64,000 nucleotides of DNA from Bacteroidales bacterium (GTDB lineage Bacteria > Bacteroidota > Bacteroidia > Bacteroidales > F082). Under the pieces are notes generated by a model. It had not been told where the DNA came from. It ran no database searches and worked only from the letters and a program-made list of their open reading frames with translations. Of the stretch, positions 1 through 64,000 are shown piece after piece. Where the stretch lies: contig JAUXMV010000058.1 in NCBI GenBank assembly GCA_030683155.1, forward strand, positions 62,001 to 126,000, read 5' to 3'. The translations under genes were made by a program, and so were the position numbers. Position 1 is the stretch's first letter. Every line of letters starts with the position of its first letter.

Positions 1-1473
1 GAAGGAAGCACCCAAACAAGAATTATAATTCAACCAGGGCATGCTGCTATGATCGGTTTTAGCAATTTGTTGCTTGAAGTCACCAATGATGGACGAAAAT
101 GGGAAACACTAACCGATTGGCAGATAAACCATTATATGGGTGAACATAGTCGGCTTTCGGAAGAACTTATCATACTTTTACACCATTTACAAACCAAGTC
201 TAATACAAGCCCGATAAAAAAAATAGATAACATTGAAGACATGTCTCAGATGGAATACATTGTATGGCGAAAAGAAGTGTACAGACAGGAAATAGCAATG
301 ATGGATTCACTGATTCTTGAGATGAGGAACAGCAAAAAAGCAGAGCAATGCATTCATAGGATCCTCGAAATTCATTTGCTGCATCATCTTTATCAATATC
401 AGATTTCAATGTCACGTTTTCAATATTTGTCATCATTATATATTGAGCAAATACCTGAACTTTCTGATACTTCATCTTTAAATTTTATAAATTCGGAATT
501 CCTAAGCTATTTTAACTATCTGAGCACTTTCTACCAGCATCAACCGCTGAGTAATGTGTCGGAGCAGAATATAAAGTATCACCTGCAATTTATGCTCATC
601 CAAAGCAAAAGCAATGAAGAACAGACATTAATAAAAGAATTGATAGAAGCTCCGGAAATAACATCAGAATTGTTGAATCATGGGAATATTAATCCGCTTG
701 AGAGCTTCGATTATGACCTTTTCATAAATAAAAGAGTTGCTGATCTGCGTAAAACATATTATGAGCTGTGGAGAAAGTACTGGGAAAAGCTCCCTGACAG
801 CGTACACTTGCAAACTCTAATACAAGAGCTTGATTATGTTATGGATAAGCATAACAAGAATCTCATTTCACAATTGTATGCGGCTTATTGTATTAATAGA
901 TTTTACGAAAATAATTCTCCCGGTCCGGAGTTAAATTTGTGGATAACAAACAATATTGATGATCCGATAATTAAGAAGTTATTACTTGAAAACCAGAAAA
1001 AGGAAGCAGAAGCTACAACGGAATTTGCTGATTACGCCAAAAACACTTTTTTCATCAGCCAGATAAAGAGCGGGGAAGAAGATGATGCATTTTTCAATAA
1101 AATTATTCAGCAGTTCAGGGGCAAGGTTATATATATTGACTTCTGGGCTGATTGGTGTTCGCCTTGCCGGGCAGGATTCAAACCAGCTGAAAGATTAAAA
1201 AAAGAATATACCGGCAAAGATGTGGTTTTTCTGTATTTTGGATATAATTGCAAAAACGAAAGATGGGATCAGGTAATCAAACAGGATCAGGTTAGCGGTT
1301 ACCATTACTGGCTTGACAACGAACAAGGAAAAGTGCTGAAAGAAAAATTCGGCATCATTGGCATACCGCATTATCTGCTGGTTGACAGAAAAGGAGATAT
1401 TTCAGCCAATCAGGCTCCTGAACCGGGAAACCGTGCAGCCATCAGGGAAAGATTCGACGAACTGCTTAAATAA
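1..1473 (+). CDS. TlpA/thioredoxin-like protein, 5' end cut by window edge
   Basis: The frame is open from the first base of the window, so the true start lies upstream; the first in-window ATG is at 49. About 340 residues of mostly helical, unrecognised sequence precede a C-terminal thioredoxin-fold domain. That domain has the redox motif WCSPC (Cys370 and Cys373 counted from the ATG at 49) and a cis-proline segment GIPHY, as in the TlpA/ResA family of periplasmic disulfide reductases. Such long N-terminal extensions before a TlpA domain are common in Bacteroidota exported proteins. The substrate is unknown and the export signal would be in the missing part. The stop TAA is followed by non-coding DNA. 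Confidence 0.8.
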   Translation, partial: EGSTQTRIIIQPGHAAMIGFSNLLLEVTNDGRKWETLTDWQINHYMGEHSRLSEELIILLHHLQTKSNTSPIKKIDNIEDMSQMEYIVWRKEVYRQEIAMMDSLILEMRNSKKAEQCIHRILEIHLLHHLYQYQISMSRFQYLSSLYIEQIPELSDTSSLNFINSEFLSYFNYLSTFYQHQPLSNVSEQNIKYHLQFMLIQSKSNEEQTLIKELIEAPEITSELLNHGNINPLESFDYDLFINKRVADLRKTYYELWRKYWEKLPDSVHLQTLIQELDYVMDKHNKNLISQLYAAYCINRFYENNSPGPELNLWITNNIDDPIIKKLLLENQKKEAEATTEFADYAKNTFFISQIKSGEEDDAFFNKIIQQFRGKVIYIDFWADWCSPCRAGFKPAERLKKEYTGKDVVFLYFGYNCKNERWDQVIKQDQVSGYHYWLDNEQGKVLKEKFGIIGIPHYLLVDRKGDISANQAPEPGNRAAIRERFDELLK

Positions 1474-1682
1474 TAGCCAGTTAATTCTGGTATTGAAGCA
1501 ATTAAGTCAAATCTCTTTAACGCAATGAAGGAAATAGACAGAAACTATAAGCACCTTCACAAACAGATGTTCATCCGTCAGTGTGGTGTAGGTTAGCCTC
1601 CAATCATGGTCGTAAAAGTGGGAAAAAGAATTTTGTTTGTAGTCTGGCATTGATTCATGGATAAATAATAATCATGCCTCTT

Positions 1683-1706
1683 GTACTTTTGCTGGTTCAA
1701 AAGTAC
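1683..1706. repeat. Hairpin, left copy of GTACTTTT motif
   Basis: Perfect 8-base inverted repeat GTACTTTT / AAAAGTAC with an 8-base loop. The same motif recurs at 2245-2268 in reversed context, so the two copies bracket the non-coding element. Confidence 0.6.
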
Positions 1707-2063
1707 TAAAAACCTGTCCGCCTTTGGAGGAAACCTTGCGCGAACAATGCGCCTCCCCGCTCTGAAAAATCAACACAAATCCTACGAACCGTCGCCCTGA
1801 GGGGCGAGATGGCCTCCTATCAGAGGTCAGGTTCGAGGATTTGCAGTCGTTTTTTCATTCACCCTGGCGCCGCCCCGCCGTTCGCGCGGGCTCTCGCACC
1901 CGTCCCGGTGATATGGTGAAGCCGGATTTTGGATTGAGTTTTTAAAAGAATCATGGTAGAAAGAATGAAACTCTTCACTTTTAGCCGGGCTGGGTGCGCA
2001 GGCCGGTATGAATGGGGAGCAGCGCCAGGCGTGAATCAACAATCAACAGGAAATCTTGCAAGG

Positions 2064-2085
2064 CAGCCCCTCCTCAAAGGGGCTG
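2064..2085. other. Hairpin CAGCCCC/GGGGCTG
   Basis: Seven-base perfect stem (2064-2070 and 2079-2085) followed by a short T-rich run. It resembles a terminator, but no convincing gene ends just before it on the plus strand. It may be part of the repeat element. Confidence 0.35.
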
Positions 2086-2244
2086 TTTGTAAAGTGTCAT
2101 GCTAAGAAATTTTTGACAGAAAGTTAATCACCTTGCAAAAGCAATATTTAATTCTGGCTAATGCATGGCACTTTACACAACCTTGCTTAGATTTCCGTTG
2201 ATTGTTGAGAGCGGGGAGCCCCCGTGATTCATACTTGATCTTTG

Positions 2245-2268
2245 GTACTTTCTATCAAGAGAAAGTAC
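2245..2268. repeat. Hairpin, right copy of GTACTTTC motif
   Basis: Perfect 8-base inverted repeat GTACTTTC / GAAAGTAC with an 8-base loop. Read on the minus strand, its context (TTTTGTACTTTC...GTACCAAAGATCAAG) parallels the left copy at 1681-1716. Confidence 0.6.
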
Positions 2269-2353
2269 AAAAAATTTGTTGACTGTGGTGTGGGTTGGCC
2301 TCCAATCATTGTCGTAAATTAAGTAAAAGAATACTTGACACAATCAGAAAACC

Positions 2354-3124
2354 CTATTCCATCTTTCGGTGAATGATTGTTGCTGAAGCTTGTGCTGTCG
2401 GCATTATAACCAGATCGTTTACATTGACATGGGCGGGTAAACTGGCGCAATACCACACTGCATCGGCTACGTCTGCCGGACTCAAAGGAGTGAAACCCTG
2501 ATAAACTTTTGTTGCTCTTGTCTGATCACCTTTAAAACGAACAGATGAAAACTCTGTTTCAACAGCGCCGGGTGCAACTTGTGTAACCTTAATGCCATAT
2601 GGAACCAAGTCCATGCGCATCGCTTTTGTGAGTCCGTCAACAGCGTACTTTGTTGCACAATAAACATTTCCTCCCGGATAAGTTTCTTTGCCTGCGATAC
2701 TTCCAATATTGATGATGTGTCCAAAACCCTGTGCTGTCATCAGGGGAGTGATGGAGCGGGTCACATACAACAATCCTTTGATATTTGTGTCGATCATTCT
2801 TTCCCAGTCATCGGTCAGCCCTTCATGGATGGGTTCGATGCCAACAGCAAGCCCTGCATTGTTTATAAGCAAATGAGGGTTTAGATGGTTACGGGTTATA
2901 TAATGAGCAAGTTGAGCACCTGATTCTCTTTCTCTTACATCCATTTCCTGAATGTGAACAGTTATTTTGAAGGCTTTTTCCAACTTTATGGCAATCAATT
3001 TCAGTCTATCACTTCGTCGGGCTGTAAGAAGCAGATTCCAGCCACCTTCGGCAAATTTTTCGGCACATGCAAGTCCAATACCACTGCTGGCTCCGGTAAT
3101 TATAGCAAGACGATTATTTTCCAT
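2354..3124 (-). CDS. Short-chain dehydrogenase/reductase (YdfG-like)
   Basis: A 256-residue classical SDR oxidoreductase. It has the N-terminal nucleotide-binding motif TGASSGIG (residues 10-17), the NNAG motif near residue 88, and the catalytic Ser with YCATK (Tyr-x3-Lys) near residue 155. The general look (MDVRE segment, NIGSIAGKETYPGG, LSPADVADAVWYCASLP) matches the NADP-dependent 3-hydroxy acid/serine dehydrogenase group represented by YdfG. It is expected to be a soluble cytoplasmic enzyme. The precise substrate cannot be told from sequence. It stands alone, 104 bases downstream of purL on the same strand, so it could be cotranscribed with purL. Confidence 0.85.
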   Translation of the reverse strand: MENNRLAIITGASSGIGLACAEKFAEGGWNLLLTARRSDRLKLIAIKLEKAFKITVHIQEMDVRERESGAQLAHYITRNHLNPHLLINNAGLAVGIEPIHEGLTDDWERMIDTNIKGLLYVTRSITPLMTAQGFGHIINIGSIAGKETYPGGNVYCATKYAVDGLTKAMRMDLVPYGIKVTQVAPGAVETEFSSVRFKGDQTRATKVYQGFTPLSPADVADAVWYCASLPAHVNVNDLVIMPTAQASATIIHRKME

Positions 3125-3228
3125 GACATTTTAGTATAATTAATCGACAGATAGTTGCCAATATCTTAAAAATGAATCAAATATGTAGTTTTCGTAAAGC
3201 CTGATCTGCCAAAAAGAATCAGATATTC

Positions 3229-6200
3229 TTATTTGTTGATGCCGGTTTTTTCTGCGATCCAGTTTCTGGCATTAACGAAAGCTTCAATCCATGGACTCAC
3301 CTCATCCTGCTTCCGCCCTTCGGGGTAATAAGCCCATTGCCATGGAAGGAAAGAACGCTCCAGATGTGGCATCATTGCAAGATGACGGCCATTGTTTGAG
3401 CAGATTCCTGCTGTTGCCCAGTCACTTCCATTTGGATTTCCGGGATATTCAGTTTGACCGTAATACAACACAATATTGAAATTGTCTTTGTAGCAGGGGA
3501 AGCTAAATTTGCCCTCACCATGAGCCACCCATACACCAAGTCGTTTGCCTGCCATGCTTCCCAGCATCACGCTGTTATTGACAGGAATGTCCACATTGAG
3601 GAATGCCGACTCAAATTTTCCTGAATCATTGTGCAACATCTTCATGCATTCCGGATGTTCCGGATACACCAGATTCAGTGCCACCATGAGTTGACAGCCA
3701 TTGCAAACTCCAAGGCTCAGCGTATCTTCGCGTGCATAGAAATTTTCGAGTGCTTTTTTGGCCTTTTCGTTGTATAAAAATGCCCCTGCCCAGCCTTTGG
3801 CCGAACCCAGCACATCGGAGTTGGAGAAACCGCCGACAAAAACAATCATATTCACTTCCGATAGATCTTCTCTTCCGCTGATAAGATCAGTCATGTGGAC
3901 ATCTTTCACGTCAAAACCTGCCAGATAAAGGGCATAGGCCATTTCACGATCGCCGTTAACGCCTTTTTCGCGGATGATGGCTGCTCTGATGCCTGATGGC
4001 TTGCGTCTTTTGAGGTCGATGCCATATTGGGCTGCTTTGCCTGTGAAACTGTTGTTGAAACTAAAAACGAGATCCTGTTTTTTGTAATTCTTAAAACGCG
4101 TTAAAGCATGACGGCTGCCACTTTGTTTGCGATCGAGCAGGTAGGAAGAAGTGTACCAGGTATCGCGCAAAGCGTTGATATCTAATATATATCGTTCACT
4201 GTTATGGTTAACGGTTAGGAATCTTTCAGCAACAGGATGGCCAAGCATTACATATTCGATGCCTGCTTCAGCCAAAAATGTTCTGGCAGCACCATCTCCC
4301 GAAACCTGAAGTACCACAGAAGGTTTTTCACTGAAAAGTAAATTTATTATTTCTTCGTTTTTCCAGTTGTCCAGATTGATTTTCATGCCGTTTTCGCAAT
4401 TAGCGAAATTCATTTCCAAAAGAGCTGTTATCAGACCGCCGCTGGAAATATCATGTCCGGCAAGAATTAAACCTTTTTCTAGTAGCGATTGAATGGTATC
4501 AAAAGCCTTTGCAAAATAAGCAGCATCATTGAGGTCGGGAGCTGCAGTACCAATTTTATTTTGAATTTGAGCCAGACTGCTCCCGCCAAGATGGAAACCG
4601 TCGTTAGAGAGATCAATATACAGCAGTTCGCTTTTGAAGTCGGCCTTTAGCAATGGATTAACAGTTTTTCTGATGTCTGAAACTTCTCCGGCAGCGGTAA
4701 CGATCACTGTTCCGGGTGCCAAAACCTTCGTTCCATCAGGATATTTTTGTGTCATCGAAAGCGAATCTTTACCCGTAGGGACATTGATTCCAAGTTCTAT
4801 GCATAAGTCGCTCAGCGCTTTCACGGCCTGATAGAGCCGGCTGTTTTCGCCTTCATTTTTAGCTGGCCACATCCAGTTTGCACTCAACGAAATGCCTTTC
4901 AAACCACCTTCTATGGGTGTCCAAAGGATGTTTGTGAGCGCTTCTGCCACAGCAAGCCGGGAGCCAACCCTTGAATCAATCAGGCCGGCAACGGGTGCAT
5001 GACCCAAAGCAGTTGCAATGCCTTTGATTCCCTGATAGTCGATGGCAACAACACCCAGATTGTTCAAAGGTAGCTGAATGGTACCGATGGTCTGCTGTGT
5101 GGTAACTCTTCCGGTTACAGAACGGTCGACTTTATTGGTAAGCCAGTCTTTGCAGGCTACAGATTCCAGTTGTAAAACGTCTTGCAGATATTGGTGCAGA
5201 TGGTCGGCAGCAGGTTTTATTTCAGCAAAAACAGTATGCTTTGTAACGTCATTCAGAACAGTTTTTGGAGGTTTTCCGAGCAGATGCTCAAGCTTCATAT
5301 CTACAGGACAGGTGTTTTTATCCCTTTCAAAGCGAAGCACTCCATCGCCTGTCGTTTCTCCAACTTCATAAAGAGGAGCTCTTTCGCGAATGGCTGTATT
5401 TTTAAGCGTTTCCAGATATTTTGGATCAATTACCAATCCCATGCGCTCCTGCGATTCATTGCCAATTATTTCTTTATCTGACAGGGTAGGGTCGCCAACC
5501 GGCAGTTTATCGATTTGTATTGTTCCACCTGTTTCTTCCACAAGTTCCGAAAGGCTGTTCAGGTGACCGCCGGCACCATGATCATGAATAGAGCGGATAG
5601 GATTGAGGTCAGATTCAGCCATCGCTCTGACGACATTGCTGACTCTTTTCTGCATTTCGGGATTGGCCCGCTGCACAGCATTGAGTTCAATGGCATTGCT
5701 GAACTGACCTGTGTCAACGCTGGAAACAGCTCCGCCGCCCATACCAATACGGTAATTATCGCCACCAAGAACAATCACTTTATCGCCAGTTTCGGGTTTG
5801 TCTTTCTGTGCATCGCGTTCGTTGGCAAAACCCACACCACCAGCCAGCATGATTACTTTGTCGTAGCCGAAATTTCCGGCTTCTTTATGTTCAAAAGTAA
5901 GCAAGCTGCCATTGATGAGTGGCTGCCCGAATTTATTGCCAAAATCCGAAGCACCATTGGATGCTTTTATAAGAATATCTTCAGGGTTATGGTAGAGCCA
6001 TTCGCGGGGTTCGCAATTTTGTTCCCAGCTGCGGTTATCTTCCGAACGTGGGTACGAAGTCATGTAAACGGCTGTCCCAATGAGTGGAATACTGCCTTTT
6101 CCGCCTGCCATACGGTCGCGGATTTCGCCTCCGGTTCCTGTAGCCGCACCGTTGAAAGGCTCAACAGTGGTTGGAAAATTATGCGTTTCAGCTTTGATTG

Positions 6201-6927
6201 AAATGATGGTTTGAATATCGCTGACACGGAAAAAATCCGGTCTGTCTTGTCTGATGGGAGCAAATTGCTCTGCCGCCGGACCTTTAACAAAGGCCACATT
6301 GTCTTTGTAGGCTGAAACGAGTCTGTTTGGATTCTTTTCGGAAGTTTTTCTGATTAAGCCAAAAAGCGTTTCAGGCATTTTTTTTCCATCGATAATGAAG
6401 GTCCCATTGAAAATTTTATGGCGGCAATGTTCAGAATTTACCTGTGCAAAACCATACACTTCACTGTCGGTGAGTTCGCGGCCAATGTTTTTACTCATTT
6501 CTTCGAGATAAACAACTTCGTCGTCGCTGAGTGCAAGTCCGTGAGATTCGTTGTAAGCCTTGATATCACTGATAAATTGAACGGGTTCAGGTTTCAGGTT
6601 GATGTCGAAGATATGCTGATCCAGTTGAGGATACATGGCTTGCAGCATAGGGTCGTATTGTGCTGTTTGCTTTTGGGCTGGAGTAAACATTTCGATACGC
6701 TCGACCCCTTTAACACCCATGTTTTGAGTTATTTCAACTGCATTGGTGCTCCAGGGTGTGATCATTTCTCTGCGCGGACCGATGTAACTTGCTTTGATGG
6801 TTTTTTCCTCTGTCAAAGCTGCTTGCCCAAAAAGCCAGCTAAGTTTGCTGATGTCATCAGATGAAAGCCTGACATTGGATTTGAGAGCTATGATGGCGTT
6901 GCTGGAAGGCTTAAAAAAAAGTATCAT
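3229..6927 (-). CDS. purL: Phosphoribosylformylglycinamidine synthase, single long chain
   Basis: This enzyme converts FGAR, glutamine and ATP to FGAM in purine synthesis. The long form joins an N-terminal domain, two AIRS-like halves and a C-terminal class I glutaminase. Visible landmarks are GPRREMITPWSTNAVEI near the N-terminus, AETHNFPT and the glycine-rich ATGTGGEIRD segment, and the glutaminase nucleophile in LGVCNGCQL. Length (1232 residues from this start) fits the one-chain enzyme of Bacteroidota. The start was placed at the ATG at 6927 (MILFFKP) rather than at the in-frame TTG at 6954. A TATCTTTG -7 element at 6969-6976 would put the transcript start only a few bases before that TTG. 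Confidence 0.97.
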   Translation of the reverse strand: MILFFKPSSNAIIALKSNVRLSSDDISKLSWLFGQAALTEEKTIKASYIGPRREMITPWSTNAVEITQNMGVKGVERIEMFTPAQKQTAQYDPMLQAMYPQLDQHIFDINLKPEPVQFISDIKAYNESHGLALSDDEVVYLEEMSKNIGRELTDSEVYGFAQVNSEHCRHKIFNGTFIIDGKKMPETLFGLIRKTSEKNPNRLVSAYKDNVAFVKGPAAEQFAPIRQDRPDFFRVSDIQTIISIKAETHNFPTTVEPFNGAATGTGGEIRDRMAGGKGSIPLIGTAVYMTSYPRSEDNRSWEQNCEPREWLYHNPEDILIKASNGASDFGNKFGQPLINGSLLTFEHKEAGNFGYDKVIMLAGGVGFANERDAQKDKPETGDKVIVLGGDNYRIGMGGGAVSSVDTGQFSNAIELNAVQRANPEMQKRVSNVVRAMAESDLNPIRSIHDHGAGGHLNSLSELVEETGGTIQIDKLPVGDPTLSDKEIIGNESQERMGLVIDPKYLETLKNTAIRERAPLYEVGETTGDGVLRFERDKNTCPVDMKLEHLLGKPPKTVLNDVTKHTVFAEIKPAADHLHQYLQDVLQLESVACKDWLTNKVDRSVTGRVTTQQTIGTIQLPLNNLGVVAIDYQGIKGIATALGHAPVAGLIDSRVGSRLAVAEALTNILWTPIEGGLKGISLSANWMWPAKNEGENSRLYQAVKALSDLCIELGINVPTGKDSLSMTQKYPDGTKVLAPGTVIVTAAGEVSDIRKTVNPLLKADFKSELLYIDLSNDGFHLGGSSLAQIQNKIGTAAPDLNDAAYFAKAFDTIQSLLEKGLILAGHDISSGGLITALLEMNFANCENGMKINLDNWKNEEIINLLFSEKPSVVLQVSGDGAARTFLAEAGIEYVMLGHPVAERFLTVNHNSERYILDINALRDTWYTSSYLLDRKQSGSRHALTRFKNYKKQDLVFSFNNSFTGKAAQYGIDLKRRKPSGIRAAIIREKGVNGDREMAYALYLAGFDVKDVHMTDLISGREDLSEVNMIVFVGGFSNSDVLGSAKGWAGAFLYNEKAKKALENFYAREDTLSLGVCNGCQLMVALNLVYPEHPECMKMLHNDSGKFESAFLNVDIPVNNSVMLGSMAGKRLGVWVAHGEGKFSFPCYKDNFNIVLYYGQTEYPGNPNGSDWATAGICSNNGRHLAMMPHLERSFLPWQWAYYPEGRKQDEVSPWIEAFVNARNWIAEKTGINK

Positions 6928-6968
6928 ATGGCAGCTGTTTTGAATATACTTCAAAAAATAACACGCCG

Positions 6969-6976
6969 CAAAGATA
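6969..6976 (-). promoter_or_regulatory. -7 promoter element of purL
   Basis: On the minus strand this reads TATCTTTG, matching the Bacteroidota -7 consensus TAnnTTTG, 42 bases upstream of the purL ATG. No clear -33 TTG was found at the usual distance. Confidence 0.5.
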
Positions 6977-7170
6977 TAAAATGAAGGGAAACAGAGCCGG
7001 ATTTTTAATCAATGTCTGAATTAACTTTTAAGAAACCTATTGCCTTTATGCAGACAGTCATCTTAGGCATGTGAAACCATTTAATTTCAAACATGATAAG
7101 ATTTGATTTGGCAGTGAATGCATTTCCGGAAATGAAATAAAAATGGCATTGCTTATCTTTAGCAAAAAAT

Positions 7171-7198
7171 AAGCCCTGTGAAAGCATACACAGGGCTT
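7171..7198 (-). terminator. Rho-independent terminator after 7208-7699
   Basis: Ten-base perfect stem AAGCCCTGTG / CACAGGGCTT with an 8-base loop. Read on the minus strand it is followed by a T-rich run. It lies just past the stop of the minus-strand gene ending at 7208. Confidence 0.75.
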
Positions 7199-7207
7199 CT
7201 GTAAAAA

Positions 7208-7699
7208 CTAATGCATGGTTTTTAAATGGTCATTAATCTGTTTTGACCATTTTTCGATCAACTCTAGTTCATTGCTGATCTGAGAATTCTTTTCTGAATT
7301 GTAAAACTCAAATCTGATTTCATGTTTGGTTTTTGAATTGGGTACAAAATTCAACGCTAACAGATCAATAACTTTGTAATTACCCAGTTTGTTAACGACT
7401 GACTTGCCAATGTTGATTATCGTACACTTTTGAAAATCAGCTAGGTTAACAAATTGTTCTAATGCTTTGTCATCCTCTTTTTTATAAAAAAACACATAAC
7501 CTTTTACATCGTCAAATCCTATGACAAAATCTCCGCAAAAATCGTGATAAGCGATTTTGCAATTGTGCTTTTGAGCGATGTTTGCAACTAATTGCAGCAT
7601 TTTCTTTTCTCTTTTTTTTCTGTTTCGACCCAATAGCAATAATGGCGAGATTAAGATACCCAATGCAATAGCCAAAACAAGGAAATTTACTAAATCCAT
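7208..7699 (-). CDS. Hypothetical single-pass membrane protein
   Basis: A 163-residue protein of unknown function. Residues about 5-24 form one hydrophobic helix (VNFLVLAIALGILISPLLLL), followed by a basic stretch RNRKKREKK. This suggests an N-terminal membrane anchor with the rest in the cytoplasm. The soluble part is mixed alpha/beta with no recognised catalytic motif. It has its own terminator directly downstream. Codon use looks like its neighbours, and the presence of a clear terminator supports a real gene. Confidence 0.65.
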   Translation of the reverse strand: MDLVNFLVLAIALGILISPLLLLGRNRKKREKKMLQLVANIAQKHNCKIAYHDFCGDFVIGFDDVKGYVFFYKKEDDKALEQFVNLADFQKCTIINIGKSVVNKLGNYKVIDLLALNFVPNSKTKHEIRFEFYNSEKNSQISNELELIEKWSKQINDHLKTMH

Positions 7700-7805
7700 T
7701 TTTATAGTGTTTAAAAATTAATACAATGAAAAGTTGGCATTGTTATGAAAACAGCGCCGTGGAACTCAAGTTAAAATCTTGAGTAATAAACTGATTAAAA
7801 ATGGA

Positions 7806-8177
7806 TTACCAAAAATTATGGAAGGGGAAAATAATATCGACATTTCCGAAATATGTCTGAATGTTTGTTGAGAAGCGCGTGTATTGCAAAAATTCAGACA
7901 CCAGCAACTTCTCAGTTGCTATGACGATTGCCCAAAGCTGGCTAAATAGATTATTAAAGCCGGGGGCAAGAAGATTATTCAGGGTTTGGGGCGAACTTTC
8001 TGATTGTGCAGTGTGACAAAATAAAGAAACTGAAATGCCCGAAATATAACTTGCAGGATCAGAATTTGATGAGGGAATAAATTTCGTAAAAAAAACTGGC
8101 TTGACAACAAAGCTTATCGCCATGCAATAAACTGCAGTCAAAAGGATTATACCTATATATTTAAGTGATTTTTTCAC
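7806..8177 (-). CDS. Small exported hypothetical protein
   Basis: A 123-residue protein. The N-terminus (MKKSLKYIGIILLTAVYCMA) is a plausible signal peptide or membrane anchor. The rest has no motif tied to a known function. The C-terminus ends in an aromatic-rich segment (NVDIIFPFHNFW). Small proteins with this kind of end seem familiar from Bacteroidales genomes, but I cannot name a family. It is monocistronic and divergent from the T9SS protein at 8321. Confidence 0.55.
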   Translation of the reverse strand: MKKSLKYIGIILLTAVYCMAISFVVKPVFFTKFIPSSNSDPASYISGISVSLFCHTAQSESSPQTLNNLLAPGFNNLFSQLWAIVIATEKLLVSEFLQYTRFSTNIQTYFGNVDIIFPFHNFW

Positions 8178-8247
8178 GCCGCAAAAGTAATGTGATTAAT
8201 GTTTCTTTTTGCCAGTTCTGTTGTATTTTTTTTCATTGAAAATAAAG

Positions 8248-8278
8248 TTGAATTTTTATTCAAAGAATGTTAATTTTG
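8248..8278 (+). promoter_or_regulatory. Promoter of T9SS protein gene
   Basis: A -33 TTG (8248-8250) and a -7 TAATTTTG (8271-8278) match the Bacteroidota sigma factor consensus, separated by 20 bases, 42 bases upstream of the ATG at 8321. Confidence 0.5.
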
Positions 8279-8320
8279 ATTTTTAAAAGAAACCTATTAA
8301 TAACCTAAAAAATTAAATGC

Positions 8321-9424
8321 ATGAAAAAAATTTACTTGTTACTTTCTTTAATGATTCTTGCTGGCGGTGGTGTTTTTTCGCAGGCTACTTTTTCAACGGG
8401 TGCCATGGATGTTAACGTCAACACCTATGGAAGAATCAGGCTTCTCTCACCGGGTGGTAGTGTGAGGCATTTGCAACGTGCATCAATATTGGTTGGCACA
8501 TCTTCTTCGGAGGTATTTGACTATACCAATGATGCAGAACCTCTTGAAGCAGCTGCTTTGGTCAGTAATCCAACTTGGAGTGATTTTGAAATTTATGGTT
8601 CTATTGACAATACTTATTCAAATTTACCTCCAAACGTCATTGTAAAAATTTACGCTTATGGCTGGACCAATCAAGCTTATACCATTGTAAAGTTTAATGT
8701 AAAGAACGCTGAAACAACCCCTATCACTGCATCTATCGGACTGGATATTATACCCGAATTAAATCAGGAATATGGTTTTGATACTGTAACATACAACAGT
8801 GTCACCGGAGTTGCAAGGTTTCACAGAGGAACAGACGTAAACATGGGCGTCAAATTGCTTTCAGCTTCATTATCTACACTTTATTCATTCGAATGGTTTT
8901 CAGGTTATACAACAGATGCAAACTATTGGACATGGATGAGCAATGGTGCTTTACAGTCGCAATATGCATCAAATACAGATGACGGACCTGTAACAATAAC
9001 CTCACAGGCGCCCGTTGTAATAAATCCTGGAGAATCTGTTGATTTATTTTATGCTTTTGCTCTGGGAGTAAATCAGCAGGCCATGTTGGCGGGTATTAGT
9101 GCTGCAAGCGAAAAATATGCCTCATTGTTTGTTTCGTTAGATGATTTACAGGCTAACAATAAAAAGTTTAAACTCGAAGCAAACTACCCAAACCCATTTA
9201 GTTCTTCTACAACAATCGCCTATAATTTGCCTTCTGATGGGTTTGTCAGTTTAAAAGTTTATGATGCACTTGGTAACGAAGTAACTACTTTGGTAAATCA
9301 AAATCAGACCGAAGGTTCACATACCTACGAGTTTAACACAAAACAACTTGCTGGTGGTGTCTATTATTACACACTTATCTTTAATGATAGTGTGAAAACC
9401 AATAAGATGTTATTAGTCAGATAG
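8321..9424 (+). CDS. Exported protein with type IX secretion C-terminal tail
   Basis: A 367-residue protein. It has a signal peptide (MKKIYLLLSLMILAGGGVFSQA), a beta-rich body of about 250 residues with no recognised catalytic motif, and a C-terminal Por secretion domain of about 80 residues. That tail starts at YPNPFSSSTTIAYNLP, continues through VYDALGNEV and LAGGVYYY, and ends in KMLLVR. T9SS cargo is carried across the outer membrane and is either anchored to the surface or released. The gene has its own promoter-like sequence and a shared terminator, so it is probably monocistronic. Its role is unknown. Confidence 0.8.
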   Translation: MKKIYLLLSLMILAGGGVFSQATFSTGAMDVNVNTYGRIRLLSPGGSVRHLQRASILVGTSSSEVFDYTNDAEPLEAAALVSNPTWSDFEIYGSIDNTYSNLPPNVIVKIYAYGWTNQAYTIVKFNVKNAETTPITASIGLDIIPELNQEYGFDTVTYNSVTGVARFHRGTDVNMGVKLLSASLSTLYSFEWFSGYTTDANYWTWMSNGALQSQYASNTDDGPVTITSQAPVVINPGESVDLFYAFALGVNQQAMLAGISAASEKYASLFVSLDDLQANNKKFKLEANYPNPFSSSTTIAYNLPSDGFVSLKVYDALGNEVTTLVNQNQTEGSHTYEFNTKQLAGGVYYYTLIFNDSVKTNKMLLVR

Positions 9425-9480
9425 TTGGTTTATTTCTATTTTCAGTTTTGAAACACATAGATTCGATTCTGAGCACAAAA

Positions 9481-9514
9481 AAAGTGGCTGCTTCAATTTT
9501 GAGGCAGCCACTTT
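9481..9514. terminator. Bidirectional terminator between convergent genes
   Basis: Eleven-base perfect stem AAAGTGGCTGC (9481-9491) / GCAGCCACTTT (9504-9514). An A-run lies before it and a T-rich run after it. It sits between the stop of the plus-strand T9SS gene (9424) and the stop of the minus-strand lipoprotein gene (9529), so it can serve both. Confidence 0.85.
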
Positions 9515-9528
9515 TCTTTTGGATACTG

Positions 9529-10740
9529 TTATAACTTTATCCAGCTAATGTACATAGCATGCGGACTAATGCCGGTCAACCAATCTTCAAGACCAGAACC
9601 ATCAAGGTTTGAACGTACTATTTTGCCATCGGGAGCGGAGTTGGAAATTTTATAAGCCCAAAGCAGTTTCTCGCGTTTGTGATCAATAGCAACGCCCCAG
9701 GTAGCTCTGCTGCCATAATCGCCGATTTTTACCAAAGATGAACCATCGAGATTACACATAAATATACCATTTTCGGTAACCGGTGAGGGCGTTGAGCCAT
9801 AAATAGCCATATATACTTTGCCCGTTTCAAAGTTCACCTCAATGGCTGTGCCGTCAATATCAAGCACATGTTCTGTGAGACCCGAACCATCCAGGTTTAC
9901 TGACCAATAACCACCTGTAAAGTCAGTTTTATCATTCACAAGATAAATCTTTCCGGTTTCGGGATTGTATTGCATGTCAATTGGATATTCTGGTCTTATT
10001 CCGGCTGTGTTAATAACCACCTCAGGCTGGCTTCCGTCGAAGTTACATTTATAAATTCCTCCGGGACGACCCCAATAAAGTTTGTCGCCAATTACCATAA
10101 GTGCTTCAGGAGAGTTAACGATTTCCTGTCCGGGGACAGAGGAGTCCAGAATTTTAACTGGATTTTTCCCATCCGCATCAAAGCGGTAAATAACACCTAA
10201 GTTATAATCCGAAACAAATACTTTGCGTGTTGCGGTATCCGCTGTAATTCCATAAGGACGGGAAAATGGCACCTGATCAAAATCTTGCACCAAAGGAACC
10301 CCATCGTTGATGATAACCAAATGCGCGCCACCACCTGTTGAGCTGCGCGATGTGTAATAAAGTACCTGAGTAAGTCCGGCATTTGGATCTTTTACATTAA
10401 CAGCTAAAGTTTTTGTTAAGGCATTGTAATGCAATTCATTCGCAGGTGTACATGTCAGTTTAACAGAATAAATGCCGGGAGTTTCAATCAGAATCACTGG
10501 GTTTTCATCTGTTGAAGTGATTCCATTTCCGAAATCCCAAAAGTATCCTTTGGCATTTAAAGACTTATTTGTTACTGTCAGCTCGCAGGGTGCGTTTCCA
10601 TTGTTGGAAAGCGTATAAGTGAAATCGGCTAAAGTGCTTGCAGCCGGATTTCCAAGTTCATATTTCTGACAGCCTGTAGGGCTAAATGCAACTGCTAACA
10701 GTAAAATCAGTGTGAAGAGTTTACTTTTCATTGTTCTCAT
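9529..10740 (-). CDS. PKD-domain lipoprotein with YWTD-like beta-propeller, SusCD-linked
   Basis: A 403-residue lipoprotein. A signal peptide with lipobox (FSPTGC) is followed by a PKD domain at about residues 38-115 (FWDFGNGITSTDENP). Six or so propeller blades follow, of the LDL-receptor YWTD/NHL type (repeats such as YWGRPGGIYKCNFDGS, YWSVNLDGSG, IVRSNLDGSG). It is the last gene of the SusC-SusD run, only 7 bases past SusD. In such loci the third lipoprotein is usually surface-exposed and helps bind substrate; here that would be a peptide (inference). An internal ATG at 10731 is an alternative start. Confidence 0.8.
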   Translation of the reverse strand: MRTMKSKLFTLILLLAVAFSPTGCQKYELGNPAASTLADFTYTLSNNGNAPCELTVTNKSLNAKGYFWDFGNGITSTDENPVILIETPGIYSVKLTCTPANELHYNALTKTLAVNVKDPNAGLTQVLYYTSRSSTGGGAHLVIINDGVPLVQDFDQVPFSRPYGITADTATRKVFVSDYNLGVIYRFDADGKNPVKILDSSVPGQEIVNSPEALMVIGDKLYWGRPGGIYKCNFDGSQPEVVINTAGIRPEYPIDMQYNPETGKIYLVNDKTDFTGGYWSVNLDGSGLTEHVLDIDGTAIEVNFETGKVYMAIYGSTPSPVTENGIFMCNLDGSSLVKIGDYGSRATWGVAIDHKREKLLWAYKISNSAPDGKIVRSNLDGSGLEDWLTGISPHAMYISWIKL

Positions 10741-10747
10741 TTTTTAA

Positions 10748-12088
10748 TCAATAACCCAGATTTTGTTTCATTTTTTTGTTGGTCTGCATTTCGCTGAGCG
10801 GGATTGGGAATAAAGTATAATTTTGATCAATTCCCAAAGCTTCAACTGCTCGGCTGGTTCGCACGAGATCTTGCCAACGCTGGCCTTCAAATGCGAATTC
10901 GAGTCGTCTTTCATTTTCAATTGCCAACTTCAGTGAGGCATATATATTCGCTTCAGTATCCAATAGCCCTGCTCGGTTTCTTATTGCATTGATATCACCC
11001 TGAATGGCAGCAATGTCACCATTGGTATATGCTAAAGCCTCTGCTCTGATAAGATATAATTCTGCCAGACGCAATACATAAACTCTGTCCGTTCCTCCGG
11101 CAACATCATTGTATTTCCGGCCATAGGCATTGTTTTTTTCATCAAAGCCGATAGTAGCCGCAAAACGCGCATCGTTTGCTCCAAAAGCAGCAATCAGTCC
11201 TGCTGAAGGGGCAACTTCATACCGTCCATTCAGATCACGTGAATAGTAGTACTGCGCTAATCGGTTAAAATTCTGAACATCATATACTACCTCGAAAAGA
11301 GATTCTGAAGAGTTTACTGTTGGTACGAATAAGGAACTGTAATTAACGGCTAGCGACAAAGTGGTGTTAGAGATCAGGTTTGTAGCAACTTCTATGGCTT
11401 TTTGTGCTGAAGATGCTGCCCCACTTTCGTGGTAATGGGCCAGATATACCCTTGCCAATAAAGCTTTTGCACTGTTTACGTTTGCACGGCCGGTAATATT
11501 GGCATTGGGTAGCAATCCAACCGCTGCTTCTAGATCGCTGATTGCGCTGCTATAGATATCGGTTTTACTGCTTTTTTCGATGTCGATATTACTTAGGTCA
11601 ACTGTTGGCTGAAGACGCAATGGCACACCGCCGAAATATGAAGACAGGTTGTAGTGTAAAAGCGCCCTTAAAAACAAAGCTTCTCCCGTTACTCCTTTTT
11701 TCCCATTTTCAGATTTGTAAGCAATTGATGGTAATTTAGATAGAATATTGTTTACACGATTAATGCCATCATAGGCAGCGCTCCACATTCCATCAATAAC
11801 GCCATTGTCAGCAGGGATTGGCTTGTTTTGAATCTGACCGTAAAGTTGTGTAGTGCCTGTCCAAACAAGATTATCAGCAGCGAGGTCTGATACAATTGCA
11901 AGGTTCCGGCCGTAAGTGCCAACATATTGTAATGCACTGTATGAGCCAATGATTGCTCTTTCGACTCCCGTACTGTCTTTCAGCGAAATATCACTTGAAA
12001 CGGAAGCAACAGGATTCACCTCGAGCATTTTATTGCAGGAAGCAAGAAAAACCGCAAAAGCGAGAATAATATATAATTGTCTTTTCAT
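10748..12088 (-). CDS. SusD/RagB-family outer-membrane lipoprotein
   Basis: A 446-residue nutrient-binding lipoprotein that pairs with the SusC transporter just upstream (19-base gap). It has a lipoprotein signal with lipobox (FLASCNK). It shows the SusD helical repeat fold signature: WSAAYDGINRVNNIL near residue 105, LRALLHYNLSSYFGGVPL near residue 140, and the C-terminal RAEALAYTNGD, INAIRNRAGL, ENERRLEFAFEGQRWQDLVR. It belongs to the same cluster as two cyanophycinases, so the bound ligand is probably a peptide and not a glycan (inference from context). Confidence 0.95.
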   Translation of the reverse strand: MKRQLYIILAFAVFLASCNKMLEVNPVASVSSDISLKDSTGVERAIIGSYSALQYVGTYGRNLAIVSDLAADNLVWTGTTQLYGQIQNKPIPADNGVIDGMWSAAYDGINRVNNILSKLPSIAYKSENGKKGVTGEALFLRALLHYNLSSYFGGVPLRLQPTVDLSNIDIEKSSKTDIYSSAISDLEAAVGLLPNANITGRANVNSAKALLARVYLAHYHESGAASSAQKAIEVATNLISNTTLSLAVNYSSLFVPTVNSSESLFEVVYDVQNFNRLAQYYYSRDLNGRYEVAPSAGLIAAFGANDARFAATIGFDEKNNAYGRKYNDVAGGTDRVYVLRLAELYLIRAEALAYTNGDIAAIQGDINAIRNRAGLLDTEANIYASLKLAIENERRLEFAFEGQRWQDLVRTSRAVEALGIDQNYTLFPIPLSEMQTNKKMKQNLGY

Positions 12089-12107
12089 GTTTTTAAATTT
12101 TTTCGTG

Positions 12108-15014
12108 TTAAAGTGCGATATTTAAACCCATCATAAATACCCGTGATTGCGGATAGGTGAAAAAGTCAGTTCCCATAACAACATTGTCGTTACTGTAATA
12201 ATTTACCTCAGGATCCATCCCTGAATAGGAAGTGAAAGTAAACAGGTTTTGTCCTGATAGATAAATTCTTAGGTTTTTAATGCCAACAGGTTTGAGCATT
12301 TTCTGAGGGAAGTTGTATGCGAAAGTAACATTCTTAATACGCATAAATGAGCCGTTTTCAATAAACCGTGATGACTTGTAAGTATCGCCAGCTTTTGGAA
12401 TATCTGTGATATCACCCGGCTGTTTCCATCTGCGCAACATATTGGTGGTTTGATTGTCTTCGCCAACAGCCGACTCAAGGTAAATACGTGTTCCGTTAAA
12501 TACATCATTGCCATAAACTCCATGAAGGAAGAATGAGAAATCAAAATTCTTATAACTGAACGAATTGGTAAGCCCCAGTATAAAATCAGGATTTGGGTTA
12601 CCAATCTTTTTTCTGTCTTCTGCAGTGATAGCGCCATCTTTATTGATGTCTTCATAGACAAGTTTTCCTGTTGTGGGGTCAACTCCCAAACAATTGTAGC
12701 CAAAGAAAATGCCGATTGGTTCGCCTTCCTGAACACGGTTTCCACCTCGTCCCTGATCATCAATAGGCTGGCCTTCATAAAGTTTTAATACTTTATTGCG
12801 ATTGGCTGCAAAGTTGAAAGAAGTATTCCAAGTAAATGCTTTTTTGATGTTTTCGGTGTTGAGCACCAATTCAATTCCCTTGTTTTCGAGCTCACCAATA
12901 TTAGAGGTGATTGCGGAAAAACCTGTAGATGGAGGTAAAGGGCGGCGGAGTAACAGATCGCGGGTGTGGTTATAATACACATCTGCAACAAGACTGATTC
13001 TGTTTTCAAACAAAGCAAGATCGAGACCAAAACCTGTTTGTAATGTTGTTTCCCAGCGAAGGTCAGGGTTTGGCAACTGAATGGGCGCAATACCAGGTCG
13101 TTGTGTGTAATTAAAGCCGCCTCCATACAGTCCGAGCGAAGCAAAGTCACCGATGCCGTCATTTCCTGTTAAACCGATGCTTGTGCGAAGTTTTAATTCG
13201 CTTATGGCATTGTATTGCTTTATAAAGGACTCCTCATTCATGCGCCAGGCAAAAGAAGCGGCAGGAAAATATCCATAGCGGTTATTCTTACCAAATTTTG
13301 AAGATCCATCGGCGCGGGCTGTAAGCGTAAAAATGTATTTGTACTTGTAATTGTATTTAAACTGCCCGAAATATGAATTCATACCTCTGTCGAGAGCATA
13401 TGCTGAAGCGGCTCGAATAGTTCCGGCTGAGGTAATGTATTGGAAGTTTTCATTTGGAAAATCAATCGCTTCAATATAGGTGTTGCGTCGCGCATATTTC
13501 TCAAGACTAAAACCTGCAAGGGCTTCAAAATGATGCGTTTTTTCGATTGATTTCATGTATTGCAACACATTGTTACCAACGAGATTGCTGACATAAGTAG
13601 TGCCTTCGATACCAAGTCCGTTGTACTTAAGTCCTTGAGCAGTAGTGATAGGGTCGTATTCGTGCTCACGCAGAACGTATTGATCGGCCGCCCATTTACT
13701 TGAAAAACTGAAACCATCCAAAAATTTGTATTCAAGATAAATGTTTCCGTTGTTACGATTTGTAAAAGCCTCATTCACTGTTTCATTGATGATGGCAATA
13801 GGGTTGGCATATGGCCCGGCTTCATTATAACTGCCATCTGAATTGTAAACGGGATATATGGCAGGAATCGACAAGGCATTTGGAAGCGGTCCATATAGCG
13901 TTTGGTCTCCTTCAACACGATCGTTTTTGGAATAACTCATAGAAATGCCGCCACCAATGGATAAATTGTCAAGCAATTTGTGATCCACATTCATACGTGC
14001 ACTGTAGCGATCGAAACGGGTTGCTTTTACTGTTCCATCCTGACTGTAGTAATTTCCCGAAATAAAAAGTCTCGTTTTATCATTTCCACTGCTAACAGAG
14101 ATCTCGGTATTTGATGTTGGCGCTGTCTGAAGAATCTCTTTCATCCAGTCTGTATCAATTCCCTGCACATTTGTTCCTTTGTAATCGTTCCATTGTGCAG
14201 CATTCATCAATTCGGGGAGTCTTTCCTTTGGTAAGTTTTGAAACCCAAAAGAAGTATTCACATTGACGCTGGTTTTTTGGAAGCTTCCTTTTTTTGTAGT
14301 GATCAAAATAACACCATTGGAAGCACGTGAACCGTAGATAGCAGTTGCAGACGCGTCTTTCAAAATGGTAAATGATTCAATATCATTGGGGTTGATGTCA
14401 GAAAGCGCATCAATTTCCTGACCGCTGTATCCAATCTGACCAAAACTGCCGGTTAGAATCGGAACGCCATCAACAACAATCAAGGGCTGATTGCTTGCAT
14501 TGATTGAGCTTCCGCCTCTGAGCTTAATAGAGTTCTGGCCTCCCGGAGTTCCTGAGTTGATGTTGATAGAAACACCGGCAGCCTTGCCTTGAAGAACCCC
14601 TTCGATAGTACGAAGTGATACATCTTTGATGGCCTCTTCCTGCACAACACCAACAGATCCTGAAATCAATTTTTTACTCGAAGTGCTATAGCCAACTACA
14701 ACAACTTCTCCAAGATCAATCTTGGCTTCCTCCATTATGAGATTGATTAATAACCGCCCATTAACAGGAACCTCAGCTTTTTTCATGCCTACATAGCTAA
14801 AAACCAGTACCGCATCCGAAGCAGCCTCAATTTTGTAGACTCCGTCAAGATCGGTTGTAGCTCCAATTATTGTACCTTTTACCTGAACCGTAACACCCGG
14901 AATGGGTGTTTTGTCAGAAGCTGAAATCACCGTTCCTGATATAGGGATGGTTTGCGCAAAGAGCGACCCTATAAACAAATTCAGTAACAGGCTTAACAGA
15001 ACTTTTTTCTTCAT
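12108..15014 (-). CDS. SusC/RagA-family TonB-dependent transporter
   Basis: A 968-residue outer-membrane channel. In order it has a signal peptide (residues 1-20), a carboxypeptidase-D regulatory-like domain (ISGTVISASDKTPIPGVTV, about 25-105), a plug domain (LQGKAAGVSININSG, LRGGSSINASNQPLIVVDGV, about 115-230) and a long beta-barrel ending in RVFMMGLNIAL with a terminal hydrophobic residue. No sigma-interacting STN domain is visible. It imports ligand captured by SusD using TonB energy. It lies between cyanophycinase (27 bases upstream) and SusD, which points to oligopeptide import. Confidence 0.95.
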   Translation of the reverse strand: MKKKVLLSLLLNLFIGSLFAQTIPISGTVISASDKTPIPGVTVQVKGTIIGATTDLDGVYKIEAASDAVLVFSYVGMKKAEVPVNGRLLINLIMEEAKIDLGEVVVVGYSTSSKKLISGSVGVVQEEAIKDVSLRTIEGVLQGKAAGVSININSGTPGGQNSIKLRGGSSINASNQPLIVVDGVPILTGSFGQIGYSGQEIDALSDINPNDIESFTILKDASATAIYGSRASNGVILITTKKGSFQKTSVNVNTSFGFQNLPKERLPELMNAAQWNDYKGTNVQGIDTDWMKEILQTAPTSNTEISVSSGNDKTRLFISGNYYSQDGTVKATRFDRYSARMNVDHKLLDNLSIGGGISMSYSKNDRVEGDQTLYGPLPNALSIPAIYPVYNSDGSYNEAGPYANPIAIINETVNEAFTNRNNGNIYLEYKFLDGFSFSSKWAADQYVLREHEYDPITTAQGLKYNGLGIEGTTYVSNLVGNNVLQYMKSIEKTHHFEALAGFSLEKYARRNTYIEAIDFPNENFQYITSAGTIRAASAYALDRGMNSYFGQFKYNYKYKYIFTLTARADGSSKFGKNNRYGYFPAASFAWRMNEESFIKQYNAISELKLRTSIGLTGNDGIGDFASLGLYGGGFNYTQRPGIAPIQLPNPDLRWETTLQTGFGLDLALFENRISLVADVYYNHTRDLLLRRPLPPSTGFSAITSNIGELENKGIELVLNTENIKKAFTWNTSFNFAANRNKVLKLYEGQPIDDQGRGGNRVQEGEPIGIFFGYNCLGVDPTTGKLVYEDINKDGAITAEDRKKIGNPNPDFILGLTNSFSYKNFDFSFFLHGVYGNDVFNGTRIYLESAVGEDNQTTNMLRRWKQPGDITDIPKAGDTYKSSRFIENGSFMRIKNVTFAYNFPQKMLKPVGIKNLRIYLSGQNLFTFTSYSGMDPEVNYYSNDNVVMGTDFFTYPQSRVFMMGLNIAL

Positions 15015-15041
15015 TTTGTTCTCTTTTAATTGTTATAATGA

Positions 15042-16316
15042 TTAAAACTGTTTTTCTGTATCGATTTTAATAAGTACAGGTTTGATATCCATGCTTATAT
15101 CAACGATTGTATAACTGTCTTTTTTGCCGGCTTTCTCCGATATATAGCCCTTGCTGCTAATGTTTTTACTTAATCGAACATGAAATGCTTTTCCATCTTC
15201 AAAAAAGTTCAGGCTTTCAACTGCATTCAATCCTTTGTTATCCATCAAATGTTTGGTCAGCAGATTGTGAAAACCAAAGCTGCCTGATGAAAACATGCCG
15301 CCGGGAATAGGATTGCTGGTGTTATAATTCTCATCCTTGTTGATTAATTTTTTGCCCTCAGCAGGGACTATCTCTCCCGTTAAAAGATGAAAGGCATCAC
15401 CATTTTCAAGGTAATGGATTCGCAGGTTTTCTGTGCTGTTAAATGAACCGGTTTGATTGTTTACAGCCACAGAGGCATCAAGAATTGTCAGGCCGGCTGT
15501 GCCTGCTACTTTAATCAGGTTTTCTTTTGCGTAGAAAACGAGGGCAGTATTTTCATCAATGCCAAATGCAAGTTGTTGTTTTGTATGCAGCATGGCTGTA
15601 ATAAGTCGGCCGGTTCTTGATCTTGCATGAAAATGCTGATCTACAATTCCAGGTGAAAAGAACCCTAACCCGGTTGTTAGCAAAACGCCTTCATGATCAG
15701 GTAAATCTTCGCCGGCTGCACTTGTAGCCACTCCATGAACGAGGGCTCCCATACTCGATCCGCTGCCAATCATTGGATTGCTCATGATTGCTGCACCCGC
15801 ACTTGTTCCTCCTACAACTCCTCCCGATTCAAAAACTTCCCAAACTGCTTCCAGCACTGGTGTCCGGCTACCATCAGGCCGGAGCAGGGTTTTGATTATT
15901 CTTAACTGGTCGCCGCCCGAAAACCATACACAAGTGCTGTTTTTTACAATTTCTGCTAATTGCAGGTCGTTTCCATTGTTGATCCATTCTGCTTCATCGA
16001 CAAGCGTAGTGCTGTCATCATCAACCATAGCAATCGGAATCAAATGGATGTTCTCAGGTTTAACGCCATAACGTATCAATGCCATTCTGAAGTTGGCAAA
16101 TGTTTGCGCTGCAACGCCACTTGCAGCCGGAATGACAGAGACAATTGTTTTTTCGCTTCCTCCGGAAAGACGAACCAATTCATTAAAAATGTATGCGTTA
16201 TCGTTTTCCAGACCACCACCTACAATCAAAAGATTCCCCTGTGAATGCAGCGGATTGAAAGATCCTAAAAACAAACAAAAAATCAGAAATAAAAAACAAT
16301 GTGGAAAGAGCCTCAT
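15042..16316 (-). CDS. Exported cyanophycinase (peptidase family S51)
   Basis: Cyanophycinase cleaves multi-L-arginyl-poly-L-aspartate to beta-Asp-Arg dipeptides. The protein (424 residues from this start) has a signal peptide (MRLFPHCFLFLIFCLFLGSF...HSQG). It carries the family landmarks LLIVGGG, FSGGDQ (residues 133-138) and the nucleophile motif GGTSAGA with Ser172, plus QHFHARSRTGRL. The start was set at the ATG at 16316, where the signal peptide begins, and not at the in-frame 16352 start, which would overlap the upstream gene. About 130 extra C-terminal residues are unassigned. It sits 13 bases after the paralogous gene and 27 before SusC. Other beta-aspartyl peptides are possible substrates. 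Confidence 0.9.
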   Translation of the reverse strand: MRLFPHCFLFLIFCLFLGSFNPLHSQGNLLIVGGGLENDNAYIFNELVRLSGGSEKTIVSVIPAASGVAAQTFANFRMALIRYGVKPENIHLIPIAMVDDDSTTLVDEAEWINNGNDLQLAEIVKNSTCVWFSGGDQLRIIKTLLRPDGSRTPVLEAVWEVFESGGVVGGTSAGAAIMSNPMIGSGSSMGALVHGVATSAAGEDLPDHEGVLLTTGLGFFSPGIVDQHFHARSRTGRLITAMLHTKQQLAFGIDENTALVFYAKENLIKVAGTAGLTILDASVAVNNQTGSFNSTENLRIHYLENGDAFHLLTGEIVPAEGKKLINKDENYNTSNPIPGGMFSSGSFGFHNLLTKHLMDNKGLNAVESLNFFEDGKAFHVRLSKNISSKGYISEKAGKKDSYTIVDISMDIKPVLIKIDTEKQF

Positions 16317-16329
16317 AAAAGTGAAAATT

Positions 16330-18291
16330 TCAATATCTGATAAATTTACCAAACAAGTAATCGTTTGATTTAATATTCTTTACGCGAATTATATAAACGC
16401 CCGATGCTAACCTGTCTGTGATTATGTTCACCTCACTGCTGAAGGAATTTCCTCGTTTTATTACTGACCCGGTGCTGCTTAAAATTTCCCAGTCAAAAGT
16501 TTGAAAAGGACATTGAAATCTCAGCTGGTTTTTTACAGGATTAGTCAAAACAGCAATTTTAGGAGCACTTCCTTGTTCATTTATTGATGTAGTATTTGTG
16601 TTGCCCATCTCATAAGGAGTCGTGTAATCAATCAACGAAAGCGTTAATTGCTCGAAGCCGGCTTCCATGCGTGGCGCTGCGGAACTGCTTCCAGTGCCGG
16701 TTTGTGTTGCAAATCCTGCTTTACCGCCTTCATTGCGCAAAATCATGATGGGAGCAGCGCCATAACCTGTCATTGTCGTTTTGCCCGCTTCAGGCTTCAC
16801 TTTCATAAAGTTTTTATTGGTAAGCCAGATGCCGTATTTCAAAGTGTCGCGAGCCATGGCGTAAGGCACAGCTGTGGCGCTGTTTTCATACATGTTGCTG
16901 TTAAAAAATGTATTTGGCATTATCATGCTATGCTCTAACAACGACAAGCCTTTGCTAAAGGTAAGTTCACCATAGTAAGAAGCGTATGTTGTATAATAGT
17001 TTTCAACAACTGTTTTGCCTGCATACCGGGCATCATCGCCGGCAAATGCGGATATAATACCATTGGTGAGAACTCGTGATTTCAATAAATTACCATTTCC
17101 GGTTTCCAAAAACTGATTGAAGACGCTGGTTTCATTTGAAATAAAAAGAATTTTATTCGATGACTGAATTTTTTCAGCCAAAATAACATCTGAACCTGCT
17201 GCATTATTAATAACGAAGATATCTGCCGAGCCGGCTCCTTGGCCTAATAGATAGTTTTTGAAGCTTAATGACAAAGCCTCATTTCCCGTAAGAATCAGAA
17301 TCGGGTCAGAAGATTGTCCGTTATTCGTAACTAGTTCAGTCAGCATCAACTGATTTGCAGATAATGTATTTCCCCCACTGGCTAATATGGTATAGTTGCC
17401 GGTTTCTTCGAGTTCTGAAGTATTCAGCAATAAGTTATGTGTTGGCATTGTAAACAGCTTTGTATTGAAATCAAAGGTGCATCCCTGAATAAGTTGCGTA
17501 ACCTTGATTGCTTCGGTTAACAATTTTGTTCCGTTAAGCTGAAACGGGCTTTCCATGGTGTAAATGTTTGCGCAACCAGTGCCGTAAACAGTACCAAGTT
17601 TGTTTTCATCAACTGTCATGCAGGTCATATCATCAATCCCCAGCCCAGTTAACGCGACTCCCTGATGCTGATGGTAGTTGGCCATAAACCCGGCAAGTCT
17701 TCCAAAACGTGCTCTCTCAGAAAAATGCGTATCGAAAAGATATCCCGGAAAGAAGTCAAAGAAATCATTGGCTAATTTCATATAAACGTTGCTGGGGTTT
17801 TCGATTGCCTCGTAGGGATAGACAGTGCCATTTTCGGCAGTGAAAATTACTGAAGAAAGGATGTGCATTCCAGCAGAGGTGCCAGCAAGTGTTCCCCCGT
17901 TTTCGTAAATATATTGAGCAGCTTGCTGAAGCCTTGTGTTTTTGTAGTATTGATAATAATTAAACTGATCGCCTCCTCGAAAAAAAATCATCTGATACGT
18001 CAGCAGGGAGTCGTAAAGTATCTGACTGTCGGCACTTTCGCGACTGGCAACAGCAAATTCTTTGGCAAAAGAAGCGCCACAGTATTGCGTCAGATAACTG
18101 GCCAGCGATCCTGTTGAAGTGCCAATCACCGCAACCCTTTTTCCTTCCGCTGCCCATCGGTAAGCTGGCACACTCCAGCCTGATGCAGCGTTTTTTTCTG
18201 AGCCTCCGCCAACCAAAAGCATACGGCCGTTCTGGCTAAAACCAATTTGAATATTTAAGATGAATACCAGGATAAACAGGGCTAATCTCAT
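16330..18291 (-). CDS. Cyanophycinase-like protein with type IX secretion tail
   Basis: A 653-residue protein, first gene of the SusCD operon. A signal peptide (MRLALFILVFILNIQIGFSQ) is followed by an S51 cyanophycinase-like domain (MLLVGGG, FFRGGDQF at about 103-110, LAGTSAGM with nucleophile Ser139, DTHFSERARFGRL). A second region of about 250 residues follows (from GNYTILASGG) with another partly similar alpha/beta pattern. The end is a T9SS type A sorting domain (LTNPVKNQLRFQCP...SGVYIIRV...GKFIRY). It is predicted to act at the cell surface, making the first cuts in an insoluble polymer before SusCD uptake. The two-enzyme division of labour is inference. Confidence 0.85.
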   Translation of the reverse strand: MRLALFILVFILNIQIGFSQNGRMLLVGGGSEKNAASGWSVPAYRWAAEGKRVAVIGTSTGSLASYLTQYCGASFAKEFAVASRESADSQILYDSLLTYQMIFFRGGDQFNYYQYYKNTRLQQAAQYIYENGGTLAGTSAGMHILSSVIFTAENGTVYPYEAIENPSNVYMKLANDFFDFFPGYLFDTHFSERARFGRLAGFMANYHQHQGVALTGLGIDDMTCMTVDENKLGTVYGTGCANIYTMESPFQLNGTKLLTEAIKVTQLIQGCTFDFNTKLFTMPTHNLLLNTSELEETGNYTILASGGNTLSANQLMLTELVTNNGQSSDPILILTGNEALSLSFKNYLLGQGAGSADIFVINNAAGSDVILAEKIQSSNKILFISNETSVFNQFLETGNGNLLKSRVLTNGIISAFAGDDARYAGKTVVENYYTTYASYYGELTFSKGLSLLEHSMIMPNTFFNSNMYENSATAVPYAMARDTLKYGIWLTNKNFMKVKPEAGKTTMTGYGAAPIMILRNEGGKAGFATQTGTGSSSAAPRMEAGFEQLTLSLIDYTTPYEMGNTNTTSINEQGSAPKIAVLTNPVKNQLRFQCPFQTFDWEILSSTGSVIKRGNSFSSEVNIITDRLASGVYIIRVKNIKSNDYLFGKFIRY

Positions 18292-18348
18292 AAAAGATAT
18301 CTTTATTAATAAGCGAAATTAACAAAAATTAAGCATTGAAAAAATGAA

Positions 18349-18356
18349 TATTTTTG
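18349..18356 (+). promoter_or_regulatory. -7 promoter element of iadA
   Basis: TATTTTTG matches TAnnTTTG and lies 25 bases before the ATG at 18381. It overlaps the in-frame TTG at 18354, which argues against that codon being the start. No clear -33 element was seen. Confidence 0.45.
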
Positions 18357-18380
18357 AGGAAATTTTTTGAACACCCTATT

Positions 18381-19508
18381 ATGATAACATTATTCAAAAA
18401 CGCCCAATTGTACACTCCTCATTTTATGGGCAAGAAAGACGTTTTAGTTGCTGCTAAAAGCATCATTGCCATCAAGGACCAAATTCATTTATCTGAGAAT
18501 ATTGAGGTTAAAGTAATTAATTGCGAAGGCTTAATGTTGATTCCAGGTCTGATCGATGCGCATGTGCATATCACAGGTGGTGGTGGCGAAGGTGGTCCGG
18601 GAAGTCGTATGCCTGAGCTGCAGTTAAGTATGATGGTAGAAGGTGGAGTAACCACCGTTGTTGGTTGTTTGGGAACAGACGGCATAACCCGCAACGTCGA
18701 AAGTGTGCTCATGAAAGTGAAATCGCTGCGCGCTCAGGGTGTTTCAGCCTGGATGTACACGGGCGCGTATCAGGTGCCGCCGCCAAGCATAACAGGTGAT
18801 ATTTTGCGTGATATCGCTTTGATTGAAGAGGTTGTGGGCTTAGGTGAAATTGCTGTTTCCGATCATCGTTCTTCAGTGCCTTCAACTGCTGAGCTAACCC
18901 GCCTTGCAGCACATACGCGTGTGGCAGGCATGATTGGCGGCAAAGCTGGTATTGTGAATGTGCATATGGGAGATGCGGTTGATCCATTTCGTCCGATACA
19001 TAATGTAGTTGAAAACAGCGAATTAAATTACAAACAATTTGTGCCAACACATTGCAACCGCAATGCCTACATTTTTGAAGATTCAAAAGAGTATGGCAAG
19101 AAAGGATACATTGATATCACAACAAGTTCTTATCCTTATTATATGGATGAGGAAATAAAACCATCGGTGGCATTAAAACAATTGCTTGAAAGTGGGGTTC
19201 CAATCAAGCATATAACTTTTACCTCTGATTCGTGCGGTTCACTGCCGGGCTTCGATCCCGAAACAGGTAAACTGGTCAAAATTGAAATGGGTTTGCCTTC
19301 CTCTATTCTGAGAGAGATCAAAGAAGCTGTTACAATTGATAATATTCCACTTGAACAAGCTTTGCAGGTTGCCACTTCCAATCCGGCCGACATTCTCATG
19401 CTGAGCGGAAAAGGTTATATCAAAGAGGGTTATGATGCTGATCTTGTTGTTTTGGATGCTGATTTCAACATTGTTCATGTGATGGCTAACGGAAAAATCA
19501 TGAACTAA
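18381..19508 (+). CDS. iadA: Isoaspartyl dipeptidase
   Basis: This cytoplasmic amidohydrolase-superfamily metalloenzyme hydrolyses beta-aspartyl dipeptides. It is the natural next step after cyanophycinase, turning beta-Asp-Arg into Asp and Arg. The 375 residues show the metal ligands His61 and His63 in DAHVH, then the family loop GGGGEGGPGSRMPE, the tyrosine loop YTGAYQVPPPS, SDHRSS, His195 in VHMGD, His224 and Arg227 in THCNRN, and Asp283 in TSDSCGS. There is no signal peptide. The residue that aligns with the carbamylated bridging lysine of E. coli IadA is glutamate (Glu156, in GEIAVSDHRSS). It is divergent from the cyanophycinase operon, with 89 bases between the two starts. Confidence 0.92.
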   Translation: MITLFKNAQLYTPHFMGKKDVLVAAKSIIAIKDQIHLSENIEVKVINCEGLMLIPGLIDAHVHITGGGGEGGPGSRMPELQLSMMVEGGVTTVVGCLGTDGITRNVESVLMKVKSLRAQGVSAWMYTGAYQVPPPSITGDILRDIALIEEVVGLGEIAVSDHRSSVPSTAELTRLAAHTRVAGMIGGKAGIVNVHMGDAVDPFRPIHNVVENSELNYKQFVPTHCNRNAYIFEDSKEYGKKGYIDITTSSYPYYMDEEIKPSVALKQLLESGVPIKHITFTSDSCGSLPGFDPETGKLVKIEMGLPSSILREIKEAVTIDNIPLEQALQVATSNPADILMLSGKGYIKEGYDADLVVLDADFNIVHVMANGKIMN

Positions 19509-19548
19509 ACAGGGACTTTTCTATTAACTGAATCCAAAATTCAACCGC

Positions 19549-21147
19549 ATGAATTTTCTCAAAACCATTTTAGTTTTCATGATTTTTGCAGTTCCTGTAA
19601 AAGCGCAAAAAACAAGAATTGTATCACCACCTGATTCCACCTACTTTATTGAAATTGTTCAGCACTTATCCTCTGAAAAAATGAAAGGACGCGAGGTAGG
19701 AACCGTCGGAGGCTATCTTGCAGCCGATTTTATCGCTTCTGAAATGGCTGAAAATGGACTCGTCCCTGCAGGAGATTTTATTATGTTGGCTAATGGCACG
19801 AAAAAGCAAACCTATTTTCAGGAATTTGAACTTTGGAAATACAAAGCAACAAATGCACATTTGCACTTTTTTGAAAAAGACAATGACTCCAAAGCTGCAA
19901 GTTTGCTGCACTATTCAATCAATTTTGATGTAATACCTTGTTCTTCTGACATTGAAACTTCAGCAGAAATTGTATTTGCGGGCTATGGTCTTGTCAGTCC
20001 AGACAGTACTTACAATGATTTTGAGGGTGTTGATATAAAAAATAAAATTGTACTTATTTTGAATGGTTTTCCGGGGCATGCAGATACCAATAGCCTGGCC
20101 TGGAGCGTTTTCGGAAAAATCTTTGCGGAAAATGGTGCGAAACTCCACCATAAGTTGCAATATGCAAGTAATTACGGGGCATTGGCAATCATTATTGTTG
20201 ATGCCCAATCAACAGGTTCAAAAAAAGACCTGGCATTTTCAGGAAGCTCTTTAAGAAATATTGTTTACGAAATTTCAGGCAATGACCCTGAATCTTACCC
20301 TGATTTCAGTTACATGCTTCCATCTGATAGTGTTGTTTCCTGCTTGCCTGCTTTTATAATTGATTCATTGGCAGCAACTTATTTGATAGCAGGTACAACG
20401 CTTAATTTTGATTCAATCGAGAAAAAGATAAATCAAACCGGCAGAACTGTTTCTTATGTCTTGCCTGAGAAAGTGGCTAAATTCTCAGTCGAAGTGTCCA
20501 AAGAGTCAATTATTGCACGCAATGTTTTGGGAATGATTCCAGGAATTGACACGACAAGCACTTTGATTACTGGAGGTCATTATGATCATCTTGGTGTCAG
20601 GGGAGAGGTTGTTTATTTTGGAGCTGATGACAACGCTTCAGGAGCTGCAGGCGTATTATCACTTTCAAAAAGATGGAATCAAAGTGAGTTTCAACCAGCT
20701 CATAACATTTTATTTGCGTGCTGGGATGCTGAAGAAAAAGGTTTGCTTGGAAGTGAGTTTTTTGTTGATAACTGGAAGTTTGACGAAAAAGAAATTGGCC
20801 TTTACATAAATATGGACATGATCGCAAGAAGTGCAGCGCAGGACAGCCTTCGGCGACAGTTAAGCATCGGATTCAGAAAAGCTGACACCATACTTTTTCA
20901 AACAGCAATAATAACCAATGCTATTCAAAAAGATTATTTTGAGCTTGACTTGTGGGATGTTACCGGACATTCGGGAAGTGACTATGCTGCTTTTATCAGA
21001 TCAGGCGTGCCTGTTATGACCTTCTTTTCAGGATTTCACAATGATTATCATTCTCCACGTGACGTTCATTCAAAGCTTGATTACGATAAAATGTCCAGAA
21101 TACTTAGGTTTGTAAACGATTGTTTAATCGATTATTCGATTAAGTAA
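19549..21147 (+). CDS. Exported M28-family zinc peptidase
   Basis: A 532-residue aminopeptidase-type metallopeptidase. It has a signal peptide (MNFLKTILVFMIFAVPVKAQ), an inserted PA-like domain at about 110-290 (GYGLVSPDSTYNDFEG, NKIVLILNGFPG), and the M28 di-zinc core. The core ligands are His344 in GGHYDHLG, Asp360 in ADDNASG, the Glu395-Glu396 pair in WDAEEKG, Asp in NMDMIAR, and His in HNDYHSPRD. It probably trims peptides in the periplasm or outside the cell. It lies 40 bases after iadA in the same direction, so the two are likely cotranscribed. Confidence 0.9.
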   Translation: MNFLKTILVFMIFAVPVKAQKTRIVSPPDSTYFIEIVQHLSSEKMKGREVGTVGGYLAADFIASEMAENGLVPAGDFIMLANGTKKQTYFQEFELWKYKATNAHLHFFEKDNDSKAASLLHYSINFDVIPCSSDIETSAEIVFAGYGLVSPDSTYNDFEGVDIKNKIVLILNGFPGHADTNSLAWSVFGKIFAENGAKLHHKLQYASNYGALAIIIVDAQSTGSKKDLAFSGSSLRNIVYEISGNDPESYPDFSYMLPSDSVVSCLPAFIIDSLAATYLIAGTTLNFDSIEKKINQTGRTVSYVLPEKVAKFSVEVSKESIIARNVLGMIPGIDTTSTLITGGHYDHLGVRGEVVYFGADDNASGAAGVLSLSKRWNQSEFQPAHNILFACWDAEEKGLLGSEFFVDNWKFDEKEIGLYINMDMIARSAAQDSLRRQLSIGFRKADTILFQTAIITNAIQKDYFELDLWDVTGHSGSDYAAFIRSGVPVMTFFSGFHNDYHSPRDVHSKLDYDKMSRILRFVNDCLIDYSIK

Positions 21148-21179
21148 AAAAGTCAGCCTTCGTAAAATTTGGAAAAAAT

Positions 21180-22295
21180 CTAATGCCGGAACTTATGTTC
21201 AATTCGCTTTACTGTGACTTTTTCCAAGGCTTTTAAGTTTACTTCGACACCGATTCCGGGTTTTGTTGGCACGTCCATCGTTCCGTCTTTATTCACAACA
21301 AACTCAGGTTCAACAATGTCTTCGCGGTAGTAGCGCTTGCTGGCCGAGATATCTCCCGGAAGCACAAAATTCGAAAGTGACGCAAGTGCTACATTGCCCG
21401 CCCTGCCGATACCAGATTCCAACATGCCACCATGCCAGACAGGAATATTTTTCAGAGTACAATAGTCATGGATCAGTTTAGACTCTGAAAAACCGCCCAC
21501 CCGTCCTGGTTTGATGTTGATGATACGGCAGCTGTCGAGTTCAATTGCAGCCCTTGTATCATCCAGTGAATGAATGCTTTCATCTAAACAGATGGGTGTT
21601 TTAAGCACTTTTTGTAGTTTGGCGTGTTCAAAAATGTCGTCATAACCCAATGGTTGTTCTATCAGCAACAGATTGAATTCATCCATCTTCCTGAAAAGTT
21701 CTGTATGCCCGAGTGTATATGAGGAGTTGGCATCGACTTGAAGTAGCAATGAGGGGTATTCTAAGCGCAAGGCCTCCACAAACTGAATGTCAAAGCCGGG
21801 AGAAATTTTGATCTTGATGCGCTTGTAACCTTCATCTAAATAATTTTCTACCTTTTTCAACAAATCAGGAACAGAATTTTGAATGCCAATACTAACGCCG
21901 ACTTCAATCTTTTCGCGCGATCCGCCAAGCATTTTAGATAAGGAGAGATTTTTTGTTTTGGCTAATGCATCCCAGAGTGCAGCTTCTAAACCTGCTTTTG
22001 CCATCATGTGACCACGCACTTTGGTGTAGGAAGATATCGCTTCATCCACGGATTCTATGTCAAGACCCAATACCGATGGAATCAGAAAATCGTTGAGAAT
22101 ATGCCAGGCAGTCTGCACAGTTTCATAGGAATAGAATGGCGTTCCTTCAGCCACACATTCTCCCCAACCGGTAACGCCTTCTGCATCAACAGAAACAATA
22201 ATATGCTCTTCATCATATTCAGTTCCCATGGAGGTCACAAATGGACTTACCAATTCCATTTTTATATGCCGTAGCTCAATTCGTTCTATTTTCAT
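21180..22295 (-). CDS. Enolase-superfamily N-succinylamino acid racemase / o-succinylbenzoate synthase
   Basis: A 371-residue member of the muconate-lactonising subgroup. Catalytic residues are Lys161 and Lys163 (KIKIS), metal ligands Asp188 (VDANSS), Glu213 (IEQP) and Asp238 (LDES), and Lys262 (INIKPGRVGG). The C-terminal signature WHGGMLESGIGRAGNVALAS with PGDISASKRYY is that of the NSAR/OSBS family, not of the dipeptide epimerases. No other menaquinone genes are near. The gene follows an M14 carboxypeptidase by 32 bases and is convergent with the M28 gene. A role in handling D- or N-acyl amino acids released by the peptidases is plausible; OSBS activity for menaquinone is the alternative. 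Confidence 0.82.
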   Translation of the reverse strand: MKIERIELRHIKMELVSPFVTSMGTEYDEEHIIVSVDAEGVTGWGECVAEGTPFYSYETVQTAWHILNDFLIPSVLGLDIESVDEAISSYTKVRGHMMAKAGLEAALWDALAKTKNLSLSKMLGGSREKIEVGVSIGIQNSVPDLLKKVENYLDEGYKRIKIKISPGFDIQFVEALRLEYPSLLLQVDANSSYTLGHTELFRKMDEFNLLLIEQPLGYDDIFEHAKLQKVLKTPICLDESIHSLDDTRAAIELDSCRIINIKPGRVGGFSESKLIHDYCTLKNIPVWHGGMLESGIGRAGNVALASLSNFVLPGDISASKRYYREDIVEPEFVVNKDGTMDVPTKPGIGVEVNLKALEKVTVKRIEHKFRH

Positions 22296-22327
22296 GGTTT
22301 TAGATGATTCTTTTATAAATAACTGAA

Positions 22328-23830
22328 TTACTTTTTCTCAACCCTTAAAATCGGATAAGTTTCACCCACTTTCAATAAATACTTAAAATGTGGATAGGTT
22401 ACCAACCCGAGCATCGATTTTGGCTCAAGCGCTATGACAACCATATTTCCTTTTAGCTGATTTGTTGGAATAAATACATAGTCGTCAGCTTGAATTGATT
22501 TATTTTCAAAAGAAAGTGTCAACAACGGATCAACAACGATATCTCCTTCAAAATCAATTGAGTCGATTGAATTGACAAAATATTCTCCAATACGGATATC
22601 CTTTTTTAGTATAAAATCACTTGTTGAAAGAGCATGTCTTTCTGTCCAGGACAATAGCTCCGGCTGATTTTTTGGAATCAGATATCCCAATGGTTTTGAC
22701 ACATCTGTAAGTGATTTTACAACAGGGCGGTAATTGTACACATTTACAAGGGTGTCTTGTTGGGTTGAATATGAATATAGTGGCAGAAGGAGTTTTTCTC
22801 CATTTGAAGCATGAATAGATTGTATAGAGACCGGTTTTCCTGTCTGTTCAGAAACAAGCTTTTTTAGCCCTTTGTAAACAATCTTTTTGATTGTCTCCTT
22901 GTTTTGATAGACATATTTCAGCATGGCGATCATTCCATTCAACTGCCCTTCAGCACGGTATGTGATATTTTCTGCAAACATGTCAGTTCCGTTCATGCCT
23001 TCCTGAATAAAAGAAAAGCTATTTTGAATGCCAAAGCTTTGACGCCCATCATTGATATCAAAAGTGCTGTGGCGGATATAATTCTTTTCTGGTGGTCCGC
23101 CGGGGCAATATACAAAAGATTTGAAGCCGGCTTTATTTAGCTGATCCATAACAAAAGGCATTGCGCCTTTATCGGACAATTTTCGAATGGATTTTGAAAT
23201 ATTGATATTCGTACAACTGCCAACTGCAACATCCGTGTTTTTTCGGTAGCCATATTCTTTCCATTCTTCACCATAAGGAGAATATTCATGAACATCCAAT
23301 GTGACTTCAAACAAATGAGCGTTAAAAAAACGATGATGAGCCTGCGTTTCAGGTTCAGTAAGAATAAGATGATTGCGGTTGAGATCGGAATTGTTGGCAT
23401 TGCGGCGCTTGTTGACTTCCGATCCATCAGGGTTTAGCTGGGGTATAAGCGCAAAATCAATTTTATCAAGTAAATATTTGTTCTCGGGCTTAAGCAGCCA
23501 TTCGGCAAGCAACAGCGAAGCTTCTTTTCCACTTTGCTCGTTGCCATGCTGCTGTGCGAAAAACAAAACCTTGATTTTTGAAGGATCAGATCCGAACTGA
23601 GTGCTCGAAAATTTCAGAGCGATGATATCTCTACCTTCAACAGATTGCCCGATGACTTCGTTCTGAAGAATATCAGAAGAAAGATCCATCTGTCCGATAT
23701 TTGCTTTAAGTGTTTCATAATCAGTAATTAATTCTGAGACTCTTGTGCTATTTTCAACTGAATGTTCTTGAGCAATGCATCCATTTTCAATCTGAATCAT
23801 AAGTAATAAAACTACAAATAGGTGCTTCAT
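22328..23830 (-). CDS. Exported M14-family zinc carboxypeptidase
   Basis: A 500-residue metallocarboxypeptidase. The start was set at the ATG at 23830, which begins a clear signal peptide (MKHLFVVLLLMIQIENGCIA), and not at the upstream in-frame codon at 23911. Zinc ligands are His95 and Glu98 in QQHGNEQ and His181 in LDVHEYSP. Substrate-binding Asn-Arg is in DLNRNH (151-152). The C-terminal 170 residues look like an added beta-domain. In this locus it could remove C-terminal or side-chain-linked residues from imported peptides (inference). It forms a pair with the racemase gene downstream. Confidence 0.88.
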   Translation of the reverse strand: MKHLFVVLLLMIQIENGCIAQEHSVENSTRVSELITDYETLKANIGQMDLSSDILQNEVIGQSVEGRDIIALKFSSTQFGSDPSKIKVLFFAQQHGNEQSGKEASLLLAEWLLKPENKYLLDKIDFALIPQLNPDGSEVNKRRNANNSDLNRNHLILTEPETQAHHRFFNAHLFEVTLDVHEYSPYGEEWKEYGYRKNTDVAVGSCTNINISKSIRKLSDKGAMPFVMDQLNKAGFKSFVYCPGGPPEKNYIRHSTFDINDGRQSFGIQNSFSFIQEGMNGTDMFAENITYRAEGQLNGMIAMLKYVYQNKETIKKIVYKGLKKLVSEQTGKPVSIQSIHASNGEKLLLPLYSYSTQQDTLVNVYNYRPVVKSLTDVSKPLGYLIPKNQPELLSWTERHALSTSDFILKKDIRIGEYFVNSIDSIDFEGDIVVDPLLTLSFENKSIQADDYVFIPTNQLKGNMVVIALEPKSMLGLVTYPHFKYLLKVGETYPILRVEKK

Positions 23831-24170
23831 CGAATTTATGATAAATGATAAATTAACAGTCTGAATAGGTAAAGTGGATTTCTGACAGACCATCTTAATT
23901 TCTTTTTGCAAGGGCTAAATTAGCCAGAATTTTAGGATTGAATTATCTTGAATCAAATTAAATGATTCAGCTGAGCGAAAACAAGTTTTGATTATTAAAA
24001 ATCAAAGCAAAAAAAATGCAGACTGATCTTTAAAAGAGAATCGGCATTTTATTTTAAAAAGTTTTGGTTATCATAAACCCTTTCATTTATGTGTTAAAGC
24101 TTATCCACATAAATTAATTAAAAGCAATTTTAACATTTTCGGAATGCATCTCTTTTTTAAGTATCAACAC
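23831..24170. other. Intergenic region, no gene seen
   Basis: About 340 AT-rich bases with no convincing gene. A weak hairpin AAAATGC (24013-24019) / GCATTTT (24044-24050) may be the terminator of the minus-strand transporter gene that ends at 24171. No promoter element for the M14 gene was recognised. Confidence 0.4.
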
Positions 24171-25094
24171 TCAAACATCTTTACCGGAAATGCCATAGGC
24201 TTCACCGGGATTATTATCACCTGAGGGTTCTACATGCACAACAACATCATAAGTGCTTGGAATTGCAAGTCTGATCTGATCTTCAACATGGTGTCCCAAT
24301 TTATGTCCTTCGTTAAGAGAAATTCTGCCATCCACTTCCACATCCAGTGCAATCATATAGTAATGCGCCATTTTGCGTGCACGAATGCGGTGCGGATTGC
24401 GTACTTCGGGAACTTTTGCAACAGCCTCTGAAATAGTTTTATATATTGTCGGATCATCCACGCCATCCATGAGCTCCCTGCTCGAGGTGATGATTAAACG
24501 TATTGCAACAATTATTATCCAGATACTTACTGCCAAAGCAGTGATGCTATCGAGAACAGGCATCTTGAGCACGTGGGTAAGAACAAGTCCGACTAAAACA
24601 GAAATAGAAATAATCACATCATTCTCCATGTTGCGGGCATTGGCACGAAGCATCGGACTATCGACATTTTTGCCTATTCGTCTGAGATAGCGGCTCAAAA
24701 GTTGCTTTCCGACAATGGAGACCAAAACGACCCAAATAGCTATGGGCGAAGACAATTCAGACTGTCCGCCTTCAATAAGACGCTGAATGGTGGATATAGC
24801 GAGCTGTGCGCCTGCAAAAAAAATCACAAACGCCACAAGCTTAGATGCTACTGTATCTGCCTTGTCGTAGCCATATGGATGTCGTCTGTTGGGTGGACGG
24901 GTAATAATTTTTGCTGTAAAAAGCGTAATTAACGAGGCAAAAACATCTCCAAATGAATCGATGCCATCTGCTACTACAGCCAGAGAACCGGCCAAGAGTC
25001 CAACGATAATTTTGGCGACGGAAAGGAAAGCGTTTCCTACAACACTTATCCAGGAAGCGCGGCTAATATGTTTTTGCCTTTTTTTTATGTCCAT
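24171..25094 (-). CDS. Cation diffusion facilitator (CDF) family transporter
   Basis: A 307-residue inner-membrane divalent-metal/proton antiporter. Six transmembrane helices are followed by a cytoplasmic ferredoxin-like domain. Motifs include SLAVVADGIDSFGDVFAS in helix 2 (the D-x3-D type metal site), NRRHPYGYDKA after helix 2/3, and NARNMENDVIISISVLVG in helix 5. C-terminal His-rich metal-domain positions lie in HYYMIALDVEVDG, HKLGHHVEDQI and VVVHVEPSGD. The start at 25094 (MDIKKRQKHIS) was chosen because a TATCTTTG -7 element lies at 25117-25124, inside the longer open frame. The metal (Zn, Fe or Mn) cannot be decided. Confidence 0.9.
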   Translation of the reverse strand: MDIKKRQKHISRASWISVVGNAFLSVAKIIVGLLAGSLAVVADGIDSFGDVFASLITLFTAKIITRPPNRRHPYGYDKADTVASKLVAFVIFFAGAQLAISTIQRLIEGGQSELSSPIAIWVVLVSIVGKQLLSRYLRRIGKNVDSPMLRANARNMENDVIISISVLVGLVLTHVLKMPVLDSITALAVSIWIIIVAIRLIITSSRELMDGVDDPTIYKTISEAVAKVPEVRNPHRIRARKMAHYYMIALDVEVDGRISLNEGHKLGHHVEDQIRLAIPSTYDVVVHVEPSGDNNPGEAYGISGKDV

Positions 25095-25116
25095 TGAGCG
25101 GATGTGATTCTGCGGA

Positions 25117-25124
25117 CAAAGATA
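25117..25124 (-). promoter_or_regulatory. -7 promoter element of the CDF transporter
   Basis: Minus-strand TATCTTTG fits TAnnTTTG, 22 bases before the ATG at 25094. No good -33 match. Confidence 0.45.
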
Positions 25125-25366
25125 TTGATTGTTTTTTGCTTTAGGTAGATAGTTACATAGCAGCCTGACGGAAAATAAGATTTGGCTCATTTTCGCTCAT
25201 AATAATCATCTTTTTCTTCGTGGAAATTAGTGACTTCTTCGCGCAAAAGGTACTATATCAAAAAGTTACACAAAGGAGAAGACGCAAAGTACAAAGAGAT
25301 AATGGGTTCAGAATCAATAAAAACAATCCTCTGCACATCAATATACGATTTATGCATAAAAAAAAT

Positions 25367-25397
25367 GCCTGTCCGTGATACTTTGCATCGGACAGGC
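25367..25397 (-). terminator. Terminator of the ssb pair
   Basis: Nine-base perfect stem GCCTGTCCG (25367-25375) / CGGACAGGC (25389-25397). On the minus strand it is followed by a run of T. It lies 34 bases past the stop of the second ssb gene. Confidence 0.8.
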
Positions 25398-25430
25398 ACT
25401 CAGGCTGCTTAAATACTCAGGTATTAAAAC

Positions 25431-25781
25431 CTAATCTGCAGTTGCAGTTTGCGTTTCAAAAACGTGCAGGTTGTAAAGTACAATCTCATTAATTTCCTGA
25501 AGTCTTCCATCGGTATTAAGATGTTGACGGCAGACAGCTTTGCCGACAATACTCATCTTTTTTCCTTTTTTCACTTTTTGTTGCACCAGTGCAGCGTGCA
25601 TTCCCCAGGCCACAATTTTGTGCCAGCGGGTTATTTGTATTATTTCTCCGGCTTCATTCAAGCCTTCTTCTTTTGTTGCAAGCGAAAAACGGGCAACCAT
25701 TTTATTTTCGCTGAAGTGCGTTACTACAGGTGCTGCTCCGGGGCGGCCAATCAGTTTTACGGTATCATTTTTTGTTTCCAT
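25431..25781 (-). CDS. ssb: Single-stranded DNA-binding protein, short paralog 2
   Basis: A 116-residue OB-fold protein (VKLIGRPGAAPVVTHFSENK, ARFSLATKE, ITRWHKIVAWG, KVKKGKKMSIVGK). It resembles the neighbouring ssb gene 87 bases upstream and probably arose by duplication. It ends after the OB fold in HVFETQTATAD. The acidic tail ending in a DDIPF-type tip, used by housekeeping SSB to recruit partners, is missing. The normal Asn-Thr-Trp region (ITRWHKIVAWGM) is altered against the usual TEWHNVVAFG. The family binds single-stranded DNA as tetramers; a specialised or mobile-element role is possible. Confidence 0.85.
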   Translation of the reverse strand: METKNDTVKLIGRPGAAPVVTHFSENKMVARFSLATKEEGLNEAGEIIQITRWHKIVAWGMHAALVQQKVKKGKKMSIVGKAVCRQHLNTDGRLQEINEIVLYNLHVFETQTATAD

Positions 25782-25867
25782 GATTTTTTTTATTTGATGT
25801 GAAATTAAAAGGCTGAAGTCAGAAGCAGGAGAACTGAGCTCTGGCTTCGGACTTCGGTCGTGGATAA

Positions 25868-26206
25868 TTATGATACTTTTTGGAGCAGGACCAGTTCGTT
25901 GATGACGATATCCACGGAGTAGCGTTTTTTGCCGTCCTTGTCTTCCCAGGTGTTGGAGGTCAGTTTGCCATTGATGGCGATTTCCTGTCCTTTGTGCACA
26001 TACTTTTCGATGATCTCAACTACTTTTCCAAAGGCAACCACATTGTGCCAGGTGGCATTTTCCACACGCTCACCCATCTTATTTGTATAGGTTTCATTTG
26101 TTGCCATCGAGAAGGTGGCCATTTTGCGGTCTGCGCTGATGTTTTTTACTACCGGGTCTTTTCCCAGACGTCCGATCAGTTGTACTGAATTTTTCAATGT
26201 TGTCAT
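25868..26206 (-). CDS. ssb: Single-stranded DNA-binding protein, short paralog 1
   Basis: A 112-residue OB-fold protein with the standard SSB landmarks: VQLIGRLGKDPVV, MATFSMATNETY, NATWHNVVAFGKVVEIIEKY, VHKGQEIAINGKLTSNTWED, and GKKRYSVDIVINELVLL. It ends at QKVS straight after the OB fold, so it too lacks the acidic C-terminal tip. First gene of the two-gene run with the second ssb; one terminator follows the pair. Short SSBs of this kind are common in Bacteroidota beside a longer housekeeping copy elsewhere (general knowledge). Confidence 0.92.
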   Translation of the reverse strand: MTTLKNSVQLIGRLGKDPVVKNISADRKMATFSMATNETYTNKMGERVENATWHNVVAFGKVVEIIEKYVHKGQEIAINGKLTSNTWEDKDGKKRYSVDIVINELVLLQKVS

Positions 26207-26551
26207 GATTTCAAGTTTTAGGGTTTTTGTTATTGTTGAACGATTGACGAGGCAAAATTATATCGGGTCAGAAAGATTAGTCGGATAGTTACCGGGTAGA
26301 TACGTATATAAGTGGTAATATCCGGTTGACATCGGATAAAGCAATTTATATCAATGACTTAAGAAGATGAATTTATTTATTAATTTTTGATTAAACCAGA
26401 TGCACCCAGCGAAGGGTAATAAGCTTTCTTGTTTTTTTATGAGCATCCATGAAAATCTGCCGGCTTATTAAACCCTCAAATCCAGGAAAATGAAAATCCC
26501 TGATATGAGGTTTTGCCCAACAAACATATCCTCAACATAGCAATTTTATTA
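26207..26551. other. Intergenic region, nothing clear
   Basis: About 345 AT-rich bases between the divergent ssb and hip operons. No gene or RNA was recognised. The hip operators begin at its right end. Confidence 0.4.
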
Positions 26552-26573
26552 TTTATACCCTAAAGGGTATAAA
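26552..26573. promoter_or_regulatory. hip operator O1 (perfect palindrome)
   Basis: Perfect inverted repeat with 10-base arms, TTTATACCCT / AGGGTATAAA, around a 2-base centre. It is the most distal of three related sites before hipB and is likely bound by HipB, whose family recognises palindromes of this layout. Confidence 0.75.
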
Positions 26574-26592
26574 TTAATTAATTTGAATAGAA

Positions 26593-26612
26593 TTATACCC
26601 GATATGGTATAA
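26593..26612. promoter_or_regulatory. hip operator O2
   Basis: Inverted repeat TTATACC / GGTATAA with a 6-base spacer. It covers the expected -33 region of the hip promoter. Confidence 0.7.
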
Positions 26613-26628
26613 ATAGTTATAAATCACT

Positions 26629-26636
26629 TATATTTG
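26629..26636 (+). promoter_or_regulatory. -7 promoter element of hipBST
   Basis: TATATTTG matches TAnnTTTG, 20 bases before the hipB ATG. It overlaps operator O3 by two bases, so repressor binding at O3 would block it. Confidence 0.5.
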
Positions 26637-26652
26637 TACCCTAAAAGGTATA
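26635..26652. promoter_or_regulatory. hip operator O3
   Basis: Imperfect inverted repeat TGTACC / GGTATA around CTAAAA. It overlaps the -7 element and ends 3 bases before the hipB start codon. Confidence 0.65.
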
Positions 26653-26655
26653 AAA

Positions 26656-26859
26656 ATGCAACTAAATGAGTTTGTAAAAGAAAAACGAAATGCTGTAAAG
26701 CTTACCCAACCTGAATTAGCTGCTAAAGCAGGAGTGGGTCTGCGTTTTATCAGAGAACTGGAACAAGGCAAAGAAACCTTGCGCCTTGATAAAGTAAATC
26801 AGGTTCTCAGGTTGTTTGGTTATAAAGCAGGGCCGGTAGAATATAAAATCAGTGACTGA
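26656..26859 (+). CDS. hipB: HipB-type antitoxin / transcriptional repressor
   Basis: A 67-residue XRE-family helix-turn-helix protein. The helix-turn-helix is at about residues 8-45 (RNAVKLTQPELAAKAGVGLRF and IRELEQGKETLRLDKVNQVL), followed by LFGYKAGPVEY. It is expected to bind the three palindromes just upstream and repress its own operon. It opens a three-gene operon with hipS and hipT; its stop codon shares one base with the hipS start (ATGA overlap), implying translational coupling. In HipBST systems HipB supports neutralisation but HipS is the direct antitoxin. Confidence 0.88.
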   Translation: MQLNEFVKEKRNAVKLTQPELAAKAGVGLRFIRELEQGKETLRLDKVNQVLRLFGYKAGPVEYKISD

Positions 26860-27191
26860 TGGCAGGAAGAAAAGCAGAAATAAAAATGCATGAAAAAATG
26901 GCAGGTTGGCTTACAGAGGATGAAGAAGGATATCATTTTGTGTATGATGATCAATATCTTCTGTCTGAATCTCCGGAGGCTGTGAGTCTTACGCTGCCAT
27001 TAACACACATTGCATTTAGCAGCAAAGTGATGTTTCCGTTTTTTGATGGGCTAATTCCTGAAGGCTGGTTGCTGGATATTGCAGAGAAAAACTGGAAGCT
27101 CAATTCCCGCGACCGGATGGGTCTTTTGTTGGCTTGTTGTAAGGATTGTATTGGTGCTGTAAGCGTGATAGAAATTCCAAATATTGAATAA
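26859..27191 (+). CDS. hipS: HipS-like antitoxin (HipA N-terminal subdomain as a separate protein)
   Basis: A 110-residue protein equal to the N-terminal subdomain of HipA kinases (Couple_hipA). Visible signatures are LTLPLTHIAFSSKVMFPFF, DGLIPEGWLLDIAEKNW and the end CKDCIGAVSVIE. In the three-part HipBST system of enteropathogenic E. coli this small protein is the antitoxin that inhibits HipT. Here it sits between hipB and hipT in the same order. A 139-base gap separates it from hipT, longer than usual for a coupled pair and with no convincing gene inside. Confidence 0.85.
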   Translation: MAGRKAEIKMHEKMAGWLTEDEEGYHFVYDDQYLLSESPEAVSLTLPLTHIAFSSKVMFPFFDGLIPEGWLLDIAEKNWKLNSRDRMGLLLACCKDCIGAVSVIEIPNIE

Positions 27192-27330
27192 AGCATTTTG
27201 AAATCAGATAATGTTGTACAGGCAAAGACCTGCATTGATTAAAAGGTAGCATGCAAAAAACAATGATAGCAAAAATCAATCCCCAGACCGTAAGCGTTGA
27301 CCCTATATTCGCACTTAATAACTTAAATCC

Positions 27331-28269
27331 ATGAGATGTTTATACTGTTACGCGCCTCTTTATGAGCTGGAAAGAGATTTTCATCCCGCCTGCAGCCGCA
27401 AAATATTTGGCGAATCAGCTCCTCCCGACCTGGCTTTTAGTGAGGATCAGATTGAAACATTGGCTGCAGAAATCATCAAAGCCCACACAACAGTAACAGG
27501 GGTTCAGCCTAAACTTTCTTTACATTTAACACAAGGAGATACACATAACAGAACAAAGCGCTTCACTATTTCTGGCTTATGGGGAGCCTACATCCTTAAA
27601 CCTTCTTCTTCATCCTATCCGCAATTGCCCGAAGTTGAAGACCTCACCATGCATTTGGCGGAGATAGCGAAAATTAATGTCGTGCCACATAGTTTAGTCC
27701 GTTTGCAGTCAGGTAATCTCGCCTATTTAACCAAAAGAATCGACAGGATAAAGAAGGAGAAGTTGCACATGGAAGATATGTGTCAACTAACCGGACGGCT
27801 CACTGAAGATAAATACCAGGGTAGCTATGAACAAATTGCAAGAACAATTCAAAAATATTCTGCTGTGCCGGGGCTGGATATTGTTAATTTTTTTGAGTTG
27901 GTTCTGTTTTCTTTTTTGACTGGCAACGCCGATATGCATTTAAAAAATTTCTCGCTGATAAAGCAAAAAGGCATAGGAATGATACTTTCTCCGGCTTATG
28001 ATTTATTGGCTACAACGCTCGTTAACCCTGTCGATAAAGAAGAGTTGGCGCTTACGCTGAATGCGAAAAAGAAGAAAATAAGCAAGACTGATTTTACCGC
28101 TGCTTTCGAAACATTAAAGCTGGACGAAAAACAGCAGGAAAATATTTTTAAAAAAATGATACAAGCCAAATCTGCATGGATCGAAATGATCAATATTAGT
28201 TTTCTTGATGATGCATTTAAAAAACAATACATCGGTCTGCTTGAGGAACGCATGAAAAGGATAATTTAA
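27331..28269 (+). CDS. hipT: HipT-like serine/threonine kinase toxin
   Basis: A 312-residue HipA-fold kinase without the N-terminal subdomain, which is encoded by the preceding gene. It begins with a zinc-ribbon-like pattern (Cys3, Cys6, His18, Cys21). Then come the glycine-rich loop TVTGVQPKLSL (54-64), the catalytic Lys90 in YILKP, the catalytic loop GNADMHLKNF with Asp201, and the metal-binding Asp224 in SPAYDLL. Known HipT and HipA phosphorylate aminoacyl-tRNA synthetases (TrpS and GltX) and halt growth. The loop carries Thr-Val-Thr where the E. coli HipT has two autophosphorylated serines, so regulation may use threonines. Target unknown. Confidence 0.88.
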   Translation: MRCLYCYAPLYELERDFHPACSRKIFGESAPPDLAFSEDQIETLAAEIIKAHTTVTGVQPKLSLHLTQGDTHNRTKRFTISGLWGAYILKPSSSSYPQLPEVEDLTMHLAEIAKINVVPHSLVRLQSGNLAYLTKRIDRIKKEKLHMEDMCQLTGRLTEDKYQGSYEQIARTIQKYSAVPGLDIVNFFELVLFSFLTGNADMHLKNFSLIKQKGIGMILSPAYDLLATTLVNPVDKEELALTLNAKKKKISKTDFTAAFETLKLDEKQQENIFKKMIQAKSAWIEMINISFLDDAFKKQYIGLLEERMKRII

Positions 28270-28590
28270 AAAACCGGCTCAATGGACAAAACATAATAAT
28301 ACACTACGATAAGCTCGTTATTAACAGCCTTGCCAACAATCAAAGACATTATAAAAAAAAAGAGTTATTACTGTAGGAATAATAAGCTATACAATTGATT
28401 AAAACAACAAATTCATAAAAATTGCGGCAATAGAACCACAAGCCTTCGATGAAAGCCATTGATAATGAATTACTTGAAAAACTCTCATAAACAAAAATGA
28501 GATCAACACTTTTTTTCAATGTCTGCCATTAAGATACTGCGCATGAAGTTATCAGCCCGAAGACAAGGCTTGCAGAATTGAATGGTCTAC

Positions 28591-28709
28591 CCATCTCACC
28601 ACTCAACACTCATCTCTCATCACTCATCCACATCTCATCACTCATCGCTCATCTCTCACCTCTCATCTCTAACCTCTCATCACTCATCTCTCAAGTCGCC
28701 TCTCGACGC
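28591..28709. repeat. Imperfect CTCATC-type tandem repeat
   Basis: About 120 bases of imperfect direct repeats of the unit CTCATCTCTCATCACTCATC, purely C, T and A on the plus strand except for scattered G. It is non-coding, with stops in all frames. It is a strand-asymmetric low-complexity tract between the hip and kamA operons. Confidence 0.8.
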
Positions 28710-28812
28710 TCAAATTCCCGCAAATTCACATCAATTATTAAGAACCAGTAAAAATTAGGCCTTGGCTGATCGTTTTAACCTTTCAACCTCAATCGATCCC
28801 AACTTCTTTTTC

Positions 28813-28820
28813 TAATTTTG
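28813..28820 (+). promoter_or_regulatory. -7-like promoter element upstream of small ORF and kamA
   Basis: TAATTTTG fits TAnnTTTG and lies 20 bases before the ATG of the 38-codon frame. No -33 TTG at the proper distance. Confidence 0.3.
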
Positions 28821-28839
28821 AACCCTCAATTACCTTGCT

Positions 28840-28956
28840 ATGAAGCAGCACACTTTAACCAGTATTTTATTCCGGAAAATACCCGGAAAACTTGATCTGT
28901 CTGATGTGATTCCGAGATTGAACGAATCTGTCATAAATCTGGTTCCAGGCTATTAA
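28840..28956 (+). CDS. Possible 38-residue small protein or leader peptide
   Basis: An ATG-initiated frame of 38 codons (MKQHTLTSILF..., ending LVPGY and TAA), preceded at proper distance by a -7-like element. No similarity is recognised. It could be a leader ORF of the kamA operon, a remnant of a longer gene, or chance. Confidence 0.25.
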   Translation: MKQHTLTSILFRKIPGKLDLSDVIPRLNESVINLVPGY

Positions 28957-29124
28957 AGTGCTTCCCGGGATTTTCGCTGCCTATCAATATTTCGATCGGT
29001 TAAGCAAGTTAAACCTCTGAAATCCAAAAATATTTTAAATAACTCAAAGCGTTTTTTTGAAAAATTCAATGACGTAAAATCGTTAAAAAAGAAAATACAA
29101 GAATCAAATACTCAAAATTATAAA

Positions 29125-30699
29125 ATGATGATTTCACAAACCGAAAAGCTACAAAAGCCGGATCTTCAAAAAATCATGAACAGATTCGAATACAGTGAAG
29201 AAATAAAACAAACCATTGAGCAAGAAAATCTTTTGCCTTTAGGACTTTTATCCAGGCTTGATGCAACGTATCCACAGCATTCAGACTTGTTTAAAACATA
29301 TCCTATCATGTTCAATACCAAGGAGAAATATGTTGGTTTGAAGGGATTCAGGGAGATTGTAAGCATTCTTCAGCAAAATGGTATCGAAATTGGCCATATT
29401 GTCGAACGTGAATTTTTCATTGATGTTTACCGGTTTATGGCTACCAAACACATTTTGAATGCAATAAACTGGAATAAATTTGAAAAGGACTCTCTGTTTC
29501 AGCTGGTTTTCCCTCAACCGGGAATGATTTATCAGGAAGAAGTGAAACTTTATGCCGATGCAAAAACAGACGAAGAAAGAGAAGCTGTCGTTGCGGAGTA
29601 TCAGAAAAAAACCAATCCGCATGATGGCAAACAAATGCTGAATAAACCATGGTTCAAAAACGAAGAGGGTCATCTGGAAATCCTTGAAGGTAGTCAGCAT
29701 AAATATCCACCGGTTCAGCTTGTCTTTGACAAAACAACCCAAAATTGTTTTGCGTTTTGCAGTTATTGTTTCAGACATGCTCAAGTACGCGGAGATGAGG
29801 ATATGTTTGTGCAGGAAGAAGTGAGTCAACTGCATCAGTACCTGAAGCTTCATCCTGAAATCAGCGATATTTTGATTACAGGTGGCGATGCCGGCTATAT
29901 CACTTACGAAAGGCTTCTGGAATATACAATTCCATTGATTGAAGATCCTGAACTGATGCATATTAAAACTTTAAGACTCGGCACAAGAGCCTTGACCTTT
30001 CATCCTGAAATGCTCCTGACTAACAAATACAAGAAAATTCTTGATTTGTTTCAAAAGATCCACGATAACGGAATTCAGGTGGTTTGGATGGCGCACTTTT
30101 CAACACCAAGAGAACTTTTAAACCCCGGCACAATAGCAGCCATACGTCGTTTGAAACAACATGATGTAACGGTGAAAAGTCAAAGTCCGATCATGAACCA
30201 CATCAGTTTGTTTTCTGATGAAAATGGCAAAGTTGATGTTGATCGTTCAGCACAAAACTGGATAGATCTTGGAAATATTTTCGCTATGCTCGGGGTTGGT
30301 TTCCACTCGATGTATTGCGCCAGACCAACAGGTGAACACCATTATTTTACTGCACCATTGGCCGAGATAGATAAAGTTTTCAGTAAAGTGTACAGAGAAC
30401 TGGCCTCCATAAACAGACCTTCCAGATATATTACAATGACTTCATCGGCCGGAAAAACTTCCCTGCTCGGCACAGCCGTTGTGAACGGTGAAAAAGTTTT
30501 CGTTCTGAAGTTTAACGAAGCGCGAAAGATGAATTGGATGGACAAGGTTTATCTGGCTAAATATGACGAGAAAGAGAATACAATCGAAAAACTGAAGCCC
30601 TTTGATACACCGAAGTATTTCTATGAAAATGAACTGCATGAGATCGAGAAAAAACTCTCTGATGCATTGATGAAGGAGATAGAAAAGGAAGCGATATGA
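29125..30699 (+). CDS. KamA-family radical SAM aminomutase, not a lysine type
   Basis: A 524-residue member of the lysine 2,3-aminomutase family. These enzymes use a 4Fe-4S cluster, S-adenosylmethionine and PLP to move an amino group from C2 to C3. The cluster motif is Cys208-x3-Cys212-x2-Cys215 (NCFAFCSYCFRHAQ). The PLP lysine is Lys444 in SSAGKTSLL. The two aspartates that hold the lysine side chain in the clostridial enzyme (Asp293, Asp330) align here with Ala399 (YCARPTGEHH, followed by Arg400) and Thr437. The substrate is therefore probably not lysine; an arginine at this spot could suit a side-chain carboxylate. First gene of a five-gene operon; its stop overlaps the next start. Confidence 0.85.
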   Translation: MMISQTEKLQKPDLQKIMNRFEYSEEIKQTIEQENLLPLGLLSRLDATYPQHSDLFKTYPIMFNTKEKYVGLKGFREIVSILQQNGIEIGHIVEREFFIDVYRFMATKHILNAINWNKFEKDSLFQLVFPQPGMIYQEEVKLYADAKTDEEREAVVAEYQKKTNPHDGKQMLNKPWFKNEEGHLEILEGSQHKYPPVQLVFDKTTQNCFAFCSYCFRHAQVRGDEDMFVQEEVSQLHQYLKLHPEISDILITGGDAGYITYERLLEYTIPLIEDPELMHIKTLRLGTRALTFHPEMLLTNKYKKILDLFQKIHDNGIQVVWMAHFSTPRELLNPGTIAAIRRLKQHDVTVKSQSPIMNHISLFSDENGKVDVDRSAQNWIDLGNIFAMLGVGFHSMYCARPTGEHHYFTAPLAEIDKVFSKVYRELASINRPSRYITMTSSAGKTSLLGTAVVNGEKVFVLKFNEARKMNWMDKVYLAKYDEKENTIEKLKPFDTPKYFYENELHEIEKKLSDALMKEIEKEAI

Positions 30700-31409
30700 T
30701 AAATAAAGTCGTTCATTCAACTGCCGATGCTGTAGCTGACATTTTTGACGGGGCAACCATCATGATCAGTGGTTTTGGCGAAGCAGGCAGTCCTATTGAG
30801 TTGATACATGCCTTGATCGATCAGGGCGCGAAAAACCTTACTGTTGTTAGTAATAACACGGGAAGTGGCCATGTTGGCCTTGCAGCGCTTATCGAAAACA
30901 GACAGGTAAAAAAAATGATTTGTTCTTTTCCGCGGACAGCCAATTCAACTGTCTTTCCTGATTTATATCGAAAAGGGGAGATAGAGCTGGAGCTTGTTCC
31001 ACAGGGAACGCTTGCTGAAAGAATCAGAGCAGGAGGTGCCGGAATTCCTGCATTTTTCACACCTGCTTCCGTGAATACACCTCTTGCCGAGGGCAAAGAA
31101 TCACGTGTCATCAACGGCCAGACATACGTTTTGGAGTATGGCATAAGAGCCGATTTTGCACTGGTAAAATGCAAAGTTGGTGATAGATATGGAAACTTGA
31201 TTTACAACAAAACAGCAAGAAACTTTGGACCAATAATGTGTACTGCCGCAAAAACAACCATTGTGCAAACAAAGACAATTCTGGAGCCTGGAGAAATTGA
31301 TCCTGAATGTGTCGTAACACCGGGTATTTTTGTTAAAAAACTTGTGGAGGTATCCAATCCGGAAGAGGAATCAAAACTTATAGCTGACAACAGGAGGTAT
31401 CCATGGTAA
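30696..31409 (+). CDS. 3-oxoacid CoA-transferase, subunit A
   Basis: A 237-residue alpha subunit of a family I CoA-transferase (ScoA/AtoD/PcaI group). Landmarks are the CoA-binding glycine-rich start MISGFGEAGSPIELI, VVSNNTGSGHVGLAALI, and the conserved VPQGTLAERIRAGGAGIPAF with FTPASVNTPLAEGKE. With subunit B it moves CoA from a donor such as succinyl-CoA to a 3-oxoacid. Its ATG overlaps the kamA-like stop by an ATGA arrangement, and its last codons overlap the subunit B start. Substrate type (acetoacetate, 3-oxoadipate or another beta-keto acid) cannot be fixed by this sequence alone; the thiolase downstream favours 3-oxoadipate. Confidence 0.92.
   Translation: MINKVVHSTADAVADIFDGATIMISGFGEAGSPIELIHALIDQGAKNLTVVSNNTGSGHVGLAALIENRQVKKMICSFPRTANSTVFPDLYRKGEIELELVPQGTLAERIRAGGAGIPAFFTPASVNTPLAEGKESRVINGQTYVLEYGIRADFALVKCKVGDRYGNLIYNKTARNFGPIMCTAAKTTIVQTKTILEPGEIDPECVVTPGIFVKKLVEVSNPEEESKLIADNRRYPW
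31392..31398 (+). promoter_or_regulatory. Strong Shine-Dalgarno site of CoA-transferase B
   Basis: AGGAGGT ends 4 bases before the ATG at 31403 and lies inside the end of the subunit A coding region. Strong sites like this are uncommon in Bacteroidota, so it is worth noting. Confidence 0.6.
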
Positions 31410-32074
31410 CAGAAACGAATATTGGAGGCTGGAGTATCAGTCAAATGGCGCAAAAAGTTGCCATGGACATACAGGACGGAGCCTATGTCAATCTTGGCAT
31501 TGGAATTCCTGAAATGGTTGCAGGCTTCATTCCCGAAGGCAGAGAAGTGATTTATCATACCGAAAACGGTCTTTTGGGAATGGGTAAAGTGCCTGAAGCC
31601 GGATTTGAAGATCCTGAACTTATTAATGCCGGAAAGAAATGTGTTACGGCCATTCCGGGAGCCTGTTATTTTCATCATGCAGACAGTTTCACGATGATTC
31701 GGGGTGGACATATCGACGTCTGTGTGCTCGGTGCTTTGCAGGTTTCTGAAGAAGGTGATCTGGCCAACTGGTCAACGGGCGAGCCCGGTGCAATTCCGGC
31801 TGTGGGCGGCGCAATGGATCTTGTTGCCGGCGTGAAAACAATTTATGTCATCATGCAGCATAACACAAAAACCGGTGAGTCCAAAATTGTTCGGCAATGT
31901 ACCTATCCGCTTACCGGAAAGGGAGTTGTGAACAGAATTTATACCAACCTGGCTATTCTGGATGTTGTCGGAAAGAAACTTTTTGTCAGAGAACTGGCTC
32001 CGGAAGTCACTTTTGAATATTTGCAAAAACTGACCGAAGCAAAACTTGAACGGTATTCTGACGATACCAATTAA
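31403..32074 (+). CDS. 3-oxoacid CoA-transferase, subunit B
   Basis: A 223-residue beta subunit of the same CoA-transferase (ScoB/AtoA/PcaJ group). The catalytic glutamate that forms the covalent CoA thioester is Glu54 in YHTENGLLGMG. Other landmarks are YVNLGIGIPEMVAGF and MDLVAGVKTIYVIMQH. It overlaps subunit A by 7 bases and is 48 bases before the aminotransferase. Function as a heterodimer or heterotetramer with subunit A is well established for the family. Confidence 0.93.
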   Translation: MVTETNIGGWSISQMAQKVAMDIQDGAYVNLGIGIPEMVAGFIPEGREVIYHTENGLLGMGKVPEAGFEDPELINAGKKCVTAIPGACYFHHADSFTMIRGGHIDVCVLGALQVSEEGDLANWSTGEPGAIPAVGGAMDLVAGVKTIYVIMQHNTKTGESKIVRQCTYPLTGKGVVNRIYTNLAILDVVGKKLFVRELAPEVTFEYLQKLTEAKLERYSDDTN

Positions 32075-32122
32075 TCGAATAATTTACTTTTCTTAAAAAA
32101 ACTTTTTTTCAAGAATAGCTAT

Positions 32123-33457
32123 ATGTTACACGCAAAAAGTAGTGAAGAGATTTATAAACAGGCATGTGAAGTATTGCCCGGTGGCGTAAGCAGAAATACT
32201 GTTTTCAGAAAGCCATATCCACATTATGCAGGTACTGCATCCGGATGTTATATAACAGATATTGAAGGCGTTAGTCGCATTGATTTTGCCAACAACATGG
32301 CCGCGCTGATTCATGGTCATGCGCATCCTGCCATCGTTCAGGCTGTGGTTGAGCAACTGCACAAAGGAACTGCCTACACTCTGGCATCTGAAATCGAAGT
32401 GGCTTATGCACAACTTTTATGTGCCAGAGCGCCGGGCTTTGAGAAAATACGTTTTGTAAACTCTGGAACAGAGGCCGTTATGACAATGATAAAAGCTTCA
32501 AGGGCCTACACCGGAAGACCAAAAATAGCCAAAGCTGAAGGTGCTTATCATGGCACTTACGACTTTGCTGAGGTTAGTCAGACAGCCAATCCAACCAATT
32601 GGGGTGATATCAATAAGCCCAACAGCGTTGCACTGGCAAACGGAACGCCGCAGGGAGTACTGAATGATGTTATCATTTTCCCCTTCAATGATATCGAACG
32701 AACTTTGGCCATTCTGGATCAGCAAGCGGATCAGATAGCATGCGTGATTATCGATCCTGTTCCACACAGGGTTGGACTTCTACAAGGGACGAATGAATTT
32801 ATCGAGGCCGTTTATCAGTGGACACGCAGAAATGGCGCTTTACTTGTTTTTGATGAGGTTGTTACGTTCAGGGTAAATTATAGCGGAGCCCAGGAAAATT
32901 ATTCAGTTAAACCGGATCTTACGGCCTTGGGTAAAATTATTGGCGGTGGTTTTCCTGTTGGTGCAGTAACCGGCAGATCGGATGTTATGCAGGTTTTAGA
33001 TCCACGATCAAGTAAGGTATTGTTTCCGCACTCAGGCACTTTTTCCGCAAATCCTATCACGATGACAGCCGGTTATGTGGCAATGAAGCTATTTGACTTG
33101 GACGCTGTTCAAAAGCTGAACGCACTCACTGCAAAAGCCATCGGTCAGATAGAGGAGGCGGTAAAAATTGCTGACGTACCGGTTTCAATTACGGGAGCTG
33201 GCTCAATGTTTCGTATTCACCTCACAAAAACTCCACCGACCACCTACAGAGAAGCTTATCAGACAAAGGAAGCCGCAAAAGTCATTGAGGAACTGCTCGA
33301 TTATGTGTACTTCAACGAAAATCTGCTCATGATAAATACCTTTGCCTGCATGTTTTCAACTGCATTAACACAAATGGAAGTCGATAAGCTTTCAGAAGCA
33401 TTGTTGAGGGCATTCAAAATCATGAAACCAAAGATCGATAGTTTACAAAATTCATAA
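32123..33457 (+). CDS. Class III PLP aminotransferase, GSAM/beta-transaminase type
   Basis: A 444-residue fold-type I PLP enzyme. The Schiff-base lysine is Lys271 (LTALGKIIGGGFPVGA), the PLP-ring aspartate is Asp244 (VFDEVVTFR), and NSGTEAVMTMIKASRAYTG binds the phosphate. It looks like glutamate-1-semialdehyde aminomutase, but the N-terminus PGGVSRNTVFRKPYPHY resembles the beta-transaminases (for example beta-phenylalanine aminotransferase), where an arginine after PGG binds the acid group. Haem synthesis is not suggested by the neighbours. In this operon it would turn the beta-amino acid made by the aminomutase into a beta-keto acid (inference). Confidence 0.85.
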   Translation: MLHAKSSEEIYKQACEVLPGGVSRNTVFRKPYPHYAGTASGCYITDIEGVSRIDFANNMAALIHGHAHPAIVQAVVEQLHKGTAYTLASEIEVAYAQLLCARAPGFEKIRFVNSGTEAVMTMIKASRAYTGRPKIAKAEGAYHGTYDFAEVSQTANPTNWGDINKPNSVALANGTPQGVLNDVIIFPFNDIERTLAILDQQADQIACVIIDPVPHRVGLLQGTNEFIEAVYQWTRRNGALLVFDEVVTFRVNYSGAQENYSVKPDLTALGKIIGGGFPVGAVTGRSDVMQVLDPRSSKVLFPHSGTFSANPITMTAGYVAMKLFDLDAVQKLNALTAKAIGQIEEAVKIADVPVSITGAGSMFRIHLTKTPPTTYREAYQTKEAAKVIEELLDYVYFNENLLMINTFACMFSTALTQMEVDKLSEALLRAFKIMKPKIDSLQNS

Positions 33458-33470
33458 CGAAGGAAATTTT

Positions 33471-34673
33471 ATGAGAGAGGTATATATCTGTGATGCGATA
33501 CGAACGCCTGTCGGCCGCTATGGTGGCGCACTTTCATCTGTCAGACCGGATGATTTGGCTGCTATTGTTCTGAAATCATTGAAGGAACGAAACCCTGAAA
33601 TTGACTGGTTGGAAGTGAACGATGTGATCATGGGTTGCGCCAATCAGGCAGGGGAGGACAACCGGAATATAGCGCGGATGGCATTATTGCTTGCAGGGTA
33701 TTCTGAAACTATTCCTGGTTCAACCGTCAATAGACTGTGCGGTTCGGGTATGGATGCCGTTGGTACAGCCGCGCGGGCCATAAAAGCAGGAGAGGCGGAG
33801 CTGATTATTGCAGGTGGCGTTGAAAGCATGTCGCGTGCGCCCATGGTGATCGAAAAAGCAACTGAGGCCTTTTCAAGATCAGTGAAGATGTATGATACCA
33901 CGATTGGATGGCGATTCATCAATAAAAATCTTGAAAAAAAGTATGGCAGTGATTCTATGATTGAAACGGCTGAAAACATTGCACAGGATTATAATATCAG
34001 CCGGGAAGATCAGGATAAGTTTGCGTATTGGAGCCAAAAAAAGGCTGATGAAGCCCAAAGAAACGGGACACTTGCAAAAGAGATTATTCCGGTAGTTTTG
34101 CCTCAGCGGAAAGGTGATCCTGTTGTTGTGGATACTGACGAGCATCCGCGTTTAACTTCCATTGAAAAACTTGCTGCCTTGAAACCGATTACAACTGCAA
34201 ACGGGACAATCACTGCGGGCAATGCTTCAGGTGTTAACGACGGTGCCGCTGCACTTATAATTGCTTCAGGAGATGCAGTGAAGAAATACAACCTGAAACC
34301 TTTAGCCAGAATTCTTGGAATGGATGTTGCCGGCGTATTGCCGCGTGTGATGGGGCTTGGGCCAGTGCCTGCAACCAATAAGTTGCTGAAAAGACTTGGC
34401 TTATCGCTTGCCGATATGGATATCATTGAGCTGAATGAAGCCTTTGCTGCACAATCTCTGGGCTGCACCCGTATGTTTGGGCTTGCAGATGATGATCCAA
34501 GAATCAATCCTTTGGGAGGTGCAATCGCACTCGGACATCCCCTTGGCATGAGTGGTGCAAGACTTATAACAACAGCCGTAAATCAGCTGCAGCATTCAGA
34601 TGCGAAAAGAGCGCTTTGTACAATGTGTATTGGTGTTGGCCAAGGGATTTCCATCGTAATTGAGAAGGTATAA
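33471..34673 (+). CDS. Thiolase, 3-oxoadipyl-CoA thiolase-like (PcaF/PaaJ type)
   Basis: A 400-residue degradative thiolase that splits a 3-oxoacyl-CoA with CoA to acetyl-CoA and a shorter acyl-CoA. Nucleophile Cys90 (NRLCGSGMDA), His356 (GHPLGMSGAR) and Cys386 (CTMCIGVGQG) are all present. The text reads like PcaF/PaaJ: MREVYICDAIRTPVGRYGGA, CANQAGEDNRNIARMALLLAG, DTTIGWRFIN and GVNDGAAALIIAS. These hallmarks suggest a 3-oxoadipyl-CoA-like substrate, giving succinyl-CoA and acetyl-CoA. The start has an AAGGA site 8 bases upstream and lies 13 bases after the aminotransferase. Last gene of the operon. Confidence 0.92.
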   Translation: MREVYICDAIRTPVGRYGGALSSVRPDDLAAIVLKSLKERNPEIDWLEVNDVIMGCANQAGEDNRNIARMALLLAGYSETIPGSTVNRLCGSGMDAVGTAARAIKAGEAELIIAGGVESMSRAPMVIEKATEAFSRSVKMYDTTIGWRFINKNLEKKYGSDSMIETAENIAQDYNISREDQDKFAYWSQKKADEAQRNGTLAKEIIPVVLPQRKGDPVVVDTDEHPRLTSIEKLAALKPITTANGTITAGNASGVNDGAAALIIASGDAVKKYNLKPLARILGMDVAGVLPRVMGLGPVPATNKLLKRLGLSLADMDIIELNEAFAAQSLGCTRMFGLADDDPRINPLGGAIALGHPLGMSGARLITTAVNQLQHSDAKRALCTMCIGVGQGISIVIEKV

Positions 34674-34681
34674 TTCAAGCT

Positions 34682-36082
34682 TTACAACTCAAATTCTTCT
34701 CCGGGAGCAGGAATTGTAACTTCCTTAAAACCATCTTCTTTCAATACGTTTTGATAGGCTAAAGTAGCATTCATTTCGCCATGAACAAGAAATACCTTCT
34801 GCAGTTTTTCCTTGTCCTGACATTGCAGATATGACCTCATTTCTTCATAATCACCATGACCACTGAAGGCGTCGATTTTAAATAGTTCTGCTTTTATTTT
34901 GTGCGAGGTTCCAAAAATGGATATTTCACTTGGGCCTTCAAGAATTCTTGCTCCCAGCGTGTTGCGTGCGCAATAACCAACGGCGAGGATTGAATTTTTC
35001 GGATTGCTGATGTTGTTGGCAAGATGGTGTTTTACTCTTCCGGCCTCCATCATTCCGGAGGCACTGATGATGATGCAGGGCTCTTTTTTGTCGTTGAGTT
35101 TTTTTGATTGTTCCACATTTTTAATATAGTGCAAAGTATTGAATCCGAACGGATCAGGATCTTTTTCCATCACTTCCTGCACTTCGTCGTTCATCGATTC
35201 AAGGTGCATCCTGAAGATTTCGGTGGCATTGACAGCAAGCGGACTGTCAACATAAACAGGAATTCTGGGTAACCTACCATCGTTGTAAAAATTGTTAAGC
35301 ACAAATACGATTTCCTGCGTACGGCCAATGGCAAAAGATGGAATTATGAGTTTCCCCTTCTTTTCAACGCAGGTTCTCAAAACAATTTGCAGCAATTCTT
35401 CTTCGGCGCCTTTTTGCTCCTGATGCAGGCGGTTTCCATAGGTTGATTCAGTAATTAGGTAATCGCAATGCGGAAAAGCTGCAGGAGGCCGAAGCAAATA
35501 GTGTTGCGGACGGCCGATATCCCCGGTGTATCCAATACGTTTCATTTCGCCAAACTCATCAATTTCAATGGTAGCGACAGCACTACCAAGCATATGTCCG
35601 CTATTGGTGAATTTCACCTTTATATTTTTATCGATATAAAATTTCCTGTTCAGTGCCACGCCAATAAAAAGTTCCATACAGTTGATGGCATCTTTCTGTG
35701 TGTAGATAGGCTCCACGGGAGGAAGCCCCTGTCGCGCCCTCTTTTTGTTGAACCAAACTGTATCATGTTCCTGGATGAAACCGCTGTCAGAAAGCATAAT
35801 TGCACACAAGTCACGTGTAGCATGGGTGCAGATTACTGAGCCGCGGAAACCTAATTTGTAAAAATATGGTATCAATCCGGAGTGATCAATGTGAGCATGG
35901 GTGAGGATAATGTGATCTAAATCCTTGGGATCAATACCTGTGTTGCGGTTGAGTGAATCGGTTTCGAGGCCTTTTCCCTGAAAGCTACCACAATCAAGCA
36001 TAATGGTTTTTCCATGAAGGGTGGTGATAAGATGCTTGCTGCCAGTTACTTCTCGTGCAGCGCCAATAAATTTGATTTTCAT
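34682..36082 (-). CDS. Metallo-beta-lactamase/beta-CASP RNA-processing exonuclease
   Basis: A 466-residue protein of the CPSF73/YSH1-like group. Zinc ligands lie in THAHIDHSGLI (HxHxDH) and later His and Asp residues. The beta-CASP part has SAFSGHGDYEEM-like and ISASGMMEAGRVKHHLANN signatures, and the C-terminal motif VFLVHGEMNATLAYQNVL. Bacterial members act on RNA, often as ribonucleases, in the cytoplasm. The start at 36082 (MKIKFIGAAREVTGS) was chosen because the longer frame opens at a TTG at 36106 close to a -7-like element (36123-36130). It is convergent with the thiolase, only 8 bases apart. Confidence 0.9.
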   Translation of the reverse strand: MKIKFIGAAREVTGSKHLITTLHGKTIMLDCGSFQGKGLETDSLNRNTGIDPKDLDHIILTHAHIDHSGLIPYFYKLGFRGSVICTHATRDLCAIMLSDSGFIQEHDTVWFNKKRARQGLPPVEPIYTQKDAINCMELFIGVALNRKFYIDKNIKVKFTNSGHMLGSAVATIEIDEFGEMKRIGYTGDIGRPQHYLLRPPAAFPHCDYLITESTYGNRLHQEQKGAEEELLQIVLRTCVEKKGKLIIPSFAIGRTQEIVFVLNNFYNDGRLPRIPVYVDSPLAVNATEIFRMHLESMNDEVQEVMEKDPDPFGFNTLHYIKNVEQSKKLNDKKEPCIIISASGMMEAGRVKHHLANNISNPKNSILAVGYCARNTLGARILEGPSEISIFGTSHKIKAELFKIDAFSGHGDYEEMRSYLQCQDKEKLQKVFLVHGEMNATLAYQNVLKEDGFKEVTIPAPGEEFEL

Positions 36083-36122
36083 TTCATAGAATTTATATGT
36101 AAACAACTAGTATTTTCACCTT

Positions 36123-36130
36123 CAAAGGTA
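36123..36130 (-). promoter_or_regulatory. -7 promoter element of the beta-CASP gene
   Basis: Minus-strand TACCTTTG fits TAnnTTTG, 40 bases before the ATG at 36082. A TTTG further upstream (36145-36148) is closer than the usual spacing. Confidence 0.4.
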
Positions 36131-36270
36131 AGTCATAGTATTTTCAAAAAGAATTTTTCAAGTCATTTTTTATGATGAAACCGGATATTTTTTTGGATAC
36201 CTTCTTGCTGAAAATTTTTACTGAAGATTGTTTTTACTTTGCTTTTCATGCGTCTTTCCTCACTTTGTAG

Positions 36271-36278
36271 TATTTTTG
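36271..36278 (+). promoter_or_regulatory. -7 promoter element of the T9SS beta-helix gene
   Basis: TATTTTTG fits TAnnTTTG, 30 bases before the ATG at 36309. The -33 region has no clear TTG. Confidence 0.4.
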
Positions 36279-36308
36279 TACTCATTATTCATCTAAAAAT
36301 TATGTATT

Positions 36309-38975
36309 ATGAAATTCAGACTTTTATTTTTTCCAATTCTGATGTTCTCCTTGTTTCTGTTTCAACCTGTGCATGCACAGTACATTACACCCGGAAACAA
36401 TCTAAGCTTATCCCTTGATGGACTTGTCAGTACTTCAGGTGGTGTTGTGACGCTCAGTGGGGGCACTTATTTTATTAACAGTGCGCTTACTATCTCTGCA
36501 ACGGATACGTTAAAAATCACCAATCCAGCTGTAATCCGCGTTGCGGCTGCAATCAGGATTGAAGTCAGCGGCACAATCATTTCTGATCCTTCATCAGGAA
36601 CAGTGGTTTTTACTGCCATTGATACCACCACTGCCTCAACCAATTTCAGAGGCTTTCGGTTTGATAATTCTCAGGGAAATATCTTTCGCAATACCACTAT
36701 CTCCTATGGTGGTGGTCTGCAGCTGATTTCTTCCGGAGCCCTTTTCGAATATTGCACCTTCAGACGAAACGGATCATCCAATGTGTCTGCTGCTATTACC
36801 TACAGCTCAAGCAGTCCTGTTATCCGATACAACTATTTTATCGAAAATGTAAGGTCAGCTATTGGTTCAGGCGCCAATGTCACCGGATCGCCGTTGATTA
36901 TGTATAATGTGCTCATTAATAATACAACCGACAATTCCAATCGTCCTCAGATAAATATCGGACCGGGTGCTGCCGACACCTTATATATTGTTGGAAATTA
37001 CGTTGAGGGTCTTTATCCCGTGGCCGGTGGTATTGGAATCAGCAATCTGCTTGCTACAGGAAGCACAAAAGCTGTGATTCGTGATAACTTTGTAGTAAAT
37101 AACCGTTATGGCTTTGCCCAGATTGGCAGCAACATCAGCTCGATCATCGCCGACAACATTTTTCTTGACAACAATACTCAAAACAATCCTGCACTCGGTG
37201 GCAGCGGTATCAACTTTCAGGCTTCCGGCACCGGAAATACTGCCATCGTCAGACGAAACATCATTTCAGGCAACCTATGGGGAATCACGATTCAGGGTGT
37301 AGCCAATCCAAATCTTGGTACTGCAGATAATCCCGGCGGAAACGTTTTTTATGATAATGGCAATACAGGTGCTGTTTATGCTGTATACAACAATACGGCC
37401 CTACCCGTAAATGCAATTGGAAATTACTGGGGAACCAACGATCCTGTTCAAGTGGAGGATTATATTTTTCACCAACCCGATCAGGCCAGCCTTGGTTTGG
37501 TAACCTACCTTCCGATTCAAACCCTCGAGCCTGAAATTGAATCTTTTGGATTTTTAATGACAGACAATCCCGCCCTTCCAACAGATATTTTCGGAGTCAT
37601 TGATCAGGTTGCCCTTACCATTGATGTGACTTTGCCTGCCGGAACGGACGTGACTTCCCTGATTCCTCAAATCGGAATTCCTTTGGGAGTAATCACAGAG
37701 CCTGTTGGTGGCGAACCCATCGATTTCAGCGACCCTGTAAGTTTCACAGTTTTAACACCACACGGACAGAATGCAGTCTATACGGTGAACGTAATGGTTG
37801 AACCTTTTACTTATTCACTTAATTTCAATATAACATCTGTGGGTGGGCAACCAATCAACAATGCAGTAATTACGCTTAACGGAACGGCTTATCCGGCAGG
37901 GCAGTATCTCTTCGAAAATCTGTTGGCCGGAAATTATGCCTATACCATAACACATCCTGAATACATTACAGCAGAAGGAACAGCTGCTATAACTGATCAA
38001 AATCTCAGTATTAATGTTGTTCTGGTTCCGATGAGTTACAATGTCACTTTTGATGTGAAAGACAATAACGGCGTGGTTTTGCCTGATGCTATTGTAACTT
38101 TTGACGGCACTTCCTATACGGCCGGTTTCTATGTTTTTCCAAATGTTTTGCCCGGCACATATCCTTATTCCGTCAGCCGCAATGGTTATGAAACCGTCAG
38201 TGGAAATGCTGTCGTAACAAATCAGCATGTGGTGGTTGAAGTGGTGCTTCAGATTATTAATTATACTGTGACCTTCGATGTGAAAGATAACAATGGTGTA
38301 GTTGTACCTGATGCCATTGTCACTTTTAATGGCACTGCTTATTCTGCCGGCTTTTATGTTTTCCCGGATGTTTTGCCCGGCACATATCCTTATTCCGTCA
38401 GTCGTAATGGTTATGAATCTGCAAGTGGCAATGTAGTAGTTACGAATCAGAATGTTTTGGTACAGGTTCAGCTTCAGATCATTGCGTATGTTGTAACAAT
38501 CAAAGTTGATGACAACTACGGCTTCGCATTGGTTGACGCCAATGTTGCACTTCAGAATTATGGAACCCAAACCACCAATTTTGCCGGCAAAGCCTATTTT
38601 TATGGTGTAGTTCCAGGGATCTATGCTTTTGAAATTACGAAGACAGGCTATGCTACCTATAATGGTACGCTGGAAGTGGTTAATGCTGATGTTGATCTGT
38701 CGGTAGTTGTCGAAAACATTACCTCTTTGAATGAGTCAAAACTTGATAATATTGTCTTTTATCCAAATCCTGCAGTTAATTTTATTACTGTTGAAGGAAT
38801 GCCTTCTGAGGTTAAAAAAATATCCTTTGTAGATATTAGTGGTAAGGTGCTTATGCAAGTGAAAAATCTTGAAAATGGTCAGCGTATTTCGTTGGAAAGC
38901 TTGCCAAAAGGAAAATATCAGATTATTTTTGAAACTGCCTCAGGAAGGAAAAGTGCTTCTGTCATAATTCAATAA
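36309..38975 (+). CDS. Large surface protein: beta-helix, tandem PEGA-like repeats, T9SS tail
   Basis: An 888-residue exported protein. It has a signal peptide (MKFRLLFFPILMFSLFLFQPVHAQ), then a right-handed parallel beta-helix at about residues 60-370 rich in Asn and Gly turns (VIRYNYFIENVRSAIGSG, IIADNIFLDNNTQNN). A linker domain with DVTSLIPQIGIPLGV follows. Four carboxypeptidase-regulatory or PEGA-like beta-sandwich repeats of about 75 residues cover about 500-805 (TFDVKDNNGVV, AGFYVFPNVLPGTYPYSVSRNGYE). The end is a T9SS sorting domain (FYPNPAVNFITVEGMP to SASVIIQ). It is likely a surface adhesin or polysaccharide-acting protein; no catalytic residues were recognised. Confidence 0.85.
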   Translation: MKFRLLFFPILMFSLFLFQPVHAQYITPGNNLSLSLDGLVSTSGGVVTLSGGTYFINSALTISATDTLKITNPAVIRVAAAIRIEVSGTIISDPSSGTVVFTAIDTTTASTNFRGFRFDNSQGNIFRNTTISYGGGLQLISSGALFEYCTFRRNGSSNVSAAITYSSSSPVIRYNYFIENVRSAIGSGANVTGSPLIMYNVLINNTTDNSNRPQINIGPGAADTLYIVGNYVEGLYPVAGGIGISNLLATGSTKAVIRDNFVVNNRYGFAQIGSNISSIIADNIFLDNNTQNNPALGGSGINFQASGTGNTAIVRRNIISGNLWGITIQGVANPNLGTADNPGGNVFYDNGNTGAVYAVYNNTALPVNAIGNYWGTNDPVQVEDYIFHQPDQASLGLVTYLPIQTLEPEIESFGFLMTDNPALPTDIFGVIDQVALTIDVTLPAGTDVTSLIPQIGIPLGVITEPVGGEPIDFSDPVSFTVLTPHGQNAVYTVNVMVEPFTYSLNFNITSVGGQPINNAVITLNGTAYPAGQYLFENLLAGNYAYTITHPEYITAEGTAAITDQNLSINVVLVPMSYNVTFDVKDNNGVVLPDAIVTFDGTSYTAGFYVFPNVLPGTYPYSVSRNGYETVSGNAVVTNQHVVVEVVLQIINYTVTFDVKDNNGVVVPDAIVTFNGTAYSAGFYVFPDVLPGTYPYSVSRNGYESASGNVVVTNQNVLVQVQLQIIAYVVTIKVDDNYGFALVDANVALQNYGTQTTNFAGKAYFYGVVPGIYAFEITKTGYATYNGTLEVVNADVDLSVVVENITSLNESKLDNIVFYPNPAVNFITVEGMPSEVKKISFVDISGKVLMQVKNLENGQRISLESLPKGKYQIIFETASGRKSASVIIQ
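38040..38489 (+). repeat. Two tandem 225-bp coding repeats
   Basis: Two adjacent copies of a 225-base unit (75 codons) inside the T9SS gene; GTGAAAG recurs at 38055 and 38280. The copies share long nearly identical runs such as TTTTGCCCGGCACATATCC, which suggests recent duplication or gene conversion. Flanking units at 37815-38039 and 38490-38720 are more diverged. Confidence 0.8.
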
Positions 38976-39030
38976 TTGAATTTTTCAGAAGTTTAAACGC
39001 TATAGCAAAGTGGTTTAAAATTTTAGATAA

Positions 39031-39062
39031 AAAATGACTCCGTTTTATTTCGGGGTCATTTT
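39031..39062. terminator. Bidirectional terminator
   Basis: Stem AAAATGACTCCG (39031-39042) / CGGGGTCATTTT (39051-39062) with one G-T pair and an 8-base loop. It is flanked by A- and T-runs and lies between the convergent T9SS gene (stop 38975) and the CrtA-like gene (stop 39073). Confidence 0.8.
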
Positions 39063-39072
39063 TTTTTGTTTT

Positions 39073-39801
39073 TCAATAGCTGGAATTGATTCCATATTTC
39101 TCAAGAGGGTTGATGCCTTTCCAGCTGCCAACTGCTAAAAACGGTTTCAATCTCGTAAACATCTCCTCATTAAACCCGTTTCTCTTTCTTGTTATTTGCA
39201 CTGCTTCAGCGTGAAAACTTTTGTAGGCAAAGTTTACCATTGCTTGCGTATTTTCCCAGATTGTAAATGTAGCTTGCTCTAGTAGAGGCACTTCGCCAAT
39301 TCCTTTGGAGAAAATCAATCCGTCAGCCACATCATGTGCAGCACTTGAACCTGGAACCATACTCCAGAATTTAAACATAAAGCGCTTGCGGATTGTAGCA
39401 CGTGTAATGACACAAGTAAGAGGGGTATGCTCTACCTGATCCGAAACTTTCCAGTCGCTGAAACCTGACCATGAACCTCTTGAGCTTTGCGGAGTCATGA
39501 AAATCGTATAGTTTTCCTTGCTTTTTTCTTCGAAGGTTTTGAAAAAATCAGACTTTCTCCATTTGAGCGCATACTCATAGTTTTCCCATACTGCAAGCAG
39601 ACCATAAACACTGAAGTCAGGCCAAATGCTGTAACCCGTACCACCGCCTGTACCCAAAGGTTTGAAAAACAAAATCCCCTCCATTTCTTTCATGGGCTTA
39701 CGTGAAAGTTGCATCTGACTCATTCCCCAGGTTTTATTCTTTCGGCCTTCATAGCGAAAAAAGGACATTGTTACGGTTTGAGAATTCTTTGGAGGGTTCA
39801 T
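39073..39801 (-). CDS. CrtA/spheroidene monooxygenase-like protein
   Basis: A 242-residue protein resembling the CrtA family. Landmarks are WGMSQMQLSRKPMKEMEGILFFKP-type opening text, GTGGGTGYSIWPDFSVYGLLA, LTCVITRATIRKRFMFKFW, GLIFSKGIGEVPLLEQATFTIW and an end WKGINPL. CrtA puts a keto group on carotenoids in purple bacteria; no carotenoid genes are nearby, so the natural role here is uncertain. The start at 39801 (MNPPKNSQTVTM) was chosen since the 43 residues before it in the open frame look non-coding; the Met at MSFFRYEG is also possible. Confidence 0.75.
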   Translation of the reverse strand: MNPPKNSQTVTMSFFRYEGRKNKTWGMSQMQLSRKPMKEMEGILFFKPLGTGGGTGYSIWPDFSVYGLLAVWENYEYALKWRKSDFFKTFEEKSKENYTIFMTPQSSRGSWSGFSDWKVSDQVEHTPLTCVITRATIRKRFMFKFWSMVPGSSAAHDVADGLIFSKGIGEVPLLEQATFTIWENTQAMVNFAYKSFHAEAVQITRKRNGFNEEMFTRLKPFLAVGSWKGINPLEKYGINSSY

Positions 39802-39994
39802 CGATGTTGGACTTAAGTATTTTACTCTAACAATTGTACAACATTTAAGTTTAAAGATCCGAAATTTATTTTCAAAAATTACGGTAAAACTGTTCGTGAC
39901 CGTACAAAAGTGTTCACTTTGACACCACAAATTCAGGCATCACATGTCAGGTAAAAGTGATGTAATATGCATTAAATCAATTAAATACACGTTT

Positions 39995-40008
39995 TGGCAC
40001 AGATTTGG
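39995..40008 (+). promoter_or_regulatory. TGGCAC/TTTGG promoter-like motif (copy 1)
   Basis: TTTTGGCACAGATTTGG lies 55-70 bases before the first IDDIPF gene. TGGCAC followed at 4 bases by TTGG resembles a sigma-54 -24/-12 element but is one base short of the usual spacing. The same block, with a similar downstream CAAAT sequence, stands before the paralog at 40787. Confidence 0.4.
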
Positions 40009-40062
40009 AAATATCTTTATCAAATGAAAATAAAAACTAAAAACCCTCAAATATTAAGAGCC

Positions 40063-40449
40063 ATGAAAACACAAAAAATCATCTTCGCAGCGATCATCAG
40101 CATCATCATGCAGTCTTCAGCTCTTGCCGATGGATTTAAATTGAAAGAAGAGTCTTACATTGATGATATTCCATTCAATACAACTGAAATTTTCTATGAA
40201 ATTTTAGCTGCAGATACTAGCAATCTCTTCCTGCCATCTTTAAATGAAGAAGCTTTCATTGACGATATTCCATTCGATACACATGAAATTGCAGAAGTTG
40301 CCCTATCATCGATCGCAATGGAAAAATCATTCAAAATGCCCGAAGAAGGGTATATCGATGACATTCCTTTTAACACTGAATCTGTAGCTGCAGGTTTTTG
40401 CAAAAAAGTTTCAGCTGCAGACATACACACAATGTTGATGGTAAGATAG
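40063..40449 (+). CDS. Small exported IDDIPF-repeat protein 1
   Basis: A 128-residue protein of unknown function. It has a signal peptide (MKTQKIIFAAIISIIMQSSALADG), then three repeats of about 19 residues: KEESYIDDIPFNTTEIF, NEEAFIDDIPFDTHEIA and PEEGYIDDIPFNTESVA. The repeats are spaced by 20-25 variable residues. The start at 40063, 69 bases inside the longest frame, was chosen because it begins the signal peptide and matches the paralog at 40849. A terminator follows. The acidic-aromatic repeat recalls a short linear binding motif; it resembles the C-terminal DDIPF tip of SSB, but since the protein is exported that likeness is probably chance. Confidence 0.8.
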   Translation: MKTQKIIFAAIISIIMQSSALADGFKLKEESYIDDIPFNTTEIFYEILAADTSNLFLPSLNEEAFIDDIPFDTHEIAEVALSSIAMEKSFKMPEEGYIDDIPFNTESVAAGFCKKVSAADIHTMLMVR

Positions 40450-40479
40450 ACTATCAAACTCCTCCATATACTTTCCCGC

Positions 40480-40503
40480 AACCGGCTTCGGCCGGTTTTT
40501 TAT
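40480..40503 (+). terminator. Terminator after IDDIPF gene 1
   Basis: Perfect stem ACCGGC / GCCGGT (40481-40496) closed by a stable TTCG loop and followed by a run of T. It lies 30 bases past the stop at 40449. Confidence 0.9.
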
Positions 40504-40786
40504 TTAATGCAATTCTTACGTCTGCTTCAGCCGGTCTGAAAGTACTGAATTTTTTTTCCCCGAAATAATATTTGCTCCCGAACTTTAATCGTAAAGGAAT
40601 GCTGAAAATGTGAAAGGCATATTTAGGTAAGAAATTGATGATCAATTTTAATAATCTGAGGTGCATATTTCGATTGAAAAACTGTTCGCCGCCGAACAAA
40701 AGTGTACGTTTTAATAGCTACAATAACGATCATCTTTAGTGCATAAAACCTATTTAAATAATTGAAATACAATTAAATATGTATTT

Positions 40787-40800
40787 TGGCACAAGATTGG
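40787..40800 (+). promoter_or_regulatory. TGGCAC/TTGG promoter-like motif (copy 2)
   Basis: TTTTGGCACAAGATTGG, 48-65 bases before the second IDDIPF gene, parallels copy 1 at 39995 in sequence and spacing. The conserved block includes an upstream TTAAATA and a downstream TCAAAT. Confidence 0.4.
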
Positions 40801-40848
40801 TATTTCCTCTGTCAAATAGCAAGAAAATAAATAAAAAAAATAGCAGCC

Positions 40849-41250
40849 ATGAAAACTCAAAATTTAACCCTCGCCCTCATCTTCAGCATTTTTTTCCAAA
40901 GTGTCATTTTTGCTGATGGTTTCAGAATGAAAGAAGAGTCTTATATCGATGACATCCCATTCAATACAACAGAGATTTTCGATGCACACAACAACGGTGA
41001 TACAAGCATTGTTGAACTCACAACACCGGCAGAAGAATCCTTTATTGATGACATTCCTTTCAATACAGAAAAAATTGCAGGAGAGATTTTGTCAGCAAAA
41101 GCGATGGCAGAAACCTTTACCTTATGCGAAGAAAGCTATATCGATGATATTCCTTTCGACACTAAAATCATCGCTTACCGTTATCTAAGCAGAAAAACAA
41201 ATGCCAACTCATCCTCAATATTAAGGTTCATTGTTTTCAGCGGAAGATAA
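40849..41250 (+). CDS. Small exported IDDIPF-repeat protein 2
   Basis: A 133-residue paralog of the gene at 40063. The signal peptide is MKTQNLTLALIFSIFFQSVIFADG, followed by three repeats: KEESYIDDIPFNTTEIF, AEESFIDDIPFNTEKIA and CEESYIDDIPFDTKIIA. The first repeat is identical to that of protein 1 (EESYIDDIPFNTTEIF). Spacers differ, so the repeats are what is kept. A promoter-like motif lies upstream and a terminator downstream, making each copy a separate transcription unit. Function unknown; the tail ends in a basic, aromatic segment (ILRFIVFSGR). Confidence 0.8.
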   Translation: MKTQNLTLALIFSIFFQSVIFADGFRMKEESYIDDIPFNTTEIFDAHNNGDTSIVELTTPAEESFIDDIPFNTEKIAGEILSAKAMAETFTLCEESYIDDIPFDTKIIAYRYLSRKTNANSSSILRFIVFSGR

Positions 41251-41282
41251 GCGAAAGTCAAAGACAGTCAAAACATAAAAAA

Positions 41283-41309
41283 AGATCAGAATTTTCTGGT
41301 CTTTTTTTT
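41283..41309 (+). terminator. Terminator after IDDIPF gene 2
   Basis: Stem AGATCAGAA (41283-41291) / TTCTGGTCT (41294-41302) with one G-T pair, followed by seven T. It lies 32 bases past the stop at 41250. Confidence 0.8.
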
Positions 41310-41374
41310 ATGTACTAATTTTAACTTATTATTTTCTTTGTAAACACTCCTTAGAAAATGAATATGCTGTTTTT

Positions 41375-42250
41375 CTAATCCTCATCGAGTGCTTCAAGAA
41401 TCTTTGTTAATTCACTCACCTTTTGATTGTTAGATAATATTTTGTATGTATCGATCAGCCCGTTGATCATCCTGCGAATGATGACCTGATTGGAACAGGG
41501 AAGAAAATAACTTTCATGATGATCCACTTTAAGCTGCTTGATATACAAATCTATTTCATTACGTGTGAAAACCGCACCTTTGTTGAAGGGGTTCAGATAA
41601 AAGATTACATGTTCTTCAGTTGCTTTTCGGCCTCCGTCGCCTGCAGCTTCTTCCACGTAGGCAAGGACAAAATGTTTCGGCAAATCAACGCCATAAACAG
41701 GTATTCTTAGACTTCGGGCAATCAGAATGTATAACATGCCTAAGGATAATGGATTGCCTTTTTTTGAGTCGAGAAGTGGCTTCAGATAAAAATTCTCAGG
41801 CGATTTTATGTTGGCAGTATTGCCCCCAAATTTGTTAATGTCAAAAATGACATGATTAACAACTTTTATTTTCTCAAGTGGAGTCAGATTGGGATTAAGT
41901 TCCATCCAAACTTCCTGCACTATGCGGCCTACTTCGCGCGTTATTGCATGGATATCCAAATCAGGATACTGATATCGGCTTACGATAAGAAAACCTTTCA
42001 ACAAATCATCAAAACCAAACTTTGACCAGTTACTTAGCTCTGTATAAATCTGTTGCTGCTGTATCTCGTGAATTAGCTGAATGATTCGTTGTTGGGTTTG
42101 ATCGTCAAGAGTCGATTCCCATGCTTTTTCCAAGGCAGGAATTGCAGCTAAACCATAGGCAAAAATCCGGTTACGAACTTGATTGAACAAAAGTTCATCA
42201 GGTTCATCAACCAAACTGATTAAAGCTTTCAACTCTTTATTATCTTCCAT
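41375..42250 (-). CDS. Transglutaminase-like protein (SirB1/UPF0162 type)
   Basis: A 291-residue cytoplasmic protein. Helical, HEAT-like residues 1-75 are followed by a transglutaminase-like domain of the SirB1 type (GRIVQEVWMELNPNLTPLEKI, VVNHVIFDINKFGGNTANIKSPENFYL, GNPLSLGMLYILIARSL, VYGVDLPKHFVLAYVEE). In this group the classic catalytic cysteine is not preserved: the residue after GNPLS is Leu. The function of the family is not established. A -7-like TACTTTTG lies 116 bases upstream. Confidence 0.8.
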   Translation of the reverse strand: MEDNKELKALISLVDEPDELLFNQVRNRIFAYGLAAIPALEKAWESTLDDQTQQRIIQLIHEIQQQQIYTELSNWSKFGFDDLLKGFLIVSRYQYPDLDIHAITREVGRIVQEVWMELNPNLTPLEKIKVVNHVIFDINKFGGNTANIKSPENFYLKPLLDSKKGNPLSLGMLYILIARSLRIPVYGVDLPKHFVLAYVEEAAGDGGRKATEEHVIFYLNPFNKGAVFTRNEIDLYIKQLKVDHHESYFLPCSNQVIIRRMINGLIDTYKILSNNQKVSELTKILEALDED

Positions 42251-42365
42251 TTTTTATTATAATGCATTTTTTATATCAAAAACCTTGCCTAATCAACCTG
42301 GTTTTCCTTCATTTTTATAGACAGGATGCATGTCATTAACGCGAGATATACTTAAACATTTATTG

Positions 42366-42373
42366 CAAAAGTA
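42366..42373 (-). promoter_or_regulatory. -7-like element, transglutaminase-like gene
   Basis: Minus-strand TACTTTTG fits TAnnTTTG, 116 bases upstream of the start at 42250. Confidence 0.3.
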
Positions 42374-42655
42374 TTCTAAATATAGTTTGATTCTCAGTTT
42401 TTTCAAAATGGCGGAAATCTTGTCTTAAATGGTTCTCACGAATCTTATGCTTTGAATAATCTCGGTTTTTTTGTAAAACTTCCTTTTAGCCTACCATTAT
42501 TATAACACTTTCGTTATAAGTTTTTGATGAAAATCTAAGAGCAATGATTGTTGATTCAGCGAATGAAAAAATGACAGTATATTTTCTAAGGCTGACTTTC
42601 CAAGACTTTACATTTTTTTAATCTTTCAAACTGACCTTAAACCATTTGCTTAATG

Positions 42656-42663
42656 TAAATTTG
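42656..42663 (+). promoter_or_regulatory. -7 promoter element of sixA
   Basis: TAAATTTG fits TAnnTTTG, 23 bases before the ATG at 42686. Confidence 0.45.
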
Positions 42664-42685
42664 TTGCCTTATTTAAATATATTTC

Positions 42686-43186
42686 ATGAAACTTCTATAC
42701 ATCATTCGTCATGCTAAATCTTCATGGGATTACCCCGAGTTGTCAGACCATGAACGGCCACTTATCGAAAAAGGCAGAAAAAGAACAAGGAAAGTAATCG
42801 AGTATCTTAAAAAACAAGCTGCAAGACCTGATTTTATAATTAGTAGTTCAGCTCTGAGAGCGCGTGAAACAGCTGATTTGATCGCTGAAGGTCTTGGGAT
42901 AGATAAAGATCTTGTTAAAACTGATCCTTCCCTTTACCATACCGATGCGAACCAAATATTTACACAATTTGCAGATCTTTCTGACAGATTTCAAGAAGTT
43001 ATGATTGTTGGACATAATCCGGCTTTTACAAATTTTTCAAACCTCTTTCTCGTTCCTCCAATTGATTGGCTGCCAACTTCGGCCGTAGTTTGCCTGGAAT
43101 TTGAGACAGATAAATGGGAAGAAATAGAACATGCTGAGTTCAAGGTGAAATTTGTCATCTTTCCTAAACTAATAGGTGAAGTATAG
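42686..43186 (+). CDS. sixA: SixA-type phosphohistidine phosphatase
   Basis: A 166-residue histidine-acid phosphatase. The catalytic RHG-type motif is RHAKSSWDYPELSDHERPL at residues 8-26 (His9), with Arg in SSALRARETA and the second His in VGHNPAFTNF. SixA removes phosphate from histidine of signalling or PTS proteins. It precedes polyphosphate kinase by 77 bases in the same direction, a pairing often seen in bacteria. Polyphosphate-linked function is an inference. Confidence 0.9.
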   Translation: MKLLYIIRHAKSSWDYPELSDHERPLIEKGRKRTRKVIEYLKKQAARPDFIISSSALRARETADLIAEGLGIDKDLVKTDPSLYHTDANQIFTQFADLSDRFQEVMIVGHNPAFTNFSNLFLVPPIDWLPTSAVVCLEFETDKWEEIEHAEFKVKFVIFPKLIGEV

Positions 43187-43275
43187 AATAAAACAAAATA
43201 ATTCAAATCAATTTTTTCTTCAGGCATATTTACATTAATGGATACTGAAATTCCAGATTACTTATGGGTGGCAAA

Positions 43276-45327
43276 ATGATAAACAGAGAGATAAGCTGGT
43301 TGCATTTCAATGCACGTGTTCTTCAGGAAGCAATGGATACAGCAAACCCACTTTGCGAACGACTGAGGTTTATTGGTATTTATTCCAATAACCGCGATGA
43401 GTTTTTCAGGGTCAGGGTTGCAACTTTGCGCCGTTTGAAAGAATTGAAAAAAGAAAAGCATGAGTTCCTGAGATACGACCCTTCAAAGACTTTGAAAGAA
43501 ATTCGTCAGATAATTGATGAGCAGGAACAGACGTATATGAGCACTTACCTGAATATCAGAGAAGGGCTTCAAAATGAAAATATTTTCATTGTTGGTCACG
43601 GCGACCTCGACCCGGCGCAGATACTTCTGGTGAAGGAATACTTCAGCGAGGAAGTGCATCCACACCTTTTTCCAATTATGCTCAATGGTTTAAGAGACGT
43701 TCAAAATTTGAGGGATAATGCTATTTATCTGGTCGTCAAACTTAGTAGCAGCAAAGGACTCCTTTCGGATGATTTCGCTTTGGTGAAAGTTCCCACTAGT
43801 CGTGTTTCGCGATTTTTTGTCCTTCCTGAAACTAAAGCCGGAATCAGTATTGTGCTGTTGGACGATGTGATTCGTTACAATCTTGATGAAATCTTCATGC
43901 CTTTTGGCTACGATACTTTTGACGCTTACTCCATCAAATTTACCCGCGATGCTGAGCTTGACCTCGAGAATGATGTGTCAAAAAGTTTCATCGAAATAAT
44001 GGCTGAAAGTCTTAAACAGCGGAAAAAAGGTGCGCCTGTTCGTTTTATTCATGATAAAAATATGCCGGATGAGATTCTGGAACATGTGTTGAAAAAATTT
44101 AAGATTACCAAAAAAGATATCCTTATTCCAGGCTGGCAATATCATAATTTCCGCGATTTCATGTCGTTTCCACATATTGGTCCGGAGCATTTATGGGATA
44201 AACCGATGACGCCAATACGTCATCCTGATTTGCCTCCCTATGTAAGTATTTTCAAAGTGATTCGTGAAAAAGATGTCATGCTTCATTTTCCCTATCACAC
44301 TTTTAATCACATCATTGACTTGTTGCGTGAAGCCTCAATTGACCCAAAAGTGCGTTCCATCAAAATGACACTTTACAGGGCCGCACGTGATTCCAACGTC
44401 ATCAATGCACTTGCCAATGCAGCCAGAAACGGGAAATCTGTTACTGTTTTTCTTGAGCTTCAAGCCCGTTTTGACGAAAAGGCCAATATTCAATGGTCGG
44501 AGAAATTGCATGAAGAAGGCGTAAAGATTATAAAAACCATACCCGGATTAAAAGTGCACAGTAAACTTTTGCTCATCCGGCGCAAAGAGGGTAAAAATGA
44601 TGTCTATTATTCGAACATAAGTACAGGCAATTACAACGAGTCAACGGCCCGCGTTTATGCAGATGATAGTTTGCTTACATCTGATGAGCAGATTGGACTT
44701 GAGGTTGGACAGATGTTTCGTCTTTTTGAAACCCCGTACAGTCCTCCAAACCTAAAAAAGCTTGTTATTTCACCTTATCGTGTGCGCAAGCATTTCATCA
44801 ATCTGCTCAGTGCCGAGATTCGGTTTGCCAAAGAAGGTAAAGACGCCTGGGCTATCTTAAAGATGAACAGTCTGGTGGATGAGGAGCTTGTAAAAAAACT
44901 CTATCAGGCTAGTCAGGCCGGAGTGCGAATACAAATTATCTGTCGCGGCATTTGTGTTTTGACACCCGGAATTGCAGGTCTCAGCGAAAACATTGAAGTC
45001 ATAAGCATTGTTGACCGATTTTTGGAACACAGCCGCGTTTTTGTTTTTGCAAACAACGGAGATCCTCTTTATTGGATTGCTTCGGCCGACTGGATGGTGC
45101 GTAACCTCGATCATCGTTTTGAAGTCGTTACACCTATTGACGATCCTGCAATAAAAAAGGAATTCTACGATATGCTGAAGATTCAGCTTTCCGACAATTG
45201 CAAAGCCCGCTTGTTGAATGGACCAATTGTAAATGAGTACAAAAAAATAAATGATGGTGAAGTTGCATTACGTTCACAACCAGCAATATACACTTATTTC
45301 AGCAACAAAAAATCAACAACAAAATAG
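43276..45327 (+). CDS. ppk1: Polyphosphate kinase 1
   Basis: Makes inorganic polyphosphate from ATP reversibly. It has the PPK1 four-domain layout: N-terminal INREISWLHFNARVLQEA, ERLRFIGIYSNNRDEFFRVR, and two phospholipase-D-like domains. The autophosphorylated histidine is His428 in LKVHSKLLLI; other landmarks are FLELQARFDEKANIQWSEKL, YSNISTGNYNESTARVYAD and ADWMVRNLDHRFEV. Length of 683 residues is standard. Either the ATG at 43264 (MGGKMINRE) or the one at 43276 (MINREISW) could be the start; 43276 matches the family start better. Confidence 0.96.
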   Translation: MINREISWLHFNARVLQEAMDTANPLCERLRFIGIYSNNRDEFFRVRVATLRRLKELKKEKHEFLRYDPSKTLKEIRQIIDEQEQTYMSTYLNIREGLQNENIFIVGHGDLDPAQILLVKEYFSEEVHPHLFPIMLNGLRDVQNLRDNAIYLVVKLSSSKGLLSDDFALVKVPTSRVSRFFVLPETKAGISIVLLDDVIRYNLDEIFMPFGYDTFDAYSIKFTRDAELDLENDVSKSFIEIMAESLKQRKKGAPVRFIHDKNMPDEILEHVLKKFKITKKDILIPGWQYHNFRDFMSFPHIGPEHLWDKPMTPIRHPDLPPYVSIFKVIREKDVMLHFPYHTFNHIIDLLREASIDPKVRSIKMTLYRAARDSNVINALANAARNGKSVTVFLELQARFDEKANIQWSEKLHEEGVKIIKTIPGLKVHSKLLLIRRKEGKNDVYYSNISTGNYNESTARVYADDSLLTSDEQIGLEVGQMFRLFETPYSPPNLKKLVISPYRVRKHFINLLSAEIRFAKEGKDAWAILKMNSLVDEELVKKLYQASQAGVRIQIICRGICVLTPGIAGLSENIEVISIVDRFLEHSRVFVFANNGDPLYWIASADWMVRNLDHRFEVVTPIDDPAIKKEFYDMLKIQLSDNCKARLLNGPIVNEYKKINDGEVALRSQPAIYTYFSNKKSTTK

Positions 45328-45347
45328 AAAAGTAAAATTGTTAAGCT

Positions 45348-45506
45348 ATGCCTGTCAAACCAATATTTATTATTATCGGACTGATCATCTTTATTTGGTT
45401 GCCGTTTTTGCTGGGATATTATGACGCGCTGACTGCCGTTTTTGTGACCGCAGGGAGTTTTATTGGTGGATATTTCGGCGAAAAAATGTTTAGGAAGAAA
45501 GACTAG
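45348..45506 (+). CDS. Small membrane protein, 52 residues
   Basis: A 52-codon frame (MPVKPIFIIIGLIIFIWLPF..., ending GEKMFRKKD) starting 20 bases after ppk1 and ending 19 bases before the convergent helicase stop. Two hydrophobic helices (about residues 5-23 and 28-43) are joined by GYYDAL and followed by a basic tail. Gene-like spacing, an ATG start and clean membrane topology support a real small protein, possibly cotranscribed with ppk1. No family recognised. Confidence 0.65.
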   Translation: MPVKPIFIIIGLIIFIWLPFLLGYYDALTAVFVTAGSFIGGYFGEKMFRKKD

Positions 45507-45525
45507 CTAGAAGCTTTTCTTGTCA

Positions 45526-48483
45526 TTATTCACAAATAAGCTTCAATATTTCTTCTTTGCTCAGTCCTCTGATAAACTGATCCTCAACGATGAAACTTTC
45601 GGCCAATGCGCGTTTTTTATCCTGTAGTTTGAGAATTTTTTCCTCAACTGTATCTTTGCTGATGAAGCGATAAACAAACACTTTTTTATCCTGCCCGATG
45701 CGGTGGGCTCTGTTTATAGCCTGCAACTCAGCAGCAGGATTCCACCATGGATCGAGCATAAAAACATATCCGGCTTCGGTAAGGTTTAGTCCAAGACCAC
45801 CGGCTTTCAGAGAAATTAGAAAAACCTTCACCTGATCGTTGTTTCTGAATGAGTCGATAACAGCCTCTCTTTTCAAAGTCGCTCCAATAAGTTTCACATA
45901 GCCGATATTATGCTGAATGCAATAATCTTCCAAAAGCTTGAGGTGACCTAAAAAAGAAGAGAATGCCAATACTTTGTGATTTTCTGAAATTACGGTTTGA
46001 AGCGTATCTGTTATCATCTCAAATTTGCCACTTTCTGATTCCAGAGAAGGATCTGCAAGACAAGGATGGTTGGCAAATTGGCGCAGTGTCATCAATGCCT
46101 TGAGTACCATCACAGCGTTGCCCGCGCCAAGATTTTCGTCTTCCAGACTTTCAAGCAGAGCATTGCGCATTCTCGATTTTTCCTCTTCATAAAGTTTTCG
46201 CTGCTCATCGCCCATTTCGCAATAAACAACTGTTTCTGTCATTGGAGGAAGTTCGGGTGCAACTTGTGCCTTTGTTCTTCGCAAGATGAAGGGTTTAATT
46301 ATTTCGATAAGTCTTTCGCGTTCAGGCGCCAAAGGGTTTTTGGAAATTGGCACTGCATAATAACGGTTGAATTCGGACAATGTACCAAGCATGCCCGGAT
46401 TTAGAAAATGCATTTGAGACCAGATGTCAGTAAGATGATTTTCCAGTGGTGTGCCGGTGAGGCCAAAGCGGAAGTCAGCCCTTAGCTCAAAGGCAGCTCT
46501 GGAAGTTTTTGATTCCGGATTCTTTATTTGCTGACTTTCATCCATAATGACATAGCTGAACGCAAAAGTTTTCAGCAGGTCAATATCATTGCGTAAGGTT
46601 CCGTAAGTTGTGAGAATAAGTTGATATGATTTGAGTATTTTTTTATTCATCTTGCGCTGAGTGCCGCTGTAGATAAGCGTTTTCATCCAAGGGGCAAATC
46701 TGTTGATTTCGTTTTTCCAGTTGTGTATTAACGAAGTTGGCATCACCAAAAGTGCTGGTAAACGACTTGTAGTAGCTGATTCAACTTCTATATGACTTTC
46801 CTGAACAACCGGAGGCTCGGAGAAAAGATCAAGTTGATAGTTTAGTTGTTGGTTATCAGTTATCTCATTTTTGTTTTGATCGATCTTTTGTTTTTTACTG
46901 CCTTCAAAAAATGCCGTGAGTACAGCAATCACCTGAATGGTTTTTCCTAAACCCATATCATCTGCCAGAATGCCTCCAAGATTTTGCCTTGAGAGATTTC
47001 TAATCCAAAAACTGCCATATTCCTGATAGGGTCGCAGTTCTGCATTATTCAACACAGGTTTTTGCCACAGGTCTATGCGCTCAATTTCCTTTTCCAGTGC
47101 TTCAATCTCTGTTAACTGAAATTGTTTGAGCGTTCCGAAGTGATGTTTGCTAAAACGCAGTGCCGTTGCATGTTCGCGGCCGTGAATAAACATCTCTCTG
47201 TACTTTTCAAACCATGAGTCAGGGATTAAAAACTTTTCACCATTGGGCAAAAAATAAATATTTTCATTTTGCAGAATATGATTTTTCAGTGCGACAAAAG
47301 GTAAACTAATGTCGCCTAAATTAATCATGATAAAAAGGTCGAACCAGTCATTTTGCATCTGGTTTTTTATCCGCAGATAGGGTTTATCAAAATTCCATGG
47401 ATTGGTTTCTTTTTGTTCAATGATGAAACCCTCCTCTTTCAATGCCGCTTTGTTTTCGATCAAAAATGGCAGAAAATCCTTAATATACCTTGATTCATTT
47501 CCTAGTCTGAAAAATGATGCGTATTGCTGAAGACCAAGTCCTTTTAATATTTTTCGTTTATTATTTTCCCATTCAGAATCTCTTCGAAAACGTTTAAAAA
47601 CAAATCCGTTTTCATCTGTTATCAGGGTTGTATAGGATTGCTGCGGGTTATCGCAAAGAATTTTACGGTCGTTGTAATCAAATGAAACAACAAAACCCGG
47701 TAATCCTTGAAAATCCTGTTCAAGGGATAAAACCACTTTTGGCTTAACATCCAGATCAATGATTTGAAAACCTTCTGCTTCAATATTCGAAAGATTGACG
47801 ATCTTTTTGATGAAACTTTCAAAATAAGTCTTTTCGATGCGCTGTGGAATCTGAATGTTTACTTTTTTCAAAAAGGGCGACAAGAGCTTTCCATTGATTT
47901 TATCGTCAAACCTGATTAATCTGTTTTTGGAATACAAATAGCAAGGTTCATTGCTGACGATGATATTATTGGGGTTTTGCAATGAAATTTTCGTTTCCTT
48001 TATCCATGCTTCAAAGGTGTAAGTGGTGCCTTCCTCTCCACGTTTGAAAAACAACTTCACCTCCGGAGGACTTTTTAAAATCTTTATCCTGCTTTCTTCG
48101 TAAAGATGAGGCCATATGTCACCATGATAAACAGGAATATCATTTTCCAGAAAAAGTTCGATGATTTTGGCCGTTTGTTTTGAAACAAAAGGCATCAGCA
48201 TTTTATCGATAATTTTTTTGTCAGCAGTCTTAAAAAATATTGAAGGGCTCTGTTTTGTCTTTGAAAATCTTCTTACGATTTCATTTACATCCAGCGAACG
48301 AGCCAATTCATGCAGAAGTTTTATATGGGGTGTTTCATTAGCTTCGTCAGAAATCTCATCTGCAGAAAACAAAGAAACTACGGTCAAAAAGGACTCTTCC
48401 CGGCGGCAGTAATAGGGGAGGATAAGATATCCCAAATGCGTTGTTGACCGTAGAATGCCAACCAAGAAGGCGCCTTCATTCAT
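45526..48483 (-). CDS. SNF2/SWI2-family helicase
   Basis: A 985-residue ATP-driven DNA translocase. The N-terminal half (about 450 residues) is poorly conserved. The two RecA-like lobes follow: motif I DDMGLGKTIQVI, motif Ia LVMPTSLIHNW, motif II MDESQQIKNPESK, motif III LTGTPLENHLTDIWS, then LAFSSFLGHLKLLEDY, motif V SLKAGGLGLNLTEA and motif VI AINRAHRIGQDKKVFVYR. The start was set at the first ATG (48483); the frame opens earlier at a TTG at 48519. Proteins of this form in bacteria act in RNA-polymerase recycling or DNA repair; the exact role is unknown. Confidence 0.93.
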   Translation of the reverse strand: MNEGAFLVGILRSTTHLGYLILPYYCRREESFLTVVSLFSADEISDEANETPHIKLLHELARSLDVNEIVRRFSKTKQSPSIFFKTADKKIIDKMLMPFVSKQTAKIIELFLENDIPVYHGDIWPHLYEESRIKILKSPPEVKLFFKRGEEGTTYTFEAWIKETKISLQNPNNIIVSNEPCYLYSKNRLIRFDDKINGKLLSPFLKKVNIQIPQRIEKTYFESFIKKIVNLSNIEAEGFQIIDLDVKPKVVLSLEQDFQGLPGFVVSFDYNDRKILCDNPQQSYTTLITDENGFVFKRFRRDSEWENNKRKILKGLGLQQYASFFRLGNESRYIKDFLPFLIENKAALKEEGFIIEQKETNPWNFDKPYLRIKNQMQNDWFDLFIMINLGDISLPFVALKNHILQNENIYFLPNGEKFLIPDSWFEKYREMFIHGREHATALRFSKHHFGTLKQFQLTEIEALEKEIERIDLWQKPVLNNAELRPYQEYGSFWIRNLSRQNLGGILADDMGLGKTIQVIAVLTAFFEGSKKQKIDQNKNEITDNQQLNYQLDLFSEPPVVQESHIEVESATTSRLPALLVMPTSLIHNWKNEINRFAPWMKTLIYSGTQRKMNKKILKSYQLILTTYGTLRNDIDLLKTFAFSYVIMDESQQIKNPESKTSRAAFELRADFRFGLTGTPLENHLTDIWSQMHFLNPGMLGTLSEFNRYYAVPISKNPLAPERERLIEIIKPFILRRTKAQVAPELPPMTETVVYCEMGDEQRKLYEEEKSRMRNALLESLEDENLGAGNAVMVLKALMTLRQFANHPCLADPSLESESGKFEMITDTLQTVISENHKVLAFSSFLGHLKLLEDYCIQHNIGYVKLIGATLKREAVIDSFRNNDQVKVFLISLKAGGLGLNLTEAGYVFMLDPWWNPAAELQAINRAHRIGQDKKVFVYRFISKDTVEEKILKLQDKKRALAESFIVEDQFIRGLSKEEILKLICE

Positions 48484-48647
48484 CTGGAAGTGATTTGAGT
48501 ATAAATTTGCAAATGTCAAAAAGTGTAGAAAATTCCAACTTGCGAAGGTAAGCTATTCTCTGCTATCGATAGGGCGCTAAAAAACGGTAAAACGTTTTCT
48601 TTTCCCGGAAGGCTAAATCCGGCAAGCCCAAAATGCAGGATTTTGGC

Positions 48648-48655
48648 TATTTTTG
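48648..48655 (+). promoter_or_regulatory. -7 promoter element of moeA
   Basis: TATTTTTG fits TAnnTTTG, 17 bases before the ATG at 48672. It lies inside the longer open frame (from 48633), which supports the later start. Confidence 0.45.
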
Positions 48656-48671
48656 CCACAAATTAAAGAAG

Positions 48672-49844
48672 ATGATCTCATTTGAAGAGGCTTATGCTAT
48701 CGTAACTAAAAACCTGCCCCTCACTGGCAATGAACGCGTTGATTACAGAGATTCTGCCGGTCGTGTTTTAGCGGAAGATATCTTTTCCGACATTCATATG
48801 CCTCCTTTTGACAAAGCAGCCGTTGATGGTTACGCATGCAGGATGACCGATATTCATCAGCCCTTGCAGCTTCTCGAAGTCATTCCGGCTGGTTCAACAC
48901 CTGCAAAAGAAATCATTGCGGGAAGCTGTTCCAAAATTATGACCGGTGCGATGATGCCTTCCGGAGCTGATTGTGTTGTGATGGTGGAGCAAACACGCGA
49001 GGAAAATGGAGTTGTATTTATAACTGACACAAGAACCAAAGCAAACATTGCTTATTTGGCTGAAGACATCAAAGCAGGTGATAAAGTTATTTCAAAAGGC
49101 ACTGTGATTAAACCACAACATATTGCTGTTTTGGCCACTGCAGGGGCTATCAGTCCGCTTGTCTTCAAAAAAGCACGAATCACAGTGATGTCAACAGGTG
49201 ATGAACTTGTTGAGCCGCATGTTGCGCCGGGGCCTGGAAAAATCCGTAATTCAAATAGCAGTCAGCTCGTTGCGCAGGCCATTGCCATGGGTGCTGATGC
49301 GGAATGTGGCGGCATTATCGCTGATACTGAACAGTCATCGCGCCAAATGATTACAGATGCATTGACCAAAAGCGATGTCGTCATCCTCTCAGGCGGAATC
49401 TCTATGGGTGATTTCGACTTTATTCCTGCCATTTTAAATGAGATGGGAATAGAGATTTTGTTCCGTTCTGTGGCTGTTCAACCGGGTAAGCCAAGTGTTT
49501 TTGCGCGTTCAGGCAATAAATTCGTTTTTGCCCTTCCCGGAAATCCGGTTTCCTCATTCAACATCTTCGAGCTGCTGGCAAAACCATTTTTGTACAAATT
49601 AATGGGTCACACCTACAGTCCTGTTCGTTTACGAATACCCATCGGCGAAAATTATTCGCGCAAAGCACTGGCAAGACACGGTTTTGTTCCAGCAATCATC
49701 GATGCACATGGCCGGGCGATGCCTGTGCATTATCACGGTTCGGCTCATATCAATGCTTTGGTGCAGGCCACAGCCCTTATCAGCGTTCCGCTTGGAGTGG
49801 CATCATTCAACGAAGGAGACCTTGTGGATGTTCGACTCATTTAA
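48672..49844 (+). CDS. moeA: Molybdopterin molybdenumtransferase
   Basis: MoeA inserts molybdate (or tungstate) into adenylylated molybdopterin. The 390-residue protein has the MoeA domains in order. The N-terminal part carries AEDIFSDIHMPPFDKAAVDGYA, then IMTGAMMPSGADCVVMVEQT. The catalytic MPT-binding part has MSTGDELVEP, KIRNSNSSQL and VVILSGGISMGDFDF with Asp. Then comes PGKPSVFARSGNKFVFALPGNPVSSF, and a C-terminal beta domain. The start was chosen at MISFEEAYAI because the -7 element lies just before it. Its last 17 bases overlap moaA, so the pair is cotranscribed. Other cofactor genes are not in the window. Confidence 0.95.
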   Translation: MISFEEAYAIVTKNLPLTGNERVDYRDSAGRVLAEDIFSDIHMPPFDKAAVDGYACRMTDIHQPLQLLEVIPAGSTPAKEIIAGSCSKIMTGAMMPSGADCVVMVEQTREENGVVFITDTRTKANIAYLAEDIKAGDKVISKGTVIKPQHIAVLATAGAISPLVFKKARITVMSTGDELVEPHVAPGPGKIRNSNSSQLVAQAIAMGADAECGGIIADTEQSSRQMITDALTKSDVVILSGGISMGDFDFIPAILNEMGIEILFRSVAVQPGKPSVFARSGNKFVFALPGNPVSSFNIFELLAKPFLYKLMGHTYSPVRLRIPIGENYSRKALARHGFVPAIIDAHGRAMPVHYHGSAHINALVQATALISVPLGVASFNEGDLVDVRLI

Positions 49845-50628
49845 CAGAAAAATAAATTATTTGCGCGTTTCGGTCACCGACCGGTGCAATCTGCGCTGCA
49901 CATACTGCATGCCTGAATGTGGTATCGAAACCATGCCTCACGAAAAAATTCTCCGCTTTGAAGAAATCGTTGATGTTGTTTCTTTTGCAGTGAAAAATGG
50001 CGTCAGCAAAGTCAGAATAACCGGGGGAGAGCCGCTGGTCAGAAATGGCATTGTGAATCTTGTCGGACAAATTGCATCCATTTCAGGTATTGACGATTTA
50101 GGCATGACAACCAATGGTATTCTGCTGAATCGATTTGCAGAACCTCTTAAAGCTGCAGGTTTGCACAGAATCAATATAAGTTTGGATACGGTCAACCCTG
50201 AAAAATTCCATCAAATTACCCGAACTGGTAATATTGAAGATGTGTTGAAAGGTATCGATGCTGCGCGTAATGCCGGACTTGAGCCGATTAAAATTAATTG
50301 TGTCATAAAGAACAACTCCAAAGAGCCTGATGCGTTGGAGGTAAAAAAGTTTTGTGACGAAAACGGATTGAAAGTTCGTTTTATCAAAGAAATGAACCTC
50401 GAAACCGGACAGTTTTCTGTTGTTGAAGGCGGTGATGGCGGACATTGTGCGAGTTGTAACCGCATGCGCCTCACTGCGAATGGCGACCTGAAGCCATGCC
50501 TGTTTACAGATCTCAGTTATAATGTCAGGGAAATGGGTGTGGAGGCAGCATATTTGGCTGCTATTCAAAACAAGCCCGTTTGTGGTTCTATCAATCACAA
50601 AAATCAATTTAGTAATATTGGCGGTTAA
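49828..50628 (+). CDS. moaA: MoaA-like GTP 3',8-cyclase, short form
   Basis: Radical SAM enzyme of the first step of molybdenum cofactor synthesis. Residues 20-27 hold Cys20-x3-Cys24-x2-Cys27 (DRCNLRCTYCMPE). ITGGEPLVRNG follows, and the C-terminal second cluster is in HCASCNRMRLTANGDLKPCLF. The chain ends in the conserved Gly-Gly (FSNIGG). At 266 residues it is clearly shorter than the usual 320-330. The segment between KEMNLETGQFSVVEGG and the C-terminal cysteines lacks about 45 residues, without any sign of a frameshift, so this is a compact family variant. The start overlaps the end of moeA. Confidence 0.88.
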   Translation: MFDSFNRKINYLRVSVTDRCNLRCTYCMPECGIETMPHEKILRFEEIVDVVSFAVKNGVSKVRITGGEPLVRNGIVNLVGQIASISGIDDLGMTTNGILLNRFAEPLKAAGLHRINISLDTVNPEKFHQITRTGNIEDVLKGIDAARNAGLEPIKINCVIKNNSKEPDALEVKKFCDENGLKVRFIKEMNLETGQFSVVEGGDGGHCASCNRMRLTANGDLKPCLFTDLSYNVREMGVEAAYLAAIQNKPVCGSINHKNQFSNIGG

Positions 50629-50814
50629 CGACAATTTTTTCCTTTTTTGCGGGAATCAAAATAGGGCAAATTCGTAAAGTTTTAACCTTTTATTTCATGT
50701 TTCATTTTGACTAATTACCTGATCGTGAAAACATCAAGCTAATCAGGTACTGAAATATCTTTAATTCTTACCTTCCCTAGGGTCAATTTGTTGCGTTTAA
50801 TTCTTAACTTGGAC

Positions 50815-50844
50815 TTGGCAAATGAAACTAAAAAATTATCTTTG
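50815..50844 (+). promoter_or_regulatory. Promoter of the V-ATPase operon
   Basis: A -33 TTG (50815-50817) and -7 TATCTTTG (50837-50844) with a 19-base spacing fit the Bacteroidota consensus, 31 bases before the subunit E start at 50875. The -7 position inside the longer open frame (from 50788) supports the later start. Confidence 0.65.
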
Positions 50845-50874
50845 CACCCTGATTCAGTGAAAAACCAAAACCTT

Positions 50875-51492
50875 ATGAACGAAAAACTTCAGGAGTTAAC
50901 AAGAAAGATCTACGATGAAGGTCTTGAGAAAGGTAAAAACGAAGCCCTTGAAATTGTTGAAAAAGCAAAAATGGAAGCCGAAAGCATTTTGACTAAGGCC
51001 GAAAAGGACGCTAAGAACTTGCTTGAGAAAGCCACAAAAGAATCGGAAGAAATGAAAAAGATCGTTCATTCCGAGTTGGCTATTTCATCCCGTCAGGCAC
51101 TCACTTCCGTGAAGCAGAAAATTGCTTCCCTCATCAATGAGAAAGCTGTTGACATGGCGCTTACCAAAAGTTTTAACGACAAAGAGCTGATGAAATCCCT
51201 TATGCTTAAGATAGCAGAAAACTGGGGTGAAATAAGCAAGTCGAGCCAGGGTGTTATTATGTATCTTTCGGAAAAAGACAAACAGGAGCTGGAAGGTTTT
51301 CTGCTCAAAAATGTGGCAGGCGTTATCAGCGAAGGCTTCGATATCAGTTTTGAGGAAGGAATAAAAAGCGGCTTCCGTATCGGACCTAAAGATAAAAGTT
51401 TCAAAATCAGTTTTACAGACAAGGATTTTGAAAGTTTCTTTATGCAGTTCCTTCGTCCAAGGACGCAGAAGTTTTTCACTGAGGAATCTTAA
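50875..51492 (+). CDS. V-type ATP synthase subunit E
   Basis: Peripheral-stalk subunit of the V-type ATPase. Of 205 residues the first 110 form a long charged helix (KIYDEGLEKGKNEALEIVEK, AKMEAESILTKAEKDAKNLL), typical of the stalk. The C-terminal part is a mixed domain ending in FMQFLRPRTQKFF. First gene of the seven-gene operon; starts 31 bases after the -7 element. No separate subunit G/H gene was seen beside it. Confidence 0.9.
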   Translation: MNEKLQELTRKIYDEGLEKGKNEALEIVEKAKMEAESILTKAEKDAKNLLEKATKESEEMKKIVHSELAISSRQALTSVKQKIASLINEKAVDMALTKSFNDKELMKSLMLKIAENWGEISKSSQGVIMYLSEKDKQELEGFLLKNVAGVISEGFDISFEEGIKSGFRIGPKDKSFKISFTDKDFESFFMQFLRPRTQKFFTEES

Positions 51493-51494
51493 TC

Positions 51495-52349
51495 ATGTTG
51501 CTCAATTCCAAGCGGGCTTATTATTATTTAGTCGCCGGGTTGCCCGATCTGTTGCTCGATGAAGGCAAGATAAAAACCACAATGGCCGACATTAGAGAAG
51601 AGTTACTGGGTAATTTACACCCGGATGACTTGACTTTGGCAAGGGTTCTTTTTCTTAAATATGACAATGCCAACCTGCTTAATATTCTGTTGAAAAATTT
51701 TTCTGAATTTGATGAAAGGGGCATTTATCCCTTGTCATTGATGGAAGAGCAAATAAAAGAACCGGGTACAGGGATTCTTCCTTATCTTTCTGAATTCATT
51801 ACTGAATTCAAATCAGAAGATCAGGAAGTAAATCCAAAAAGCTGGGAAAACAGACTGGAAGAGAAATTCTACGCGTATCTGCTTTCACTCGAAAATGATT
51901 TTATTCGCCAATGGTACGAGTTGCAGCTCAATATGGGCAATGTGCTTACAGCAATAAACTGCAGATACCATAAAATTGCACCTGAATTACAGTTGATAGG
52001 CAATAATGCTATCGTAGAAAGCATTATGCGCAGCAATGCAAAAGACTTTGGTCTGACGCAGGAATTTCCGGAGATTGAAACAATACTTTCTGCCTGGGAA
52101 ACCAATGATGTGCTCAGTCGTGAAAAGGTTCTTGATACCATTAGATGGAATTGGATCGATGAAAACGTGTTTTTTCACTACTTCACCATAGAAAAATTGA
52201 TTGCGTTTTTACTTCAGCTCGAAATGGTTGAAAGATGGATGAAACTTGATTATGAAGAAGGCAAAAGACTCTTCGTGAAGCTGCTCGATAAATTAGGCAG
52301 CAGCTACGAACTTCCAGAAGAATTCACGCCTCAGCATTTAAAAACATAA
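51495..52349 (+). CDS. DUF2764 protein of the V-ATPase operon
   Basis: A 284-residue, mostly helical protein (YYYLVAGLPDLLLDEGKIK at the start, LENDFIRQWYELQLNMGNVLTAINCRYHKI in the middle). Proteins of this family sit between subunits E and A in Bacteroidota V-ATPase operons. By place and helical make-up it is a candidate for the central-stalk coupling subunit (subunit C/d role); this is inference. It lies 2 bases after subunit E. Confidence 0.85.
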   Translation: MLLNSKRAYYYLVAGLPDLLLDEGKIKTTMADIREELLGNLHPDDLTLARVLFLKYDNANLLNILLKNFSEFDERGIYPLSLMEEQIKEPGTGILPYLSEFITEFKSEDQEVNPKSWENRLEEKFYAYLLSLENDFIRQWYELQLNMGNVLTAINCRYHKIAPELQLIGNNAIVESIMRSNAKDFGLTQEFPEIETILSAWETNDVLSREKVLDTIRWNWIDENVFFHYFTIEKLIAFLLQLEMVERWMKLDYEEGKRLFVKLLDKLGSSYELPEEFTPQHLKT

Positions 52350-52440
52350 AAGAATCAGCGTAAAGGGCAACTTAAGTGATTTTGTTGTCTTTTTTGCATT
52401 AAAATTGAATTATTAAAACGTTTAACGGAAATATTTTCAA

Positions 52441-54204
52441 ATGACAAAAGGAGTAGTTGCAGGAATCATTGCCAACCTCGTTATGGTTGATGTGGACGGA
52501 CCGGTGGCACAAAATGAAATTTGTTTCATCAAACTGAAAAAAGTACCCTTGATGGCTGAAGTCATCAAAGTTGTTGGTGAGCAGGCTTATGTGCAGGTTT
52601 TTGAAAGCACCAGAAATCTCAGGGTCGGAGATACAGTTGAGTTTGCCGGACACATGCTCGAGGCAACACTTGGACCAGGTATTTTATCCAAAAATTATGA
52701 CGGCCTTCAAAATGACCTCAATAAAATGGAAGGTGTTTTCCTGAAACGGGGTGATTATACCAATCCGCTTGAAGTGGACTCAAAGTGGGATTTTAAGCCA
52801 CTTGCCAATGTTGGCGACCGCGTTCAGGCAGGTTCATGGCTGGGTGAGGTGCAGGAAAACTGGATAGCACACAAAATCATGGTGCCGTTTAAGCTGAACG
52901 GTAAATTTACCTTGAAAACCCTTGCTGGCCCCGGAAACTACTCACTTAGCGACACCATTGCGGTTTTAGTTGATTCCGACGGCAAGGAGCATGTTGTAAC
53001 AATGGTGCAGAAATGGCCTGTGAAACTGGCTATTCGCGCTTACACTGCCAAACCACGACCTTTCAAAATGATGGAAACAGGCATCAGAACAATCGATTCC
53101 CTGAATCCAATCGTTGAAGGCGGCACAGGTTTTACACCAGGGCCTTTCGGAACTGGCAAGACTGTTTTGCAGCACGCACTTTCAAAACATGCCGAAGCCG
53201 ATATGATTATCGTTGCTGCTTGTGGAGAACGCGCCAATGAAGTCGTTGAAATTTTTACAGAATTCCCTGAACTCGATGACCCGCGTACAGGCCGCAAGCT
53301 GATGGAACGCACCACTATTATTGCAAACACATCCAATATGCCCGTTGCAGCGCGCGAAGCATCCGTTTACACTGCAATGACCATAGCCGAGTATTACCGT
53401 TCGATGGGATTGAAAATCCTTCTGTTAGCTGACTCTACTTCACGTTGGGCGCAGGCTTTGAGAGAAATGTCGAACCGTATGGAAGAACTTCCCGGCCCCG
53501 ATGCTTATCCAATGGATCTTCCTGCCATTATTTCCAATTTCTACTCAAGAGCCGGATACGTTTTTCTGCCCAACGGCACCACAGGAAGTATTACTTTCAT
53601 TGGCGCTGTTTCGCCTGCCGGTGGAAACTTAAAGGAACCAGTTACCGAATCGACAAAAAAAGCAGCGCGCTGTTTTTATGCGCTTTCACAGCAACGTGCT
53701 GACAGTAAACGTTATCCAGCCGTTGACCCTATCGACAGTTATTCGAAATATCTTGAATACCCTGAATTTATAGAATATCTCAGCGAGAATATTTCTCCCG
53801 ACTGGCTCGAAAATCTACTCTTCGCAAAGAACCTTCTGGTACGTGGAAAAGAAGCTTACGAACAAATAAATATCTTAGGCGATGACGGTGTTCCGTTGGA
53901 ATATCACCTCCGTTTCTGGAAATCTGAAGTGTTCGACTACGTGATTCTTCAGCAGGATGCCTTTGACCATACCGACTCATCTACACCGATTGAACGCCAG
54001 AAATACATGATGAAAATCGTGATAGATATTGTAAAAGGCCAGTATGATTTTGACTCCTTCGATGAAGTGAATATCTATTTCAGAAGGTTGATCAATGTTC
54101 TCAAACAGATGAATTATTCGGAATATATGTCCGATGATTTCAAGAAATTTAAAGTAGAACTCGACGAGATTCTTCAGGAGCGTATTGTGGCTGTTACAGC
54201 CTGA
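52441..54204 (+). CDS. V-type ATP synthase catalytic subunit A
   Basis: Catalytic subunit of the soluble V1 head. The 587 residues hold the N-terminal beta-barrel (GVVAGIIANLVMVDVDGPV), the non-homologous insertion (about 115-200), the Walker A motif GPFGTGKT at 234-241, GERANEVVEIFTEFPEL, LLLADSTSRWAQALREMSNRM (Walker B region) and LPGPDAYPMDLPAIISNFYSRAG. It starts 91 bases after the DUF2764 gene. Confidence 0.97.
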   Translation: MTKGVVAGIIANLVMVDVDGPVAQNEICFIKLKKVPLMAEVIKVVGEQAYVQVFESTRNLRVGDTVEFAGHMLEATLGPGILSKNYDGLQNDLNKMEGVFLKRGDYTNPLEVDSKWDFKPLANVGDRVQAGSWLGEVQENWIAHKIMVPFKLNGKFTLKTLAGPGNYSLSDTIAVLVDSDGKEHVVTMVQKWPVKLAIRAYTAKPRPFKMMETGIRTIDSLNPIVEGGTGFTPGPFGTGKTVLQHALSKHAEADMIIVAACGERANEVVEIFTEFPELDDPRTGRKLMERTTIIANTSNMPVAAREASVYTAMTIAEYYRSMGLKILLLADSTSRWAQALREMSNRMEELPGPDAYPMDLPAIISNFYSRAGYVFLPNGTTGSITFIGAVSPAGGNLKEPVTESTKKAARCFYALSQQRADSKRYPAVDPIDSYSKYLEYPEFIEYLSENISPDWLENLLFAKNLLVRGKEAYEQINILGDDGVPLEYHLRFWKSEVFDYVILQQDAFDHTDSSTPIERQKYMMKIVIDIVKGQYDFDSFDEVNIYFRRLINVLKQMNYSEYMSDDFKKFKVELDEILQERIVAVTA

Positions 54205-54236
54205 TAAACTATTAAAGCATAAATAATTACAAGAGT

Positions 54237-55562
54237 ATGGAAACTCAGGCATTTCAGAAAACATACACCAAACTGACTCAGATCACCAAAGCTACCTGCA
54301 CCTTGCAGGCAGCGGATGTTGGATATGACGAGCTGGCATTGGTCAACGGACGTTTAGCGCAAGTAGTAAAAATCATCGGCAACAACGTTACACTCCAGAT
54401 TTTTGGAGGCACAGAAGGCGTTCCGAACAATGCTGAAGTAACTTTTTTAGGCAAAGCTCCCACGCTCAATGTAAGTGATGATTTGGCCGGAAGGTTTTTC
54501 AACGCTTATGGTCAGCCTATTGATGGCGGCCCGGAAGTGGAAGGCCTCGAAATTGAAATTGGCGGTCCATCTGTGAACCCTGTTCAACGCATGAAGCCGA
54601 GCAATATGATCTTTACTGGTATTGCCGGTATCGACTTAAACAACTCGCTGGTGAGCGGACAGAAAATTCCGTTTTTTGCCGACCCTGATCAACCTTTCAA
54701 CCAGGTAATGGCCATCGTAGCTTTGCGTGCCAAAGCCGATAAAATTATCCTTGGGGGCATGGGCCTTACCAATGATGATTATCTTTTCTTCAAAAACGTT
54801 TTTGACAACGCAGGCGCTCTCGACCGTATCATCAGTTTTGTAAACACCACAGATGACCCACCGGTTGAGCGTTTGTTGATTCCCGATATGGCGCTCACTG
54901 CAGCAGAATATTTTGCAGTAGAGAAAAACGAAACTGTTTTGGTACTTTTGACAGATATGACCCTTTATGCCGATGCCTTGAGTATCGTATCCAACAGAAT
55001 GGACCAGATTCCATCTAAAGACAGTATGCCGGGATCGCTTTATAGTGACCTTGCAAAAATTTACGAAAAAGCGGTTCAGTTTCCAAAAGGTGGCTCAATT
55101 ACCATTATCGCTGTAACAACCCTTTCAGGGGGTGATATCACGCATGCAATTCCTGACAATACAGGTTATATAACTGAAGGACAGTTGTTTCTTCGTCGTG
55201 ACACTGATATTGCCAAGGTTATCGTTGACCCATTCAGAAGTCTCTCGCGTTTGAAACAAAATGTAATTGGTAAGGATACCCGCGGCGACCACGCTCAGGT
55301 AATGAATGCAGCCATTAAATTGTATGCCGAAGCTGCCAATGCCAAAACAAAACTTGAAAACGGTTTCGACCTGACAGATTTTGATGAACGTTCACTCAAC
55401 TTCGCAAAACAGTATTCAAACGACTTGCTTGCTATCGATGTTAATATTGATGGCGTTGGTATGTTGGATCAGGCATGGAAACTTTTTGCGACCTATTTCA
55501 CACCTGCAGAGGTTGGTATCAAAAAAGAACTTGTGGATAAATACTGGCCAAAAGAAAACTAG
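54237..55562 (+). CDS. V-type ATP synthase regulatory subunit B
   Basis: Non-catalytic subunit of the V1 head, alternating with subunit A. It has GRFFNAYGQPIDGGPEV, IAGIDLNNSLVSGQKIPFF (no functional P-loop, as normal for B), ILGGMGLTNDDYLFFKN, VLVLLTDMTLYADALSIVSN and the C-terminal helical domain. At 441 residues it has usual length. Starts 32 bases after subunit A. Confidence 0.96.
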   Translation: METQAFQKTYTKLTQITKATCTLQAADVGYDELALVNGRLAQVVKIIGNNVTLQIFGGTEGVPNNAEVTFLGKAPTLNVSDDLAGRFFNAYGQPIDGGPEVEGLEIEIGGPSVNPVQRMKPSNMIFTGIAGIDLNNSLVSGQKIPFFADPDQPFNQVMAIVALRAKADKIILGGMGLTNDDYLFFKNVFDNAGALDRIISFVNTTDDPPVERLLIPDMALTAAEYFAVEKNETVLVLLTDMTLYADALSIVSNRMDQIPSKDSMPGSLYSDLAKIYEKAVQFPKGGSITIIAVTTLSGGDITHAIPDNTGYITEGQLFLRRDTDIAKVIVDPFRSLSRLKQNVIGKDTRGDHAQVMNAAIKLYAEAANAKTKLENGFDLTDFDERSLNFAKQYSNDLLAIDVNIDGVGMLDQAWKLFATYFTPAEVGIKKELVDKYWPKEN

Positions 55563-55659
55563 CAGACTGAGGGAAGATACGGAAAATAAGGGCTCAAAGA
55601 GATTCTCATTTCCGGTTTCTCAGGTAAAAAGATAATTTTAAAACTGTTACGAACATAGT

Positions 55660-56265
55660 ATGGCAATCAAATTCCATTATAACAAAACTTCGCTTCAGCT
55701 GCTCAACAAACAGTTGAAAGTTCGTCTTAATGCACTCCCGACGCTTAAAAACAAAGAGGCTGCATTGAGAATTGAAGTAAAAAAAGCCAAAGATGAAGCT
55801 GCCAGACTCGATCAGTTGCTCAAGGAAAAAATCAGTGCCAACGATAATATTATCAGGCTCTGGAACGAGTTTAAGCCAGATCTGATCGCAATAAAAGACG
55901 TTAAACTTGCATCGAAAAAGATTGCAGGTGTCAAAACCCCGATCCTGATTGATGTTGAATATGATATCAAGGAATACAGCCTTTTTAAAAGCCCTTCATG
56001 GTTTCCCGACGGGATAAAAATCATCAGGGATTTGGCACAGATTGCTATCGAAAGAGATGTTTTTGAGCGCAAGACCCAATTGCTCGATTTTGCAAGAAAG
56101 AAAACAACACAAAAGGTGAATCTTTATGAAAAAGTGCAAATTCCGGGCTATGAGGAGGCTATTCTGAAGATTAAACGATTTATGGAGGACGAAGAAAACC
56201 TCTCCAAAGCAGCCCAGAAAATAGTTAAAAGCCGCATGCAACAAAAAGAAAGTGAGGTTGCCTGA
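55660..56265 (+). CDS. V-type ATP synthase subunit D
   Basis: Central rotor-shaft subunit. Of 201 residues the N-terminal helix (NKTSLQLLNKQLKVRLNAL, PTLKNKEAALRIEVKKAKDE) and the C-terminal helix (RKKTTQKVNLYEKVQIPGYE, AILKIKRFMEDEENLSKAAQ) make an antiparallel coiled coil. The motif FEKVQIP-like (YEKVQIPGYEEAI) is the D-subunit hallmark. Its stop overlaps the next start (TGATG). Confidence 0.92.
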   Translation: MAIKFHYNKTSLQLLNKQLKVRLNALPTLKNKEAALRIEVKKAKDEAARLDQLLKEKISANDNIIRLWNEFKPDLIAIKDVKLASKKIAGVKTPILIDVEYDIKEYSLFKSPSWFPDGIKIIRDLAQIAIERDVFERKTQLLDFARKKTTQKVNLYEKVQIPGYEEAILKIKRFMEDEENLSKAAQKIVKSRMQQKESEVA

Positions 56266-58082
56266 TGATTATACCAATGAAAAAAGTTTCGTTTCTGATC
56301 CACCACAAGGATTATCATCAGTTCCTGGTTGATCTGCAACAGATTGGAATTGTTGATGTTGTAGACAGGGGAGTGGAACCGGACGCGAAAACAGCAGAAG
56401 AAATTGCATTGCTGCAGCAAATTATCAAGGTGTCAAAATTTCTTGACAGTAAGACTGAAGGAAAAGAAATGAAACCTTCTGCGCTGGGATATAAGGAAAT
56501 TCTGGATACCATTCAGCAAATGCAGTCAGAAAGTGAATCGCTGAAGCATAAAATCAATGCACTCGATAAAGCGTATAAATCGCTTTTACCATGGGGCGAT
56601 TTTTCAAAAGAAACCATTGAAAAACTTGAAAAGCATGGGTATCAGATCCGGTTTTTTGAGGTAGCTGAAAGGAAGTTTCTGGAATCATGGAGTCAGGAAT
56701 ATAATCTTGAAATCATACATCGTTCCGAAGGTCAGTATTACTTTGTAATAGTTCAATTGCCCGGAGAAAAGATCGAAATTGATGCTGAAGAGGTAAGGGC
56801 TCCTGAAAGGCCTGCCTCAGAAGTGCTCAAAGAAAAAGAGGAACTTACGCTCAGAGCCGAGGAAATCAATCGGTATTATAAGGACAATGCAGCAGCTTTG
56901 ATTCCTGTATTGGAAAAGGCGCGCAATGAAAAGGAAAATGCAATCTCCTTTGACCGTGTGATAGACAACACAAACAAGGAAGCCGCTGACAGACTGATGA
57001 TTATCGAAGGATGGATTCCAAAGCCAAAAATCAAGGAAATGGAAACTTTCCTCAATGATAAGCAGGTTTTTCATATCATGGATGAGCCGCTGAAGACTGA
57101 GAAAGTGCCAATCATGCTTCATAATAACAATTTCAGTCGTTTGTTTGAACCTATTGGAAAGCTCTATTCACTGCCGAAATACAGCGAACTTGACCTGACG
57201 CCCTTCTTTGCGCCCTTCTTTATGATGTTTTTTGGATTCTGTCTGGGAGATGCCGGATATGGTCTTCTTTTCCTCATTGGCGCAACCTTGTTTAAAAAGA
57301 AAATAAAAGCGCAATTCAGACCAGTGTTGACACTTCTGCAATGGTTGGGTAGTGCGACGATACTTTTCGGAATTGTTTCCGGAACGTTTTTTGGCATCAA
57401 TCTCATCGAACTTATCGATAAAGGACAATTGACTTTCATGTCTGAAATGCGCGCCTATATGCTTGATTCAGAGAAGATGTTTTATTTTGCACTTGTGCTT
57501 GGAGGCATTCAGATTGTTTATGGCATGGTCATTAAAGCATTAAACCTTTACAAACAATTTGGCCTTCACCATGCCATGACTACCATTGGATGGATACTGC
57601 TGATTCTTGGAAATCTTGTTTTGTATTTTGTGAAAAACGACAATAACCAAGGCATTGTAAACATCTTTTATTACGTCATCTTTGGTATTTCTGGTGTGTT
57701 TATTCTGTTTATGAACAACCCGGGAAAAAACATTTTCATCAATTTTGGCGGTGGACTTTGGGAGGTTTACTCGATAGTAACCGGTGTGCTTGGCGACTTG
57801 CTTTCCTATATTAGGTTGTTTGCCCTAGGTGTGTCGAGCGCAATTCTGGGCTATGTTTTCAATGACTTGGCGCTTCAGATGAGTGGAAGTACGCCTGTTG
57901 TGAGTCAGTTGATTTTCTTAATAATCATCATTATTGGACATGGTTTGAACATCTTTATGGCAACACTCGGAGCCTTTGTGCATCCTATGCGTCTGACTTT
58001 CGTAGAGTTCTATAAAAATGCTGGCTTCAACGGTGGTGGAAAAGCATACAATCCATTTGCAAAGAAAACGCAGGAATTATAA
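56265..58082 (+). CDS. V-type ATP synthase subunit I
   Basis: Membrane subunit I/a, which forms the ion half-channels and carries a large cytoplasmic stalk-binding part. The first 320 residues are helical and charged (KKVSFLIHHKDYHQFLVDLQ). The rest has about seven transmembrane helices: PFFAPFFMMFFGFCLGDAGYG, MFYFALVLGGIQIVYGMV, GVLGDLLSYIRLFALGVSSA with the essential arginine in YIRL, and HGLNIFMATLGAFVHPMRL. At 605 residues it is slightly short. An internal Met at MKKVSF is an alternative start. Confidence 0.95.
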   Translation: MIIPMKKVSFLIHHKDYHQFLVDLQQIGIVDVVDRGVEPDAKTAEEIALLQQIIKVSKFLDSKTEGKEMKPSALGYKEILDTIQQMQSESESLKHKINALDKAYKSLLPWGDFSKETIEKLEKHGYQIRFFEVAERKFLESWSQEYNLEIIHRSEGQYYFVIVQLPGEKIEIDAEEVRAPERPASEVLKEKEELTLRAEEINRYYKDNAAALIPVLEKARNEKENAISFDRVIDNTNKEAADRLMIIEGWIPKPKIKEMETFLNDKQVFHIMDEPLKTEKVPIMLHNNNFSRLFEPIGKLYSLPKYSELDLTPFFAPFFMMFFGFCLGDAGYGLLFLIGATLFKKKIKAQFRPVLTLLQWLGSATILFGIVSGTFFGINLIELIDKGQLTFMSEMRAYMLDSEKMFYFALVLGGIQIVYGMVIKALNLYKQFGLHHAMTTIGWILLILGNLVLYFVKNDNNQGIVNIFYYVIFGISGVFILFMNNPGKNIFINFGGGLWEVYSIVTGVLGDLLSYIRLFALGVSSAILGYVFNDLALQMSGSTPVVSQLIFLIIIIIGHGLNIFMATLGAFVHPMRLTFVEFYKNAGFNGGGKAYNPFAKKTQEL

Positions 58083-58151
58083 TCAAAAGAGAATTTTAAT
58101 AATTGAAATATCAATTCAACAAATAAACAGCATCAAATTAATTTAACACTT

Positions 58152-58621
<470 letters not shown>

Positions 58622-58643
58622 TAAAAGTTCTAAATCTTATTGG

Positions 58644-58686
58644 CAGCCATGCGTCATTGAAACCAATGTCGCATGGCTGTTTTTTT
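58644..58686 (+). terminator. Terminator of the V-ATPase operon
   Basis: Ten-base perfect stem CAGCCATGCG (58644-58653) / CGCATGGCTG (58670-58679), followed by seven T. It lies 23 bases past the subunit K stop. Confidence 0.9.
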
Positions 58687-58721
58687 GTAAAATCACACGA
58701 TTCCACTTATACGGTTTTGTG

Positions 58722-59072
58722 TCAAAATCCATATTCAACTTTGGTTTTTTTAGGCAGACCCAAAACGATAAGTTCATAGGAGCGGTCTATCCAGGCCTTC
58801 AGTCGAATGATATCATTGCATTCTTCAACTTTTACCGAAACCCAGTGTATTTTGTTCATGTGATAAGCGGGGATGGCTTCCGGATAATGCTGGAGTCGAT
58901 CAGCAACTTCATCTGGTGCGGCTTTTAGATTCAGTTGAAGCGGGCCTTCCAGATTGGCCAGTAAAAACATTTTGTCAGCAACTTTGAAAACAAGTGTATC
59001 ATCTCCAAAAGGCATACTCTCAGTGACATGCGGTTTGAGAAGACAGTATTCGCGGATTTCTTCGATATTCAT
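58722..59072 (-). CDS. MmcQ/YjbR family protein
   Basis: A 116-residue protein of the MmcQ/YjbR fold. Signatures are EYCLLKPHVTESMPFGDDTLVFKV-type opening, MFLLANLEGPLQLNLKAAPD, YPEAIPAYHMNKIHWVSV and LIVLGLPKK. Family members have a double-wing DNA-binding fold; the function is not settled. The start at 59072 (MNIEEIREYC) was chosen over the longer frame from 59105, whose extra residues (MIYFWRRNTVI) do not fit the family. Confidence 0.88.
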   Translation of the reverse strand: MNIEEIREYCLLKPHVTESMPFGDDTLVFKVADKMFLLANLEGPLQLNLKAAPDEVADRLQHYPEAIPAYHMNKIHWVSVKVEECNDIIRLKAWIDRSYELIVLGLPKKTKVEYGF

Positions 59073-59247
59073 TATTACAGTATTACGGCGCCAAAAATAT
59101 ATCATTTGAAATTAAAAAACAAAACCGCTGACTTTGGCAACGTTACTCCCTAACCTATAAAGTTGTTGCCAAAAAATCAGCAGTTTTTAGAATATCTACA
59201 GATTTACTGTTAAATCATCTACTGAAAACCATAAAACTGTTACCTAC

Positions 59248-59919
59248 TTATTCATCATCATCGTCCATTTCAAATGGGTTTGTCATCTTAACTTCTTCTA
59301 TTTTTATTCCTGCAGGGACTTCAAATTTTGAGGCCGGCACTGAAATATTTTGATCGAAACTGGTAGCTTCTTCCAGAATATTTCCCAGAAATCCGCCCAT
59401 TATAATTTCCATTTTGAGCGTTACACCTTTATGGCGCCAATGTTTTCCATTGAGTTTTCCAATATCCATGATGATGCAATCATAGCCCAGGATTTTTTCA
59501 GTTCCAATATCCTTTGCATCAAAATCCTTCTTTATGTCTTCTCCCATTTTCTCAAGTTCTGCCTCATTGGTTGTTCCCATAAGCATTTCACCTAACATCA
59601 TGGCTTCGTCAACACTTGTTTTTGTCCCGGTTTTTTCGATGAGATTAATTGAGTACATCCAATCTTTTGTGCGAATGCTGAGCGTTTCTTCTTTAGTGGT
59701 CATACCCATCATTTTGGTAGATGTTTTTTTGTATTCATGCGTCAGTCGACCGTAATCGTCCCACCACAGTGTTTTTGTACCTTTGGTCTTCCCATCAATT
59801 TTGTACTCAATTTTTCCGGATTTAATTTCGTAGGGCTTGGCGTCTTTTAACTTGCTGGTTTGAGCACATAAACCCAAAGTAAAGACCAGGACGATTGAGA
59901 ACAACAGTGCTTTTTTCAT
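59248..59919 (-). CDS. Exported protein of unknown function (DUF4412-like)
   Basis: A 223-residue protein with a signal peptide (MKKALLFSIVLVFTLGLCAQ). The body has a repeated pattern of paired strands (IEYKIDGKTKGTKTLWWDDYGRL, and ILGYDCIIMDIGKLNGKHW). It ends in an acidic tail MDDDDE. The motif KILGYDC followed by a beta hairpin recalls DUF4412 exported proteins. Probably periplasmic or surface-attached. Stands alone 81 bases downstream of the OmpA-family gene on the same strand. Confidence 0.65.
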   Translation of the reverse strand: MKKALLFSIVLVFTLGLCAQTSKLKDAKPYEIKSGKIEYKIDGKTKGTKTLWWDDYGRLTHEYKKTSTKMMGMTTKEETLSIRTKDWMYSINLIEKTGTKTSVDEAMMLGEMLMGTTNEAELEKMGEDIKKDFDAKDIGTEKILGYDCIIMDIGKLNGKHWRHKGVTLKMEIIMGGFLGNILEEATSFDQNISVPASKFEVPAGIKIEEVKMTNPFEMDDDDE

Positions 59920-60000
59920 ATAATGAATGATTTATTTGGTTAAGAAAAATTTAAAAATTTACGCTTGATTCACTTTCTCTTTGCTATGCAGTCTATTTAT

Positions 60001-61341
60001 TTAAAACTTAACAAACTCCACTCTTCGGTTCTGCGCTTTTCCTTCAGGTGTATCGTTTGCAACCATAGGATTGCTTTCGCCGTGGCCTTTTGAGGTGAGA
60101 CGGTCTTTGGCAATTCCCATTTCCACAAGTTGATCCATAACGGCTTTGGCACGTGCCTCAGATAGTTTCATGTTTAAAGCATCGTCACCATCGCTGTCGG
60201 TATGGCCTTCAACAGAGAATTTGAGATCTGGATTATCCTGCATCATTTTCACAACATAATTGATCGTGCCAAAAGATTCTGCCCTGATGTTGGCTTTGTT
60301 CACATCAAACTTAATCCCTGTGGTGATGAATTTTCCATCAGTTAGCACCTTGTCGTACAATGGTACAGCACCTTTGGCGATGCGGATATTTTTGATATAT
60401 CCGTTTATTTTACCTGAAGGGTTATGAAAACCTAAGGTAAGTCCAACAGGATTGGCCTCCATATTGGGGATGTTGATTACACGGGCATCATCAATATAAC
60501 ACTTTAATGCTCTTTTATTGAATGAGATTGAGATGTGCCTCCAGCCCGGCTCGCCGGCACTGCTATTTGCATTACTGAAACCTGGATAATATCCTTTAGA
60601 AATATTTCTTCCATCTGCTGAATTCTGATTGAATCGGAGGTAAAACCTGTTGTTCGAATTATTGGAAGGATCCAGATTCTTTTGGTTTTTGGAATCCATG
60701 AGATACACCCTGTAAGTATGATTGGGTTTTTCAAACCAGGCATCAAACTCAATCGTAAACTCTTCGGGTAAGTAATCCTCTTTTGTGTTTTTCAGGAGTG
60801 GGACGATTCCATCAGCTCCGTTAATATTGCATTTGCGGAACATGATAACATTATCTCCACCGAAATTTGCATTTTCCACTAATCCACCTGCAAGATCCCA
60901 CTTTGATGGAAACTCCCCATTTTGCTCACCCTCTTGATTGTCTTCGAAGATGATTACATCACCAGGGACAAAATCAAATTTTGACCAGGTGAGCTCAGGT
61001 TTTAATGGTTTTTCTTGTTTAACAGGTTCATTTTCTGACGCATTTTTATTTTCGGTTCCTGAATTATTAACAGGACTGCCAGATTCCTTTTTTGATGTTT
61101 CTTCTTGACTCTCTTTGGGCTTTTCAGTCTTTTTCTTTCCGTCCATCGAATCTTCAACTTCATCGAGTGCCTTGTCTACTTTTTTGTCAATACGTTTTTC
61201 AATGCGGTTTTCAACTTTACGTTCCGTTTTCCTTTGTGTGTTCCTGAGGATTCTTTCAGGGCTGATCTGAGCGTTCAGAATTTGAATTGATAAGATGCTG
61301 CACAAGCTCGTTAACAGTGCAATAATTGTAATACGTTTCAT
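60001..61341 (-). CDS. OmpA-family protein with laminin-G-like domain
   Basis: A 446-residue exported protein. It has a signal peptide (residues 1-24), a low-complexity charged region rich in Lys and Glu (about 30-105, RKTERKVENRIEKRIDKKVD), a lectin/laminin-G-like sandwich (about 115-320, FTIEFDAWFEKPNHTYRV, KRALKCYIDDARVI), and an OmpA domain that grips peptidoglycan (FSVEGHTDSDGDDALNMKLS, KGHGESNPMVANDT, NRRVEFVKF). It therefore sits in the periplasm or outer membrane, tied to the cell wall. Such combinations are seen in Bacteroidota; the ligand is unknown. Confidence 0.88.
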   Translation of the reverse strand: MKRITIIALLTSLCSILSIQILNAQISPERILRNTQRKTERKVENRIEKRIDKKVDKALDEVEDSMDGKKKTEKPKESQEETSKKESGSPVNNSGTENKNASENEPVKQEKPLKPELTWSKFDFVPGDVIIFEDNQEGEQNGEFPSKWDLAGGLVENANFGGDNVIMFRKCNINGADGIVPLLKNTKEDYLPEEFTIEFDAWFEKPNHTYRVYLMDSKNQKNLDPSNNSNNRFYLRFNQNSADGRNISKGYYPGFSNANSSAGEPGWRHISISFNKRALKCYIDDARVINIPNMEANPVGLTLGFHNPSGKINGYIKNIRIAKGAVPLYDKVLTDGKFITTGIKFDVNKANIRAESFGTINYVVKMMQDNPDLKFSVEGHTDSDGDDALNMKLSEARAKAVMDQLVEMGIAKDRLTSKGHGESNPMVANDTPEGKAQNRRVEFVKF

Positions 61342-61421
61342 TTTAATGTTGTTGGTTTTTATTGGAATTTGGCTACAAAATGAACCAATTTTATTGAATT
61401 ACGACTGTAAAAAAGCGACAA

Positions 61422-62225
61422 TTACATAAGTATTCTTGCGAATTCATGTAGAGCTTGATTGTATTCAAGAGGCTTTTCGAGACTGAATTTTTGAAAATCG
61501 CGGTTGAAATGTGAATGATCATAATAAAAACCGTCCAGAGATGGGTCTGACCAATTGAAGTCAGGGTTGAGATACATTTGCCTTAGCACAAATTTATGGC
61601 GTAAAATATCCATAAAGATTTTTGGACGAATTCCAATGTGTTTTTTGAAATATCGCTGAAGATTACGAAGTTTAATTTTACCTTGAATAATACTTTCAAA
61701 AGTTATAAGTCCGTTTTTCTCAATAATTTTATCAACGAGATCATCGTAAATACAGTTCCTTCTTTGTTTGAATTTGTGTGATTGTGTTTTAATGAATTCT
61801 TTGATTGCATCCAGTCTTTTTTTGTTGTTTGAAGCTGTTTTCAGTGAATTAAGAAAAGCATTGGTTTCCTCAATTCCAAAAATAGCCGAGCTGTCAATGG
61901 CAGTATTGGTAAGTTTTTCAGGAGAAAGGCCAAGAAGATTATACAAGCCATAAGGTTTAAAATTTGCACTAATGATTTTTGTGCCATTGGCCGGACGAAG
62001 ATTTACATGGCGCGTGAACTGACCAATGATGATTGATTTGTCGCGAAAACCATGGTCATGATAAAAATTGCCCTCAATTCCAAAATGAAACTGTAGTACA
62101 GGAAATCCTAAAGGAGGAACTTTTGAAATTTCACTGTAATCTAAATCTTCAAATTCGATGATGGTGAAATCGGTTATATAACTTGCAAGAAAACTGTCAT
62201 TACAAGGGTATTCGCTTTTGATCAT
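61422..62225 (-). CDS. AraC-family transcriptional regulator
   Basis: A 267-residue regulator. The N-terminal 130 residues have a cupin-like pattern (FPVLQFHFGIEGNFYHDHGF, FTRHVNLRPANGTKIISANF, KPYGLYNLLGLSPEKLTN). The C-terminal helix-turn-helix pair is at about 170-260 (RNLQRYFKKHIGIRPKIFMD, GFYYDHSHFNRDFQKFSLEKPLEY), as in AraC/XylS activators. The ligand is unknown. It sits between metK and the OmpA-family gene on the same strand, with a terminator separating it from metK. Confidence 0.9.
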   Translation of the reverse strand: MIKSEYPCNDSFLASYITDFTIIEFEDLDYSEISKVPPLGFPVLQFHFGIEGNFYHDHGFRDKSIIIGQFTRHVNLRPANGTKIISANFKPYGLYNLLGLSPEKLTNTAIDSSAIFGIEETNAFLNSLKTASNNKKRLDAIKEFIKTQSHKFKQRRNCIYDDLVDKIIEKNGLITFESIIQGKIKLRNLQRYFKKHIGIRPKIFMDILRHKFVLRQMYLNPDFNWSDPSLDGFYYDHSHFNRDFQKFSLEKPLEYNQALHEFARILM

Positions 62226-62308
62226 GCCTCATTTTCGTTTTGTTTTTTCAGAGACTAAGATACATGTTTTTTTGAAACAGATTTGCAAATGTTGAAGCCT
62301 CAAAAAAA

Positions 62309-62343
62309 TAACCCCTGAAAGTTTAAAGGTCTTTCAGGGGTTA
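62309..62343 (-). terminator. Terminator of metK
   Basis: Thirteen-base perfect stem TAACCCCTGAAAG (62309-62321) / CTTTCAGGGGTTA (62331-62343), followed on the minus strand by a T run (complement of AAAAAAA). It lies 76 bases past the metK stop. Confidence 0.9.
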
Positions 62344-62419
62344 TTGGTTACTTTAAGGAATTTAAAAAATCACCGTAGAAAAAAAGGATGTTTGTGATGT
62401 TTGAATTCTGACAAATTGC

Positions 62420-63724
62420 CTAAAGCGAAAAAGCTTTACGGATATTATCCACATAATCAGTTTTTTCCCAGGCGAAGAAATCCACAGTTTTGTAGTGCCT
62501 AGTGACATTTTTTTCTGTTCGCGATATAGTATTTTCATCATGGTAATAAACCTCAACTTCTTTTTTGTAAGGATCACGTCCGAAATGTCCGTAAGCAGCT
62601 GTAGATTTAAATATTGGATTTTTCAGCCCAAAACGTTTGATAATCGCATAAGGCTTAAGGTCAAAAATTCCCTGAATAGTATCAGCAATCTGAGAATCGG
62701 TCAAATGCTGCCCACTTGCATCCTTTACTTTTGCTGTGCCGAAAGTATTCACATAAAATCCAACCGGACTTGCAACGCCGATGGCATAAGCAACCTGCAC
62801 AAGAACTTCATCGGCAAGGCCAGCTGCAACCATGTTTTTGGCTATATGACGTGTGGCATAAGCTGCTGATCTATCAACTTTAGAAGCGTCTTTTCCGGAA
62901 AATGCACCACCGCCATGTGCGCCTCTTCCACCATAAGTGTCAACAATAATTTTACGTCCGGTGAGTCCTGAATCGCCATGTGGGCCGCCAGTTACAAACT
63001 TACCTGTTGGATTTACGTGCAGCTTGATGTCGTCATTGAAAAGTGACTGAATGTTGGTCGGAAGCTTGGCTTTTACCGCAGGTATCAGAATGTTTTTTAC
63101 ATCGTTGTAAATGATATTCAACATATGATTTTCGTCCTTGTCAAAATCATCATGTTGTGTTGAAACTACGATTGTTTCGATACGAACAGGTTTCCAGCCT
63201 TCATTGTACTCAACTGTAACCTGTGATTTTGAATCCGGACCCAGATAGGTCATTTCTTTGCCTTCACGGCGGATTTCAGCCAGTTTTTGAAGGAGTAAGT
63301 GTGAAATTTCTGTGGTGATGGGCATCAAATTGTCCATCTCCCGGCAAGCATAGCCAAACATCATCCCCTGATCGCCGGCACCCTGTTCTTCGGGCAACTT
63401 ACGCTCAACCCCCTGATTGATGTCGGGCGATTGCTCATGAATGGCTGAAAGTACGCCGCAAGAATTTCCGTCAAAACGGTAAGTGGCTTTAGTGTATCCG
63501 ATATCATTGATGGTATCGCGAATTACGCTTTGAACGTCAACATAACCTTTTGTTTTTACTTCGCCGGCAACAACTGCCAGACCTGTGGTGACCATCGTTT
63601 CAACGGCAACTTTTGATTCAGGATCAAAACGCAGCATTTCGTCGAGGATGGAGTCTGAAATCTGATCGGCTACTTTATCCGGATGACCTTCGGAGACCGA
63701 TTCAGATGTGAATAAATATCCCAT
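62420..63724 (-). CDS. metK: S-adenosylmethionine synthetase
   Basis: Makes S-adenosylmethionine from methionine and ATP. The 434-residue enzyme has the MetK signatures [20 protein letters not shown] near the N-terminus, [13 protein letters not shown], the loop [37 protein letters not shown] and the C-terminal GHFGRDP. Length is slightly longer than the common 384-400, with a small insertion near residue 175-230. The leader of about 145 bases from a predicted promoter holds a SAM-II-like riboswitch, so the product probably regulates the gene. Confidence 0.98.
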
Positions 63725-63782
63725 AACTTATTGATTAAATAATAGTTAATACGTTTTCGGGAAGCTGTGATTGAAAGGCTAA

Positions 63783-63836
63783 ATATTGCTTTAGCATTTT
63801 TTTGTGTGGTTGCAATCAATCAAATCTTTCCACTTG
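63783..63836 (-). promoter_or_regulatory. SAM-II-like riboswitch in metK leader
   Basis: On the minus strand a GTGG...CCAC stem encloses GATTTGATTGATTGCAA and is followed by an A-run and ATGCTAAAGCAAT. The layout stem, GATTTGA, TTGCA, stem close, A-rich, GCTAAAG is that of the SAM-II (SAM-alpha) pseudoknot. ATTG (loop) can pair with the final CAAT, and GCA with TGC, for the second helix. It lies about 60 bases before the start of metK, whose product is SAM. Confidence 0.65.
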
Positions 63837-63869
63837 TGTACAAAAAACACTTTTGTACTATTTTCGCGG

Positions 63870-63877
63870 CAAAGGTA
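63870..63877 (-). promoter_or_regulatory. -7 promoter element of metK
   Basis: Minus-strand TACCTTTG fits TAnnTTTG. It lies about 145 bases before the metK ATG, just upstream of the riboswitch. The -33 TTG is not clear. Confidence 0.45.
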
Positions 63878-63982
63878 ATAAAATGTTTTTGCGGGCTTGT
63901 TGTTGCCGCTGTTTTTTTTTATTCGGTATCATTGTTGTCCTGTTAAATTTTACGAAATGTTCTGTAATGCTTGATATCTCTC

Positions 63983-63995
63983 GTCCCTACGGGAC
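63983..63995. repeat. Short palindrome GTCCC-TAC-GGGAC at window edge
   Basis: Five-base arms around TAC, in a context (TCTCGTCCCTACGGGACTT) that looks like the start of a larger intergenic repeat cut off by the window end. REP-like repeats of this type seem familiar from Bacteroidota, but the family cannot be proved here. Confidence 0.35.
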
Positions 63996-64000
63996 TTCTT

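Follow-up and report, generated by a model that had tools for sequence, protein, structure and literature searches.

CpxP, Spy and ZraP are LTxxQ-motif proteins that fold into helical dimers, and ZraP stands under a sigma-54 activator. CpxP and Spy are small Sec-exported envelope proteins of an envelope-stress regulon, and CpxP is among the most highly expressed members of that regulon (PMC6737893). PspC, LiaF and Toastrack are described as membrane-stress components in the available text of a survey of the PSP system (PMC11237479); in the same text LytTR is mentioned for Firmicutes and IDDIPF-like proteins are not mentioned. According to the accessible part of a MacB review (PMC5985334), resistance to peptide antibiotics, bacitracin and colistin among them, is conferred by MacAB pumps, whose regulator PhoPQ senses antimicrobial peptides. 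Here we describe small exported proteins made of a repeated IDDIPF motif, encoded by two genes in a 64,000-nucleotide stretch of a Bacteroidales genome (the window). Judging from their promoters, these genes are probably induced jointly with genes already known from cell-envelope stress and drug efflux.

These proteins resemble CpxP and Spy in being small, predicted to be Sec-exported and, by their promoters, probable members of an envelope-stress regulon. They differ from CpxP, Spy and ZraP, however, in having no Pfam or PDB sequence match and no predicted compact fold, with an EExYIDDIPFNT repeat instead, and no LTxxQ-type profile was found in them (Pfam, 29 members; NCBIfam, the two window proteins). 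By analogy, the kind of system, a small exported protein of an envelope-stress regulon, has CpxP/Spy precedents, whereas its architecture differs. With the PSP/Lia system (PspC, LiaI-LiaF-TM, Toastrack) the IDDIPF genes of one group of genomes, the LytTR class, have a 21-bp direct repeat in common, although the proteins contain none of the PSP domains. Similarly, as in MacAB-TolC and BceAB modules, a two-component system is found beside a MacB-type exporter, and the same promoter type precedes IDDIPF genes; this module is distinguished from the known ones by its activator, a sigma-54 protein of NtrC type. Nothing in the accessible part of the MacB review (PMC5985334) corresponds to the small acidic exported proteins encoded at unlinked loci.

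The IDDIPF genes and their family

Both window proteins (Table 1) display an N-terminal hydrophobic signal sequence and no lipobox, and copies of EE-x-[YF]-IDDIPF-[ND]-T-x-x-[IV] start at residues 33, 66 and 98 in each. Each gene has a separate upstream region. The initial annotation had proposed two true exported genes with three conserved copies per protein, and the open reading frames, signal peptides, own upstream regions, terminators and positions of the copies bear this out. The mature products are acidic (pI about 4.1 and net charge −15 for gene 1, about 4.3 and −11 for gene 2) and the two share 53% identity. Synonymous codons differ among the motif copies, and an orthologous gene pair (L005) gives dN/dS values of 0.08 and 0.11 against the window pair, so that selection acts on the protein. 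With the 31 loci described below, these data show the repeat to be more than a chance pattern.

Table 1. Coordinates of the features at the IDDIPF genes and of two other genes of the same genome (window positions, except for the third copy)
Feature	Position	Strand	Remark
Putative activator half-site array upstream of gene 1	39891..39916	+	TGTTCGTGACCGTACAAAAGTGTTCA, 10-bp spaced half-sites
Sigma-54-type −24/−12 element upstream of gene 1	39995..40010	+	TGGCACAGATTTGGAA
IDDIPF-repeat gene 1	40063..40449	+	128 aa from ATG, signal peptide, 3 repeats
Intrinsic terminator 3′ of gene 1	40480..40497	+	scored
Putative activator half-site array upstream of gene 2	40683..40708	+	TGTTCGCCGCCGAACAAAAGTGTACG
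Sigma-54-type −24/−12 element upstream of gene 2	40787..40802	+	TGGCACAAGATTGGTA
IDDIPF-repeat gene 2	40849..41250	+	133 aa, signal peptide, 3 repeats
Hairpin with T-tail 3′ of gene 2	~41279-41308		weaker, by eye
Third IDDIPF copy of the window's genome (G000)	C43:30848-31201		
888-aa protein	36309-38975		NosD-like region, repeated carboxypeptidase-regulatory-like domains, Por_Secre_tail (type IX secretion) domain

The window's genome (G000; 4.74 Mb, 98.6% complete) carries a third copy, and a protein search of genome contigs recovered relatives at 31 loci outside this genome. The repeat, which could have been an artefact limited to one genome, therefore has homologs elsewhere. After later searches the family comprises 86 distinct sequences from Bacteroidales-type MAGs, with dN/dS of about 0.1, indicating purifying selection. 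Its profile matched 1 of 395 genomes sampled across the phylum, 30 of 393 of the order and 62 of 173 of the taxonomic family, where 13 of 16 genera are represented; a genome gives up to 8 matches (long members can give two). The most-sampled genus (g172 of f1, mostly small genomes of about 2-4 Mb) is without IDDIPF genes and also without the closest orthologue of the MacB-linked activator presented below.

In databases, 29 members had no Pfam match at a meaningful E-value, NCBIfam gave no meaningful match for both window proteins, PDB sequences gave no match, and the string IDDIPF was not found in the literature searched. As far as sequence comparison goes, the IDDIPF proteins are thus a previously unnamed family, without match in Pfam, NCBIfam or PDB sequences. 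A weak match in an 883-aa open frame of G000 was considered as an occurrence of the motif inside a larger protein and rejected, no IDDIPF copy being present in the ORFs listed. The genes found repeatedly beside family members have housekeeping functions and lie in synteny (thymidine kinase, M28 peptidase, tetrapyrrole methylase family, NUDIX, SRAP); consequently, neighbourhood and operon context name no docking partner.

Two promoter classes and their other targets

A −24 element TGGCA[CT] or a LytTR repeat precedes 79 of the 86 family genes as against 6 of 173 neighbouring ORFs, the controls being the other ORFs of the same loci. In class 1 (53/86 genes, including all three of G000), the element TGGCA[CT], seen in 6/173 controls, is located some 45-80 nt ahead of the ATG and in most cases accompanied by a matching −12 G. 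TGTWCG/CGWACA half-sites stand farther upstream, and single half-sites are strongly enriched before family genes compared with the 173 control ORFs. The features of a sigma-54 regulon, an element of the type TGGCAC-N5-TTGC with upstream activator sites, are thus present, the −12 part often departing from TTGC. Class 2 (26/86 genes) carries a LytTR-type direct repeat of 21 bp, CCRYTCRCCKA-N10-CCRYTCRCCKA, that is absent from all 173 controls. It stands before a Bacteroidota-like sigma-70 promoter, so that a direct-repeat pair about 21 bp apart upstream of a promoter, as in a LytTR regulon, was found here.

Outside the family, the class 1 array points to efflux. Throughout G000, with up to 3 mismatches, it matched both window arrays and one MacB operon only (reversed-pattern control, 0). 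Across seven genomes the triple half-site gave 14 matches and its control none: 11 lie before IDDIPF genes, two before orthologous MacB ABC operons, and the last, without a downstream gene of interest, is probably due to chance. When the palindrome was searched in relaxed form, a further gene came up, for an outer-membrane efflux protein of the TolC family, preceded by the palindrome and TGGCACGCTTTTAG. The exact palindrome alone had four matches inside coding regions, which were taken as chance. A MacB operon of G000 (L182:61-6695, contig C94) encodes a MacB ATPase, two permeases and HlyD, then a PocR-PAS histidine kinase; its promoter TGGCATAATAAGTG and half-sites are conserved in another genome (G956).

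Which protein might activate these promoters? Contig C44 of G000 encodes an NtrC-type response regulator (receiver, sigma-54 ATPase, Fis HTH) and a kinase, divergent to an HlyD-MacB exporter, and the intergenic region contains TGTTCGCATTTGTACA and TGGCACAATCTTGG, a sigma-54 site and related half-sites. The sigma-54 element is found there in 30/30 orthologues, with recognisable half-sites in most. Of the 62 genomes that have IDDIPF genes, 56 possess an orthologue of this regulator (E below 1e-200, identity of at least about 76%), as do 4 of the 111 that have none; since most negatives belong to one genus of small genomes, this phylogenetic co-occurrence partly opposes one genus to the rest and only the genus-level figure (12/13 versus 0/3, p 0.007) should be weighed. 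G000 has nine strong sigma-54 activator matches. When the C44 and IDDIPF half-sites are compared, the first pair is identical in layout and the third is spaced differently. On the similarity of these half-sites, the C44-type regulator (L202:6273-7649) is a candidate activator of the IDDIPF promoters.

The class 2 repeat points to membrane stress. It gave 26 matches in six genomes, with one for the reversed control: 17 before IDDIPF genes, seven before PspC and/or LiaF-TM operons, one before a TM2-domain gene and one at a contig end. One of the seven is the operon LiaF – LytS-type His_kinase – LytTR response regulator (L181, with the LytTR protein at 4224-4973), and carrying its own repeat is what would be expected of a self-controlled regulator. 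In sigma-54-class genomes, PspC genes displayed no shared motif at the start codons examined, which cover part of the loci; only the LytTR repeat therefore ties IDDIPF to PspC.

Taken over both classes, membership of the IDDIPF genes in a regulon with envelope-stress and efflux genes appears well supported computationally, and we hold it with high confidence. The initial annotation knew of no function, and these promoters supply a candidate role as member of such a regulon. Dedicated promoters common to the IDDIPF genes and to both gene kinds are most simply read as those of envelope-stress effectors.

Repeat architecture and possible mode of action

The full unit, F-x-[LF]-x-[ED]-E-x-Y-[IV]-[DN]-D-I-P-F-[ND]-T-x-x-[IV]-A, occurs in 1-5 copies per protein. 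Among 216 units, the D and I of DIPF never vary, in part as an effect of the search pattern, and P, F, T and the second E hardly do, giving the near-invariant peptide EExYIDDIPFNT. Of 140 spacings, 98 have a pitch of 31-32 residues (73 of exactly 32, 25 of 31), while linkers share 11% identity inside one protein and 9-11% across proteins, compared with 65% in the motif. The spacers had been described as unconserved and the linkers as free. This is half right: linker sequence drifts, but length stays at 32 or 31 residues and the residue pattern is helix-forming. AlphaFold gave no fold for the whole protein (pTM 0.18); for two units with 60 rows it gave an extended motif, then a confident helix (pLDDT 84, pTM 0.34). 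A compact fold was rejected on these grounds, the two-unit model having no compact packing. The motif is thus predicted to be extended and the linker helical, in a chain without compact fold.

An N-terminal hydrophobic segment is predicted in 85/86 members and an AxA-like site in 80/86, whereas a lipobox was found in 0/86. Mature chains are acidic throughout the family (median pI 4.05, median net charge −16). Seven of the 86 (L019, L022, L031, L058, L062, L072 and L076) bear a hydrophobic C-terminal segment resembling a membrane anchor; in three of these the segment ILEILIPVIIILGTLSYAVYEYILN is conserved, and all seven seem to be membrane-anchored forms. The IDDIPF proteins would very probably reside in the periplasm.

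Starting from what is read in the sequences (the family and the selection on it, the export signal, the motif with its pitch, and the promoter classes with the other genes they mark), the following course of events can be proposed, its activator, inducing stress, periplasmic residence, partner and docking being conjectural. Envelope damage or attack (antimicrobial peptide, cell-wall or membrane stress) would be the trigger, upon which the NtrC-type response regulator encoded beside the MacB-type exporter would fire the sigma-54 promoters; in sister lineages the LiaF-LytS-LytTR system would act on sigma-70-type promoters instead. IDDIPF proteins, largely unfolded, would then build up in the periplasm, where a C-terminal membrane helix would tether some of them. 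Each extended EExYIDDIPFNT segment would dock into the same specific site on a partner and the fixed helical linker would set the distance between docked segments, so that one chain might bridge or saturate several partner copies, be it an envelope protein, a stress sensor or a stress-damaged client.

Within this scheme, that the proteins are small acidic Sec-exported effectors of a Bacteroidales envelope-stress response, docking included, seems to us reasonably likely, mainly on account of the regulon and the location. Multivalent docking itself is plausible but somewhat less than an even bet. A multivalent binding protein had been suggested from the start, and the short, extended, near-invariant motif, the fixed pitch and the lack of a predicted globular fold agree with it, although no partner was found. 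The fixed pitch suggests several motifs engaging at once. A more precise form, in which an unfolded periplasmic ‘ruler’ presents near-invariant 12-residue docking peptides at a 32-residue pitch, through helical linkers of unconstrained sequence, to a regularly spaced or multimeric envelope partner, and is wired to two unrelated circuits in sister lineages (sigma-54/NtrC with MacB; LytTR/LiaF-PspC), is offered tentatively.

Alternatively, the proteins could be cargo, putative substrates that the co-regulated MacA-MacB-TolC-type pump would carry from periplasm to the outside, there to act. The sigma-54 promoter arrangement common to MacB/HlyD/TolC operons and IDDIPF genes invites this idea, and a Sec-exported protein, the enterotoxin STII, leaves via MacAB-TolC according to the accessible part of the review (PMC5985334). 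Yet co-regulation needs no transporter-cargo relation, LytTR-class genomes have their IDDIPF genes under PspC/LiaF control and not under the pump's activator, and the seven anchor-like members could not be released without cleavage, which makes this reading improbable. We give similarly little credit to a feedback ligand that would bind the periplasmic part of a sensor kinase or LiaF/PspC, damp signalling and be titrated by damage. CpxP and CpxA offer a precedent (PMC6737893), the putative sensor belongs to the same regulon (LiaF-LytS-LytTR operon) and the strict motif implies a specific partner; however, a motif found under two unrelated sensor systems is unlikely to fit one sensor-specific site unless the partner is shared, and up to 8 profile matches per genome are much for a damper.

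Still less probable is a charge decoy, in which polyacidic chains would sequester cationic antimicrobial peptides or metal ions. The median charge of −16 with a pI of about 4, in a regulon of antimicrobial-peptide type, is what such chains might show, but D-I-P is invariant or nearly so in 216 units next to linkers of 11% identity, and neither I, P, F and T nor the pitch would be held constant by charge alone; the strictness of the motif speaks for a specific protein partner and against a decoy. Finally, the earlier proposal of a precursor cut between repeats into small secreted peptides, natural for a signal peptide followed by repeats with divergent linkers, is the only rival close to excluded, since the 140 linkers contain a dibasic pair in only 14 cases and no conserved residue pattern pointing to cleavage, their length is fixed where free linkers should vary, and some members (7/86 C-termini) are apparently membrane-anchored.

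If envelope-stress effectors are indeed at hand, the family would be an entry point to Bacteroidales envelope-stress signalling, on which a limited literature search found little. It offers an output gene that is easy to recognise, two DNA motifs and, as candidate regulators, the MacB-linked NtrC-type protein and the LiaF-LytS-LytTR system. Should the docking model hold, the invariant peptide, e.g. EESYIDDIPFNTEEIA, would be a ready bait for an envelope partner. One effector family rewired between two unrelated circuits would also be of interest for regulatory evolution.

Two minor observations concern gene arrangement. In one genome (L120, G952:C191), the gene of a TM2-domain small membrane protein with a LytTR repeat shares its contig with an IDDIPF gene, 2.7 kb away. 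In another (L181:1-6764, G950:C40, and L204), a MacB exporter with an NtrC-type regulator adjoins the LiaF-LytS-LytTR operon, and the two circuits that would control IDDIPF genes in different genomes thus stand side by side.
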